Source of the DNA: Eublepharis macularius
Taxonomy: Eukaryota > Chordata > Lepidosauria > Squamata > Eublepharidae
Length of the DNA: 64,000 nucleotides
Reading direction: 5' to 3'
NCBI RefSeq assembly: GCF_028583425.1
Contig: NC_072798.1
Span: forward strand, 8,248,501-8,312,500
The position numbers and the translations under genes were made by a program. Below the pieces are notes generated by a model, which was not told the DNA's origin, ran no database searches, and saw only the letters and a program-made list of their open reading frames with translations. Of this stretch, positions 1 to 64,000 are shown one piece after another (the stretch's first letter is position 1; the number at the start of each line of letters is the position of its first letter).

Positions 1-1856
1 TTATTTATCATGCCCTAGTCTACAGCCAGCAACAAAACAATCATGCATCCACCAATCTGTGGCGTGGCCATGGTACAAAAACATGGCAATAAAGCACGGA
101 TCCTGATTTTTATGTGGCGCCACCCAGAATCTAGCATACAATACCAGATAATGTCCATTGCCACAAATGGAACCAAAACATTCAGCAATCCACCGCTTCA
201 TGGCACTGCCACGGCGCAAAAACATGGGTCAAAAGCACAGATCCTTATGGATCCTCTTGATTTTTATGTGGGGCCACCCAAAATCTACTATACAGGTCCA
301 GATCATATCAATTTCCACAAATGGGACCAACAAATTCAGCTATCCACTGCTTCGTGGCACCGCCACGGCGCAAACACAATTCAGAAGCATGGATCCTCAT
401 GGATTTTCTTGATTTTTACATGGGGCCATCCAAAATCCACCATGCAATCCCAGATCATGTTTATTGCCACAAATGGCACCCAAGAATCAGGCACCCACCA
501 CTTTGTGGCACCGCCACGGGGCAAAAACATGGTTCAAAAGCACAGATCCTCATGGATCCTCTTGATTTTTGCATGGAGTCACCCGAAGTCCACCATACAA
601 TCCCAGACCGTGTCCGTTGCCACAAATGGGAACAAAAAATTCAGCCATCCACTGCTTCGTGGCACCACCGTGGGTCAAAAACATGGTTCAAAAGCAGGGA
701 TCCTCATGGATCATCTTGATTTTTATGTGGGGCCACCCAAAATCTACTATACAGGCCCAGATCATGTCCATTTCCACAAATGGGACCAACAAATTCAGCC
801 ATCCAGTGCTTCGTGGCACCGCCACGGTGCAAAAACTTGGTTCAAAAGCAGGGATCCTCATGGATCCTCTTGTTTTTTATGTGGGGCCACCCAGAATCCA
901 CCATACAATACCAGATCATGTCCATATCCACAAATAGGAACAAAAAATTCAGCCAAACACCTCTTCGTGGCACTGACATGGTGCAAAAACTTCGTTCGAA
1001 AGAACGGATCCTCATGGATCCTCTTGATTTTTACATGAGGCCACCCAAAATCTACTATATAGACGCAGATCATGTCCATTTCCACAAATGGGACCAACAA
1101 ATTCAGCCATCCAGTGCTTCGTGGCATCGCCACGACACAAGAACATGATACAAAAGCACAGATCCTCATGGATCCACCGCTTTGTGGAACCGCCACGGTG
1201 CAAAAATACTGTTCAAAAGCACGGATCCTCATGGATCCTCTTGATATTTACATGAGGCCACCCCAAATCCACCATACAATCCCAGATCATGTCCATTGCC
1301 ACAAAAGGGACAAAAAAATAAGCTATTCACCGCTTCGTGGCACCCACGGCACAAACACATGGTTCAAAAGCACAGTGCCTCATGGATACTCTTGATTTTT
1401 ACGTGGGGCCACCCAAAATCTACTATACAGACCCAGATCATGTCCATTGCCAGAAATGGGAACAAAACATTCAGCCATCCACCGCTTTGTGGCACCCCAC
1501 AGCGCAAAAACATGGTTCAAAAGCACAGATCCTAATGGATCATCCTGATTTTAACATGGGGCCACCCAAAATCCACCATACAATCCTGATTTTAACATGA
1601 GGCCTCCCAAAATCCACCATGCAATCCCAGATCATGTCCATTGCCACAAATGGCACCGAAAAATTCAGCCAGCCACTGCTTTGTTGCATGGCCACGGCGC
1701 AAAACATGATTCAAAAGCATGGATCCTCATGGATCCTGTTGATTATTACATGGGGCCCCCCAAATTCCATCAAAAGTCCAACATCACATCCATTGGCAGA
1801 AATGGCACCAAAAAATCTAGACATTGACTGATTTGTGGCACCGCCACGGCGCAAAA
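1..1856 (+). repeat. Satellite array A, plus-oriented, ~153-bp monomers
   Basis: About twelve diverged head-to-tail copies of a ~153-bp monomer. Each copy carries the landmarks GATCCTCATGGATCCTC, GGGGCCACCCAAAATCCACC, CATTGCCACAAATGG and CTTCGTGGCACCGCCACGG in the same order. Landmark spacing is about 150-155 bp, for example near 546, 700, 855 and 1010. The left edge is a partial 'cap' containing CAGCAACAAAACAATCATG, which also starts the arrays at 16.7 and 20.2 kb. The monomer is close to 51 codons, so long open frames run through it, but several frames on one strand are open at once. I read it as non-coding satellite DNA. The window edge cuts the array. Confidence 0.9.
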
Positions 1857-2204
1857 ACAGAGTGATTTTGTAGGAATTAATTTAATCATGACAATGTTCA
1901 ATCAGGATTTTTTAGGCAGTTTTTTTCAAAATAGTGGTGTCACAGATACTTGGATCTTTGATTGCTATGGTTCAATCTGCGTCCAGGGATGTTTTCTGAG
2001 ACATTAAGAATTTAGGGTGAGTAATGTACAAAAATCCTGAGGATGAGAAGAATCCATAGTTTGGAGTCACAGTGGTGAAAAAATGTAGTGGATCAACAGT
2101 ACACGGTGCATTATTTGGTCATGGATGTCAAAAGTGTGTAATTTCTCTAGTTTAATTTGCAGCAATGGACATAAGGGATTTGATCTTGAGTTTTGGTTGA
2201 CCTC
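1857..2204. other. Spacer between inverted satellite arrays
   Basis: About 350 bp of AT-rich DNA separate the plus-oriented array from the minus-oriented one. Short stretches such as GGATGAGAAGAATCC and CAGTGGTGAAAAAATG faintly resemble the monomer, so this may be a very diverged repeat. No gene signal is seen. Confidence 0.5.
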
Positions 2205-5060
2205 ATGTAAAAAATCAAGAGGATCTGTGATGAGCCGTTGTTTTTAAATGTGTTTTAGCACCGTGGTGGTGCCACGAAGTGCTGAGTGCCTGATTTTTTG
2301 GGTGCCATTTGTGACAACAGACATGATATGGGATTGTATGGTGGACTTTGGGTGGCCCCATGTAAAAACCAAGATAAAACATGAGGATCCGTGCTTTTAA
2401 GCATGTTTTTGCACCGTAGAGGTGCCACGAAGTGGTGTATGGCTGGCTTTTTTGGTTCCAGTTGTGGCACAGGAAACGATCTGGGATTGTATGCTGGATT
2501 TTGGGAGGCCCCACGTAAAAATTAACATGATCCATAAGAATCCGTGCTTTTGAACTAACTTTTTGTGCTGCAGCGGTGCCACAAAGGGGTGGATGGTTGT
2601 ATTTTATGGTACCATTTGTGGCAATGGACATGACCTGAGATTGTATGTTGGATTTTGAGTGGCGCCATGTAAAATTCAAGAGAATCCATGAGGATCTGTA
2701 CTTCTGAACCAAAGCGGGGGATGGCTGGATTTTTTGTTTCCATTGGTGGCATTGGACATGATCTGTGATTGTATGTTGGATTTTGAGTGGCCCCACATAA
2801 AAATCAGGAGGATCCATGTGGATTCATTCTTTTGAACAAAGGTTTTGCACCGTGGCGGGGCCACAAAGCTTTGGATAGCTGGTGTTTTTTGGTGCCATTT
2901 ATGGCAATGGACATGATCTTCGTCTGTATGGGGGATTTTGGGTGGCCCCATGTAAAAATCAAGAGGATCCATGCTTTTGAATCATGTTTTTGTGCTGTGG
3001 CAGTGCCACAAAGCAATCAATGGCTGGATTTATGTGTGCCATTTGTGGCAATGGACGTGATCTGGGATTGTATGGTGGATTTTAGGTGGCCCCATGTAAA
3101 AATCAAGAGGATCCATGCGGATCTGTGCTTTTGAACAAAGGTTTTGCACTGTGGCAGTGCCACAAAGCTCTGGATGGCTTGGTTTTTTGTTCCATTGGTG
3201 GAATTGGACATGATCTGGGATTGTATGTTGGATTTTGGATGGCACATGTAAAAATCAAGAGGATCCATGTGGATCCATGCCTTTGAACAAAGGATTAGCA
3301 CCATGGCGGTGCTACAAAGCAGTGGATACCTTTTTTTTTGTGCCATTTTTGGCAATGGACATGATCTTGACCTGTATGAGGGATTTGGGGTAGCCCCATG
3401 TAAAAATCAAGAGGATCCATGTTTTTGAACTACGTTTTTGTGCCATGGCAGTGACACAAAGCGGTCGATGGCTGGATTTTTTGTCGCCATTTCCTTTGGT
3501 TATGATGTTGGACTGTATGATGGTTTTGGGGAGGACCCATGTAATACTCAACAGGATCCATGAGGATCCGTGCTTTTGAATCATGTTTTGCGCTGTGGTC
3601 GTGCCACAAAGCAGTGGCTGGCTGAATTTTTTGGTCCCATTTGTGGCAATGGACATGATCTGGGATTGTATGCTGGATTTTGGGTGCCCCCTTGTAAAAA
3701 TCAAGAGGATTCATGTGGATCTGTGCTTTTGAATCAAGTATTTGCTCCATGGCGGTGCCACAAAGTGGTGAATGGCGGGAATATTTAGTTCTATTTGTGG
3801 ATATGGGCAGGATCTTGTAATATATGGTGGATTTTGGGTGGCCCCACATAAAAAGCAAGAGGATCCATGAGGATCCATGCTTTTGGACCATGTTTTTGCA
3901 ACGTGGTGGTGTCACGAAGCGGTGGATGGCTGGTTTTTTTGTCCCATATATGGCAATGGACATGATGTGGGATTGTAGGGTGGATTTTGGGTGGCCCCAT
4001 GTAAAAATCTGGAGGATCCAAGAGGAGCTGTGCTTTTGAACCACATTTTTGCGCCTTGGCCATGCCACGAAGCGGTGGATGGGTGAATTTTTTGGTCCCA
4101 TTTGAGCAAACAGACATGGTCTGGGAATGTATGGTGGACTTTGGGTCATCACATGGAAAAATCAAGAGTATCCATAAGGATCCGTGCTTTTGAACCATGT
4201 TTTTGTGCCGTGGCAGTTCCACGAAGCGGTGGATGGCTGAATTTTTTGGTCCTATTTGGGGATATGGACATGATCTGGTATTGTATAGTGGATTCTGGGT
4301 GGCAGCACATAAAAATCAAGAGGATCCAAGAGGATCCGTGCTTTTGGACCATGTTTTTGCGCCGTGGGGGTTCCAAGAAGTGGTGGATGGCTGTTGTTTT
4401 TTTGTCCTATTTGTGGCAATGGACATGATTTGGGATCATGTGGTGGATTTTTGGTGGCCCCATCTAAAAATCTAGAGGACCCATGAGGATCCGTCCTTTT
4501 GAACCGTATTTTGCACCGTGGCAGTTCCACGAAGCGGTGGATGGCTGAAGTTTTTGGTCCTATTTGTGGATATGGACATGATCTGGTATTGTATAGTGGA
4601 TTCTGGGTGGCAGCACATAAAAATCAAGAGGATCCAAGAGGATCCGTGCTTTTGGACCATGTTTTTGCGCCGTGGGGGTTCCAAGAAGTGGTGGATGGCT
4701 GTTATTGTTTTTTTGACCTATTTGTGGCAATGGACATTTTTGGTGGCCCCATCTAAAAATCTAGAGGACCCATGAGGATCCGTCCTTTTGAACCGTATTT
4801 TGCACCGTGGCAGTTCCACGAAGCGGTGGATGGCTGAATTTTTTTCCTATTTGTGGATATGGACATAGTCTGGGATTGTATGGAGTACTTTGGGTGACCC
4901 CATGTAAAAATCCAGAGGATCCATGAGGATCTGTGCTTTATTGGCATGTTTTTGTGCCGTGGCAGCACCACGGATTGATGGATGCATGATTGTTTTGTTG
5001 CTATCTGTAGACTACGACATGATATATGACAGCCTTTTTGTTTTGTTTCAATATAAAAAT
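2205..5060 (-). repeat. Satellite array A', minus-oriented, ~153-bp monomers
   Basis: About 18 copies of the same ~153-bp monomer as array A, reverse-complemented. Landmarks such as CATGTAAAAATCAAGAGGAT and GGTGCCACGAAGCGGTGG recur every ~150 bp. Two ~300-bp segments near 4200-4500 and 4500-4800 are almost identical, which points to recent local duplication. The outer edge (about 4970-5040) carries the cap in reverse orientation (CATGATTGTTTTGTTGCTA, GACAGCCTTTTTGTTTTG). Arrays A and A' together therefore form a head-to-head inverted repeat of about 5 kb. Confidence 0.9.
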
Positions 5061-6334
5061 CATATGAATTCATGAGGATCCGTGTCTCATATTCATGTTT
5101 TTTTCACCATGGCAGTGCCAAATATTTTTGGATCTGTGTTTCAATCTGTGGACCTGACTGTGATATGTGATTTGATGTTTCATTTGTTTTTTTCCAAACT
5201 ACTCAAACTGGGTTATTATGAGAATTGAAGAGAGAAGGGAGGAGGGTAAGCACTCATACCACTCTCACACCATATAATAAAATGCTGGGTATCTAAGAGG
5301 AAATCCTAATTATATACACTTTAAATCAATGATTATTAAGATGAGTTAGCCATCAAGCTTTCAAAGTAGAGGGCAGCTCACACAAATGAAATTATATATT
5401 TGGTACACATCTCTCATCAATGCTCCTTTTTTTTTAACATGCCCAATTTCCTTATATAGGGGGTTGCTTTCAAAAACATCAAAAATCTCTATAAGAAACA
5501 AATACGTGATGCTAGATTTCAATTTAACTTCTAGAGTATCAGTGGCGTATCTTCCACTGGCTTTACTGGATGTAGATTGTACCCTTTTGCTCAAGATCTT
5601 GGACAGCTTCTCATTCATTATAAAGGATACAGATCACAATGCCAAAGATGACAATTGCAATGTACAATTGTTGTAAAAATATTTTCCAGCATTTAAATGT
5701 TTTGTGACTGGGAAAAAAAAACTCGATTCCCTTCCTTCTCCAGTACATCAACTGTGTTAGGAAGCTCATCCTGGGATACGCTGGAACAATACTGGATAGT
5801 GGCCATACCACCATTCTTTGATGTTTATGTTGAGCAGCTATTTGTATATGAAAACGCAGCTCTTCAAATTATCCCTAATACTGTGATAATCCTCAAATAT
5901 ATGGATTTGCCCTACATCATCTTGCCAGTTTTTACAAGGGGTGGTGGTGATTAGAGATGCAGACATGTACATTACTTCTTCCTCACTATCTCTGTTCATA
6001 AAAATAAAGCAACATGTTTAACATGAGTGATTAAGGACTACACTGAATATGCAAGCTATTCTTAAAGAGATTATTAATCTTTTTGTAGCAAAATACCTTG
6101 CTTAAATGCTATCATAGATTCAGTGATAAGGTGATATTCTGATTACCAGGGTAAGATTGAACTACTGTGAAATGTTTTACAGATTTACAAAATATTTTAT
6201 AATAGTTTTCCAATATTAAATGCTATTACATGTGTTATGATTTCAACAGTTCTTAAATATTGTTTGGTGTTAAAAGTACTATCAAGTCATAGCTGACTTA
6301 TAGCACTCCCTCCTGGGGTTTTCAAGGCAGAGAC
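5061..6334. other. Unassigned AT-rich intergenic DNA
   Basis: The first ~40 bp (TATAAAAATCATATGAATTCATGAGGATCC) match the outer flank of the array at 20.1 kb. From 5200 to 6270 there are only short open frames. On the minus strand around 5360-5830 two overlapping short frames include a hydrophobic C-terminal run (IAIVIFGIVICILYNE), which could be a decayed gene piece, but no family is recognised. From 6270 to 6334 the sequence resembles the edge of an RTE/BovB-type repeat (AAGTCATAGCTGACTTATAG). Confidence 0.4.
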
Positions 6335-6337
6335 TAA

Positions 6338-6888
6338 GAGCCAAAACACACGTTAAGAAATACCTAGGTTCAGCACGTGTTCTCTTACCTCAAGGTTTGC
6401 CGGGATCTGTAGGTGTCCTGGAAGCTTAAGTTTAGCATTTACAGAGCAGCAGGGAGGGAAATACAGGCGCCTGTATTTCCCTTCCCCTTCCTGCTGCTCT
6501 GTAAATGCTAAACTTTAAGCTTCCAGGACGCCTACAGATCCCAGCAAACCTTGAGGTAAGAGAACAAGTTTAGCATTTACAGAGCAGCAGGAAGGGGAAG
6601 GGAAATACAGGCGCCTGTATTTCCCTTCCCCTTCCTGCTGCTCTGTAAATGCTAAACTTTAAGCTTCCAGGACACCTACAGATCCCAGCAAACCTTGAGG
6701 TAAGAGAACAAGTTTAGCATTTACAGAGCAGCAGGAAGGGGAAGGGAAATACAGGCGCCTGTATTTCCCTTCCTGCTGCTCTGTAAATGCTAAACTTTAA
6801 GCTTCCAGGACGCCTACAGATCCCGGCAAACCTTGAGGTAAAAGAACACGTGCTGAACCTAGGTATTTCTTAACGTGTGTTTTGGCTC
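6338..6888. repeat. Nested palindromic MITE with triplicated hairpin core
   Basis: A 551-bp fold-back element. The ends are inverted copies (GAGCCAAAACACACGTTAAG at left; complement at right) and are flanked by TAA on both sides (6335-6337 and 6889-6891). A 3-bp TWA duplication is typical of PIF/Harbinger elements. Inside, the self-complementary core GAAATACAGGCGCCTGTATTTC occurs three times, centred at 6468/6469, 6612/6613 and 6756/6757, exactly 144 bp apart. The segments between cores are themselves inverted repeats. The Harbinger assignment is inferred from the target duplication only. Confidence 0.8.
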
Positions 6889-6891
6889 TAA

Positions 6892-7854
6892 CAGAGGTGG
6901 TTTAACATTACCCACCTTGCAACTCTGGTCTTCTTTGGAGGTCTCCTATCCAATTACTTTTTAAAAGCCAAATGTTATTTAACTATATGAAATTTATGCT
7001 ATCATTTACATACTCTATTCTATGAAATTCATATCCCGTAGTTTTGGGGATATTTAAATAAATTCAAACTCAAGCAAGTTTCACTATTCTCAGATAATAC
7101 AGTAAAAATTTTCTTTTTAAAGAAGCCAGACAGTATTATGCCCATTATAGTTCCATTTATTTCATCATCACATTTATCTATTGAATTATTGAGTGCACGG
7201 CAGCATACGTATTTCACTCTGCTTCATTTTACTCTTACAACTACAAGGTTAGGTTGACAGAGAATATCTGGCCCAACATCAGCCAGTGAGTTTCATCGTC
7301 AGTGGAGAATTGAACCTTTGTCTCCCCAGACATAGTCCAATGCTCTAAATACTGCCATAATGACAGTTTTAGGATCAATGGCTACAGATCTTTCCAGTCC
7401 AGCTGTTGATACTAAGGAGATGTGTCTTTCAGAAAGGCATGATTGTGCAACGAATCTTCTCTGAAAAAAGCCCATGTTAATTAAGGGAAAGAAAGCATGC
7501 TGGTACAATAAAGAAGATACAGACTTGGAAAACAATATTCTCCACCCTATCTTTCATGAGTTTATGTCTGATCATAGATTTAGTTCGTCACAGTGGAAAT
7601 AGCAGGTTCTTCTGAAAGCAGCTATATGTTCTTGGATTAGATCCCTTACGACAACATTCAGGACATGTTTGTAAGGAAGGCAAAGAAAAGAAGAGAAGAT
7701 ACTTTGCAATATTCTGTATTTGTGCTTTAGGCCAAGGTTCCCGAAGAGTATGAATTAAAACAAACTTATGGAAATTGCTATAGGGAGAAAGATCTGAGCT
7801 AAAAATAGTCCATCTGAGCAAAGTCACTTGAATGGAGATAGAATGTGATGAACA
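6892..7854. other. Intergenic DNA downstream of MTRF1L
   Basis: No coding exon is recognised. Positions 7255-7345 resemble a reversed SINE head. On the minus strand AATAAA occurs near 7153-7160 and could serve as the MTRF1L polyadenylation signal, giving a ~700-nt 3' UTR. That link is only a suggestion. Confidence 0.4.
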
Positions 7855-10800
7855 TCAGCTCAGCCTGGTTGGGCCACTTTCTGAAATAATGTCCATTAGA
7901 GACTCGTAGTCAGCATATTCGCTTAGGGACTGTATCATTTCATCTAGCAATTCTTCTCCCAACAGGAATTTTTCAATATGATACACTGATCTGGTTATTC
8001 TGTGGTCTGTGATTCGATCCTGTGGGAAGTTGTACGTTCTGATCTTCTCAGACCTCCCTTTGGTTCCGATCTATTCAGAAGATAATATATATTATATATT
8101 GTTATCATACATCAGTATTTGTTGAATACTGAAACATTATTTTTCAGAGAAGTAGTTAAAAGTTCCCTTGGGAAAAGATGAAATAATGTAATGTAGCATC
8201 ATTAATACACATCGTAGTAACCACAAAGAAAAAACCTTGAAGAGCTCGCTGGGGAGGGGGGTGGAGGGTATGGTATCTATGAAGGACCTGGCTTGGCAGT
8301 TCAGTGAGACCTTGTTGAAATACAAAGAATCTCAACTTTCATTTAAAATATCAATAAACCTCTATCTTAACTAACATTATTTTGTGTTTTGGTAAAGGAA
8401 AGTAACACAACAGGCTACATAGTTACAAAAAGCAAATGATCCTTATGTAATTTAAAAAGCTTGAGAACCATTTAAGAGACTAACCTCCCCACAGCTGAAC
8501 AGATTATGTGTGGGGTAGTATCTACTTTCAGATATGGACAAAGTAGGGGTAGATTCAATGGTACAGCAGTAACTTCACAACCTACCACTGAATGCAGAGA
8601 TCTCTGGACTAGGGCACCTCCTGTGCGTGCATGCACACACAGGTCCACAACACTGGGCATTGGTAAGTATGCCCATCCCAGGAGCGAATGATAGAAGGCT
8701 CCCACTCATAACTATTCCCTACCAAGGCCAATTTGGCCTGGGTCTCAAATTAAGATGGGGCCTCAACACTTGTTAATTTTTAGGTGCACGGTTAAGTTTC
8801 ATAACATGTTTTTTATGTCCATTCCTATCAGTGTGACAAATACAGACTCTCGCACACACACACACACACACACACTCAGCTTAGATCTGCAAATTTAAGC
8901 AAGTAAGATATAATTTGTTAAAATATAATTTTTGTTAATTGATAAATATTGTTATAGGAAAAGTTGTATCATCGTCTGTACTTTCAAGAATCTCCATTTC
9001 TTTTCTGCATTTCTTACTATGCTCCCATTAACTGCCTGAGTTTTCACCCTGCATCTCTGCCTTATCTCTCAACTACTCTTCTCCTCCCAAATTACATTAT
9101 CATGCTTCCTCACCATACTTTTCACATCAGCCTCTAGAAATATTGTCAAAGTAAAAATTACCTGAATCTTTCGAGCAGTGTCTCTCTTTCTCGACTCTTC
9201 TTCAAGTTTGATACTGTATAATTTAGCACGAAGTATTTGCATAGCCATTTCTTTATTCCTGATTTGAGATCTTTCTTGTTGAGATTCAGCTGCCACACCT
9301 ACAGTGACAAGAAATGTAATGTTAACTGCTTGGGATAAATTTTAGTTATCCTAACCTAAAAAATATAGACAGGATTCTTGAGGCGCTGTTAACCATTTTA
9401 GACCTGAATTGGAAAAATGACATACACCGTACAAAGATAAAATGATAGAGGATGGGGAAAGTGTTTCTCAGTATTTAGGAATAAATCATGAGAGACCAAC
9501 AAGTGTCTGAGTATGAAAACAGATTTTGAAAGAAACTAGCTCACCTGTGGGGATATGGACTATTCGTACAGCGCTGTCTGTAGTGTTTACATGCTGACCA
9601 CCAGCTCCACTAGCACGCTTTGTTTCAATACGCAATTCTTTGGGATTAATTGTCAGATTTATCTGCAGCCAGAAATGAAACACTGCTTATCCTTTGGAAG
9701 TTACTGACCACTGAGCTAATAAATTGTTTTTATTCCAACAAGCAACATAGCATTTTTTACTGGAAGATCCAACACCTTTTACAACAATTGCTCTATACTT
9801 TCTGAACACAGGGAGGGGACAAACAGCTGAACTGAATTCAAGTGGGGTCTCTGAAAACAGAATGAGAACAAAAACAAAACATCACACCTCATTTGGCTGT
9901 GGTAACACTGCTACTGTCATTGTGCTAGTATGAATGCGGCCTTGCTTCTCTGTTTTAGGTACGCGTTGTACACGATGTACTCCTCCTTCAAACTTCATGT
10001 GCCTATAAGCTTCAAGGCCTTCTATACTGGCAGACGCATGTCTCAAACCACCTTAGATTCAAAAGGGGAAAAAACTCTTGAATGTAAGCATGTACTACAA
10101 TGCAACTGGAAGAGCTTGTTAAACAATTGATAGTGATGCAAAAGATTTTTAGCCGAAAAGGAAAACGTGCCTTTTGTTTTCAATTTTTACTCAGCGTATA
10201 TTTTGAGGCAAGTTATATTTATTATTTAATATTTATATTTATTATTTATAATTAATATTTCTCTGACCACATTAGAGTGATGTGACGATTCTCACTACAA
10301 TGAAACTTTAGAAGATCAGATTTCCTGGGAACATTAGCGACTTCTGCTTCTCCACGTCTGAAATCTGTTGCCTTCCCCATATTCAACTGGCTACACCTTT
10401 TAAAATGGCTCAAACTCATTTTTAAAGATAACCAATGATAAATCCTAACCTTGGATACAAAGATAGAAGTAGGTTATTGTCCTCTGTTCCCTGTAAATTT
10501 CCACTTACATCTATAGAAATGTGTTAAGAAAATAATACCAGATGAAATGTCACTTTGATTTAGGATTTTCATTTATGGGCTGATTCCGCACGCATTGGAT
10601 AATGCACTTTCAATATCAATCGTTTGAGGTGGATTTTTTGTTCCGCACACAAAAAAATCCGTTCCAAACGATCTATAAAGAGGATTGGAAGTGCATTATC
10701 CAACGTGTGCGGAATCACTCATGGTCTACCTTTCTTACTGGGATTAAATGTGGATTAAAGGTATGATAGAGCTATTTTGTTAATCCACAACCTGCCCAAA

Positions 10801-13800
10801 GAAGAACTTGAGCTACTTACCTATATCACTGGACATATATTCCAGAATTTCAAAATTCCATTTTTTATATGCAGCATAGCGCTGATACATGTCAAACATC
10901 TCTGCTGTGAACAGCATTGCTTCTTGCCCCCCAACTCCAGCAGTCGCTTCTAGGATGACATCACTTTCATCTGTTTCTTCTGAAGGAATCAAATGCAACA
11001 CTACCTGCAACATACAACAGCATGACCTTTAAACTTTTTTTTTTTTACTAACAGTAAATTATCTTTCACCTGACTTGCGTATCTTATTGGAATGGCATAA
11101 AGTAAAACCACTAGTACATATGTACATTTATTATGGCAGTTCTTCAGTATGCCTCTGGTATTTGCTAATGTTAGTAACTCTCCTCTAATTCAGCAAATAA
11201 GGCCTCCCTCCACCACAGACCAGTTCTAGTATTTACAGCTACACATTTTACATCATTCACAAGTACCATCATTCACTTTATAGCAAAGGGAAACCAGGTT
11301 AGGCAGTGCCGTTAGTTGGTTTACTTCAGCAACAACAGGAAGCCTTAAAGCTTCATGCCCCTGCTGCCATTGAACACTTTCATATAACGATATTCCTTAA
11401 AATGACGGTGGGACCCTATCTGAATGGTCTATTGCACCTCCATTACCCATCCAACAACCACAGAGTTTCCTCTCCATCACAATACAAGATCTTGGCACTT
11501 GTTGGCTCAGAACAAGGGGAGTATTTTTAAAACTGCACAATGAACACCTGTAATTCACTGCTGAAAGATGTGGAGACAATTTGCTTAAAGGGGTAGAGAA
11601 TTTCAAGAAAAATAGGTCTGTCAGTACTTGTTATCTAAGATAGCTCTGTGACTATAAGCTATAAAATGCTGGAAACAAGGAAAAGTTTCATGCTCTTCTT
11701 GAGTATCCACAAGTATCTACCTGGTCATTAATGAAAACAAAATACTAGTCTAAATAGACTAGAATATCTGATCTAGAAAGCCAGTTCTTAAGATTCTCAA
11801 AATTATTATATAGAATAAATTTCAGATTGGGGTGTGGCGATTAGAATGTCAGACCAGGATCTGTAAGACTCAGGCTCAAATTCCCGTTCTGTCATGGAAG
11901 CTTGCTACGTGACCTCGGTCCAGTCATACACCTTCAGCCTAACCTACCTTAAAGTATAGAGTGGAGGAAGTGAGAACAGTGTAAACCAGTTTGGGTCTTT
12001 ATTGGGCAGAATGGTGGGATTCAAGTGAACAATGTACTCTACTTTTTTAATAGTCAGATTTGACTGAATTACTCCCATGTCCTCATCAATTTCCCCACAA
12101 TTCAAATTTTCATCTGGGAACAATAACTGTTCCATGGCAAGTTTCCGTGTCATCTGCTGTGCTAGATTTCTCACCACAGCCCTTAGTTCATCTTTCATAC
12201 CCCTAAAATCACTTTAAATGTGACTTACACAATATGGATCCCTTGACATACATTTTCAACATACCACCCCCCCCCACCCCACCCCCGGAGCTAATTACCC
12301 ATGTGACCCAAATATTACTGAATGGAGGGGAGGAAGAAATCAGCTTTGCAGTAGCAACCACACTTCAAAAGGTGGTATACGTCCAAGAGAGAGAGATACT
12401 CTATTTGGGAAATATGAAACTCCTCCATTGCTGAATATTTGTTATTAAGGAAACTGTATTAACCAGAAGACTGATGGTTGTTGTGGGTTTTCCGGGCTGT
12501 ATTGCCGTGGTCTTGGCATTGTAGTTCCTGACGTTTCGCCAGCAGCTGTGGCTGGCATCTTCAGAGGTGTAGCACCAAAAGACAGAGATCTCTCAGTGTC
12601 ACAGTGTGGAAAAGATGTTGGCAGGTCATTTATATCTACTCAGGAGGGGTGGGGTTGAGCTGAGTCATCCTGTAAGAGATGTAACTAGAAGACTCTCTGT
12701 ATGCCTTTGTTCACCAGGACGACCACACTCTTTCTAGGGAACATTTATTCATAGAGATTAATTCCTGACCTTTAATATGACAAAACATGGGTGCTATTGA
12801 TTGTATGGCAGGTATCTTTTCCTCCACTCTGCTGGACAGTACTTGAAAAGTATGATGAGACTGTGTCATGTTATGAAGGAAAGATGAAGTAATGTAGTGA
12901 CAGCTGTATGTTTTCTTCAATGTGTCATCCAGCCCCAAGACACCGCTCAATGAGAAACACCTATACGAGTATCCAGTGGAGTTTAAATGTACACTACCTA
13001 GTTAATTATGGATAATTAGCCACTCCAAAGAGCGAGGATTTGAACCTGGGCCTTCCAGATTCTAATCTACAGCCACTACACTATGTTGACTAGGCAAAAT
13101 AGTATTTCATATCCCTTCTGACTGATAAAATAGGGTTGCACTTGCCTGTAACTGTTGTCCATCGAGTGTCTTCCATGCGGGCACACATGGGACTGTGCAG
13201 GCCAGCTGCGGAGGTTCAGTCTGACAACATTTTCTAGACCCCCTCCCCTCAGTATGAGTTGGCCTTTCCTGGCCAAACCTACATGCAACCAGGATGGGGG
13301 GGAGAGTGCTCCTCCTTCAGTCCCTGCAGCTGTCCTGGGACTACCCAGAGGACATGAAGATACAAACACTATGGCTAAACCTGTTAAAAGTTACAATTTA
13401 ATCCTTGCTCTTCAGCAATGACAAATGAACGCTTACAGGATTGTGAATGAAATACCTGGCGTTTTAATTCTGCTATCTCTTGGTAACAGGAAGCAACTTC
13501 TTTTTCTGCAAGCTTCCGCAAATCTTCGTTTTCATCTAGAACAATATAGTCTATTAATTTGTAGCCGCAGGAGTTTATATTTTTTTCATTAACATCACTG
13601 CTACAAATACTGTGTTAAACTTCATAGCCACATTCCTGTCAGAAAACATTCATCCTTTGTTGTTTCTACGTTTGGAGCATGTACTAACATATTGCAATTC
13701 TGTTCCATGCAGTAAAAGTGAATGCTATGTAGACTGGTCCCTAGCTCCTAAACACATTTATCCCAAAGATCCACGAACATCCATAGGATTGCAGTTTGAA

Positions 13801-16038
13801 GCTTCGTATCATATTCCTTAACAGATGAAATGAATTCCTAGGAAATAAACCTGACTTTCAACTATGTATGTTTAGGGTAAAAGATATCGTCTGATCCTCT
13901 CCTACACAATTAATAGTAAATTTTTGTTTTTAAGGTCTGATAGAAATATTTTTGCCTGCTATATTCTTTAAAATGTGTTTAAATGTTTTTCTTATAAATG
14001 TTTTTCAAGTGGCCATTTTCATCCGATTGATCCATCCAATTGATCCATGATAAATTGATAATGGCTAATCTCTTCATTCAATAATTCAGATTGTATTACA
14101 GACATCTAATGTGATTACTGCTGACACCTGGACACAATGCGCCTGGTCTCAGTGCTTGGAAATCACTGAAATTTACATTTCATACCACCTCATAGCCCAC
14201 CCCTGACCCTTGGATCAGTCACTCACTCTCACCCTAACCTGTCCCAATGGCTGTTGGGATGATAAAATGGAGGGAGAATGATGCTGTAACCCCATTTGGT
14301 CCCCACTAAGGAGAAAACCAAAGTATAAATATCCCATGAAATAAATAAAGTGATGTGGGAGTGGCCATACAACTACTTTCTCCAGTTATATTCCTGTATC
14401 TGTGGAGGCCATCACCTTCAGGTCCTGGTCTGTGAACTTCCGAGAGACACCTGGCTGGCTACTGATGACCACACCATGTTGAATTAGATGGGACTTCAGG
14501 TTTTGCCAGACAAAGATAGCACAGACAACGAATTATTATTTAATTAATTGTGCAAATAGGAGATAGCAGATCCATGATGATCTCTAAACATTTTTCTTAA
14601 AATTAAAAACAGCTGCAGGAAGGTATAATTTCAGTGGTATACGAAGGCATCATTAATTGATGGATGGCCCTACTTAACAACTGCACATCTATCAGATAAT
14701 TAAAAGCAAGGGTTCCACAAAGACACATTACCCAAGGCTTGCCGGCCCCAATAAAGAACCTCATTGGTTTTGGAGGTAAAATCTATTTCACGGTGGGGGA
14801 GGAGCAGGGACAGCCAGCACATAGGCCAGGACTTTGTACAATATACTCCTCCATCTGCAGTTATATTTATTTTCATTTACTTCATCTATATCCTGTCTTT
14901 TTTCATAACGGGGATCCAAAACAGCTTACATCATTCTCCCCTACTCCACTTTATCCTCACAACAATCATATGAGAGGTTAAGTTGAAAATGTGTGACAGG
15001 CCCAAAGTCATCTGTGTGCTTCCATGGCAGAGCAGTGATTCAAATCTGGGTCTCCCAGATCTTAGTTTAAAACTCTAACCACTACTGTTGAACAGTAGCA
15101 AGTATCTGGACCTGCCTGACTCATGTAAATTGCGCGGTATTAAATCGCCCAATGGTTGCTGCTATCCCTTGCCCTGATCAGCCCTCCCTCAAAGGTCAAA
15201 ACAGCTATGGAAAGGGCCCTTCCCCTTTACTGAAAAAACCAAAGCTGAAAAGCCTGGTGATACTGTTGCCATCACCTCACAACCCCCACTGAAGGCATTT
15301 CTTTCTCCAAGCTGTAGGTGCTACTTTTATTATTGGGGGGAAGGTGAGATGTGCAAACCTTGGGCATCTTGCCCTATTTCATGCACTGGATTTCCACAGA
15401 CTTGGCAATGTTGTAAATTAGATGTTTTTATATTTTAATCTCACTTGGCAGTTAAGAACGGCTCATGGGAATGTGAAAAACCAATGCAAATTCCATCATG
15501 TTGCATGGGAAGAACGTTCTTAGCCGAGGCAGACCAGGACCAGATGGGAGAGTACCTAGCAGCACCCTCTCCCTCTTCAGAAAGTAGCGGGATAGGAGAA
15601 ATGGGTCTCGATTGGGATGGAGTGAGAAGCAAGCATCACCTGCTGAATTTTTGCCGGGCAGCAAAACCCCCTATATAACACAGACGACTCTGCTGTCATG
15701 CACAAGCAGCGGGCAGTGCCCCTGGAAGCAAAAGGCGCCGCCGAGGGCTCACCTTCCTGTGCCAGGCGCTCCGTCTCACGCAGTTCCTGCTCCTTGGCCC
15801 CCAAGAGGCGAATCAGCGCTGTTAACTGTGGCCGGGGACTGCTGCAATGCTCGGGCTGTTGCTGCCGCTCCATGAAGCGCTGCAGAGCCGGCATAGCGAA
15901 CAGTTCGTGCAGGTTAGGCAGACTGGTGAGCGAGCAACAAGTCGGGTTCTGCCAGCCCAGCCTCCACACGAGAATGGCAGAAAGGCCACATTGTCTCCTT
16001 CGCCGCCACAACAGACTCGGTACCCGACAGCGCCACAT
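7855..16038 (-). CDS. MTRF1L: Mitochondrial translational release factor 1-like (MTRF1L / mtRF1a)
   Basis: Seven coding exons, all with AG/GT borders and matching phases: 15753-16038, 13456-13535, 10821-11004, 9888-10051, 9545-9662, 9162-9298 and 7855-8070. They give 394 residues against about 380 in human. This class I release factor reads UAA/UAG in the mitochondrial ribosome and triggers peptidyl-tRNA hydrolysis. The codon-recognition PxT motif is P215-K-T217 within [15 protein letters not shown]. The catalytic GGQ is residues 259-261 within [19 protein letters not shown]. The N-terminal segment ([13 protein letters not shown]) and the C-terminal [12 protein letters not shown] also match the family. 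I chose the ATG at 16038 ([15 protein letters not shown]) because it gives a basic, Arg-rich mitochondrial presequence and human-like length; an in-frame ATG 93 bp upstream exists. The C-terminus (SESGPTRLS) extends a few residues past human. The frame is intact and probably functional. Confidence 0.95.
8851..8876. repeat. (CA)n microsatellite
   Basis: Uninterrupted CA dinucleotides in the last intron of MTRF1L. Confidence 0.9.
10581..10717. repeat. Short palindromic MITE (TGATTCCGCACG ends)
   Basis: The left end TGATTCCGCACGCATTGGAT and the right end, read in reverse (TGATTCCGCACACGTTGGAT), are inverted repeats continuing into AATGCACTT. The centre contains GTTCCGCACAC. A related copy lies at 63.83-63.97 kb. 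It sits in an MTRF1L intron. The superfamily is unknown. Confidence 0.75.
11830..11950 (+). mobile_element. tRNA-derived SINE fragment
   Basis: Has the SINE layout 'GATTAGAATGTCAGACC', 'GGCTCAAATTCCC' (B-box-like) and 'GTGACCTCGGTCCAGTCA', followed by 'CCTAACCTACCTT'. A degenerate copy in an MTRF1L intron. Confidence 0.6.
12478..12700 (-). mobile_element. Penelope-like element terminal fragment
   Basis: Read on the minus strand, the piece ends with ACCACGGCAATACAGCCCGG and AAAACCCACAACAACCATC, the usual tail of an abundant reptile PLE repeat, preceded by a hammerhead motif. PLEs are known to carry dimeric hammerheads in their terminal repeats. Only the end is present; no reverse transcriptase is seen. 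Confidence 0.6.
12527..12567 (-). ncRNA. Hammerhead ribozyme motif (PLE type)
   Basis: On the minus strand: stem I CCU, core CUGAAGA (fits CUGANGA), one extra U, stem II GCCAGC/GCUGGC (six pairs), core GAA, then palindromic ACGU, C at the cleavage position, and stem I partner AGG. Stem III would form only between two copies through ACGU, as in PLE dimeric hammerheads. All core bases are present. Activity is not known. Confidence 0.6.
13020..13375 (-). repeat. SINE head and adjoining reptile repeat
   Basis: Positions 13020-13090 are a reversed tRNA-SINE head (GAGGATTTGAACCTGGGCC, then TCTAATC and CACTACACTA). Positions 13150-13375 look like another dispersed repeat (TGTCTTCCATGCGGGCACAC ... 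GAGGACATGAAG). Short open frames here are incidental. Confidence 0.45.
14860..15090 (-). mobile_element. Sauria-type tRNA SINE, reversed
   Basis: In reverse orientation the usual order is seen: tRNA-like head (reverse of GATTCAAATCTGGGTCTCCC and CTCTAACCACTAC), central domain (reverse of CCTCACAACAATCATATG) and tail (CTGTCTTTTTTCATAACGG). It lies in MTRF1L intron 1. Confidence 0.65.
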
Positions 16039-16630
16039 GCCGAGAACAGCCAAGGCCTGGGCTATGAGGAACCCGGTTCCGGTCACCAAGCAAGTAACTT
16101 CCGGAAACAAATCCACCGGCTCTTCATTCAAGAGACAGGGAATTAACTAGACACCACCCGCTTCTGGTTCTCATTTGATCAAATGGCATTTTTGGGGCAG
16201 AAACAATAATGGACGGCCGCCATCTGCTTGTCCCTCTTGACGATTCACTTTTAAAACAAAAAGCAAGGCAAAATAATGAAATACTTAAAAATAAGTTACA
16301 GCTTTGGGAAGGGTTGGCCAAAACCCATGACTGCCACACGGACATGGTCCTGGCCAATTAGTTTAAAAGAATTGGCATGTAGTGCTTACTTTAAACCTTT
16401 TATAATTAAAGGAATATTTTTTAATAAATAGCTAAAGTAACTGGTACTTGTTAGTAGGATTTTGTGCCTTCCTTTCCCATGCAGTCAAGAGCCTCTGCAC
16501 ACACATTTATGACTATTGGCCTGAAGATGAAATTATTTTAAATGCAGCATTGATTCTGATTGTTCCCCCATTTTTCTTTATATAATGCTATTTTTCTGGA
16601 TCTGTGTGGCACAGTTGAGCACAAAATAAT
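16039..16630. other. MTRF1L upstream region
   Basis: Contains the MTRF1L 5' flank; the GC content falls quickly beyond about 16.2 kb. No TATA box or divergent gene could be recognised. The stretch 16.2-16.63 kb is AT-rich unique-looking DNA. Confidence 0.4.
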
Positions 16631-19190
16631 AGAATGGTTTTGTGGCATACTAACAAAACAAAAGGCTGTCATATTATATATCATGTCCTAGTCCACAGAC
16701 AGCAACAAAACAATCATGAATCCAACAAATAGCGCTGCTGCCACAGCACAAAAAAGCATGGATCCTCATGGAAGCTTGATTTTTACGTGGGACCACTCAA
16801 AATCCACCATACAATAGCAGATAATGTAGATTGCCACAAATGGAACTAAAAAATTCAGCCATCTACTGCTTCGTGGCACTGCCACGGCGCAAACACATGG
16901 TTCAAAAGCATGAATCCTCCTGGATCCTCTGGATTTTTAAATGGAGCCAGCCAAAATCCACCATACAATCCCAAAACATGTCCATTGCCACAAATGGGAC
17001 AAAAAAATCAGCCATCCACCGTTTCGTGGCACCCCCACAGTGCAAAAAACTGGTTCAAAATCACAGATCCTCATGGATCCCCTCAATTTTTACATAGGGC
17101 CAGCCAAAATCCACTAAACAGTCCCAGATAATGTCCATTGCCACAAATGGCACTAAAAAATTCAGCCATCTACCGCTTCGTGGCCCTGCCACGGCGCAAA
17201 CGCATAGTTCAAAAGCATGAATCCTCATGGATCCTTTGGATTTTTAAATGGAGCCAGCCAAAATCCATCATACAATCCCAAAACATGTCCATAGCCACAA
17301 ATGGGACAAAAAAAAAATCAGCCATCCACTGCTTCGTGGCACCCCCACAGTGCAAAAAATTGGTTCGAAATCACAGATCCTCATGGTTCCTCTCGATTTT
17401 TACATACGGCCTGCCAAAATCCACTAAACAGTCCCAGATAATGTCCATTGCCACAAATGGCACCAAAAAATTCAGCCATCTACCGCTTCGTGGCACCGCC
17501 ACGGCACAAACACATGGTTCAAAAGCATGAATCCTCATGGATCCTCTGGATTTTTAAATGGAGCCAGCCAAAATCCACCATACAATCCCAAAACATGTCC
17601 ATAGCCACAAATGGGACAAAAAAAATCAGCCATCCACAATTTCGTGGCACCCACACAGAGCAAAAATCTGGTTCAAAATCACAGATCCTCATGGATGCTC
17701 TCAATTTTTACACAGGGCCAGCCAAAATCCACTAAACAGACCCAGATAATGTCCATTGCCACAAATGGCACCAAAAAATTCAGCCATCTACCGCTTCGTG
17801 GCACCGCCACGGCGCAAACACATGGTTCAAAAGCATGAATCCTCTGGATTTTTAAATGGAGCCAGCCAAAATCCACCATACAATCCCAAAACATGTCCAT
17901 TGCCACAAATGGGACAAAAAAAATCAGCCCTCCACTGCTTCGTGGCACCCCCACAGTGCAAAAAATTGGTTCGAAATCACAGATCCTCATGGTTCCTCTC
18001 GATTTTTACATACGGCCTGCCAAAATCTACTAAACAGTCCCAGATAATGTCCATTGCCACAAATGGCACCAAAAAATTCAGCCATCTACCGCTTCGTGGC
18101 ACCGCCACGGCACAAACACATGGTTCAAAAGCATGAATCCTCATGGATCCTCTGGATTTTTAAATGGAGCCAGCCAAAATCCACCATACAATCCCAAAAC
18201 ATGTCCATAGCCACAAATGGGACAAAAAAAATCAGCCATCCACAATTTCGTGGCACCCACACAGAGCAAAAAACTGGTTCAAAATCACAGATCCTCATGG
18301 ATGCTCTCAATTTTTACACAGGGCCAGCCAAAATCCACTAAACAGACCCAGATAATGTCCATTGCCACAAATGGCACCAAAAAATTCAGCCATCTACCGC
18401 TTTGTGTCACCGCCACGGCGCAAACACATGGTTCAAAAGCATGAATCCTCTGGATTTTTAAATGGAGCCAGCCAAAATCCACCATACAATCCCAAAACAT
18501 GTCCATTGCCACAAATGGGACAAAAAAATCAGCCCTCCACTGCTTCGTGGCACCCCCACAGTGCAAGAACCTAGTTCAAAATCACAGATCCTCATGGATC
18601 CCCTCAATTTTTACATAGGGCCAGCCAAAATCCACTAAACAGTCCCAGATAATGTCCATTGCCACAAATGGCACCAAAAAATTCAGCCATCTACTGCTTC
18701 GTGGCACCACCACGGCGCAAACACATGGTTCAAAAGCATGAATCCTCATGGATCCTCTGGATTTTTAAATGGGGCCAGCCAAAATCCACCATACAATCCC
18801 AAAACATGTCCATCGCCACGAATGGGACAAAAAAAATCAGCCATCCACTTCTTCGTGGCACCCCCACAGTGCAAAAAATTGGTTCAAAATCACAGATCCT
18901 CATGGATCGTCTTGATTTTTACATAGGGCCACTCAAAATCCACTAAACAGTCCCAGATAATGTCAATTTCCACAAATAGCACTAAAAAAATCAGCCATCT
19001 ACCACTTCGTGGCACCGCCACGGCACAAACACATGGTTCAAAAGCATGAATCCTCATGGATCCTCTGGATTTTTAAATGGAACCAGCCAAAACCCACCAT
19101 ACAATCCCAAAACATGTCCATTGCCACAAATGGGACAAAAAAAATCAGCCATCCACTGCTTCGTGGCACCCCCCACAGTGGAAACAATAA
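16631..19190 (+). repeat. Satellite array B with higher-order structure
   Basis: Same ~153-bp monomer family as 1-5.1 kb. It begins with the cap (AGGCTGTCATATTATATATC, then CAGCAACAAAACAATCATG) at about 16.66-16.72 kb. Monomers alternate between two types. One has AAATGGAGCCAGCC with CATACAATCCCAAAACATG; the other has TACATAGGGCCAGCC with CTAAACAGTCCCAGATAATG. The alternation gives a ~306-bp dimer, seen as repeats of GCATGAATCCTC near 16.91, 17.21, 17.53, 17.83, 18.13, 18.44, 18.73 and 19.04 kb. The array stops abruptly at CACCCCCCACAGTGG. Confidence 0.9.
17448..18659 (+). repeat. 606-bp tetrameric higher-order satellite unit, two copies
   Basis: The segments 17448-18053 and 18054-18659 are almost identical over 606 bp, that is four monomers or two dimers. 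Shared private features include CACAATTTCGTGGCACCCAC and a shortened GCATGAATCCTCTGG in the third monomer. Neighbouring units are clearly less alike, so this is a recent duplication of a four-monomer block. Confidence 0.85.
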
Positions 19191-20085
19191 ACATGTATGA
19201 GATCATGTGGGGGGGAACCCTTTGTAGGTTGTAACTAATGCAGAGACCGGTCAGCACAAAGAACCTTGTATATAAAGAGCCCAAAGATGCTTTCAAAGCT
19301 GCCAGTTCTCTTAGTTATGCAGATTAAGAACGGGTTAGAACAATGAGAGTTTTCACATTCTTTGTAAACTGGGTCCAGCTGCACAGGTAACAGCAGAATA
19401 CAGAGAGCAGAATACAGAGAGACAATATAAACATATCCATTCCTCAGCTGGTCAAACTTGGGGTTTTTTAATGGATTCTAGTTATCATAGCTTAATATAT
19501 GTTAACTGGAAACAATGCTGTTTTGAATGGGAATGACTTGCTGGGAGTACTATCTCTATATACTAGCTGCAGCCTTAGTTGAGACAGGTTTCATGGGACA
19601 GCACCCTAAAGGCTTCATATGTAGTGTAATTTTGGAATATTGAAACAAAATACTACTTTTTAAATCATGCTCTCTCAAGGTGACTTAGTTTGAGCCCTTG
19701 TTTTGCATTTTTTAAAAGTAAAACATCAAAGTAGAATGATATGGGTTTTGGAAATTAATGGGATTACTTTTAATTACTTTTATAACTGGAATATTTTTAT
19801 GAGAGACAAATAACCAAAACCTTTACTTTTTAAGTTAATGCAAAGCTGTTCTTTGTTGTTCTTCCACAAATGCACAAAAGGTAGGATCCATGTCCATTTG
19901 AATACTACCCTACTGTAATCATTCGCCCTTGCCAAGTAGTCAATGATTACAAAACTGTGGTATTCAAGTATGTGTGGATACAGCAAATGCCATTTTTTTA
20001 AAAATAAAAAGACAATAGTTTTTTTAATAGAAAAATGTTATTCAGAAAAATATATTATTCAAAAAAGCAGCTAAGCTACTTTGGC
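19191..20085. other. AT-rich spacer between satellite arrays
   Basis: No exon, RNA gene or named repeat is recognised between arrays B and C. Confidence 0.5.
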
Positions 20086-21535
20086 ACAGTTGAAATTTTT
20101 TTTGTTAACAAAATACAGATCCTCATGAATTCATGTGATTATTTTTATATTGAAATAAAACAAAAAGGCTGTCATATTATATCAATTCCTTATCTATAAA
20201 CACCACCTAAACAATCATGTACCCACCAATCTGTGGCACCACCATGGTGCAAAAACAAACTTAAAGAGCACAGATCCTCTTGATTTTTACATAGGGCCAT
20301 ACAAAATCCACTATACAGTCCCAGATCATGTCTATTGCCACAAATGGCACCAAAAAAAACAAGCAACCATGACTTTGTGACACTGCCACAGCACAGAAAC
20401 ATGGTTCAAAATCCCGGATCCTCATGATTTTTACATGGGGCCATCCAAAATCCACATACAAGCTCAGATCATGTCCACTGCCATAAATGGCACCCAAAAA
20501 ACCAGGCAACCATGCTTCGTGGCACCTCTACGGTACAAAAACATGGTGCAAAAGCACGGATCCTCATGGATACTCTTGACTTTTACATGGGGCCATCCAA
20601 AATCCACCATACAATCCCAGATCATGTTTCTTGCCACAAATTGCACCCAAAAATCAGGCACCCACCACTTCGTGGCACTGCTAAATGACAAAAACATGGT
20701 TCATAAGCATGGGTCCTCATGGATCTTCTTGATGTTTATATGAGGCTACCCAAAATCCACCATACAATCCTAGATCAGATCTATCGTCATAAATGGCACC
20801 CAAAAAATCAGGCAACCACGCTTCATGGCACTGCCACGGTATAAAAATATGGTTCCAAAACACGGATCCTCACAGATCCCCTTGATTTTTACATACGGCC
20901 ACACAAAGTCCACTATACAATGCCAGATCATGTCTATTGCCACAAATGGCACCAAAAAAATTAGGCACCCACCACTTCAAAGCACTGCTATGGCACAAAA
21001 ACATGGTTCAAGAACACAGACCCTCATGGATCCTCTTGATTTTTACAAAGAGCCACCCCAAATCCACCATACAATCCAGATTATGTCTATTGCCACAAAT
21101 GGCACCAAGGTAGTCACTGATTCGTAGCACTGCTACAGCACAAAAACATGCTTAAAATCCACAGATCCTCTTGATATTTACAGAGCCACCCAAAATCCAT
21201 CATACAATCCCAGATCATGTCTATTGCCACAAATGGCACCAAAAAAAATCAGGCACCCACCACTTTGTGGCACCGCCACAGCACAAAAGCCTGTTTCAAA
21301 ACCACGGATCCTCATGGATTCTCTTTTATTTTTACATGGGGCCACGCAGAATCCACCATGCAATCCCAGATCATGTCCATTGCCACAAATGGCACCAAAA
21401 CTCAGGCAACCACCATTTCGTGGCACCGTCGCAGCGCAAAAACATGGTTCAAAAGCACGGATTCTCATGGACCCTCTTGATTTTTACCACCCAAAATCCA
21501 CCATACAATCCCAGATAATGTCTATTGCCAAAGTC
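20086..21535 (+). repeat. Satellite array C, ~150-bp monomers
   Basis: About nine diverged monomers of the same family. The left flank (ATCCTCATGAATTCATG, then AACAAAAAGGCTGTCATATT) is the reverse complement of the outer flank of array A' at 5.02-5.09 kb. Monomers carry CACCCACCACTTCGTGGCAC and ATCATGTCTATTGCC and form a subfamily distinct from array B. The array ends at TGTCTATTGCC before AAAGTCAGG. Confidence 0.88.
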
Positions 21536-22500
21536 AGGAATACATAGAGGCATGTTCATTTTGTGCCCTATGACAACGTATGTCTGAGAAATACCTGTCC
21601 ATAGGCTTTTCCTTGATAAAGTAGAAAAATAGTTATCTCCATATATGATCTTATCAACACAACCGTATGTATATTTGATGAGGTGTGCTACCAATATTCA
21701 TCTTAATCCAGAATTATGCACTCAAGTGTTTCTGCCTCTCCAAATCCCTAAAATAACTAGGGCAAAGCAACAAAATGTTTCATTTACAAAATTAAAAAAT
21801 GAGCAAAATATAAAATCTAGAAAATCAAAACTAAGTCATTGCCATTTAAGACATATGTTGCAACTAATCTGTCTTGCATATTCTGAGACTTGAAATATTT
21901 GAACAAAAATGTGCCTGCTGCATTTCAGAAAATTTGTGCTGTAGAATGTATATAGATAGGTATAGATATATATACACACCCCTTTAAAAATGTTCCCTTT
22001 AAGTGCCAGCTATTTAAAGTTCAAATAACTACATCTTTATCATGGAAAACAAATTATGCCATAGGATTTGATGAATTGTTTCCTCTTTCTGGTTTTCATT
22101 TATCTGAATAAAAATATACATGGAATCTACTATACAGGTCAATGTTTTACACAGATACAGAAAAAATGAGAATGATTTAACTTGTATGTCATAAATGCCT
22201 TATGTAAATATCTTGTATCTTTATTGTAGGAGGAACGACAAAAAAGAAATAAGATTTTAACTAAGTCTTTTGTTGTTGCAATCTATTCCACTTTTGCCTT
22301 AAAAACACCCTCAAGTAGCCAGGTGTCATGTTTTTTAAGGAGAGGGTGAAGTGTATTACATAGTGAGGTAGCCAACAAAGAATGAATGTAAACATAATCA
22401 AATGTAATAAAAACAATCATTTGTATTTTATTAGAACTCCTGGCCGCCTGCATAACTTTCCCCAAGAGCTGGGGCTGTTACGGTACCCTCTGTATTGCTA
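21536..22500. other. Unassigned AT-rich intergenic DNA
   Basis: No supported feature. A short TATAGATAGGTATAGATATA stretch near 21950 is simple sequence. Confidence 0.5.
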
Positions 22501-22504
22501 TAAA

Positions 22505-22720
22505 ATAGGGATGTGCACTTCCGGTTTCAGATTCGGGAAAAATATCCGAATCTGGCCCGATTCAGAAATACAGAAGCACAGCTTTCCAAAGCAATTTGGG
22601 TTGCTTCGGAAAGCTTTAGGAGCAGCCAGCGGCACTTTGCAAACAGCCAGCAAAATTCTGAGTAACTCACTACAACCACCTCCCTTCCTCCTCCTGTCTG
22701 GTAAAAAAAGGTGGGAAGAT
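22505..22720 (+). repeat. Dispersed repeat with internal inverted segment
   Basis: AGGGATGTGCACTTCCGG begins a recognisable dispersed reptile repeat. It holds the inverted pair ATTCGGGAAAAATATCCGAAT and related GCTTTCC/GGAAAGC segments. The class is uncertain, probably a DNA-transposon derivative. Confidence 0.5.
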
Positions 22721-22749
22721 TGAAAGCTTAAGTTTTCTTGCTGTTTGCC

Positions 22750-22975
22750 AAGTTACTTGCAAGGTATAAGGTATGTGATGCTGGAAGAGTTTTATGGATA
22801 TCAAGGCTAACAAAAAAAATTAAAAAGTGGGTTCTAGATCAAATCAAGCCCAAGTTATACCTAGAAACTAAAATAACGAAGCTGAAATTGTTGTATTTTG
22901 GTCATAAACTGAGAATACAAGACTCATTGGAAAAGACAATAATGGAAAGAAAAGTGGAAGACAGTAGGAAAGGAG
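22750..22975 (+). mobile_element. RTE/BovB-like LINE ORF2 C-terminal fragment
   Basis: The translated frame includes ITKLKLLYFGHKLRIQDS, followed by LEKTIMERKVE. This matches the conserved C-terminal 'LKLxYFGHxxRxxDSLEKTxMxGKVEG' region of RTE-clade reverse transcriptases. It is a short decayed piece directly followed by a SINE. A typical RTE tail (AACTTGACAGCACATAG) appears near 24145. Confidence 0.6.
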
Positions 22976-23130
22976 AGCCGCTTTGGTGTAGTGTTTACCA
23001 TGTCTGGCTAAGATCTGGGAGAACCATATTCAGATCCCCATTCAGCAGTGGAAACTCACTGGGGGGACCTTGGGCCAGTCACATACTCTAATTTACCTTC
23101 ACAGGGTTGTTTTGAAGATACAACGAAGCC
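22976..23130 (+). mobile_element. Sauria-type tRNA SINE
   Basis: Starts GAGAGCCGCTTTGGTGTAGTG, has the B-box-like CATATTCAGATCCCCATTC, GACCTTGGGCCAGTCACA and CACAGGGTTGTTTTGAAGA. Confidence 0.75.
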
Positions 23131-23134
23131 AAAT

Positions 23135-24975
23135 TATATTAGGTGTGACGAACTGCACTTTTTAAAAGCTTAGAAATGCTGTACTTTGAAAAAACAGAGA
23201 GCCTTGAATTACAAGCTACTTTAAGGAATCTGATTGGGTAGCATGAGCTGAACATGGAGAGACTAGTTCTGAACTGAATGCTGGGGGGAGAGGAGTCTGA
23301 TATCAGCCCTAGCTAAGAGGAGTCCTGTACTGACATTTTTCAAGACCCAGTGCTGACTTGAGTAGTTTTAGACTGACAGAACTGGAAAAAGTTGGCACGG
23401 AAGTTTGGGGAGTTGGCACAGCCTACCATTCTGGCAAAAAGAATTTCCCTACCCAGTCAAACAGGGAGTTCTTTCTGAAAAGTGAAGATATCCCTGGTCT
23501 GGTGTAATCAGAAACTGCCTTTGGACACCTTAAGAGTCAGTTAAAAACTCTTAACAAGTACTGTTGTTTCAAGAAAATTTACTTGGGTACTAGAAAGAGG
23601 ACAGCAGACCTCTGGAAACCAAAACTATTAACAGAATACTTAAAGTGTACTTGAGTGTTCAGGAAAACATTAGAACAAAAATATATTAAAATGAAGATTT
23701 AAGTAATTGTGAAGAGCTTAAGAAACTCTCATTAATCTGGAACATTAGACCTTAAGTCTATGTTTGTACTTACTTTATCTCAGAGTTACCTACATTCAGT
23801 TAAATTTTGACCTGCTTTCACCTCTCCCTTCTATGTTAAAATATTTTGTTATTTTGGAATTTGAAAACACCTCTAGTGCCATTTAAGTTGTTTTAAGTCA
23901 AAAAAGGAAGGGGGGTGAACCCTCACAGTAAGCTATCTTGGGTCTTCATTGGGGAAAAAATGTGACTGGGGAGAAAGCTGTAGTTTAAATCAAGTAAAAA
24001 ATATTAACGAAGATAACCTAAAATGAGATGACTTAACTCAAGAAGCCACAGCCTGCAGTTTGCATGACCTGAGCAAGGCTGTTAACGATAGTACATTCTG
24101 GAAGGCATTCATTCATAGAGTTGCCGTAAGTCAGGACCAACTTGACAGCACATAGAAGGTATTAAGATGTGCAAGCTTGTCTCCCCCCACCCCCGCTTCT
24201 CTCTGCTCAAGCTTTGAAGATGGTTGCAAGACTATCCTTTTCTAAGCAAAAGTTTAGTCTGTAGAGAACAAAATTGTTGGGAAAACTTGCTCCAGAAAGC
24301 ATTTGAAATCAGGATGGCCTATAGTCCAGTTTATCCATGCTGATTTGATTGTTAATAAACAAATGACTACCAAACTTGTTCAGCCTCCCACCCCAAAGAG
24401 TAACAGCTAAAAGCTGTGCTATACTCTATCATCTTAAATAATAAGGTCATCTGGGAAAAGTGCTGACATACCAAAGTGGTTATCAGACTTATTCTAATCC
24501 CCAGCACCTGTTCTGAGAGCAGCCAGGCAAAAACCTCTGAGAAGCTCCCAAGATGAGCACAAAAAGCTCCACCCTCATCTAATCTGAAGAGGTATACTGC
24601 CCTTGTGTATGGGCACTGTTCTTGTGGTGCAATAATTCTGAAGAGTTTAAGAAACTCTACTTAGTCTGAAACATAAAAGCTAAAGTCTGTTTATGTTGAG
24701 TAACCTCAGAATTTTTCAACTCCATTTCACCTCACCTTTCCCCTCTAAGTCAAATAAAATAGTTATTTTTAAAGTGTATCACTACTGTCGGCCACAAGCT
24801 AAGTGGACCTACCCTTTTCATTAACACCCTTTTTTCCCCTCACTAAAACCTGCAAATCTCAGAAGCTCCACGACCTTCTTGAGCCAGAACTAAGAATAAA
24901 AAAAATAAACCACCCCCCCCACCCCAGAAAATTTTTTCGATAGGTCTCTGCTGTAATCTCCTCAGAGAGAATTTC
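23135..24975. other. Intergenic DNA with a diverged direct duplication
   Basis: The segments about 23712-23870 and 24640-24770 resemble each other in the same orientation (GAAGAG[C/T]TTAAGAAACTCT, then TCTGGAACAT/TCTGAAACAT, AGTCTATGTTTGT/AGTCTGTTTATGT, and TTTCACCTC). They may be two copies of an unknown repeat. No gene is recognised. Confidence 0.4.
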
Positions 24976-24979
24976 CCCC

Positions 24980-25580
24980 TCAAAACAGAAAAGGAATCCC
25001 AAAATGGCTGAAACGCGCCCAGCTTTTTCACAACAGGGCGCTTAAAAATTAAAATAAAAACTCTGCTCTTCTCAAAGCGTTTTAAATCATAAGGCTCGTG
25101 CTCCGTCCTAATTTTTCTGTCAAACAAACTAGTTCTCTCAGTCAACAAGCGCGGAGCCCATGAGGAAAAACGCCCCAGCTAAACAGACCACCACCACCCA
25201 CAGAAGAAGCACAAAACGCAACTGAAGAAAAACGACCCGCGCGCTCACAAAAGGCAGAGGAACGTGCCAACCCCGCAGCTCAGAGGGGTGGAGGGGGAAG
25301 AGCCTCTCCGTTTCTTTAAAGGGAAAATCCACCCAAAGGCTCTCGATTGTCCCTTTTCACTCTTATATTTCCAAATACGGCATCTGATGCAATCGTTCAG
25401 TCGATAAGCCCTTCCAGGAGCAGTTTTAACGCGATTCCTGCCCTCCCCCTTAACCTTCGTTTGGAACAGCCCGCCCACTTCAGCGCGGACCATTGCTCGT
25501 TCGGGGTTTCCCTGGTACTTCCAGGGGTTAGAAGACCCGTTAACTGTTTATTTGCTGGACGGGATGGAATGGCATTTTTT
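24980..25580. promoter_or_regulatory. CpG-rich patch, possible orphan CpG island
   Basis: CpG is frequent (ACGCGCCCAGC, GACCCGCGCGCTCAC, TTCAGCGCGGACC, TAACGCGATTCC), roughly 25-30 in 600 bp, while the flanks are CpG-poor. It lies between MTRF1L and IL2RA with no recognised exon beside it. It may be a promoter of an unannotated transcript or a young repeat. Confidence 0.3.
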
Positions 25581-25856
25581 GGCACAGGGCAGCCTATAGA
25601 AAGAGCTGGAAGAGTGCAGTGCAATGCATGCCAAGGCAACACAGTAGGGTGGCCCCAGAGTAAAAAAAAAAACTTAAAAAAAATCATGGCAGATGTCTGA
25701 CCTTTCTCCACACCTGCAGATAGTCTAGGAGGGAGTAAAGGTGCCTTGTCTTAGGGTCAGTGTGTGATATGCTCTGGCTGAGACTGGAACAGGGCTTTGT
25801 CCCAATTTATTTGTAAGGCATCTTAAAGACCTAATTTAGCCTACAGGCTGGGCAGC

Positions 25857-26037
25857 CGGGCTTTTTTTCTGGGAAAAGAGGTGGTGGAACTCAGTGGGTT
25901 GCCCTCGGAGAAAATGGTCACATGGCTGGTGGCCCCGCCCCCTGATCTCCAGACAGAGGGGAGTTGAGAGTGCCCTCTGTGAGCTCCAGCGGCAGTACAT
26001 CCAGAACCTGAGACGACAGTACATCCAGAACCACTTC
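25857..26037. repeat. hAT MITE half-copy
   Basis: Contains GGGCTTTTTTTCTGGGAAAA, GGTGGTGGAACTCAGTGGG and CTGATCTCCAGACAGAGGGG of the family at 35.3, 48.9 and 57.1 kb. The right half is missing. Confidence 0.65.
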
Positions 26038-26283
26038 TAGCTGCAGCCTTGTGATTCTGTTTTTGAATACTATTTTATATTTTTAAAACTTCTTGCAAGC
26101 AAAAAAGCAGTGCATCATGGAGAAAGGGGCTATCATGGCACATTCTCTAGCACACTATTTTTTTCTAATTGGAGGGTATCCTTTTTTTAACATGGGAACA
26201 ATAAAAAATGTGACACACATCCCTCTGAAATGTGAAGTAGTACAGTCCACTCTACCTACACAGGATTCTACCACCTCTACTTG

Positions 26284-26490
26284 TATAGACATCGAAAAGA
26301 GTCCAGTAGCACCTTTAAGACTAACCAACTTTATTGGAGCATAAGCTTTCGAGAATCACAGCTCTCTTCGTCAGATGTATCAACTGCCGTTCTCGAAAGC
26401 TTATGCTACAGTACAGTTGTTTAGTCTTAAAGGTGCTACTGGACTCTTTTAGATTTTGCGACTACAGACTAACATGGCTAACTCCTCTGG
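26284..26490. mobile_element. Two PLE terminal pieces, head to head
   Basis: The left part is the minus-strand PLE end (AGTCCAGTAGCACCTTTAAG ... GCATAAGCTTTCGAG). The right part is the plus-strand copy (TTCTCGAAAGCTTATGC ... TTAAAGGTGCTACTGGACTC, then ACTAACATGGCTAAC). The two form a partial inverted repeat. Confidence 0.7.
26339..26378 (-). ncRNA. Hammerhead ribozyme motif
   Basis: Minus strand: ACAU, core CUGACGA, extra A, stem II GAGAGC/GAUUCUC, GAA, palindromic AGCU, U17, then AUGC. Core bases are intact; three of four stem I pairs form. Confidence 0.5.
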
Positions 26491-26739
26491 ATGTATAGAC
26501 ATAGAATTATATATGTACAGGGTGGCTAATAGTCTGGAGGAAAAAATATATTGTCCCTTTAACAGAGCAGCAGGATTGGAGTTCAGTGGCACCTTAGAGA
26601 CCAACATGATTTTCAGTGACTGCCTTCCATAATGCTAGTACTTGGGAGCATCTAATAATGGTAATAGAGGTAGGGTAAGAAAAGAAAGTAGGGTTCCTTC
26701 AGTTTGACTCTTTCAAGTGCAAAATGACAGGCAAAAAAT

Positions 26740-27546
26740 TGTAGACATGATATATTAATGGAGCAATGGGAAAATATGTGGACAAGAGGGCTGAAATTTA
26801 CATTAAGCTCCAGTATTAAAGAAAATGTTTACAAAATGATGTATCATTGGTATATGACTTCTGAAAAATTGGCTAGAATGTATAAGGGGGCATCAAATGT
26901 ATGTTGCAAATGTGCTAAGCAAGAATGGACATTTTTTCATATGTGGTGGACATTGATTTTTGATTGCAGATATAATCATCAATACAGAAGATTTTGAAGA
27001 TTAAACTTCAGCTGAAACAAGAAATTTTTCTGTTGGGAATAATGGACAGCCAGTTGGAAAAAAGTTTTAGAACATTGTTTTTATACTTTATTACAGCAGC
27101 AAGAGTACTTTATGCACAAAAGTGGAAAACTACAACAGTGCCTACAGTGGAGGAATGGTTGACAAAAGTTTTGGAGTTTGTGTTAATGGCAAAACTTACT
27201 GCATTAATTAGAGAAAGGACATTAGTTAACTTCTTGTCTGAATTTAAACCGCTAATAGACTTTTTGCATGAAATGGATAACAACGATTTGATGACATCTG
27301 GATTCATGGATTAAGAAACAGGAACAATAGAAAAAAGAAGGGTTTTGTGACTAACGGAGAATAAGTGGGACTCTAGAAATGATATATACTTGTTGCGGAG
27401 AAAATCGGAACTCAGCTTCTAGTGTAATTTAGGGTTTTCCTTTTTCTTTTCCTCTTAATTTTATAGATATATGTATGTTATGTTTAGAATTGTGTTTTTT
27501 CTTGTTCTCTATGTTTGTTGTTTATTGTGTTGTGGTGTGTAGTTTA
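26740..27546 (+). mobile_element. L1 LINE 3' end (ORF2 C-terminus plus 3' UTR)
   Basis: Two adjacent frames, 26758-26997 and 26994-27314, together resemble the C-terminal third of L1 ORF2. The first holds MYHWYMTSEKLARMYKGAS, then a Cys-x2-Cys (NVCCKCAK) and TFFHMWWT. The second holds FLLGIMDSQLEKS and AARVLYAQKWK. The frames are offset, so the copy is broken, and its 5' part is absent. The T-rich 3' UTR continues to the Helitron at 27547. Confidence 0.8.
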
Positions 27547-28863
27547 TCTATCTATATAACTGAGTAAGCGTGTTTCAGACAACTCACTTTATACCCTGGT
27601 GCACCACCAGAGGGCGCTGCCGCAAAGGAAAGCCCAGGTAACTCACCATATCTCTCCAGAAAACATGTCATGATGGGACGCCCAGGCAGGGAACAGGAGC
27701 TGAGCAGGTGGCAATGCCCTCCCCGCGCTTTAACCCACTTGATATTAGGAGTGGAGCAGGTGGCAATGCCCATCCCCTTCAGCCAGCTGGTATTAGGAGT
27801 GGAGTAGGTGGCAATGCTTGCCCCATGCTTTAACCCAGCTGGTATTAGGAGCGGAGCAGGTGGCAATGCCTACCATTGCCTTAAACAAGCTGGTATTAGG
27901 AGCAGAGCAGGTAGCAATGCCTGCCCCCTGCATTAACCCAGCTGATATTAGGAGCAGAGCAGGGGGCAATACCTGCCCCCCTTCACCCAGCTAGGATCAG
28001 GAGCTGAGCAGATGGCAATGCCCACTCTCTGCCTTAACCCAGCTGTTATTAGGAGCAGGTGGCAATGTCCACCTCACCTTAACCCAGCTGGTATTAGGAG
28101 CGGAGAAGGTGGCAATGCCCACCCCACCTTAACCCAGCTGGTATTAGGAGTGCAGCGGGTGGCAATGCCCATCCCCCACCGTAACACAGTGGATATTAGA
28201 AGCATAACAGGTAGCAATGGCCATCCCCGCCTTAACCCAACTGGTATTAGGAGCAGAGTACGTGGCAATGCCCAGCCCACTTCAGCCACCTGGGATCAGG
28301 AGTGGAGCAGGTGGTAATTCCCACCCCTGCCTTAACCCAGCTCGTATTAAGAGTGAAGCAGGTGGCAATGCCAACCCCCGCCTTATCACAACTGGCATTA
28401 GGAGAGAAGCAGGTGGCAATGCCCATCCCCCACCTTAACCCAGCTATTAAAAGTGGAGGTAGTGCTTGCTCCTCCCTTCACCCAGCAGGAAACAGGTGGC
28501 AATGCCCACCCCCCTTCACCCAGCTGGGATCAGGCTTGGAGCAGGCAGCAATGCCTGCCCCCCTTCACCCAGCCATAATCAGGCACAGAGCAGAAGTCAA
28601 TGCCCATTTTCCTTTCACCCAGCTGGGATCAGGAGTGGAGCAGATGGCAGTGCCTGCCCCCCTTTACCCAGCCTGTATCAGACATGCAGCAGGTAGCAAA
28701 GCCCACCGCCCCTTCATGTTGCTGAGATCAGGTATGGAGCAGGTGGCAATGCCCCCCCCCCACTGGCCAGGGTCAGTGATGGAGGAGGAGGGGATGCCTG
28801 CCTGTCCGCTCTCCCCTTTCTAGAGCCCGTTGTATTTTCCCCCACAACGGGCTCTGTTTCTAG
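27547..28863 (+). mobile_element. Non-autonomous Helitron with internal minisatellite
   Basis: The left end TCTATCTATATAACTGAG follows an A. The right end is CTAG (28860-28863) before a T. A perfect 12-bp stem (AGAGCCCGTTGT at 28822-28833 with ACAACGGGCTCT at 28844-28855, 10-nt loop) stands just before CTAG. TC...hairpin...CTAG inserted between A and T is the Helitron signature. No Rep/helicase frame is present. Choosing 27547 over 27551 for the 5' end is a judgement. Confidence 0.7.
27690..28785 (+). repeat. ~52-bp minisatellite inside the Helitron
   Basis: About 20 diverged copies of a unit like 'CCCAGCTGGTATTAGGAG' + 'GAGCAGGTGGCAATGCCCA' + C-rich linker. The first two thirds use GGTATTAGG; the last third switches to GGGATCAGG with TTCACCCAGCT, so two subfamilies are arranged in blocks. 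Confidence 0.85.
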
Positions 28864-29071
28864 TAGTTTAAATAAAGAATTTTTTTTAATACCAAGTGCA
28901 GAATGACAGAAGCCCAAACAGGATCCAGTCCTTGAGGCCCAATCCTCTGAAAACCGTGTGCAGAAAAGCCCTAGGATGCAAGATGAATAACGAACAAACG
29001 ATCAGGCAGAACACACACTCTTGGGGCAAAGAACTTGCAATGCAAAGAGTTTGTTGTTTTGGAGAGGCAAG

Positions 29072-29236
29072 ATGAGTGAGGCTCCAGACCCGTTGTTGGT
29101 TCCCTTTGACGACTTCTTGCTCGAGGGCGAGATGGAAGATGTTGGGGCTGTTGGAGGCACCCCACTGCAACCTGTGGGGCGACACAGCTCTCTTTCTTTT
29201 GCTGAAGACGTTCACCGAGTGCCCAAGGTGGGCTGA
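29072..29236 (+). CDS. Unassigned short open frame, possible exon
   Basis: An ATG at 29072 opens 54 codons beginning MSEAPDPLLVPFDDFLLEGE and ending HSSLSFAEDVHRVPK-VG before a stop. The acidic, low-repeat composition and a possible donor (AAG/GTGGGC at the end) make it look more like a real first exon or retrocopy than background. It starts ~200 bp after the Helitron. I do not recognise the family and see no matching downstream exon, so it may be a chance frame. Confidence 0.25.
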   Translation: MSEAPDPLLVPFDDFLLEGEMEDVGAVGGTPLQPVGRHSSLSFAEDVHRVPKVG

Positions 29237-29611
29237 ATGGATCGCAGAGACAGTTTATGCAAGGAGCATTGTGCAAAAAGGGTTTTGTGGTATAAATGTT
29301 TATCGTGTTCCTAGCAGATTATAAATAGCATGTTTCAGTTAACTACTTTAATCAGCAGTGGCAAGAATGCTAGTATTCTTATCTCTCTCTATCTTGTCCC
29401 CAGATTTCATGTCCAGTAAACATTTTATCGGAATATCACAGTGATGACAGATTAGCGTGGAAGAAAAACTGCCACTTGTCATTTTCTTGTTAGGTTTGAA
29501 AAGAATTTCGTTCTCTTATTTATTTCATTTTACTTCATTTATACTCTGCCTTTCTCCCCAATGAAGGAGCGGCATCCAGCTTCTCAGGTGCAAGCAACCA
29601 TAAAACTGGTA

Positions 29612-29705
29612 AATAGTAGAGTCCAGTAGCACCTTTAAGACTAACCAACTTTATTGCAGCATAAGCTTTCGAGAGCCACAGGTCTCTTCGTCAGATGACG
29701 AACAC
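29612..29705 (-). mobile_element. PLE terminal fragment
   Basis: AGTCCAGTAGCACCTTTAAG, CTAACCAACTTTATTGCAGC and GCATAAGCTTTCGAGAG: a minus-strand PLE end. Confidence 0.7.
29659..29698 (-). ncRNA. Hammerhead ribozyme motif
   Basis: CUGACGA, stem II GAGACC/GGCUCUC with one mismatch, GAA, AGCU, U17. The core is intact, but stem I is only three pairs (CAU/AUG). Confidence 0.45.
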
Positions 29706-29931
29706 CCTCTGAGTGGGTGTTGTTGTCTTGAAGGGCGAAGGGCCATATAGAAATCGATTATTATTATTAAAGATCTGGCTGTCCACCTGCATAAGGGTTT
29801 TAATGTATAACTTCATAACTCTATAAGGTTTATAATTTATAATCCAAGTTTATAATTTATAACTTTCAAATGTTGTGTCCCCCCCGCCCCGCTCAGAACA
29901 GCCATTTGGTGCCTCCAGGCAGGCATGAGTA

Positions 29932-30134
29932 GAGCCAAACTACAAGTGATGTCTTACACAGGTTGGACACTAGTCGGCTTCCCTCAAGTTTTGATGGGAA
30001 ATGTAGGCATCCTGGTCTTGCAGCTGTAATGGAGAGCCAAGCTGTAAAACCAGGACGCCTACATTTCCCATCAAAACTTGAGGGAAGCTGACAAGTGTCC
30101 AACCTGTGTAAGGCGTCACTTGTAGTTTGGCTCT
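29932..30134. repeat. Palindromic MITE, GAGCCAAGCTACAAGTGACG ends, interior type 1
   Basis: The left arm has GGTTGGACACTAGTCGGCTT, CAAGTTTTGATGGGAAATG and TAGGCATCCTGG; the right arm is the reverse complement after a ~30-bp centre. Related copies lie at 40.4 and 47.4 kb. Confidence 0.85.
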
Positions 30135-30248
30135 CAGACTTGAGTGAGTACCTCTATGCTAATCTGCTAACAGTAGATAAGAAGAATTTAAGAACCAGTG
30201 TTGGCATTATATTTTTAATAAGGAAATGGAACTGGGTCGCTGACAGTC

Positions 30249-30327
30249 CAATCCTAAATTACTTCAGTCTAAGGCTGTTGATTGCACTGGGCTTAGACTG
30301 CAGTAACTCTTCTTAGAATTGCACTGA
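30249..30327. repeat. ~80-bp fold-back MITE (CAATCCTAA...TTAGAATTG)
   Basis: CCAATCCTAAATTACTTCAG is mirrored by CTGCAGTAACTCTTCTTAG. Similar copies are at 49319-49400 and 58970-59050. Confidence 0.6.
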
Positions 30328-30484
30328 AATATATTTATAATGCTTTCAACCATGTTAAATAAAAATTTCCAGCATCCCACTTGGACTTACACATTCTCCC
30401 AGTGCATACGGAAGCAATCCACATTGCAGTTCAATTTGTCTTATCCCAACACCCTGCTCCTTTACCTCTGCCAGGGCGAAGTAG

Positions 30485-30690
30485 TGATGAAAATGGCAGA
30501 GTAGGATGTGGGAGACTCTAGTTCAAATCCCCACCACGGATTCTTGCTGGGTGACCTTGAGCCAGTCACACTATTTCACCCTAACCTACCTCACAAGGTT
30601 GTTGTGAGGATAAAAGGGAGGAGAGGAGAACTTTGTGAGCAGCTTTGGATCCCTATTGGGAAAAACGAGAAATAAAGTAAAATAAATAAA
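30485..30690 (+). mobile_element. Sauria-type tRNA SINE
   Basis: Head with AGTTCAAATCCCCACCACGG, GTGACCTTGAGCCAGTCACA, CACAAGGTTGTTGTGAGGAT and tail CTATTGGGAAAAACGAG followed by AAATAAATAAATAA. Confidence 0.75.
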
Positions 30691-30779
30691 TAATACCTTT
30701 AAGTGCCCAGTGATGTGTGCTGTATATATTTGATGGTCCATATAGTCTCTAGCTCTATGACACGAAAATAGTGCCTGTT

Positions 30780-30865
30780 GATTTCTGTCCAGTGGTACCT
30801 TAGAGACCAATAAGATTTTCGTAGTGTAAGCTTTCATGGGTCAGATACCCTTTCTGCAGGTCAAA
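30780..30865 (-). repeat. PLE-related terminal fragment lacking stem II
   Basis: CAGTGGTACCTTAGAGACC and GTAAGCTTTCATGGGTCAGA, minus-oriented. The hammerhead-like core CUGA...GAAAGCUU is present, but the stem II segment is reduced to a few bases. Confidence 0.5.
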
Positions 30866-31256
30866 TACTAATAAATGTGTAAGAGTCCAATTCCTTTTGG
30901 GGGTCAGTTGGCTACCCTAGATCAGTATGTTCTCTTCTGGGCCTGCAACTTATTTTTTTCTGGATACACACTTCATTTTTATACTCAACATAAAATACGG
31001 ACAAATTCTAATGCATGGATCCCCTACATGGACTCTGCCAACTTTTTTCTTGGTGACCATCAAGTGTTTTTAGAAAATGGGTGGGATGAGGTTGGGCTGT
31101 TGTCCAACAGGGTTTCTGATTGGCCATGCCGATTAAAATACATTTTGTTTCAGCAGCAGTTGCCACCACAATGTCAATTTTATTCACTCTCACTGATCTT
31201 TCCTGGTGTATTTTTTAAATTACCCCACTTCTTCTCCGTAGTTGGGCTTCCTCTAT

Positions 31257-31465
31257 GGTTTCCAACCACCAGATGGGGGTTGGAGATCTCCTGGAATTAC
31301 AGCTGATCTCCAGATGACAGGTTTCCTGGAGAAAATGGCTGCTTTGGAGGGTAGACGACCCTATGGCATTATACCTTGCTGGAGTCCTTCCCCTTCCTAA
31401 ACCCAAGTCCCCAAGCCCCATCCTTAAATCTCCAGGTATTTCCCAAGCAGGAGTTGGTAACACTA
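31257..31465. repeat. GGTTGCCA-type MITE
   Basis: TTGGAGATCTCCTGGAATTAC, GAGAAAATGGCTGCTTTGGA and CAAATCTCCAGG-like segments; ends approach GGTTxCCAAC and GTTGGTAAC. One of about eight copies in the window. Confidence 0.7.
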
Positions 31466-31469
31466 GCTT

Positions 31470-31665
31470 CCTCTGCTTGTGTGGCTCTGCCTCCAATGGC
31501 AGCTATTTTGTGGATGACTCTGCCTCCAATGATAGCCATTTTGTGCATGGCTGTGCCTCCCATGGCAGCCATTTTGGGGTTGCACTCACCCCACCCTGTG
31601 CCAGAATTCCAAAGGTGCCCATAAGTTCAAAATGGTTGGGGAACCTTGCTTTAGTAGAGGACAAA
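31470..31665. repeat. hAT-like repeat with ~33-bp tandem units
   Basis: Units of the form CTGCCTCCAATGGCAGCTAT + TTTGTGGATGA recur three to four times, then CAAAATGGTTGGGGAACC. A related copy in the other direction lies at 46.84-47.23 kb (AAAATGGCTTCCACAGGAG). Confidence 0.5.
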
Positions 31666-31814
31666 GCCTTTAGAAAATGGGTGGTATTACTAAAGCAGGA
31701 TGACACGGTTAACTAAAAACTTTAAAAACCTCTCTTCTTTAGTCATCCACTTATTTACATATAACATAATTCAAAGCATGACGGTATTTCCCCCCCGACT
31801 CTGAGCCTATGCTG

Positions 31815-31990
31815 CTTTGTGGTCTAGTGGTTAGAATGTCTGGTTCAGAACTGACACACCTGCATTCCAATCCCCACATAGCCCAGTGTGCCTTTGATCC
31901 TGTCGCTCAGACTACCCGACCTCTTAGGGTTGTTGTGAAGCCAACATGGGGGCAATAAGGCTATGGATACTTCCCTGAACTCCTCAGGGG
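31815..31990 (+). mobile_element. Sauria-type tRNA SINE, degenerate
   Basis: TTTGTGGTCTAGTGGTTAGA (A-box region), CATTCCAATCCCCAC (B-box region), TTAGGGTTGTTGTGAAG. Confidence 0.65.
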
Positions 31991-32265
31991 AAGTGTGATA
32001 AAATGGACTTGATTCTCCCCCAATCAGTAAAGGATACAATGGTGTTTTCTGGGTGCTGTTGATAAGCATATGGGGTTCAGAGGGAATGCGGGCCACATCA
32101 GGGAGTTCCAGGCTGCCCTTCATTCCTCTTGGAGGATAATATTGGTTCCCATATATTTGAGTCAGTCTGTCTAGCAGTTTCTGCATTGTCCTGTCTACAC
32201 CCAAGTCCCAAAAGAAACAGCTACCTGGCTCCATTCCACACATCTGGTACCACTCTTTTAGATAC

Positions 32266-32755
32266 GGTTGCCAACTCTGACCTGAGAAACTTCTGGAGTT
32301 TGGGGGGCAGAGCCTGGAGAGATGGAGTTTGGGGAGAGGAGAGAGATCAGCAAGAATGTGATGCCATACAGTCTACCCTCCAGAACTGCCATTTTCTCCA
32401 AGGGAACTGGCCTGCCTCATCTGGAGAGCTCCTTTGGAGGTTTTTAAGCAGAGGCTAGATGGCCTTCTGACAGCAATGCTTATTTTGTGAACCTAGGCAG
32501 ATCATGAGAGGGAGGGTAGGAAGGGTAACATCAGTGCTTAGTTCTTATGGCCCTTTCTTACATGCCCAGGGTAATGCCAAGCGCCACCTTGAGGTCAGGC
32601 AGCAATTTTCCCCAGACCAGTTTGGCTAGGGATCCTGACAGTGTTTTGCCATCTTCTGGGCATGAAGCAGGGGTCCAAACCTATGGTTCTATGATTCTAT
32701 GATCAGTTGTAATTCCAGGAGAACTCCAGCCCCCACTTGAAGGTTGGCAACCAAA
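32266..32755. repeat. GGTTGCCA-type MITE split by a CR1 insertion
   Basis: The MITE starts CGGTTGCCAACTCTGACC and breaks off at CTGCCTCATCTGGAGA near 32420. It resumes at ATCAGTTGTAATTCCAGG near 32701 and ends at AGGTTGGCAACC. The intervening ~280 bp are the CR1 tail. Confidence 0.8.
32421..32702 (+). mobile_element. CR1 LINE 3' end
   Basis: GGAGGTTTTTAAGCAGAGGC, GATGGCCTTCTGACAGCAAT, CCATCTTCTGGGCATG and the terminal repeat ATTCTATGAT are standard CR1 3' features. It is inserted into a MITE and 5' truncated. Confidence 0.8.
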
Positions 32756-33428
32756 CTTTTTAGGCACCAGGCCAAACTGTTATCTGTTTATCCAGGCTTT
32801 TTCATGGAAGGCTTGAACTTTAAGCACCATTGGTATAGCATGCTTTAAGCCTGAAAACTGTTCAGTTAATTTTGAGACGCTCAAAGAGGTGTTGGATTTT
32901 TTTAAAAAAATGCTCTGGCTGGGTTTTCAATGCTGGGTTTTAATTAACAACTTTAAAGTTTGGTGTTCTTATGTTTTATATGGTAAGGTATCTCTGGCTG
33001 GTTTCCTGGAAAGGCAGGTGAAAAAAATTCCAAAGAAATAAATAATTTGGCCAATCCCAAAGGTTGAGAACGTATGCTGAAAACACAAAGTACTGTGGGA
33101 TTAACTCTCCAAAGAGACTTGGGCGGAAATGTCCACTTCTGGCTAAACTTAACCACAGGTACATGCCATTTCCTCCAAATTGCTGCTAAGCTACATAACG
33201 CTTGGGCAGAAACAGGACTTCCTGGAAGAAGGCAGCTAACATCTGAGGAGAACCCTTCACGGGTTCTTGAAAGGCTAGGGGAGTGTTCGATAGTGTGACT
33301 AAACTGGTAACAACTCTTAGATAGTTATCAAAAGACTTTCTTCTCATCTGCCATTAGTCAGACCGCAAGCTTTCAGTCAAGAAGGGAAAACTCCTGTCCT
33401 TGCAAAATCCATTGGGGGTTGAGAAGAC

Positions 33429-36400
33429 ATGAATAGCTTCGGGTTAGGATTGCTCATTTTGATATGGAGAATTTTCAGATCCATTGAAGGAGCTGCTGGA
33501 GGTAAGACCCAACCCTATTGCTATTGGCACCCAGCAAATAAAACATATGCAGTATATTCTAGATGCTTTAGATTTCAGATATTGTTCCAATGTTGTTTAG
33601 AGTAAGTATCTTATCATGGCTAGCGTCGGGCTAGAGTTTGGGTTTCAAATGTCAAGAAGCTCTCCGGGTAACCTTGGGCCCTGCATTCTCTCTCAGCTCA
33701 ACCTACCTCACAGGGTTGTTGAGAAGATAAAACGGGAAGGGGGAGGAGGATGAATACCGCCTTGAGCTCCTGGGGCAGGGCAGGGTAAAAATAAACCTTA
33801 TAGTAAGGGAAAGAGAATACAGCTTCCAGAACTTCCATTTTTAACAGTGTGTGAAACTGGCAACTTTTCCCATCCTGACGATGGGTGCTCTGACGCTAGA
33901 AAGCTCATACCTTGGAAATATAGTTGGTCTTTAAGATGCTACTGGACCCAAGTCTTGCTCTTTCCCCATCCCTGTAGCTCCAGAACAAGGAAAGCCTCCT
34001 TTGTGGCATCTCTCCTTGCCATACCAGCTGTTCTCAGATCTGGCACATTTGTCAAAGGAACTGGTAATTCTTGGTGGCACAGCCACCTTCAAGGCAGTCT
34101 AGAGGGCTACCAAACTCACCTTTCAGAAACGGGCAATCATTTTATCATTCTACTGCGCCTTTTGCTCTTAAATTGCTGGTTGCCACCCCCGTTTTCTATT
34201 TGTTCTTGCATGTTTTATAACACTATTTTAAATTCTTAGTGTCAACCAATTTGAGAACAGTTGTGCTGGAGAGCGGTATACCAACACTGCTAATAAAATA
34301 AGTCTCGATCTACCAAATGCTTACCCTTCCTTCTTCCAAGGAGTTCAGGATAGTATAAATTGTTCTTCCTCTTCCACTTTATCCTCATAACAGTCTTGAC
34401 AGGTAGGTTAAATAGGAAACATCTAGTCTGCTGTGAATGACAGCAGCTCTACAGGGTGCTAAGTGGAAGAGGGACTTTACTATCCAAGATCCTTTATCTA
34501 GCACTTTACTACCAGAGATATTTTACCCAGCACTTCACTATCCGAGATCTTTTACCCAGCACTTCACTATCCGAGATCTTTTATCTGGCACTTCACTATC
34601 TGAGATCCTTTATCTGGCAATACAGCACTCCAGGGTGCCAGGTGAAAGAGGGACTTCAATACGCAAGATCCTTTATTCAACATTTCACTACCCAAGATCT
34701 TTTATCCGGCACTTCACTATCCGAGATCTTTTATCTGGCACCTGCTATGCAAGTGCTCTTCCACTGTCCCATAGCCCTTCCCCAATGGAAAATGGGTGGG
34801 TCCAAGATCATTTGGTGAGCTTCATGGATTAATATGTATTGGAATCACAAATTGAATTGGGTACATTTATTTCTTGGGAGTGGTGTTTCATGTGTATATA
34901 AATAGTTGCTTCTTTCTTTTCTGCTTGAGAGCTACCTATGTGATTTTTATCCTGCCTTTCCGCTAAGGAGCTGACAGTGAGATGCATGGTGCTTTCCTCC
35001 CCCTTGTTTTGTCTTCACAACAACCCTGTAAGGTAGGTTAGAATTATCTAGTGCAACCCACTGAGTGTCATGGAAGTGTAAGAATTTGAACCCAAGTCTG
35101 CTAAGTCATTCAGACTCTCTAACTACACCAACATCTTGGCTTTGTAAAGTCTTCTTTGTTTTACACGTTGTTCTTGTTTTGTTCTAAGCCTCTGTAAGTC
35201 TATGGAAAACAGGATACGTTGAGGCTGACCCTAACCCCTTGCAGCAAGATATCCAGGCTCTTGAGTAAATGGGTTTTATTTAGATAATCAGGCTTTGCCA
35301 TACATATGTCCATAGGATACACAGAAGTAGGGCTTTTTTTCAGCAGGAACGCAGTGGAACAGAGTTCCGGAACCTTTTGAAAATGGTCACATGGCTGGTG
35401 GCCCTGCCCCCTGATCTCCAGACAGAGAGGAGTTGAGATTGCCCTCTGCGCCGCTTGGCAACATGGAGGGCAATCCAAACTCCCCTCTGTCTGGAGATCA
35501 GGGGGCGGGGCCACCAGCCATGTGACCATTTTCTCCGAGGGCAACCCACTGAGTTCTACCACCTCTTTCCCCAGAAAAAACTGCCTGCACAGAAGCAAAA
35601 TAAAGGCGTCTGGCTGTACACAGGCTCCTTGTTAGGAATGACGCATTGAGTATATGATACATTATATCTATCCCTCTACATGTTCCCCCCACCCTCATAG
35701 TCCAGCAGAACCTAATCAGTAGCAGGACGGAAGGAGCTGTCCCAAGGCCGCTGCAGCGAGCCATCCGAGATAAGGGCTCCTCCGTACTGGAATCTGGAAG
35801 GCAACAGGGAGCAGGTGCACGAGGCTATTGCAACATATATCAAAGCTGGGTAACAATATGGAGGGACTGTGGGCAACGGACCTGACAGCCTCCTTGGAAA
35901 GCCCTGGTGGAAAAGCTGAGCGTTGCTCATTATTTTTATTTATTTCAAAGTGCAGCTTGACCGTCCCCTACGCCTCCCTGGATCAAGAACTGGTCTCTGC
36001 TATCCGAGATCCTCTACTCTTGCAGAAAAAAAATATGAGGGGTATCCCACATATCACAAAAATCCAAGGCCAGGAGTTGTGGATGGACGCAGGCTTGAGA
36101 TGTCCTAGCAGGAGCATGGGGTGGGGGGTAGTTCTCATGTGCCTGGGCTGGGAGTCTTGGGGGTGGGATAGGACAGTGAAAGGACTTTCTTCCGCTTGGG
36201 AAAATTATACTGTGTAGATGAGCACTGTGTTATGCACATCTTCCAAGCCCAGTGTATGCACAAAACCCTTTAAGAAGTGAGGGGAGCTACTTCTTCATCC
36301 CCTAAAAGCTTTGAAAGAAACAGGCTCCAACAGGGCCGTATTAACCCATGGCTGGACCCCTAAGCTTTCAGGTATTTTGGGCCCCCTCCAGCACTTCAGT

Positions 36401-39400
36401 CTTCCACCCCACTACAGCTGAAAGCCTGACCCTGGTACAGAAGGTACTAGAACACCGTATGTAGCCCTATATCCATTTTGAGGGTCTCCTGAAGACTTCT
36501 ATTCACAATTTTTAAATATATTTTTATTGTATGAGTAGAATTCTTCAGGAAAGCATATTTGGGGGGTATAACTGTTCAATACTGTAATATTTTGAAGATA
36601 ATAAAATTTTTATTTATTAAAGAATATATAATTTATAAATAATTGTTTTAATAGAAGAGACAATTTGTTTCACTTCAATAAAGAAGCAGTTAATTATCTT
36701 ATTAATAGAGATTATACAAGAGAATCGATTAATTGTAATTTATGTGAGGGTCTGCCTTATATTGATGGGCCCCTAGTGCCTGCGGGGCCCCTGGGCTTCA
36801 GCCTTATGAATAATACGGCCCTGGGCTCCAAACAAGACAAAGCTTTTCCTTTTCCATGTGAGAATCCCCACAGGTCTCAGCTTGTAGAATTACACAGAAA
36901 CCGTCTTTCTGTTCAGTTGTCATGTTTTTTAGAGTTAAGAAAGCTGAAATACCAGGATTCCTGATAGGCTAGGAAGCAGAAACAAGGCATATTTTGAGAC
37001 AACAGACAACATACACACAGAGTGACTGTTCCACATATACATCTCATCTCACCAAGGCTGTGTGCTCCCTTCTGGATTTTCCTGTTAGATCCCATCAATG
37101 AAATCCTAATCAGCTCTCCTGGACTACATGCTACAAATAGCCTAATACAAATGGTCACTCAGCCTACAATAGGGTTGCTATGTCCAGACTGGGAAATTTC
37201 TGGAGATTTTGGAGGTGGAGCCTGAAGAAGGCAGGGTTTGGGAAGGGAAGAGGCCTGAGTGGGGTATAATGCCATAGAGTCCACCCTTCAGAGCAGCCAT
37301 TTTCTCCAGGGGAACTGGTCTCTGTTGCCTGGAGATCAGTTGTAATTCCGGGAGATCTCCAGCTACCACCTGGAGGCTGGTAACCCTGGCCTACAGTTAT
37401 CACAAGGTGTGAGCGTATCACCTGAATGGTTTAAGGGTTTGGGTTTCTTTCCCTCCTCCACACCTTCTTTCTCCAACCTAGCAGCAGGTTGTGGCTTTTG
37501 CAGCTACGCTGTACTCGAAATAATTAACCACACACCTTAACCGCAGATTAGAAAACGAAAGAATTGCAAGATGTAAAAGTGCTCAGTGAGCAATGTCCCG
37601 TACAACTCAGACACGCTTCTGTTAAGACTTCAAACGTTTCTTTCAAGCAGGCGGTATATGGAAATCTCCTTTTGTCTGGTTCTTGAAACTCACTACCTTT
37701 TTATACTCAGCATTCCCTTCCCCCTAGCTCCAAAAACCACAGCCAACATGAGGGGCAACTGAATTAAATGACTCAGAAAAGGTTCTCAGAACAGAGCGCA
37801 AAAAAAAAAAAGTTTATACTCTTCAATCTTGTTGCATAACTTTGGAGGTCGAGGCGAATATAGCATGCCTCTTCTGTCTCCCTGAAGTTACATACCATGG
37901 ATTGGAACCTCTTTACAATTGTTTGAGGGACAGATTTGGGGTTATTCTGTATGGCCGCTTCAATGTGTGACAGCCTAAGGTAAAGGCCTAACTTTTCTGT
38001 CTGACTTTGTACAATGTCCTGTTTAGACTTTGCACTAACCTGTGGAAGCCAGTCACCTGTTCCTAGTTTGTACCAGTTTTGTCCAGTCCTTCCTCCCAAC
38101 AAAGCTCCCAGAAGAGTAGGTGGGTCCCCTTCCTCACTTTATCCTCACAACACTCCTGCGAAGTAGGTCAGGAAGAGTGAGAATGTGTCTGGCCCAAGGT
38201 CACAAAGCAAACTTTGTGGCAGGTTTGAATTGGTTTCTCCCATATCCTAGCCCAACACTCTAACCACAATGCCACACTGGCCTTTGTTATTGACGAGTTA
38301 AAGAAGCTTTGAGGGCATTTTAAAGAAGCCACTGAGCCCATAAATGGTGACATGGGCTTTACCAAATTCATATTTAAATCAGGCCCCAGAGCCTGGTTTA
38401 TATGAGCAAGACAACAAGGTGGCAGGATGCACTGTGCCCCTACGTACCTGTAAGCAGAGGAGAACATTTGGGAATGCTTCCCTATGTTACAAGCTCCCTA
38501 TACATAGAAAACCAGCACAGCAAGCAAGGAGAGGGGAAGAGCTTTTCTTCCTGCCATGATAGTTTTCATTTGCTTGGAGTTTTTTAAGCGCCTTTCTTTA
38601 AGTCCAGAGGTGTTAGCTGTGTTAATTTGCAATTGCAAAATAGCAGAGTCCAGTAGCACCTTGAAGACTAACCAACTTTATTGTAGCATAAGCTTTCGAG
38701 AGCCTCAGCTCTCTTCATCAGATGCAAATTTATTGTCACATAAGCTTTCGAGAACCACAGCTCTCTTCGTCAGATGCAACTTTATTGTAGCATAAGCTTT
38801 CGAAAGCCACAGCTCTCTTTGTCTGATGCAACTTTATTGTAGCATAAGCTTTCGAGAACCACAGCTCTCTTTTTCAGATACAACTTTATTGTAGCATAAG
38901 ATTTCGAGAACCACAGCTTTCTTCATCAGATGCATCTGACGAAGACAGCTGTGGTTCTCCAAAAGCTTATGCTACAATAAAGTTGGTTAGTCTTAAAGGT
39001 GCTACTGGACTCTTTATTATTTGATATCTTTAAGTGCCTCATTCATCGGTTTCTTCATTTTTATCCTTCTTCCAAGGAACTCAGGGCAGCAAATATGGCT
39101 CCTTCACCCCTATTTTATCCCCACATCAAGGCAGGTCCAGCTGAGAGGTCCAGCGGGAGAGTGATCCACCACCCGTCGGAGGCCCAATCTGGGCCATTTT
39201 GGCCCCAATCCAGGCTGAAAAGGGCCTAAAATGGCCGAGAGTCAGGTGGGCGGGGCCACCTGACATGTGACCTCTTTGGGAAACTGCTGGAACTGCGTTC
39301 CTGCGCGTTCCCCCTCAAAATGAGCCCTGCACATGCTGAAAATTACTCTTCTTGTTCCAAAATAGAAAAGAGCCCAGTAGCACCTTTAAGACTAACCAAC

Positions 39401-42400
39401 TTTACTATAGCATAAGCTTTCGAGAATCACAGCTCTCTTCATCAGATGCATGACTTCTTCTTGTTCCGTTTCTGATGTTCTACTTGCATACCTCTTTTTT
39501 ACTTCATTAGACAAATGTCCACCTCCTCCCACTGTTGAATTTGCTAAATCCTTTGCGAAGTCATATAAGGTGGGCACGATAGTGAAGTATGAATGCGTAG
39601 AAGGGTACAAGAGAAAAAGCGGGGAGGCCAGAAACATTCAGTGCCGCTTAAATGAGAAGGGTTTCGCCCAGTGGACCACTGCAGCATGCACAGGTAAGGA
39701 ATTGCATTTCAAAGTACATCTTGGTATTCCGTCCACCCCTTTGGAGTCAACTGGCAGGATTGTTACAGATTACTTTTGGGTGCCAAAGAGAGGTCCCCTC
39801 CATTGTGGCCACCTCCCTCCCTCCTAATTGTAGCTTTTTTCAACCCCAGTTTTGGCCAGCTTCCCTTCCCAGTGTTACTACCCCACAGGGGTCATTTTGT
39901 AGAAAAAGAGCTGGAGGAACTCATTAGTATAACTCATTAGCATAACTCATTAGCATATGCCATGCCCCTTGCCATCACCGGAAGTGTGTCATTAGTATAA
40001 CTGATTTGCATATGTTTGGGACCCAATCCTGGCCATTCAGGGCCAAAATTGGGCCCAAAATGGTCAGGATCGGGACACTGCTGAGTGGGAGAGTGATCCA
40101 TCACCCATCAGAAGCCCAATCCAGGCCGTTTCGGCCCCAACCCAAGTCGAAACGGGTCCAAAATGGCCGAGAGTCAGGTGGGCGGGGCCACCTGACATGT
40201 GACCTCTTTGGGGAACTGCCGGAACTGTGTTCCTGCACTTCCCCCCTCAGAATGAGCCTTGCTATCCCCCTTTCCCACCCTCGCCAAGTGTGATTTCACT
40301 GGAGGGAATAGAATTTGACTTCTGAGAGGAAGTCTGAGTGTGAGAGATTAATCTATCTAATTCAGGCAAGCTGCGTGGAAAGGCCTGAATGAATCTAAGA
40401 GCGGAACTACACGTGATGAATGACACAGGTTGGACACTTGTCAGCTTCCCTCAAGTTTTGATGGGAAATGTAGGCATCCTGGTCTTGCAGCTTGGCTCTC
40501 CGACTGCTGTCCAATGGACTTTTCAACTGTCACTTGTCCAACATTCCGCCAAGCTGCCTACATTTCCCATCAAAACTGGAGGGAAGCTGACAAGTGTCCA
40601 ACCTGTGCCTTTTGTCACTTGTAGTTCCGTTCTAAGTCTGTGTGGAATTTATTCTCTTAAAGAAGACCTGTGTGGAAAATTACTTTGTGTGAAGGAGCCT
40701 ATGAAAAAAACTTGAAGATCAGATAACTATCTTTGAAACCACCAGGCTTAAGAAATAGTGTGAAACCAATACACTTCATGTACTAATAAGGGGGAGGGGG
40801 TGGTTGTTCACCCCAGAGTATATGGGATTTCTATATATCCCAGTCTTATCCTCAGGGCCACATAGTCCCTTGATGGAGCCTAATGCTTGGGAACATTATT
40901 CAGGAAAAAATTAAATTAACTAGTTTGGAATTGAATTCCTGGTGCCAGCATTACCTACCCAGAGGGTGAAATAACAAGAAAGTGTAAGGAATCCATGCTG
41001 GTGTGCCTAAAATATTTGTTTAGATCACCTTCCTTTGCTTTTTTCTTTAAAAGGTAGCTTACAAAGTTAAACCATACAAATTAAAATCTCGTCTTAAGAG
41101 CCATTATAACCAACACATAAGCAAATGATTCAAACAATTAAAATCAAAATTTAAAGAGAGCCAGTTTAGTGTCGTGGCCCACAGTCACCGAGCCAGCAGA
41201 GTGGGGAATTGAACCTGGGCCGTTTCCAGACGGCCCCCCGCCTCGCGAAACGTCGCGCGTCGTCGCGCGTCGTTGCGCAGAAAACGCGAAATATCGCGTT
41301 TTCTCGCGCGAGTTTTGCGCGACGTCGCGCAAAACTCGCGCGAGAAAACGCGATATTTCGCGTTTTCTGCGCAACGACGCGCGACGACGCGCAACGTTTC
41401 GCGAGGCGGGGGGCCGTCTGGAAACGGCCCTGGTTCTCCCAGATCCTAATTCAACACACTATTCCCATATCCACCCATTCTTGTGTAAAGGAAAGAGAAA
41501 ACACAGTATGTGGGCGAGGGAAGTTAAACCCTAGCCCTTCTCATACTTAGTGCCCTGCGCTCCACTGCTTCAGGCTTTTTCCTTCCAGCCCAACTTATTT
41601 ATGGAATCAGAGTTATGTTAAGAGAAATTCTTAATGAAAGATAGGGAAGGGAAAGTAGGATTTCAGTCCTCTCATCCATATACTCCATTATCTGAAAAGG
41701 AAAAAAAACAACCCAAAACCACCCTGCCTGTTTTACAAATGAACAATCTTGGTGTCCTATTTCAAAGTTGTAGCTTTCTCTCTGTCCTTCCACCAAATTT
41801 CAGGTATTGTATTCAAAAGGAACGATTCCCCAATCAAGCAATCTCTTTCATTGAGGAAAGTTAGTTCCCAGCAACTAGCAAGTAATCACCTTGACCAAAG
41901 ATGGTCTATCAGGGGCTGAATTAATACCTATTCTGGCACCCTGGCAGCAAAGCTAAGTAGCCCTATCAGCCAGGACTCTGCATATCTTATTTTGTGATTC
42001 CACAATCACATCAAGCAAGCATTCAGTTGTCATTGGTAATAACCGGCGATAGTACTGTCTTCCAAAAGAGCCATCACCACATCCAGTGGCAGTGAGTTCC
42101 ACAAGTCAACTACCCATTGTGTGATGTACTCCTGATACCTCTAATGGACTTGTGTGTTAGCTTAGGAAACAGGGCTGACACTCAAATAGGGTTGCCAGCT
42201 CCAAGTTGGGAAATTCCCGGAGATCTGGGGCGTGAAACCTGGAGAAGGTGGGGTTTGGGAAGCGAAAGGACCTTGGCATGGCATAGTTCCATAGAGTCCA
42301 CCCCAAAAGTAGCCATTTTCTCCAGGTGAACTGATTTCTGTGGCCTGGAGACCAGTTGTAATTCCAGGAGATCTCCAGCCGCTACCTGGAGGCTGGCAAC

Positions 42401-45400
42401 TTTATACTCAAACCACTACACCGCTGGCCTGGTGATCTCTTGGGACAACTTCTCAACGACAGCAGTTGTCAATAGCACAGTATCTGCCTTGCCTAGTGCC
42501 CTTTGCTTTCCACAAACCCAGCCATGCTCAGCTCTCTTCTTCCTACAGACAGCCCTGCACTGGCACTAATTGGGCCAGAATACCCACTTTGCTTATAGAA
42601 ACGGGTTGCTTCTTTTTTCCACACAGTTGATCCTACACTGCGTCTTCCTCCTGAACCTGAACAGCTCACAAGAACAGAGGATGGGAGTGGCAGTTTGGAC
42701 AGCCCCCCAACTACACTTCAGCCACATAGGAAAGGTAAAATCATGTACTCTTCATTTGTCTTTGCTGTGCTGACTTTGGAAGAATGCTAACACATTTGAG
42801 AGCAAAATTCAGGTCCGGTAGCACCTTAAAGACCAGGGCATGAGCTTTCAAGAGTCAGAGCCCTGTGGCGCAGAGTGGTAAGTGGCAATACTGCAGCCCA
42901 AGCTCTGCTTGCGACTTGAGTTCAATCCTGGCGGAAGCCAGGTTCAGATAGCCGGCTCAAGGTTAACTCAGCCTTCCATCCTTACGAGGGCAGTAAAATG
43001 AGTACCCTGTTTCCTGGGGGTAAAGTGTAGATGATTGGGGAAGGCAATGGCAAACCACCCCATAACAAAAGTCTGCCAAGAAAACGTCATGACTTGGTGC
43101 TTGCATAGGGGACTACTTTTACCTTTTTTAAGGAGTGGAAAAAAGGAAGGAGTCCTCATAATCCAGGCAGAGAGTGGGAGGGGTACATTGTTTATGGAAA
43201 TGTTCTTGACACTGTATGGAAATGCCTGCCCTTGTCCTTGCCGCTGATTGTACTAATCTCTGATCAATCGCTGATTGTACATAGTGTACTAATTGTAATG
43301 TACACTATGTAATCCGCCTTGAGTCTCAGTGAGAAAGGCAGAATATAAATGACAAAAATATGTAAAATAATAAAAATACCCTGGAAATCTTGTTGGTCTT
43401 GAAGGTTCTACTTGACTTGATTCTTTGTTCTTTTGATGACGCTTCTTGAAGGTTGCATCCACACACTATTGTATTATCATGGCATTATAGCAGTCATTTT
43501 CAACTGAACAAAACCAATCCAATTGGTTTCAGCAAGAAATGGCTGAAACTCAACAAATGTGCAGTATCCAACAATCTGTGGCTGCAGCTCTATGTTTCCT
43601 GCCAGTTTATTTTGCTCAAATTCCATAACCTCATCAGGGGCTACTGAGATCTAGTTTCTCCTTTTCTAGTTTCCTCTTTAGTTCTCATCCTTTTGCATAT
43701 GCATACAATGCCACAAAAAGTGCAGGCAGAAAATTTGGAAGAGACTCCTTGAAATGACACATTGAAATCTGAAGGGGGGAGTTAAGCATCTGGAATTCAG
43801 AAGAAAACTCAAAGAGGTATGGGACCAAAAGTGGCAAACATTGCCTGCACAGAAAAAAAAAACTTCTTTAGAATAGAGTAAGACCTGGTTTGGCTCTAAG
43901 GAGCTGAAGGCAGCATGCATAGCTCTTCCTTCTTTTCCTCACAACAATCCTATGAAATAGGCTCAGTATCCGAGCATCTCCTTTGCATGCAGAAAATCTT
44001 AGGCTCAGTAAAAAGGACCAGGTAGTACGTGGCGTGAAAGATATCTACTGGAAACTCTGAAGAGCCACTGCCAGTTAGAGTAGATGGTACTGACCTGAAT
44101 AGATGAAAATATGAACCATATTACAATGTACGGTTTCACAGAAAACATATATCCATTCCTCATTGAAACATAACATCTTTCTCCCTTTCACCTGTTTCCC
44201 ATAGATTTCTGTGGAGTCATCAAAGTCCCAAAGCATTCCAGGGCTTTGTGGGCAAACTACACAGTGGGGCAGCAACTGCAATACCAGTGCATGGATGGAT
44301 ACCAAGCAAGGCCTCCCATCTCTAAAATGAGCACGTGTCAGTATTCCGGTGGAACAATTGTTTGGTCCAAGTTAAGTCCATGGTGCACAAATGACACCAC
44401 ATCTTTTGTCGAAGACACCACATCTGTCAAAGAGGTCATCACCCCAGAAAGAGGTAAACTGTGGATTCGGATGAGCCATAATTTAGTCACAGAAAGGCAC
44501 ATGTGTTGTCCGAGATCCTGGAGAGCCGCTGTGTGGCTCAGTATATAATTCTGAGGTCGATGCAGAGCTCATTTTGAGGGCGAATGTGCAGAAACGCAGT
44601 TCCGGCAGTTCCCCAAAGAGGTCACATGATAGTTGGCCCCACCCACCTGACTATCTGCCATTTGGGGCCCATTTCGGCCTGGATTGCGGCCAAAACGGCC
44701 CAGATCGGGCCTCTGACGGGTGGTGGATCACTCTCCTGCTCAGCAGCAGCCCGCTCCTGACCATTTGGGGCCATTTTCAGCCTTTTTTTGCCATTGGGGG
44801 CCCAATTTCGGCCCTGAATGGCCAAGATTGGGTCCAAAACAGCCAGGATAGGTGATGTCAGGGAGTGTGGCATAGGTAAATCAGTTATGCTAATGACACA
44901 CTTCTGGTGATGTCAAGGGGCATGGCATATGCTAGTGAGTTATGCTAATGAGTCCCTCCAGCTCTTTTTCTACAAAATGACCCCTGGGTAGATGAATCAA
45001 TGGCCTGATTCAATATGTGGCATTTTCTTGGATTTTCTGAGGAGGTCACAGTTCCGTGGCAGAGCAGCAGCTTTGCAAGCAGGAAGTGTCGGATTCAGTC
45101 CCCAGAGATCTCAGGTATTTGGTGTTAGATAAGAGACTTCTCTGATCAAGACTCTGGACAGCAGCTTCCAGCCAGAGCAGGTGATAGCAGTTGCTGGGTT
45201 CCAGCTCTCAGATAAGTCACAAGACCCTACGAAACCGCCATGCTGTTGCTTTTTGGAAAAGTTTGTGCACATGCACAAGAGTGTCAAACTTCTAACCTTC
45301 CACAGCCCACAGTCATAAAGATGCTAAGGGGCAGGGTGGGGGAAAGCCCATTTTGAACCCTAACAAGGGATAAGAGAGCTCTCTTCTTCAGAGAGACAAA

Positions 45401-48400
45401 CATACAGATATGGGATCTATTAAAACTAACTGAGGGTGGGTTAAATACACTTCGTTCATAAGATAAACTATGCTTGTGTTCATGTTTGCAATGAAAAGTT
45501 GCAAACCTGAGAGTCAGCTTAAATACATGCTAGCTAGTCTAAATGCTAAACAATTAATTGCCACACTGCCGCCCTTATGCATTAAACTCTCTCGTGCTTG
45601 CAGCCTTTTGTTTCGTGTGTATTCGCTATGCTTAGTGCTTTATAGGTCATCTCTGCCCCACCTAGTGTGAGCTCTGCTGGAGCCTGGTTTTGAATTGTAC
45701 TGCAGACTTATGTCTTATTTATTTATGCTTCTGCACAGCCTGTTTAGGTATCCCATGTTATTTACTGTAGCCACATGCATCTTTATGATAGTTTTGCATC
45801 TATGGTTTTCCATATGTATTCATGTGCCTGCACCTGATCCGAGACATAAAAATGTGCATCTGATTTGAGACATAAACATTGTTTGAAGAACTGCTTCTAT
45901 AGCTGCTAAGTAAGAAAATGGCTATGTTTTTTTTTTCTCCTTTACTTTTTGTCTCCCGTCCATTTTTTGGTCGTTGAACGAACAGCAACTTTATTACTTG
46001 AAGAGGGCTGTCTTTATTTCATAAAAATCTTGCACAAAGGAACATTACATATTGCATATATGTAGACACAGACTTAAAAGATCCCCGCACTAGGGTAGAA
46101 GTAGGAGCCACTGGTGCTTGGCATGTCTATTCCCTGAGAAACATGGGTTTCACACTCTCTTTTTGCATACATGCTCAGATGAGCAGTAGGACAACAAAGC
46201 AGATGGGAGGATTCCTTTTTAGCACAACCAGATATAGTACGTGTGCAGGTGTAGGAACTTTGCGTGGCTGGTGTGCACAAGAGAGAGAAAACAACAAACT
46301 TACACTCAGAGCCTTGGGTAAGCTTTAGAAAAGAACCAAGAGTTCTTTATTGCAGTAATGCCATACTTGATAGGAAAGAGGAAAGATAAATCCCTATCTA
46401 TATATCGAGTCTAAAAATGCCAGTGGATGAAAAAATGAGTCCCACATTGATCATGCAAGATGGTGAGGAGAGAAGGGGGATTGTGATAAAGAGAGGAAGA
46501 GGAGGTGTCATGAGGAGGAAGTCCCAAGAATAGCAATTGACACATCAAAAGATAGTGCCAGGGCTGTAACGAGTAAGCAGATCTCTGACTTCTCTATAAT
46601 TCTAACTTTCTGGTTTGCCCCTCTCTGAAACCTGTGGAAGGGACAGCAATAGTCTTCCTCTTCCAACAAAAGATGTGTCCCGAGTCTGGAAAGCTTGGAA
46701 ATTAACAAGCTAGATGGACCAGTGATGTGCCTTGTATTCTTACATTCATCTAGCTTAGCCTGGCCCCTCAGCATCTCCTATCTTAGGTAAAAGAGCTAGG
46801 GGAACTCATTCTAGATAGCATTGGACTTACAGCAGAAGTCCTCAATTTTGGGGGTCCTGCAGGCACATTTGGCATTTTGAGGGTGGGGTGAGAGCCACCC
46901 CAAAAATGGCTTCCACAGGAGGAAGAGCCAAACTCGAAATGGCTTCCACAGGAGACAGAGCCAAATGGAATACCTCTGTCCTCACACCTCACAGGAAAAA
47001 GGAATGCCTGAAGGGGAAATGGAATCACACACTGACAGAGGAAAGCTCAAGTGCTTACCAGTCCTCCTGACCAAAGGAAAGGAATTCCTTTCATTTGAAT
47101 GAGGAAAGCCAGTAACAAACCCTGCCTTCCAGTGGCCTACCACCACTTTCTGAAAAGCTTGGTGGGTACCAAGGGAAGTACTGGTGGGTACCATGGCACC
47201 CACGGGCACCACTTTGGGGAACACTGGACTAGACAAACCTGTGGTCGATTTAGTATACGGTAACTCCTTAGCTATATACATTGGATGAAGAGGCTGCTTG
47301 ATACTGCTGGTCCCTACACACAGCTCAGTCCTAACCCATCCAGCTGATGCCGGATGAGCTATATTTCAAGAAGCTGCTCCATGAATAAGTGTCAGCCCTG
47401 GCATCTGAGAGCCAAGCTACAAGTGACGCCTGACACAGGTTGGACAGTTGTCAGCTTCCCTCGAGTTTTGATGGGAAATGTAGGCATCCTGGTTTTACAG
47501 CTTGTCTCTCCATTACAGCTGCAAGACCAGGATGCCTACATTTCCCATCAAAACTTGAGGGAAGCTGACAAGTGTCCAACCTGTGTCAGGCGTCACTTGT
47601 AGCTTGGCTTTGAGAGGCTTTGCCTAGTGTTTGGAAGCTTGCGACAAAAATGGCTGATGTTCCTTTCTCTCTTTAGGCACGTCAAATGTCTCTGATTTGA
47701 AAGATGTGGGTTCTCGCCCTTCATACGACACCAGTTTTGCCACCGCCTCAGGTACAACGAGACGCAGTTGTCGGCAGTTTTTGCTCCCTTATTTCAAATT
47801 CTTCTCTCCTCTGTTTTCTTGCCCTTTTTTACCTCACGAGGATAATAGGAATGTGTGTTCCAAAAGTCAAAACCATGCAGTGGTAGAAGGATTAAGGCCC
47901 ACCCTCATCCTCTCTGGAAAATCTGAATTTAGTCGGCTCGCATCTGAAATTTACTCTTTCAGAACACCCATTTCAGTTATGGATTCTCTCAACATTTTAT
48001 CTGTTTTGACCCTCTGTAAGAAGTTCTTGATGAGAAGTGTGAGGGAAAGCCTTCAAAGCCCCAGTGTAGTGAATTTATTTAATTCACATCCAATCAAGGC
48101 ATTTATACCAATTAACTTCATGAGATTTTTTTCTCTGAGCTAAGTGGCAACAGATACCCTATTGGATCTATCTCAGACAAAGCCCACTAAAAAGAATTTT
48201 ATATTTTTTATAGAACAATGATTGATTAATTAATTCTGCATTTGGCCTGTTATCCAGCAAGCAAAGAAAAACTTTCAGCGAGTTAGTAATTTTTATTGAA
48301 ATAAGATATAACTCTTTTAATGAAAAAGGTAAACAGAGATGCAGGTTGAAAAAATACATGCAATGAAAATGAAGTCTCTTAACATTTCTCAAACCTAACT

Positions 48401-49816
48401 GGTGGCATACAGTTTAAAGAGAAGTTGCAGCTCTCTTTGAACACTGTGATGTTTTAAAGACCAATACACAGACTCACACAAAAATATCTCACCAAATCTT
48501 TTCTAAGAATTTCTTCAACGGAAGCCTAATCAGCTCATTGCATGGCACTTTTTGTAGAAAAGGTGACAGCCACAAACTTAGATAAATCTTCATAATTTTT
48601 AGCATGTGATTGTCCTGTAAATAAAATGATTGGTCTCTGTAATGATTATAAGATAAGCAGCGCAAGTCCACAAAGATATATCTCGTAGTGTTCATTAATT
48701 CCTAGAGCAAAATTTAATTCTACATGCAATTAAAAAGCTGAATCTACGCAGTTTCTTTAACAACACTAATTGGCTGTCCAAGATAAAAGCAACGCTGTGC
48801 AGCTCATACTGACGATTTGGTAAACTTTTTAGAGGTAAATAAACGTCACAGAAACATAACATGATTATCATGAGCAGGGTTTTTTTTCTGGGAAAACAGG
48901 TGGTGGAACTCAGTGGGTTGCCCTCCGAGAAAATGGTCTCCTGGCTGGTGGCCCTGCCCCCTGATCTCCAGACAGAGGGGAGTTTAGATTACTGTCCGCG
49001 CCACTCAGCGGCGCGGAGGGCAATCTCAACTCCCCTCTGTCTGGAGATCAGGGGGTGGGGCCACCAGCCATGTGACCATTTTCAAGAGATTCCGGAACTC
49101 CGTTGCACCGCGTTCCTGCTGAAAAAAAGCCCTCATCATGAGTACATTTTATTTAAATCAAACATATGTGAATTTCTTCTCTTTCTATGCGACTGAGGTG
49201 GTTCCAGGTTTAAGCACAAAGAACTGCTGATCCTCTCTAAGGAACAGAAACAGTCTGTAGAGAAAGCCCAGAAATAAAGTACATTCAGACAAATTATTTC
49301 AGTTTAGCAAGACTAAAGAGTAATCCTAAAAAAAGTTACTCTAACCTAAGCCCATTAATTTAATTGGCTTAGACTGGAGTAACACTTCTTAGGATGAGAC
49401 TGTTCAACTGAGAGCCAGTTTGGTGTAGTGGTTAAGAGCACGGGACTCTAATCTGGAGAGCCGGGTTTGATTCCCCACTCCTCCACTTGCAGCCAGTGAG
49501 TCACAGAGCCAAGCTACAAGTGACGAATTACACTTGCCTGGCAAGTGAACAGACTCACGTGTATTCCTCCCTGTTCACTTGCTATTCACTTGCTCTCCAC
49601 TTAATCAAGTGGAGCACAAGAGAATGGCAAGTGAACAGGGAGGAATACAAATGAGTCTGTTCACATGCCAGGCAAGTGTCATTCGTCACTTGTAGCTTGG
49701 CTCTCAGCCCCGCCTATTTCACAGGGTGATTGTTGTGGCATACTTTGTTGTAGCATACTTTGTAAACCACTCTGAGTGGGCATTAAGTTGTCCTGAAGGG
49801 CGGTATATAAATCAAA

Positions 49817-49847
<31 letters not shown>

Positions 49848-51409
49848 ATTATTATTAACTCTTTTCCTGCTGTTGCTGTGGGCAGCTCCACTGAAAATAT
49901 TTATCACATGTAAAATGTGGAGAATGTGATTTGTTTTTAACATGCTGGGACCCACGTTTCTGGATATTCCCAATGTGTATTCCCATGGATGTTTAGAAAT
50001 ATGGATCCGGAGGTATAGAGAAAAAAATATAGTTTGGGGACCGTTTTCCTTCACTTGTCCCATTCAGGCCTCTGAGCAGTTAACACTTCAGTACATAGAA
50101 TGTAGTCGTAATAATGTACTACACAGTTCAGTATGTAGCATTTAATGATAATAAATGCATTAATAAAGCACAAATACTGATTCACTAGGTAGGTAAGTAG
50201 ACTTCCTATTTGGCGCTGTAATCCACTGCCCTGAAGTAGGCATCCCTTATGGATCAATAACAACAACAACAACAACAACAACAACAATAAAATTTGATTT
50301 ATATACTGCCCTTCAGGGCAACTCAACACCCACTCAGAGCCGTTTACAAAGTATGTTATTATTATCCCCACAACTGTGACCCAGCTGGCTTCAAGTGGAG
50401 GAGTGGGGAATCAAACCCTGTTCTCCAGATTAGAGTCCCGCTGCTCTTAATCACTAGCTCTTCAGGGGCCCTCAGCCTTGTGGAGCCCCAAGGAAGTTTG
50501 CCCCTTTCCCTTCATCCCATATTGTTCATGTGAGGAGATCCCAGTGGGATATTTTGAGGAGGTATACGTTCAGAGAACCAGTATGGTATGGTAGCTAAGA
50601 GTGTTAGGATGTTAGAGACACAGGTTCAAATCCCCAGTCATCCAGGGGAAACTTGCTGCATGACCTTGGGCTACTCACCCTCAGCCTAACCCACCTCACA
50701 AGGTTGTTATGAGAATAACATGGGGGAGAGGTGAACAATGTAATCTGCTTTGGGTCCCCATGGGGAAAGGCAAGCCATATGTGCAGCAAATAAATAAATA
50801 GTCCCCTGTAACAATAAGCTGGAATAAGCCAAAAAACATTAGGAGAAATTAATATGGCAACATTACATCAGGGGGCGCCATAAGTCAAGTCTGACTTGAG
50901 GGCAGGATTTCATTTCAACATCACCTGTTATTCCAGCTTCATATTACAAGGGACTATTGTTTATTTATTTACTTCATTTAGACCCCACCTTTCTCCCTAA
51001 TGGGGGCACAAATCAGCTTACATCTTTCTCCCCCCCCTTCATTTTCTCCTTACAACTACCCTGTGAGGTAGGTTAAACTGAGAGTATGCAATTGACCCAA
51101 GGTCACCCAGGGACCTTGCATGGCAGAGTGAGGAGATTTGAACCCAGGTCTCCCAAACTCTAGTCCAACTATCTAACCACTACACCATACTGGCTCCAAG
51201 GTGCCTGCTAAACCTGAGACGTAATTTCAACTGAGAGCTAGTGCCATGGCCATCCAGTTAGCTTCATGGCAGAGCTTGGATTTGAGCTGAGGTATCTCCT
51301 GTCACACTCCAGAGCTCTGGCCACTTATATACTCTGATATATATTTAAATTGCTTTATGTCTTAGCAGCTGTTTTTGCAATCGCTGTGGCTTCCACAGTT
51401 GTCATTTGA
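33429..51409 (+). CDS. IL2RA: Interleukin-2 receptor subunit alpha (CD25)
   Basis: Six coding exons, each internal junction phase 1 with GT/AG borders: 33429-33501 (signal peptide, MNSFGLGLLILIW...), 39511-39693 (sushi 1), 42627-42734 (Pro/Thr-rich linker), 44205-44453 (sushi 2), 47677-47751 (stalk) and 51366-51435 (membrane exon, stop at 51407-51409). The product is 243 residues against 272 in human. IL2RA binds IL-2 at the T-cell surface and raises the affinity of the beta/gamma receptor. Both sushi domains keep four cysteines: KCP, YEC, IQC and AAC in the first; FCG, YQC, STC and PWC in the second. Two sushi domains favour IL2RA over one-sushi IL15RA. The frame ends after FATASAAVFAIAVASTVVI with TGA TGA, so there is no basic tail. 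The gene is probably functional, but the C-terminus is unusual. Confidence 0.88.
33625..33800 (+). mobile_element. Sauria-type tRNA SINE, degenerate
   Basis: GTAACCTTGGGCCCTGCATTC, CCTACCTCACAGGGTTGTTG and AATACCGCCTTGAGCTCCTG in IL2RA intron 1. Confidence 0.6.
34472..34737 (+). repeat. 29-bp minisatellite
   Basis: Five units of GCACTTCACTATCCGAGATC + TTTTATCTG (29 bp), an interruption containing CCAGGGTGCCAGGTGAAAGAG, then three more units. The interruption repeats the flank seen before the first unit (CAGGGTGCTAAGTGGAAGAG), so the whole block was duplicated once. Confidence 0.85.
34930..35135 (-). mobile_element. Sauria-type tRNA SINE, reversed
   Basis: ATCCTGCCTTTCCGCTAAGG, TCACAACAACCCTGTAAGG and GAATTTGAACCCAAGTCTGC in reverse SINE order. 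Confidence 0.65.
35329..35588. repeat. hAT MITE (AGGGCTTTTTTTC family)
   Basis: Two palindromic arms carry CTGATCTCCAGACAGAGAGG and its complement around an ~80-bp centre. Flanks ACAGAAGT (35321-35328) and ACAGAAGC (35589-35596) are a 7/8 target duplication, as expected for hAT. Confidence 0.8.
36331..36823. repeat. Non-autonomous hAT element
   Basis: 493 bp with ends CAGGGCCGTATTAA and (reverse) CAGGGCCGTATTA. A perfect 8-bp duplication GGCTCCAA occurs at 36323-36330 and 36824-36831. The AT-rich interior has no transposase frame. Confidence 0.9.
37171..37387. repeat. GGTTGCCA-type MITE
   Basis: AGGGTTGCTATGTCCAGAC to ACCTGGAGGCTGGTAACCCT with GAGTCCACCCTTCAGAGCAG inside; ~217 bp. Confidence 0.8.
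38125..38285 (-). mobile_element. Sauria-type tRNA SINE, reversed
   Basis: CTTTATCCTCACAACACTCC, CTGGCCCAAGGTCACAAAG and CTAACCACAATGCCACACTGG in IL2RA intron 1. Confidence 0.7.
38686..38725 (-). ncRNA. Hammerhead ribozyme motif, unit 1 of tandem array
   Basis: GCAU, core CUGAUGA, extra A, stem II GAGAGC/GCUCUC (six pairs, loop UGAG), GAA, AGCU, U17, AUGC. Stem I is four perfect pairs. Stem III requires pairing of AGCU with a neighbouring copy, and one is only 52 bp away. Confidence 0.65.
38738..38777 (-). ncRNA. Hammerhead ribozyme motif, unit 2 of tandem array
   Basis: GCAU, core CUGACGA, extra A, stem II GAGAGC/GUUCUC (one G-U), GAA, AGCU, U17, AUGU. The core is intact. It is adjacent to unit 1, so a dimeric stem III between units 1 and 2 is geometrically possible. 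Confidence 0.6.
39126..39330 (+). repeat. hAT MITE 3' half (CAGGG family)
   Basis: GGGAGAGTGATCCACCACCC ... CTCAAAATGAGCCCTG; the 5' half is missing. Same family as 39.9, 44.6 and 58.4 kb. Confidence 0.7.
39368..39451 (-). mobile_element. PLE terminal fragment
   Basis: AAGAGCCCAGTAGCACCTTT to the hammerhead at 39410-39449; ends ~60 bp upstream of IL2RA exon 2. Confidence 0.75.
39410..39449 (-). ncRNA. Canonical hammerhead ribozyme motif
   Basis: Minus strand: stem I GCAU/AUGC (four pairs), core CUGAUGA, extra A, stem II GAGAGC/GAUUCUC-type, GAA, palindromic AGCU, U17 before the cleavage point. Every conserved core base is present. It is antisense to IL2RA, 61 bp upstream of exon 2. Confidence 0.65.
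39511..39693 (+). CDS. IL2RA: IL2RA exon 2, sushi domain 1
   Basis: Acceptor TTACTTCATTAG, donor CACAG/GTAAGG, 183 nt, phase 1-1. It encodes DKCPPPPTVEFAKSF ... GTIVKYECVEGYKRKSGEA ... CRLNEKGFAQWTTAACTG, with Cys-Cys-Cys-Cys and the late Trp of a complement-control (sushi) fold. In human IL2RA this domain makes most of the IL-2 contacts. Confidence 0.9.
39886..40261. repeat. hAT MITE (CAGGGGTCATTTTG family)
   Basis: Left CAGGGGTCATTTTGTAGAAA; right end reads CAGAATGAGCCTTG. Flanks CTACCCCA and CTATCCCC are a 6/8 target duplication, so an older copy. In IL2RA intron 2. Confidence 0.8.
40398..40634. repeat. Palindromic MITE, interior type 1
   Basis: AGGTTGGACACTTGTCAGCT, CAAGTTTTGATGGGAAATG and the mirrored right arm, with a ~60-bp unrelated centre. 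Confidence 0.8.
41160..41460. mobile_element. Degenerate SINE interrupted by a CpG-rich palindrome
   Basis: The text GGGGAATTGAACCTGG before, and CCTGGTTCTCCCAGATCC after, join into a reversed SINE head (GAACCTGGTTCTCCCAGATC) when the palindrome is left out. Confidence 0.6.
41219..41428. repeat. CpG-rich near-perfect palindrome MITE
   Basis: Within 41217-41430 the two 107-bp arms match with one difference and no spacer; the centre is GAC/GTC at 41323/41324. The arms are strings of CGCG-rich text (GTCGCGCGTCGTCGCGCG, AAAACGCGAAATATCGCG). The flank CCTGG is repeated at 41214-41218 and 41429-41433. There is no coding content of its own; open frames on both strands are by-products. It is in IL2RA intron 2. 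Confidence 0.9.
42188..42400. repeat. GGTTGCCA-type MITE
   Basis: AGGGTTGCCAGCTCCAAGTT to CTACCTGGAGGCTGGCAAC, ~213 bp. Confidence 0.8.
42627..42734 (+). CDS. IL2RA: IL2RA exon 3, linker
   Basis: Acceptor TTTTTTCCACACAG, donor GGAAAG/GTAAAA, 108 nt, phase 1-1. Encodes VDPTLRLPPEPEQLTRTEDG, then GSGSLDSPPTTLQPHRK: hydrophilic, rich in Pro/Thr/Ser and likely O-glycosylated, as between the two sushi domains of mammalian IL2RA. Confidence 0.8.
42856..43130 (+). mobile_element. tRNA-derived squamate SINE
   Basis: AGCCCTGTGGCGCAGAGTGG (A box), TTGAGTTCAATCCTGGCGG (B box), CAGCCTTCCATCCTTACGAG, AATGGCAAACCACCCCATAA, TCTGCCAAGAAAACGTCATG. Nearly full length. Confidence 0.8.
43260..43375 (+). repeat. 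LINE-type 3' tail
   Basis: TGTAATCCGCCTTGAGTCTC, AGTGAGAAAGGCAGAATATA; a second copy of this tail is at 62170-62285. The parent LINE is not identified. Confidence 0.5.
43955..44105 (+). mobile_element. tRNA-derived SINE (GCATCTGCxTGGCATGCAG type)
   Basis: GCATCTCCTTTGCATGCAG, AAAAAGGACCAGGTAGTACG and GTAGATGGTACTGACCTGAA; same family as 62346-62530. Confidence 0.65.
44205..44453 (+). CDS. IL2RA: IL2RA exon 4, sushi domain 2
   Basis: Acceptor CCTGTTTCCCATAG, donor AAAGAG/GTAAAC, 249 nt, phase 1-1. Encodes DFCGVIKVPKHSRALWANYT, VGQQLQYQCMDGYQ, then STCQYSGGTIVWSKLSPWC, matching the human second sushi pattern 'VGQMVYYQCVQGY'. The exon also encodes ~20 acidic/Thr-rich stalk residues. Confidence 0.9.
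44563..44986. repeat. hAT MITE (CAGGG family), reversed
   Basis: Begins CAGAGCTCATTTTGAGGG and ends CTACAAAATGACCCCTG. Flanks GGTCGATG and GGTAGATG match at 7/8. In IL2RA intron 4. Confidence 0.85.
46840..47230. repeat. Dispersed hAT-like repeat
   Basis: CCCCAAAAATGGCTTCCACA, a repeated GGCTTCCACAGGAG unit and GGGCACCACTTTGGGGAACA. Related to 31.47-31.66 kb. Confidence 0.45.
47408..47611. repeat. Palindromic MITE, interior type 1
   Basis: GAGCCAAGCTACAAGTGACG and its complement at the ends; arms with CTCGAGTTTTGATGGGAAAT. It ends ~65 bp before IL2RA exon 5. Confidence 0.85.
47677..47751 (+). CDS. IL2RA: IL2RA exon 5, stalk
   Basis: Acceptor CTTTCTCTCTTTAG, donor CCTCAG/GTACAA, 75 nt, phase 1-1. 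Encodes GTSNVSDLKDVGSRPSYDTS, then FATAS; the last residues begin the hydrophobic segment. One N-glycosylation sequon (NVS) is present. Confidence 0.75.
48875..49134. repeat. hAT MITE (CAGGGTTTTTTTTCTGG family)
   Basis: Perfect 8-bp duplication ATCATGAG at 48867-48874 and 49135-49142. Palindromic arms (CTGATCTCCAGACAGAGGGG) with centre CACTCAGCGGCGCGG. Confidence 0.9.
49411..49856 (+). mobile_element. Sauria-type SINE with MITE insert and (TTG)n tail
   Basis: GAGAGCCAGTTTGGTGTAGT, GGGTTTGATTCCCCACTCC, then a MITE at 49506-49704, then CACAGGGTGATTGTTGTGG and AAGGGCGGTATATAAATC, followed by TTG repeats (49817-49856). Confidence 0.85.
49506..49704. repeat. Palindromic MITE, interior type 2
   Basis: Ends GAGCCAAGCTACAAGTGACG as in type 1, but the arms are ATTACACTTGCCTGGCAAGT and TGTATTCCTCCCTGTTCACT. 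Inserted inside a SINE. Confidence 0.85.
50257..50470 (-). mobile_element. Sauria-type SINE, reversed, with (AAC)n tail
   Basis: AAC repeats at 50257-50288, ATACTGCCCTTCAGGGCAAC, GGGAATCAAACCCTGTTCTC and GATTAGAGTCCCGCTGCTC. Confidence 0.85.
50575..50800 (+). mobile_element. Sauria-type SINE
   Basis: AGAACCAGTATGGTATGGTAG, CAGGTTCAAATCCCCAGTCA, TGACCTTGGGCTACTCAC, CACAAGGTTGTTATGAGAAT and an AAATAAATAAATA tail. Confidence 0.8.
50960..51205 (-). mobile_element. Sauria-type SINE, reversed
   Basis: ACCCCACCTTTCTCCCTAAT, CCAAGGTCACCCAGGGACC, GATTTGAACCCAGGTCTCCC and TAACCACTACACCATACTGG. Confidence 0.8.
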
Positions 51410-51435
51410 TGAGAAGGAGTCTTTAGCAATCTGTG
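51366..51435 (+). CDS. IL2RA: IL2RA membrane exon with early stop
   Basis: Acceptor TTGCTTTATGTCTTAG, strong donor CTGTG/GTAAGT, 70 nt. Its length modulo 3 equals my recollection of the human membrane exon (67 nt). It encodes AAVFAIAVASTVVI and then TGA TGA at 51407-51412, so the last ~26 nt are untranslated. Assignment as the IL2RA membrane exon rests on phase, position and hydrophobicity. Confidence 0.6.
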
Positions 51436-51900
51436 GTAAGTATCCATTAATGGTGCCTTTTATGTTTTAAAAACTTCTGTGACAAAGCCCTGAGGTGGTA
51501 AAATGGACAGTACTACTTCATACGGCAAGTGAAGGATTATAATACTGAATATTGTCTCTGCATTAACATCTCTTTGCAAACAGAAAGTTGACTAAGCAGG
51601 GAGGAAGGATCTTCCCCCTTTCTTTACCTGCTGTGCTAGTTTTCTATATGCTGGGCATTTTTAACATAAGGGAGCATTGCAAACTAGGATCCTCCATGAT
51701 CTTCCACCAGCAATCTAAACATTCTACCTCTTGATTCTCTTGCATGTTTGAACCATTGAAAGGCACTCCATCAACCGGAAGTGTGCTGCCTAGCCATCCC
51801 AACATGCACTGCCACATATTCGGCACCAGCATCAAGCAGGAGTCCTGTGGTATCTTAAAGACTACACTTATTCCTGCAGAGCTTTCATGAGTCAGAACTC

Positions 51901-52114
51901 AGGTTGCCATCTCTGGCTTAGGAAATTCCTAGAGATTTGAGGGTGGAGCTTGGGGAGGGCAAGGTTTGAAGAGGGAAAGAACCTCAGCAGATACAATGCT
52001 ACAAAGTCCACCCTCCAAAGCAGCCATTTTTTCCAGGGGAAATGATCCCTGTAATCCAGAGATCAGTTGTAATTCGGGGGATCTCCTGGTCCCATCTGAA
52101 GGTTGGCAAATCTA
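51901..52114. repeat. GGTTGCCA-type MITE
   Basis: AGGTTGCCATCTCTGGCTTA to ATCTGAAGGTTGGCAAATCT in the last IL2RA intron. Confidence 0.75.
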
Positions 52115-52118
52115 GGCG

Positions 52119-52302
52119 ATTTCCACACTACTCACCTTCAATTGGAACGCCACGGAACGTTGCGAACAAAACCTGGAAGATAGCATTTTCTCGCATGAGT
52201 TTTGCGCGATGTCGCACAAAACTTGCACAAGAAAACGCTATCGTCCGTGTTTCTTTCGCAACGTTCCGTGGCGTTCCGATTGAAGGTGAGTAGTGTGGAA
52301 AC
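52119..52302. repeat. CpG-containing palindromic MITE related to 41.2 kb
   Basis: Ends TTTCCACACTACTCACC and GGTGAGTAGTGTGGAAA; centre GTTTTGCGCGATGTCGCACA, close to the centre of the 41.2-kb palindrome (GTTTTGCGCGACGTCGCGCA). The arms include GGAACGCCACGGAACGTTGC. An older, more CpG-decayed copy. Confidence 0.75.
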
Positions 52303-52668
52303 TGAGAGCTTACTTCATCAAGACACATGGCATATGTTAGGCAGATGCATTTACGTTAAAAAGGTGTAAACAACAAATGTGAGGGGGGAATTTTAAATTT
52401 ATACATATATTTTAGGTTTCATGCATCTACAATGTTTTTTTTTCTTCATTTGGCCTCTGTTTTCCACCCAAACCATTTAATTTCGTAGTGTCTGAGCCCA
52501 TTGGGGGAAGAAGTAGCTGAATTTAGAAAATCTGCTGCAACTTGTTCTGAATATGTGTAATAGAGAGGAATATACATCTAGTGGACTCAATAAAAATAAA
52601 AGAGTCATAGTTAAGGCCTGGTCTATGCAGGAAGCAGAATGAGGTGGCAGAGTACTAAGGCACTTAGG

Positions 52669-52893
52669 GTGGCCAGCCTCCAGGTGGTGGCTGGAGATCT
52701 CCCAGAATTATAACTGATCTCCAGGCCACAGAGATTGGTTCCCCTGGAGAAAATGGCTGCTTTGGAGGGTGGACTCTATGAAAATATACCATGCTGAAGT
52801 CCTTTCCCTCTCCAAACCCTGCCTTCTCCAAGCTTCACCCCCCCCAAATCTCCAGGAATTTCCCAATTTCCTAATTTGGAGCTGGCAACCCTA
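52669..52893. repeat. GGTTGCCA-type MITE, reversed
   Basis: AGGGTGGCCAGCCTCCAGGT to AATTTGGAGCTGGCAACCCT. Confidence 0.8.
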
Positions 52894-53355
52894 CAGGCAC
52901 TAGATTGGACTGTATGTACCACACTGAACTGCAAGGGGGGGCTGGTATTATTTGAAGTTCCCCTACAATAATAATTCCCTGTAAGTGGAAAACAGGCACA
53001 CCATGCAAAAGCTAGATTGTTTCTCCCTGATGTGCAATTTTTTTGTTTGCAGGGAGTTTTCTTTTTTTTATTTTACCCGGAAGAGCATTAAAAATGTGAC
53101 TGTCTGGAAGCTCTGACCCTTGAAAGCTCAAATCCTGGAAATCTAGTTGGTCTTTACGGTGCTGCTGGACCCAAATCTTGTTCTCCTCACCTACACCCTG
53201 AAGTGGGCCAGCCCTTTCAAGCTCCTTAGGAGTGTAACACCTCGTTCTGCTTCATGTTGGTATTTGGACCAATACACCTGCAAATGATTTTTGTCTGTTT
53301 TGATAATACCTGGATTCTGCTGAAAAAAGAGGGATGCATCTGCCAGGGGAAAATG

Positions 53356-53540
53356 GGGCCAAGGTACAAGTGACGAATTACACTTGCCTGGCAAGAGAAC
53401 AGACTCACGTGTATTCCTCCCTGTTCACTTGCCATTCACTTGTGCTCCGAGCGCAAGTGAATGGCAAGTGAACAGGGAGGAATACACGTGAGTCTGTTCT
53501 CTTGCCAGGCAAGTGTAATTCGTCATTTGTAGCTTGGCTC
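53356..53540. repeat. Palindromic MITE, interior type 2
   Basis: ACAAGTGACGAATTACACTT and the mirrored AAGTGTAATTCGTCATTTGT; arms ACGTGTATTCCTCCCTGTTC. It ends ~240 bp before the last IL2RA exon. Confidence 0.85.
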
Positions 53541-53783
53541 TTAGCTACACAGTTTGGCTTCAATAGACAGCTCAACTAAGCATTACATCAGAAATCCCTG
53601 ACCCAACTCGGGTCACACGTAACGTTTAGTTGATCCCTGACTTCGTGTATCCCTGTACTTTGTGTACCTTAAATTCATCTCCAGAATTGTTAATATGATG
53701 ATGATCAAATGATTCCTTCACTCTTGGGAGTAGAAGAGATCTGTGAATGTGAATTAACACCATTTATTACTTCTTGCTTGCAG

Positions 53784-54010
53784 GAACTGGAGCATAATCT
53801 AACCATGCCTGTTCAATTTTAAGCAAAGGAATTCTGCTGTGACCGGATTGGAATCACAGCTTGAGTCATGTTCTTTCCTTCCACCTGCCTTCTTTATTAT
53901 CATTATTTTTTTTAATATCCAGTCTGATGAAAAGTTCCGGTGCACTCAAAAGCTTGAACAGCTTTGTGTCATTTTTGTTGGTCTCAATAAAAAGTTTTAA
54001 GAGGATTGTG
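53784..54010 (+). other. IL2RA: Putative IL2RA 3' terminal exon and poly(A) signal
   Basis: Acceptor TTCTTGCTTGCAG ends at 53783. AATAAA lies at 53986-53991, followed by a GT-rich stretch (GATTGTGTTCATGTTCG). The exon contains a decayed PLE end (CTGATGAAAAGTTCCGGTG ... TTGTTGGTCTCAATAAAAAG), so the poly(A) signal appears to come from the repeat. It would be untranslated if the TGA in the preceding exon is used. Confidence 0.5.
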
Positions 54011-54376
54011 TTCATGTTCGATATACAAAGTGATTTCTCTTAACACCACTTCCAACCTAAAAACATATGAGAATACAGAAGAGAACATCAAAGATTGTTT
54101 TTTGGAAATAATTGTTGCTATCCATTTTTTTTTACATTCTATAATTTCATGTATTGCTATAGAGTAAAGTGACTGAGGAAAACCTACATAATTGATCTAA
54201 AACAACAATTCATCTAAAATAGAAAAGATGTAAGAGAATGAAACGTAGAAGCCGGTGTCCTGCCATAGGAAGAATGAAATGATATAATTATTTAACTGAC
54301 AGAGGTGTCAGTTGTGCAGTACTCTTTGGAGTGGCCATAGCCTTGAAAAATCTTCACAGATTCTATGCAGAATTCT

Positions 54377-54592
54377 AGGATTGCTGACTCCATGTTGGAA
54401 AATTCCTGGAAATTTGGGGGTGGAACCTGGAAAGGGCAGAGTTTAGAGAGGGACCTAAGAAAGGTATAATGCCATAAACTCTACCCTCCAAAGCCACGAT
54501 TTTCTCCAGGGTAATGATCTCTCTCTTTCTTCTGTAGATTCGTTGTAAGTCTGGGAAAACACCGGGCTCCACCTGGAGGTTTGCAACCCTGC
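54377..54592. repeat. GGTTGCCA-type MITE, diverged
   Basis: GGATTGCTGACTCCATGTTG to CACCTGGAGGTTTGCAACCC. Confidence 0.65.
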
Positions 54593-54605
54593 AGAATTCA
54601 ATAGT

Positions 54606-54835
54606 AAAGAGTCCAGTAGCACTTTTAAAACCAACCAATTTTATTTGAGGATAAGCTTTCGAGAACCACAGTTCTCTTCATCATATGAGCCACAGTTCTC
54701 TTCGTGCATCTGACAAAGAGAACTGTGGTTCTCGAAAGCTTATGCTACAATAAAGTTGGTTAGTCTTAAAGGTGCTACTGGAATCTTTACTATTTTGCAA
54801 CTACAGACTAACACGGCTAGCTCCTCTGGATCTGC
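54606..54835. mobile_element. Inverted pair of PLE terminal pieces
   Basis: Left minus-strand piece (AGTCCAGTAGCACTTTTAAA ... GATAAGCTTTCGAGAACC) and right plus-strand piece (GAGAACTGTGGTTCTCGAAA ... AAAGGTGCTACTGGAATC, then ACTAACACGGCTAGC). Both hammerhead cores are altered here. Confidence 0.7.
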
Positions 54836-55735
54836 AGAATTCAGTAAATTTGTGAGGTACAGCCTGCAAGATATTGTGGGCATTGAGAAATCTACCCTTG
54901 GAATAGCTGCCTATGCAGTCCTTATCACAACTTTTTATTTCTTTTGGTTGAATTATGAAGTCGTTTTTTTAAAAAAATGGGTAGGCCTTCAAGTCTGTAT
55001 ATCACACTGCCTTGTCAAGGGTTAGCCCTGTTGAATAGCTTTGGTAGTCTAGCAAGTGGCCAGCCAGTTATTGTTAGATATAGCAATAGTTTGAGTTTTT
55101 GTACCCTAGAAAACCAAAAGGACCGTTGGTTCCTATCGGAACAATGCTGCCAGCTATGCTCTACTGCAGAGAGCTTGCTCTCTAGGCCGCCACCTTCAGA
55201 ACAAGGAAGCGAATAATTACTAAGGACAAGGCCTTTTCTAGGGCAGCCCCTTGACGTTGAAACTCCCACAGCTGTTCACCTGGTACCTGCAAATGTATTG
55301 AATGCAGGTGAATATGTTTGTCTACTTTCAGGCTTTTATCATTATTAATGTAGTTATTGTTCACTGGTTTGTGGAAGTGGGGTTCTTGACATGCACACAC
55401 TTTTTTCTGTACAGTTCTATGTTGTGGCATGATTTATAAAGTATAAGATATGCTGATTTTCTTGTGTGTTCCTAATTTTAAGTGCATTTTGAAACTGATA
55501 ATTCTTGCTGTCAACAGAAGCCGTGCAACAGATAGGAGTGTTATGAGGACTATGAATCATTTAAATAAGTAAAGTTAATATTTTGATGTCTCCTTTGAGA
55601 CCCTTTAGGGTCAGAAAAGGCTCTGTGTGTACTCTTCAAAGCCTTCCCACCCTTTCCTCCGAGCGTACTGAAGACCAGTTGAAAAGGAAATGGTTCTAGT
55701 CCCTCTTCTCTACCTCTCCTTTGCGGCTCCAAAGA
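54836..55735. other. Unassigned intergenic DNA
   Basis: Short open frames only. No exon or repeat family recognised with confidence. Confidence 0.4.
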
Positions 55736-55744
55736 TAGTTGTAC

Positions 55745-55895
55745 AGTGATGAGGGAAGTGAACTAGGACTGGGGAAATGCAGATTCAAATCCCCATTCAA
55801 ACATGAAGTTCATTTGGCCCAGTCACACCCTCTCTACTTAACCTGCCTTGCAGGGTTGTTGTGAAGATGAAATGGAAGAAGGGTGAACTAGGTAC
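55745..55895 (+). mobile_element. Sauria-type SINE
   Basis: GATTCAAATCCCCATTCAAA, GGCCCAGTCACACCCTCTC, TGCAGGGTTGTTGTGAAGAT. Confidence 0.65.
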
Positions 55896-56259
55896 ATTAT
55901 CCTTGGTATGCAAGAAACAAAATACCTCTCAATGTGATACCTCCCTGTCCTACGCTTGGAGGGCTGGATGTAGGAGAGAGAGACAGAGAAAGAGTACTCT
56001 CCAGTTATCTGAGATGAGAGGCTCTGTATTTATGAGCAGGGGGTGATTTCTGAGTTGGCCTACTCTTACCTCCATTCGGCATACGTCATGTTATAGTTCA
56101 ATACATCATGTTGAGGGCCATCTGCAATGTGCTTAACAGTCTTTATTGGGCTTGTGCATGCAATAAAGGTAAGCAAGGGAACTCTGTGTGTACACTGGAA
56201 CATTTGTGCTTGCAAACGGTTGCTGGGGAAATACAGGGAGGGAAAATGTTTATCTCCAG

Positions 56260-56465
56260 TTAGGACCTGGAGATTTCCCAGAATAACAACTGATCTCCAG
56301 ACTACAGAGATGTTCCCCTGGAGAAAATGCCTGCTTTGGAGGGTGGATTCTATGGCATTGGAGGGTGGAATCTATGGCATTATATCCCACTGAGATCCTT
56401 CCAATCCCCCCCCAGTTTCCACTCCCCAGATCCCTAGGGATTTCCCAACCCAGAGCGAGTCACCC
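56260..56465. repeat. GGTTGCCA-type MITE, reversed, with small internal duplication
   Basis: CTGGAGATTTCCCAGAATAAC ... GAAAATGCCTGCTTTGGAGG; the segment GGAGGGTGGA(T/A)TCTATGGCA occurs twice. Confidence 0.65.
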
Positions 56466-56469
56466 TAAT

Positions 56470-56590
56470 CCAGAACAGAGAGAGCTACTGTAGCTTAATG
56501 GTTAAGTGGTTGGGTTGCAAATTAGCACTCTGCTGGTTCAAATCCCACTACTGCCATGAGCTCTGCAGGTGGCCTTGGGCAAGCCAGTCT
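56470..56590 (+). mobile_element. tRNA-derived SINE head (single copy)
   Basis: GAGAGAGCTACTGTAGCTTAATG, GCTGGTTCAAATCCCACTAC and GGTGGCCTTGGGCAAGCC. Same head as the tandem units at 60.7-61.0 kb. Confidence 0.65.
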
Positions 56591-56659
56591 TCTCAAGGTC
56601 TCTCTCCACAAGACATCTGAAATGTGAAGGACACATTTTGGGAGATGCAGTGGTAGCTA

Positions 56660-56950
56660 GGAAGGGTAGTTTAAAAAGACAGAGTCAGCCTCAGGGCAAA
56701 GGCTTTGCTATAGACTGGAGCTGTGAAATGCCAGAAGGGAAACTTCAGCCCATTATAACCTTTCCAGGTCCAAGCCTGGCTCTGGAAGGCAGCTCCAGCC
56801 CATTTCCATTCCTCGCTGCCCTCTGGTTGTGCTCCCACACAGTTTAGACTGGAGAGGTGAAATTGACAGAGCCTTCCTGGAGGCAAAGATGAAATTAACA
56901 AATCCTCTGAGGAGCAATCTCTGCCTGCTCTGTCTTTTTAAACGACACAT
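56660..56950. repeat. Possible terminal-inverted-repeat element
   Basis: AGTTTAAAAAGACAGAGTCAG near 56668 and CTGCTCTGTCTTTTTAAAC near 56942 face each other; inner arms also match loosely. Class unknown. Confidence 0.4.
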
Positions 56951-57148
56951 CCTGGCTAACATTACATCTTCCTACACTTGACAAACTCACGCAGAGGCTT
57001 CTTGTATAGAGAGACTCTCAGCCCCAGTTCCCTTGCTGTATTGTGAGGATAATAATAACACTGACTTTAGCCACTGCTCTGAGTGGGGAACTAATCTGTC
57101 TAGAAGAGCGATATATAAGTGTAATAATTATTATTATTACCTGAAGCA

Positions 57149-57481
57149 CAGGTCTTTTTTTCTGGGAAAAGAGGTGGTGGAACTCAGTGGTGGAACTCAG
57201 GACCGCACAATGACGCCACTTTGGGTCAGCTGGAACAAGGGGGGAGTTTTTTTAAAGTTTAAATTGCCCTTGGTGAAAACGGTCACATGGCCGGTGGCCC
57301 CGCTCCCCCGATCTCCAGGCAGAGGGGAGTTTAGATTGCCCTTCATGTCACTGAGCGGCGTGGAGGGCAATCTAAACTCCCCTCTGCCTGGAGATCAGGG
57401 GGCGGGGCCACCAGCCATGTGACAATTTTCAAGAGATGCTGGAACTCCGTTCCACCGCGTTCCAGCTGAAAAAAAGCCCTG
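57149..57481. repeat. hAT MITE (CAGGxCTTTTTTTCTGG family)
   Basis: Perfect 8-bp duplication CTGAAGCA at 57141-57148 and 57482-57489. Long palindromic arms (AGGGGAGTTTAGATTGCCCT) around ACTGAGCGGCGTGG. An extra ~70-bp segment in the left arm makes it longer than its relatives. Confidence 0.9.
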
Positions 57482-57568
57482 CTGAAGCATACATTTTTAG
57501 AATGAGATTGCCTGAGTTTAACATACACTTAGCTGCTGCAGTACTGCTTGATAGACATGGCCAATGCC

Positions 57569-60568
57569 CTATTCCCGGGGACAATCACTGTGAAACAGGG
57601 AGATGCCGTTCCGATTATACAGCTCCGCAAGTTTCTCTTCCAGCTGCCCCAGAGTGAGCTGTTCTACCACGTCCTTATCATTTGTGGCAATGATGGCCCA
57701 GGATCTTATGTGGTTGTTGTCTATGAAACAACAGGCCGCAGACCAGAGGTGGCTGGGTTTGTTGACCCTCCCTCTCGCTATGTAGTTATTCCCTGGCACT
57801 GCTCCCACTAGGGCAAAGGTTTCCTTGCATCCTTGGGTGTTGCTCATCATTGTCTGTTGCTCATAGTTATTCCAGGTGCCGCCGTTGAGTTTGATGAATT
57901 GCGGCACAATGTTGGTCAGGGTGAAGGTGGACTTTTTGGCATCCAGATCTGGCTGGTGGCTGTTGGGGTTCAAGTGGCCCCTGTTGTAATTGGTCAGGTT
58001 CTTGTAATCTTTTAAGATAGCCTGACTGTTCCAAAGCTCAGCCTGCGTCGCACGGGATTTTTGCAGTAAGGCCCCTTCTGAAGTCATTTCAGGTTGCAAC
58101 GATAAATCGACAAGCTGTGAAGGACACAAGAGACACAAAAAGCCAGAGTTGAATTAGCTATCTGGAAAAAAAATTCTAGATAGGTTCCTTGGGGATTTCC
58201 CTCTGGTGTAGTTGGAGTCTGTACCGAAGTTGCCTCTTTTTTGTTTAGAGTTGAATTAGCAGCAAAAGAGAGAGACGCTCTTTCACAGACATTGCCTCTA
58301 GTCGTATTAATTTGATCTTTATTGCATACACAAGTTCATTCCCTTTAGATTTACAACAACCCATGAGGGAGGCCACACATAGAGAGTGTGACTGGCCTAA
58401 ATTCACTCAGTCCCCTTCCTAGCTGAGGGGAAATGTGTTAATCCTTCGCAGGGGTCATTTTGTAGAAAAAGAGCTGGAGGAACTCATTAGCATAACTCAT
58501 TAGCACAACTCATTTGCATATGCCACGCCCCTTGACATCACTGGAAGTGTGTCATTACTATAATTGATTTGCACATGACACACTCCCTGACACACTATCA
58601 GGGACAGCCACACTATCCTGGCTGTTTTGGACCCAATCCTGGCCACTCAGGGCCAAAATTGGGACCAAAATGGCCAAAAAGGGGCTGAAAATGGCCAAAA
58701 AGGGGCCCAAAATGGTCAGGATTAGGCCGCTGCTGAGCAGGAGAGTGATCCACCACCCGTCAGAGGCCCTATCCGGGCCGTTTTGGTCCCAATCCAGGCC
58801 GAAACAGGCCCAAAATGGCCGAGAGTCAGGTGGGCGGGGCCAACTGTCATGTGACCTCTTTAGGGACCTGCCGGAACTGCGTTCCTGCATGTTCCCCCTC
58901 AAAATGAGCCCTGATCCTTCGTGTCTGCAGTATTCATCCAAAACTCAGACCATCGTACCATGCTGGCAGTGCAATCCCGAGCAGAGTTATGTCCTTCTAA
59001 ATCCATCGAGGTCAATGGGCTGACAACAGTGTAACTCTGCTTAGGATTGCGATGTGGACCTTTCAGCGCTTGCAGTTCTGAACTAGGTACTCAGGATGAC
59101 TGTAGTGGTCAGGTAGGTTCATATGGGAGTAGCCGGTTCTTCAGGAATGCTAGTCCCAAATGGTATAGGCACAGAGATTGATGCCTCCTAAAAATGTAAA
59201 CAGCTCAACAGCCAAGAGCCATCAGGAACTACAGCGTGGGAAAGAGGGCTACTCTTTCTCGGAGTCCGGCACAGGGTCTGCTTGTTCGCAGTTTCAGCTG
59301 GCACTGGGAACAGGATGATCCTGGAAGTGACATCACACCATCACTGATGGCCGTCCCCCACGTCCCTGCCCGGCCGGACTCCCCACCCAGGCCAGGCAAT
59401 TCCTGAAGAGCTGGCATGCCACCCAGAGCTCTCAAGAGCCAGACGTAGTCCCCAGGCTGAAAAACTAGCCAGCCCTTGTGCTAAAGCAAACAGTATCTTC
59501 TTTTTTCAAGATGCTACAACCCTCTGCATTGGGCCCCAACTCTTTGTCCTTTTCTTCAAAGCTCTTCCGGGTCTTGCTCCAGCTTTCAACTTGTGTATCT
59601 GTTTCTCTCTCGAGATTTTCATTCCTCTGCCTTCAAGAGCCCAAAGGCCTCCCATTCCCTCCAGGGACCCCAGCCTTTCTCTCTTGCTGTCTCACATGGC
59701 TGCAACTTCCCCCCAAAACAATTGTGTGACCACCTCCCTTCCTCCACCCACCTCTTCTGGCTCCAAGCTCACTTTTTCAGTGAAGGTTTGGGCACAATTC
59801 CTTAGCCCACGACCTCACTGTGCGGAAGGCTAAATGGAATGAACACATATTCTTCCCCTGTTTAATCACATGTCCAACTCCCTGCCACCTCTTGATTGCT
59901 GCCTCTTTCTCATTGTTTTTCACTTGTAAGCTGCTCGGGGCAGGGGTGTTGGACTCTGGACAGAGCCAGGCACACACACAATCTGATGCCTTTCCCCCTT
60001 CCTAAGAGAGCAGGGAGGGAAGGAAGATGGCATGGTATAGCTTGATCTCATCAGATCTCAGAAGCTAAGCAGGGTTGGTACTTGGAGGGGAGGCCACCAA
60101 GGAAGGCTCGGCAGAGGAAAGGAATGGCAAGCCATCTCTGCTTCTCGCCATGAAAACCCCTTGCTGGGGCCACCATACGTCGGGTGCCACTTGTGGGCAC
60201 TTTACACACACACACACACACACAAGAGGGCAGGGGAAGACAAATCTTCCACTATTTCAAACCACTTCAACCCATCTTACCTGGGGTTCCACCATCCAGT
60301 TATTTGGTCTCTTTGCCGTCCCAGGGTTGTAGATATAGGCAGAGTAGACAGGGATGCGTTTGTCTTTGTTATACAACGTGGCATAACGATATTGGTTTTT
60401 GTAACGCTGGCAGATCCGTGCAGGGTGCGTGGGCTCAAGTCCAATTCCTGGGGGGGTCTCCTTGAAGAAAAACTGGGGGCACGTTTCTTCAAAAGAAGTT
60501 ACCACCTCTGCATTCCCCGGTGTGTTATGCCAGCACGCAGAGATGAAGAGCAGAACCAGTAGCATCAT
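57569..60568 (-). CDS. ENDOD1-like secreted DNA/RNA non-specific endonuclease
   Basis: Two exons, 60281-60568 and 57569-58114, join in phase 0 (donor CCCCAG/GTAAGA, acceptor CTTCACAG) into 277 residues. A signal peptide (MMLLVLLFISACW...PGNA) precedes the mature start EVVTSFEETCPQFFF. The family uses a His general base and a divalent metal to cut DNA/RNA; ENDOD1-like members in birds, fish and reptiles are secreted proteins of ~280-300 residues. The motif is N140-R-G-H143 in YNRGHLNPNSHQPD, where the classical nucleases have D-R-G-H. Also present are FTLTNIVPQ and LNGGTWNNYE, the region with the metal-binding Asn. Later cysteines lie in TQGCKE, AACCF and SDCPRE. The intron holds a hAT MITE and a 5S-derived SINE. 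The frame is intact. Substrate and role in this species are unknown. Confidence 0.88.
58449..58913. repeat. Full-length hAT MITE (CAGGGGTCATTTTG family)
   Basis: 465 bp, ends CAGGGGTCATTTTG and (reverse) CAGGGCTCATTTTG, perfect 8-bp duplication ATCCTTCG at 58441-58448 and 58914-58921. Inside are short GGCCAAAATTGGG-like repeats. In the intron of the nuclease gene. Confidence 0.92.
58970..59050. repeat. ~80-bp fold-back MITE
   Basis: GCAATCCCGAGCAGAGTTAT faces GTAACTCTGCTTAGGATTGC. Confidence 0.65.
59500..59960. repeat. Probable LINE-derived 3' sequence
   Basis: CCTTTTCTTCAAAGCTCTTCC ... TTTTCACTTGTAAGCTGCTC and GGGGCAGGGG resemble the untranslated tail of a dispersed vertebrate LINE. The family is not certain. 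Confidence 0.35.
60027..60225 (+). mobile_element. 5S rRNA-derived SINE with (CA)n
   Basis: GATCTCATCAGATCTCAGAA, GCTAAGCAGGGTTGGTACTTGG and AGGGGAGGCCACCAAGG follow the 5S rRNA internal promoter (GATCTCGGAAGCTAAGCAGGG). The body GGAATGGCAAGCCATCTCTG is SINE-like, and a CA microsatellite follows at 60203-60224. 5S-headed SINEs are known in squamates. Confidence 0.75.
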
Positions 60569-60669
60569 GTAGGCTGATGGCTAGAGTTTTGAGATAGGCA
60601 ATAGGCTACAAATTCAATAATGTACTGCTTCTGAGAAAGGGGGCATGTATTTGGGCCAGCGAGTGGGCC

Positions 60670-61030
60670 TGAGGGAGCTGCTGTAGCATATTGGTTAATT
60701 GGTTGGATTGCAATACAGCATTCTGCTGGTTCGAATTCCACTACTGCCATGAGCTCAGCAGGTGGACTTGGGTAAGTGGTTGGGCTGTAAATCAGGACTC
60801 TGCTAGTTCAAATCCCACTACTGTCATGAGCTCAGCAGGTGGCCTTGGGTAAGTGGTTGGGTTACAAATCAGCAATCTGCTGGTCCGACTCCCACTACTG
60901 CCATGAGCTTAGCAGGTGGCCTTGAGTAAGTGGTTGGGATGCCAATCAGCACTCTGCTAGTTCAACTCCCACTACTGCCATGAGCTTAGCAGGTGGCCTT
61001 GGGTAAGTGGTTCGGTTACAAATCAGCAAT
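60670..61030 (+). repeat. Tandem array of a 77-bp tRNA-SINE head
   Basis: Units start near 60770, 60847, 60924 and 61001, 77 bp apart, each with GTAAGTGGTTGGG, TTC[A/G]A[C/A]TCCCACTACTGCC and CAGCAGGTGGCCTTGGGTAA. Each keeps a B-box-like GxTTCxAxTCC. The first unit has the full SINE start (GAGGGAGCTGCTGTAGCATA). Confidence 0.85.
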
Positions 61031-61275
61031 CTTCTGGTTTGAGCGGCAGGACTCTAATCTGGACAACTGGGTTTGATTCGCCACTCATCCACTTGAAGCC
61101 AACTGGATGACCTTGGGTCAGTCACAGCTCTCTCAGAGCACTCTCAGCCCCACCCACCTCACAGGGTGATTGTCGTGAGGATAATAATAACACACTATGT
61201 AAATCGCTCTGAGTATGGCATTAAGTTGTCCTGAAGGGCGGTATATAAATGGAATGTTGTTGTTGTTATTAAACT
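61031..61275 (+). mobile_element. Sauria-type SINE
   Basis: GGACTCTAATCTGGACAACTG, GGGTTTGATTCGCCACTCAT, CCTTGGGTCAGTCACAGCTC, AAGGGCGGTATATAAATGG and TTG repeats. Its 5' edge runs directly on from the 77-bp array. Confidence 0.85.
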
Positions 61276-61453
61276 ACCAGGTATGTTTGATTTCTCACAT
61301 GGGAAGAGACCGTACGTAGGACAAGTGCTGATTGCTGAGAATTCTCAACACTTCTGCAGGGAACAGTTGGAGGGGATTATAGAGACTCTTGCCACCTTTC
61401 TGTTATTTCTCTGCTTCTTTTAATTCTCCTTTGGTGGATAATTGTCCAGACTA

Positions 61454-61862
61454 GGGGCCAAGCTAGAAGTGACGAGTTACACTTGAATAGCAAGTGAACA
61501 GACTCACATGTATTCCTCCCTGTTCACTTGTGTTCCACTTGCACTCCACTCAATCACATAGCTTGGCCCTAGTTCAGACAGGGAGGAACAGGAAAAGCCA
61601 GTAAAAGACAAAGTAAGGGCCAAGCTCCAAGTGGAGAGCAAGTGAATGGCAAGTGAACAGGGAGGAATACACGTGAGTCTGTTCACTTGCCAGGCAAGTG
61701 TCATTCGTCACTTGTAGCTTGGCTCTCACATGTATTCCTCCCTGTTCACTTGCCCTCCACTCAATCAGTGGAGGGCAAGTGGAGCGCAGATGAACAGGGA
61801 AGAATACATGTGAATCTGTCACTTACCGTTCAAGTGTCATTTGTCACTTGTAGCTTGGCCCT
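61454..61862. repeat. Compound palindromic MITE, interior type 2
   Basis: Several arms of the CAAGTGAACAGACTCACxTG / TGTATTCCTCCCTGTTCACT type, with GGCCAAGCT or AGCTTGGCC termini at ~61454, 61560, 61618, 61720 and 61860. Probably two or three insertions on top of each other. Confidence 0.8.
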
Positions 61863-62169
61863 CTGTGTATAGAGAAAAGGGGTTTGGAGAAAGGGAGCTA
61901 AGGGCTCTGGGTTCCATTTACGCAGATCGGAGGGCTGTATATTATCTTAAAGAGATGCTTCACTAACGAGCTCGGACCACAGCTTTCACCACGATGTTGC
62001 CTTACGTCCTGTCTGTTGCTTTAAGTATGCGCTCTTATTGTTTAAAGTATGATCTTGCTGGGTAGTTCTGTATAGTCTAACGTCAGTCCTAGAATTGATT
62101 ATGCTCTGTTTCAGCATTTCTTCAACTCTGTATTGGATTCTTGCTAATGCTATGTCTTTGTAAACTTGC

Positions 62170-62290
62170 ATTTATTTATTTAATGGCATTGTTTATGGAA
62201 ATGTCCTTGATATTGGCTGTGCTAATCTATGTAATCTGCCTTGTGTCTCAGTGAGAAAGGCGGGCTATAAATGATATACATAAAAAAAGT
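62170..62290 (+). repeat. LINE-type 3' tail
   Basis: TGTTTATGGAAATGTCCTTG, TAATCTGCCTTGTGTCTCAG and TGAGAAAGGCGGGCTATAAA; same as 43.26 kb. Confidence 0.5.
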
Positions 62291-62345
62291 AAAAATAAAT
62301 TTACACATTGGAAAGTCTTTGTGTTTGTTGAGAAACCATGGAAGG

Positions 62346-62530
62346 GGCCATAGCGCAATGGCACAGCATCTGCCTGGCATGCAGAAAAACTCAAGCTTAA
62401 TCCCCAGCATCTCCATTTTAAAAGGACCAGGCAGTAGGTGATGTGAAAGACCTTCTCCTGTGACCCTCTTGTTGCATGACTGAATGGACAACACTGACCT
62501 TGATGGACCGATGGTATGATTCCATACAAA
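62346..62530 (+). mobile_element. tRNA-derived squamate SINE
   Basis: GGGGCCATAGCGCAATGGCA, GCATCTGCCTGGCATGCAG, CAAGCTTAATCCCCAGCATC, AAAGGACCAGGCAGTAGGTG and TTGATGGACCGATGGTATGA. Confidence 0.8.
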
Positions 62531-62537
62531 GGCACTT

Positions 62538-62651
62538 TCATTCATTCATTCATTCATTCACTCACTCACTCACTCACTCACTCACTCACTCACTCACTCA
62601 CTCACTCACTCACTCACTCACTCACTCACTCACTCATTCATTCATTCATTT
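62538..62651 (+). repeat. (TTCA)n-(CTCA)n-(TTCA)n microsatellite
   Basis: CATT repeats switch to a ~19-unit CACT run and back to CATT. The symmetric TTCA/CTCA/TTCA order suggests one point change spread by slippage from the middle. Its Thr-His-Ser-Leu open frames are not genes. Confidence 0.95.
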
Positions 62652-62654
62652 TAT

Positions 62655-63180
62655 TTTTAACCCTTCCTCCCCATGGACAGGCTCAGGGCAAGGTACAATA
62701 AAACGCTCAGTAACATTAAAAAATATATAAATACATTTAAAAATCCAAAAACATGAATACATAGAACAGCATCTCAAAATGGCGACCAAATTCCCCAATC
62801 ATAATATAAACATAAAGGGGTGGGTGGGGCCACAGTAAATAATATTCTGGTGACTGCGTTCATGGGGGGGGGGGTGATGATTTTGTTGCCCCCCCCACCG
62901 GTGAGAGACTGGTAGGAAGTCTCCTAAAACAATCAAAGGATGGCCTCAACCGTATGCCTGGTAGAACAGCTCTGTCTTACAGGCTTGCCGAAAAGACATG
63001 AGGTATTGACGGGCCCAGGTGTCCTCCAACAGAGAATTCCACCAGGTTAGGGCCAGGACTGAAAAGGCCCTGACCCTGGTCAAGGCCAGACAGGCTTCCC
63101 TGGGGCCAGAGACCACCAGTAAGTTCTTGTTTGCTGATCTTAATGCTCTCCGGAGTACATAAGGGGAGAGACGGTCATAA
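62655..63180 (-). repeat. Dispersed LINE-like 3' sequence
   Basis: CCTGGTAGAACAGCTCTGTC, AGAGAATTCCACCAGGTTAG, GGGCCAGGACTGAAAAGGCC and CTGGGGCCAGAGACCACCAG form a high-copy reptile repeat. The class is not certain. Confidence 0.5.
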
Positions 63181-63825
63181 CCATCTGGTGACTTTTCTCT
63201 GTCTCCCCTCCTGCCATGCTTATCTTTCCTGGGGGAGCTAAATTTTGCTGGGATTGAGGGTTGAGAGGAGGATCAGGAATAAATAGGTGCAAAGCAGGGA
63301 TCAGATAAGCATTGATTAATAATGGAAAACTCACCAGCTGCTCAACCTCTCTTCAAGCAGCCTCCGGGGGAAATTAAAAGACCATTCATGTAATCGGCTG
63401 CTTTTTGTGTGAAGTGTGTCACGTGTGGTGAACACTCAACAATCCAGAACACAGTCTTCAAGTAGATGACCTCCACGCTATCAGCCCGATAGTGGACAGC
63501 TTTGCTGCCAATTGGGCCAAAGTTCAGAGACCTACAGTGGCCCAGGGGCCTGGCAAACCAATCCAGGAGGGCTGAATTACTAATAACATTGGGATTCTCT
63601 CATTGGACCACAGAGAGTATCTTCATGTGGATCGGGGCCTTGTTGCTGGGGAAGGAGGGTTTATCATGGAACAAGCGCATCAAGCCTGGGGCATGGCTTA
63701 AAGGCCCAGGTTTGTTCAGCACTTCTGTGCTGTGGGAGACCCCTGGTGAAAACTGCTTCATGTTCCAGAATGGAAGAAGGGTGAGGTAGAAATTAAAAAT
63801 GTATTCAAAATACTTATATCATGAT
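63181..63825. other. Unassigned DNA
   Basis: A frame at 63502-63789 is open but has no recognised domain and no exon-like borders; I do not call it a gene. Confidence 0.35.
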
Positions 63826-63828
63826 GGC

Positions 63829-63973
63829 CATTTCCGCACACGTTGAATAATGCACTTTCAATGCACTTTAGCAATCCTTTGGAAGTGGAGTTTTTGTTCC
63901 ACACATGGAAAAGCAGTTCCAAATGTTCACTAAAGAGTATTGAAAGTGGATTATCCAACGTGTGTGGAAGCAG
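63829..63973. repeat. Short palindromic MITE (TTTCCGCACACGTT ends)
   Basis: CATTTCCGCACACGTTGAAT and the mirrored ATCCAACGTGTGTGGAAGC; centre GTTCCACACATGG. Same family as 10.58 kb. Confidence 0.75.
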
Positions 63974-64000
63974 CCGCAGACTCCAGAATCTGCCTAAATA

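Follow-up and report, generated by a model that had tools for sequence, protein, structure and literature searches.

Between positions 38595 and 39035 of the window (the whole 64-kb stretch of DNA analysed here), five tandem 52-bp units with a hammerhead ribozyme motif stand head to head with a sixth, inverted unit. We consider it very probable that this structure is a decayed twin insertion of the 3' end of a Penelope-like element (PLE), in one arm of which a 52-bp stretch multiplied, most likely in DNA, with the ribozyme as cargo and not as engine. A striking "ribozyme multimer" can thus arise without need of ribozyme activity: a tail present in tens of thousands of copies would have become a minisatellite near chromosome ends, in which dead and live ribozymes were both expanded.

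Anatomy of the twin insertion

The 52-bp period given in the original prediction was confirmed both by TRF, which reports 5.0 copies with 89% matches and 0% indels at 38673-38934, and by alignment, in which five minus-strand units run from 38933 down to 38674 and all five predicted landmark positions fit units 38674-38725 to 38882-38933. The predicted sixth unit is likewise present in inverted orientation on the plus strand, occupying 38932-39022 together with its tail. The array arm runs out into a tail reaching about 38604, and the composite of both arms is bounded by a 9-bp direct repeat (38595-38603 and 39027-39035), as listed here:

38595-38603, no strand: left target-site duplication TCTTTAAGT, a 9-bp exact match that is the longest string shared by the flanks
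38604-38673, minus strand: PLE tail of the array arm (GGTTAGTCTTCAAGGTGCTACTGGACTC..., the longer tail form)
38674-38725, minus strand: 52-bp hammerhead unit, intact core, perfect stem II
38726-38777, minus strand: 52-bp hammerhead unit, intact core, one stem I pair weakened to G-U (AUGU)
38778-38829, minus strand: 52-bp unit, broken core (U4 to A, G8 to A), reading CAGACAA for CUGANGA
38830-38881, minus strand: 52-bp unit, broken core (G8 to A), reading CTGAAAA for CUGANGA
38882-38933, minus strand: 52-bp unit, core kept, AGCU changed to AUCU, one stem II mismatch
38932-38984, plus strand: inverted head-to-head partner unit, core broken at G12, sharing 2 bp (GC) with the array arm at the palindrome GATGCATC
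38985-39026, plus strand: PLE tail of the inverted arm, aligned to 39022, its last bases reaching the target duplication
39027-39035, no strand: right target-site duplication TCTTTAAGT

Array and inverted arm together make up a single insertion: the arms stand head to head in inverted orientation, their tails point outward and one 9-bp duplication of the target, TCTTTAAGT, encloses both, as in twin-type PLE tail insertions. Six further copies of the motif with its tail, one of them truncated within the motif, lie in the window:

26293-26491, both strands: head-to-head motif and tail pair, its plus-strand arm cut short inside the motif, flanked by direct repeat TGTATAGACAT (26282-26292, 26492-26502)
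29618-29698, minus strand: single motif and tail copy whose core is intact and which shows no target duplication on visual inspection
39359-39455, minus strand: single motif and tail insertion whose core is intact, between 12-bp direct repeats (39347-39358, 39456-39467)
54601-54831, both strands: head-to-head motif and tail pair, direct repeat CTGCAGAATTCA at 54589-54600 and 54832-54843

Array loci for comparison were drawn from exact 52-bp junctions among the matches listed on contigs C1 and C2, with locus L009 and the window added; fetched loci over one place were merged into one, and listed C3 array loci were left out. In 34 of the 38 loci examined the blast rule gave two or more units (35 arrays, units annotated by blastn); L084, L090, L093 and L094 were not arrays. 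L001-L008 and L010-L044 stand outside the array counts, L013 and L014 being used for the flank test alone. Core counts refer to 178 units, 10 of 188 having been excluded for more than nine differences or incomplete length.

Arrays terminate in a tail in 28 of 35 cases, with no tail detected in the other seven, and 22 of the 35 have a head-to-head partner, which is a single unit in all 22; no inverted partner was detected in 13. Flanking direct repeats of at least 8 bp enclose 14 of 26 head-to-head composites, as against 8.6% of 650 mismatched flank pairs (binomial 4e-9), and are absent from 12; 19 of the 26 hold an array arm, and 11 of these 19 have the flanking repeat. Tailed at both ends and enclosed by a single target duplication, such twins are traces in the genome compatible with priming on both strands of the target. 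A mechanism barring arrays in both arms was considered and dropped, since so few tails belong to arrays that 0 of 22 is expected by chance.

State and fold of the hammerhead motif

The predicted hammerhead layout is correct, stem III being possible only through the AGCU palindrome between copies, and the units at 38674-38725 and 38726-38777 do keep every core base, as had been claimed. The statement that each unit holds the full layout went too far: CUGANGA is absent in two of five and the AGCU palindrome is gone in a third. Measured against the minimal type I hammerhead core associated with PLEs, two of the five units are thus complete, one has lost AGCU and two are broken. All five carry an extra A between A9 and G10.1; a viroid hammerhead has a similar extra base. 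The pattern CTGANGAN{8,25}GAAAGCTTATG matched five times in the 64-kb window, two of these inside the array, and never in 100 dinucleotide-preserving shuffles.

The only two intact units of the array are mutually adjacent and could in principle pair as one double hammerhead in a minus-strand transcript. Energy folding of the two gives a competing long hairpin, a kissing stem III being beyond the program's model. The 128-nt motif plus tail folds into stems I and II plus a tail hairpin, its stability being unexceptional (z -1.47; matched by 16 of 200 shuffles). Scored with Rfam covariance models, the window has no hammerhead that reaches the gathering threshold, nor does 38500-39100 have one at E<=10; the same search found none at E<=10 in a sister array with 8 of 13 units intact, and the absence therefore says nothing on ribozyme identity. 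Sub-gathering Rfam matches of miRNA type in 38500-39100 come from the inverted repeat.

Origin, location and growth of the arrays

A Penelope-like origin, as originally suggested, is supported by locus L011, where a frame with reverse transcriptase and GIY-YIG domains (RVT_1 1.6e-11, GIY-YIG 1.1e-4) lies upstream of a close variant of the motif, one base shorter than that of the array and followed by the same tail. No PLE frame was detected in the 64-kb window, and PLE-frame homology among the fetched junction loci amounts to a single 43-aa fragment (L093), their flanks of at most 1.5 kb being such as would miss distant frames.

Other tandem copies, whose presence in the genome had been put forward as a check, are there: the 52-bp junction with up to one mismatch has at least 3,712 matches in the 2.24-Gb genome (control 0). 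The single-tail junction has at least 47,970 (control 0) and the intact motif 37,656 (control 1); an exact search of viral contigs gave no match. From 3,712 junctions, about 4.4 per sampled array, and 47,970 tails we estimate that about 2% of tails belong to arrays and that tandem arrays number several hundred. Their spacing classes range from 38 to 58 bp, and the longest sampled array has 28 units (L082).

Arrays also differ from single copies in where they lie. Among the matches listed on C1 and C2, 35 of 37 loci with the exact 52-bp junction are less than 26 Mb from a contig end; for the single tails sampled the figure is 3 of 10 (Fisher 6e-5), a comparison in which the cut-off was set after positions were known, the single copies are ten and contig ends stand for chromosome ends. 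L084 is the one junction locus in the middle of C2 and not an array by the blast rule; the contig that holds the window is 108.6 Mb long, with the window 8.25 Mb from its end. That 52-bp junctions cluster near contig ends while most sampled single copies lie elsewhere points to DNA recombination.

The course of events that we propose would start with insertion of a short 3' end of a Penelope-like retrotransposon, consisting of a minimal type I hammerhead plus the PLE tail. Most likely both strands of the target were cut by the element's protein and served to prime reverse transcription, leaving a head-to-head twin in which both arms begin at hammerhead stem I, the tails point outward and one 9-bp target duplication encloses the whole. 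In one arm the 52 bp from stem I to just short of the tail would then have grown to five copies, most likely in DNA, where slippage or unequal exchange would have acted as they do in subtelomeric minisatellites, the first duplication probably occurring via the short match GTTG (AAAGTTG/GTTAGTC versus GGTTG/CATCTGA). Many loci show this identical 52-bp junction, a recurrence that fits duplication in place only if microhomology directs it.

The longer arrays, too, speak for growth in DNA. Variants are shared among units beyond a star null in 8 of 13 arrays with at least five units (P<0.01, pair-weighted statistic, which L061 and L070 enter one unit short under the exclusion rule given above), the window's array and L075 being among the five that miss this level. 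A cruder statistic, the count of shared variants, gave P<0.01 in 2 of the 13 (P=0.89 for L082) and was replaced because it is insensitive for long arrays. Higher-order patterns occur in L009, L080 and L082. All seven units of L075 have C for A6, a position at which its partner arm is intact, and a 23-mer haplotype of this array has three occurrences in the genome, all within it. The L009 haplotype has four, three in the array and one as a single copy on C7, and was therefore not wholly born in the array. As a class, then, these arrays answer to the description of subtelomeric minisatellites derived from a transposable element, and the window's array presumably grew the way its class does; taken alone, its location fits and its variant sharing shows no excess (P=0.29, pair-weighted).

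The unit differences in the window are mostly private, so this array could also have been made at insertion. Reverse transcriptase arriving at the RNA end (GUUGCAUC) would re-anneal on GUUG, within that RNA or a second one, and repeat, laying down several 52-nt units at once; the part of later DNA exchange would be limited to reshuffling some of the arrays. The identical recurrent junction with its possible 4-nt match, the flanking repeats around 11 of 19 array-bearing composites and the several spacing classes are all compatible with such an origin. We nevertheless hold it to be unlikely, given a core change found in all seven L075 units and absent from the partner arm, with a haplotype found nowhere else, the higher-order patterns and the bias of 52-bp junctions to contig ends. 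It concerns the first duplication and is compatible with DNA growth of the class.

The recurrence of one junction could also mean that the source PLE already had tandem hammerheads in its terminal repeat, which insertions then inherited with varying copy number. This account, too, concerns the first duplication, and tandem minimal hammerheads of PLEs are reported in the parts of PMC7761336 and PMC7229834 on which we draw. We think it quite improbable, in view of the locus-private L075 haplotype and of PLE-frame homology confined, within the short flanks fetched, to the L093 fragment. The single-unit partner arms in 22 of 22 twins also speak against it, weakly, because only an estimated 2% of tails belong to arrays.

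The original prediction had favoured a self-cleaving satellite or retrozyme arrangement, in which the ribozyme amplifies itself. Multimers would self-cut to 52-nt monomers, circularise and be reverse-transcribed as multimers, as metazoan retrozymes do at about 150-400 nt according to the relevant parts of PMC7229834 and PMC7761336, and tandem hammerheads with a dimer-type stem III, including two adjacent intact units in the window, are what such a route calls for. However, the array lies within one PLE insertion with tail and target duplication, and in 28 of 35 arrays there is still a PLE tail outside the repeats, a part that a 52-nt circle does not have. Some sister arrays have dead cores, one of them (L075) in every unit, and the variant sharing in 8 of 13, the nearly or wholly private haplotypes and the contig-end bias likewise leave self-amplification unsupported. 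Moreover, an Anolis PLE can insert in vitro without its hammerhead, which shows no activity unless protein is present (PMC11167929). We regard this route as very improbable.

Core decay bears on selection as well. The majority consensus is dead in 9 of 14 arrays with at least four analysed units, in one of which (L083) the cleavage-site base is the sole failure; some of these consensuses may have arisen by repeated CpG decay after growth. The core is intact in 64 of 178 array units, as compared with 17 of 38 single units. Were multi-hammerhead arrays maintained because cleavage is useful to host or element, the slightly lower divergence at non-CpG core positions than at others (3.2% versus 5.3% in arrays) would be in keeping with it; yet single units show a similar difference (3.5% versus 6.6%), of the 178 array units 114 have lost an intact core, and 29% of the array cells at G8 and G12, the CpG positions of the core, deviate. 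We find such maintenance hardly credible; the lower divergence may be a mark of selection that once acted on the ribozyme in source elements.

Under growth in DNA, there is still a slim chance that some arrays with several intact neighbours give rise to transcripts that cut themselves into circularising RNAs of 52 nt (or 47 nt), as a by-product of subtelomeric DNA expansion. If so, these would be the smallest natural hammerhead circles. The arrays are in any case natural templates for dimer-cleavage tests.

Relation to known systems

Minimal type I hammerheads of Penelope-like elements were reportedly described by Cervera and de la Pena in 2014 and by Lunse et al. in 2017. The units studied here resemble them in CUGANGA, stem II, GAA, an almost absent stem III and PLE association; they differ in their 52-bp spacing inside 5'-truncated tail insertions, in reaching up to 28 units, in their many broken cores and in the extra A after A9. 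Neither tandem PLE hammerheads nor subtelomeric minisatellites derived from tails are new to the literature. As far as the part of PMC7761336 used here goes, the former occur in tandem and as possible dimers, with thousands per animal genome.

Poseidon PAc of Anolis carolinensis, for which cutting and extension of both target strands were shown in vitro, is comparable as an element with reverse transcriptase, GIY-YIG and a hammerhead, in which an internal start of reverse transcription gives a "tail" (PMC11167929). The PAc hammerhead overlaps the ORF start, whereas here the frame from the hammerhead ATG, read by eye in the window, hits a stop where the tail begins, and the window is without a PLE frame. 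Head-to-head Penelope insertions of Adineta vaga, as presented in the portion of PMC3846280 cited, share the inverted terminal repeats, the palindromic inverted junction and an optional tail, and have target duplications of 8-10 bp; the arms here are far shorter (about 80-130 bp for single-unit arms) and without an ORF.

Type I hammerheads in tandem, with dimer cleavage, also characterise metazoan non-LTR retrozymes and newt satellite DNA in the cited parts of PMC7229834 and PMC6155905. Those repeats are about 150-400 bp, with canonical loop contacts and demonstrated circRNA; the present ones, known from DNA, have a 52-bp unit with a 4-nt loop II and a 4-bp stem I, unlike a canonical retrozyme hammerhead, and a PLE tail. 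A closer parallel in the mode of growth is a subtelomeric minisatellite of Xenopus that derives from a 52-bp part of the SINE/tRNA-V 3' tail and is attributed to recombination in the sections of PMC10794172 consulted. There, too, a piece of a retroelement tail stands in tandem, with expansion in subtelomeres only; the element is a different one, a hammerhead goes unmentioned in those sections, and the likeness drawn here is one of description.

The twin insertion and its relation to a Penelope-like element

An array of period 52 lies in the window at 38673-38934 (5.0 copies, 89% matches, no indels; TRF). Its last unit runs into the 3' stretch of the Penelope-like element (PLE) that we call the tail, not into a further unit, and motif and tail together also occur elsewhere in the window.

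Hammerhead motif and tail in the window
38933 to 38674, minus strand: five 52-bp units
last unit to about 38604, minus strand: tail of the array arm, GGTTAGTCTT(A/C)AAGGTGCTACTGGACTC
38932-39026, plus strand: inverted sixth unit and the tail that belongs to it, facing the array head to head
26 kb: motif plus tail in two arms, one of them cut short inside the motif; head-to-head pair, tails outward
29.6 kb: motif plus tail, single copy
39.4 kb: motif plus tail, single copy with a 12-bp direct repeat
54.6 kb: motif plus tail, two arms; head-to-head pair, tails outward

Units begin on the minus strand with GCATCTGA in three of five cases, with GTATCTGA in one and with GCATCAGA in one, and the array arm meets the inverted arm at GATGCATC. 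Read as a hammerhead, the unit offers stem I (GCAU/AUGC), the core CUGANGA to which one A is added, stem II (GAGAGC/GUUCUC or GCUCUC, 4-nt loop), GAA and the palindrome AGCU, with the predicted cut after U and before AUGC; its positions follow the customary hammerhead numbering. Two array units are intact (38674-38725 and 38726-38777), one keeps its core with AUCU in place of AGCU, two have broken cores, and in the inverted unit the core fails at G12. The motif matches five times in the window, twice inside the array, versus never in 100 shuffles, and is thus not a chance expectation.

Direct repeats of 9-12 bp flank the copies at 26 kb (TGTATAGACAT), 38 kb (TCTTTAAGT) and 54 kb (CTGCAGAATTCA); none was seen by eye around the 29.6-kb single copy. 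Across 26 head-to-head composites (23 from sampled genomic loci, the window array, and pairs L013 and L014), a flanking string of at least 8 bp was common to both sides in 14, versus 8.6% of 650 mismatched left-right pairs (binomial, 4e-9); 19 of the 26 include an array arm, and 11 of those carry the repeat. Given this excess, both arms of such composites were most likely inserted together. At the window locus the insertion was a twin one.

In the 54-kb pair, the minus-strand arm holds a partial extra hammerhead stretch at 54660-54710 (GAAGAGAACTGTGG twice), possibly a first step of array growth. A near-identical head-to-head junction, GATGCAACCGTCAGGTTGCATC or variants, recurs at different places in 6 of 35 array contexts, upstream of the arrays at loci L047, L049, L066, L079, L089 and L091; it may have been copied as such or be the product of a fold-back step.

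The window repeat is a Penelope-like element. At three loci (L010, L011 and L012) inverted arms, composed of the same tail and a motif variant with loop II one base shorter, flank a long reading frame, which is interrupted in L010 and which in L011, the one frame searched against Pfam, encodes a reverse transcriptase (1.6e-11) and a GIY-YIG domain (1.1e-4). The three proteins are about 99% identical over most of their length, and the loci, probably one duplicated stretch, were counted as a single case. This 3-kb copy with its inverted arms lies nearly unchanged at several sites of contig C1, about 0.3-1.8 Mb apart, probably within a larger duplicated stretch. No frame joining the two domains was found in the window, and the sampled junction loci, taken with at most about 1.5 kb of flanking sequence, yielded only a 43-aa fragment (L093). 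Published PLE anatomy agrees with this: in Adineta vaga the arms lie head to head, with palindromic junctions, an optional tail and target duplications of 8-10 bp (PMC3846280), and in Anolis PAc both strands are cut and extended, with reverse transcription starting internally and thereby creating the tail (PMC11167929).

The window also holds other repeats: large blocks of satellite DNA in both orientations, whose unit measures about 154 bp and has a 308-bp higher-order form (104-4939, 16752-19184 and 20416-21530), a 144-bp unit repeated three times with an internal palindrome (6428-6848), and GC-rich tandem arrays whose periods lie close to 50, 100 and 203 bp (27695-28761; all TRF). A 77-bp tandem repeat of 4.5 copies at 60691-61039 looks by eye like the half of a tRNA gene that contains the B box; ARAGORN found no tRNA genes in the window.

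Arrays across the genome

The assembly searched comprises 2.24 Gb in 72 contigs, the window starting at C9:8,248,501 of 108.6 Mb; its pattern counts are possibly minima. Matches to the intact motif, CTGANGAN{8,25}GAAAGCTTATG, number at least 37,656 (control 1); with up to one mismatch allowed, there are at least 47,970 junctions of unit with tail and at least 3,712 52-bp junctions of unit with unit (control 0 for both). A tandem pattern requiring the core matched at least 1,758 times (control 0), with periods of about 47, 50-51 and 52 bp, and others, among the matches listed. Since sampled arrays average about 4.4 junctions (153 spacings, 35 arrays), the 3,712 junctions suggest several hundred 52-bp arrays, as an estimate only.

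Among 38 loci examined, 34 hold 35 arrays of at least two units, the longest with 28 (L082). Units are spaced by 52 bp in 130 of 153 cases; of the 24 arrays that have at least three units, 8 combine 52 with 38, 41, 48-50, 58, 69 or 84. The tail terminates 28 of the 35 arrays, and a head-to-head partner, invariably a single unit, accompanies 22. Variant units recur as blocks in several long arrays. When unit pairs sharing a non-CpG variant were weighted, independent change was rejected at P<0.01 in 8 of 13 arrays of at least five units; an earlier, cruder statistic had given 2 of 13. For the window array it was not rejected by the pair-weighted test (P=0.29).

Position was assessed from exact 52-bp junctions on contigs C1 and C2, for which the search, reaching into C3, should be complete. 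Of these loci, 35 of 37 are no farther than 26 Mb from the end of a contig, versus about 8 expected if uniform, and versus 3 of 10 single tails (Fisher, 6e-5). The single tails form a small sample (85 in the genome selected by flanking tetranucleotide, 10 on C1 and C2); the 26-Mb limit was set after the positions had been seen, and contig ends stand in for chromosome ends.

Ribozyme cores and the proposed course of array growth

The ribozyme is not needed for array growth. Among array units 64 of 178 have an intact core, and among single units 17 of 38; the majority consensus is dead in 9 of 14 arrays with at least four analysed units. Because some of these consensuses may reflect recurrent CpG decay, and that of L083 fails at the cleavage-site base only, the strong case is L075, in which all seven units carry A6 to C while the partner arm has an intact core. 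Its 23-mer haplotype has three exact matches in the genome, all within the L075 array; most simply, the unit was dead before multiplying and multiplied in place. The L009 haplotype has four, three in one array and the fourth a single copy on C7, and was therefore not wholly born in the array. Non-CpG divergence is slightly lower at core positions than at others, in arrays (51/1,602 versus 236/4,450) and similarly in single units (12/342 versus 63/950); this is not special to arrays and may be an echo of source elements. In Anolis PAc, the hammerhead is inactive without protein, and its mutation leaves insertion unaffected (PMC11167929).

We propose that priming of PLE RNA on both target strands would leave its 3' end inserted as a twin, that one arm would then acquire a tandem duplication, and that slippage or unequal exchange would subsequently alter copy number, an order we hold to be highly probable. 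Dead-unit arrays, locus-private haplotypes and the position effect were observed for arrays as a class; for the window's own array, we infer growth by the same course. The duplication join may be guided by GTTG microhomology, a role inferred from its presence just ahead of the tail (AAAGTTG|GTTAGTC) as well as at longer 5' ends in several loci (GGTTG|CATCTGA). Template jumping during insertion, which is unlikely, and inheritance from a tandem source, which is more doubtful still, both bear on the first duplication only and are compatible with the proposed order.

Comparison with known systems

Minimal PLE hammerheads are reportedly the subject of Cervera 2014 and Lunse 2017. Such hammerheads, their tandem occurrence and possible dimer cleavage are already described in two publications (PMC7761336, PMC7229834). 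Short PLE-hammerhead minisatellites at chromosome ends are not described in the titles and abstract openings of the papers listed. In pattern, the gecko arrays resemble a minisatellite of Xenopus, in which 52 bp of a SINE tail have expanded only in subtelomeres, with recombination held responsible (PMC10794172): in both, a piece of a retroelement tail has expanded near the ends. Their common unit length of 52 bp is probably a coincidence.
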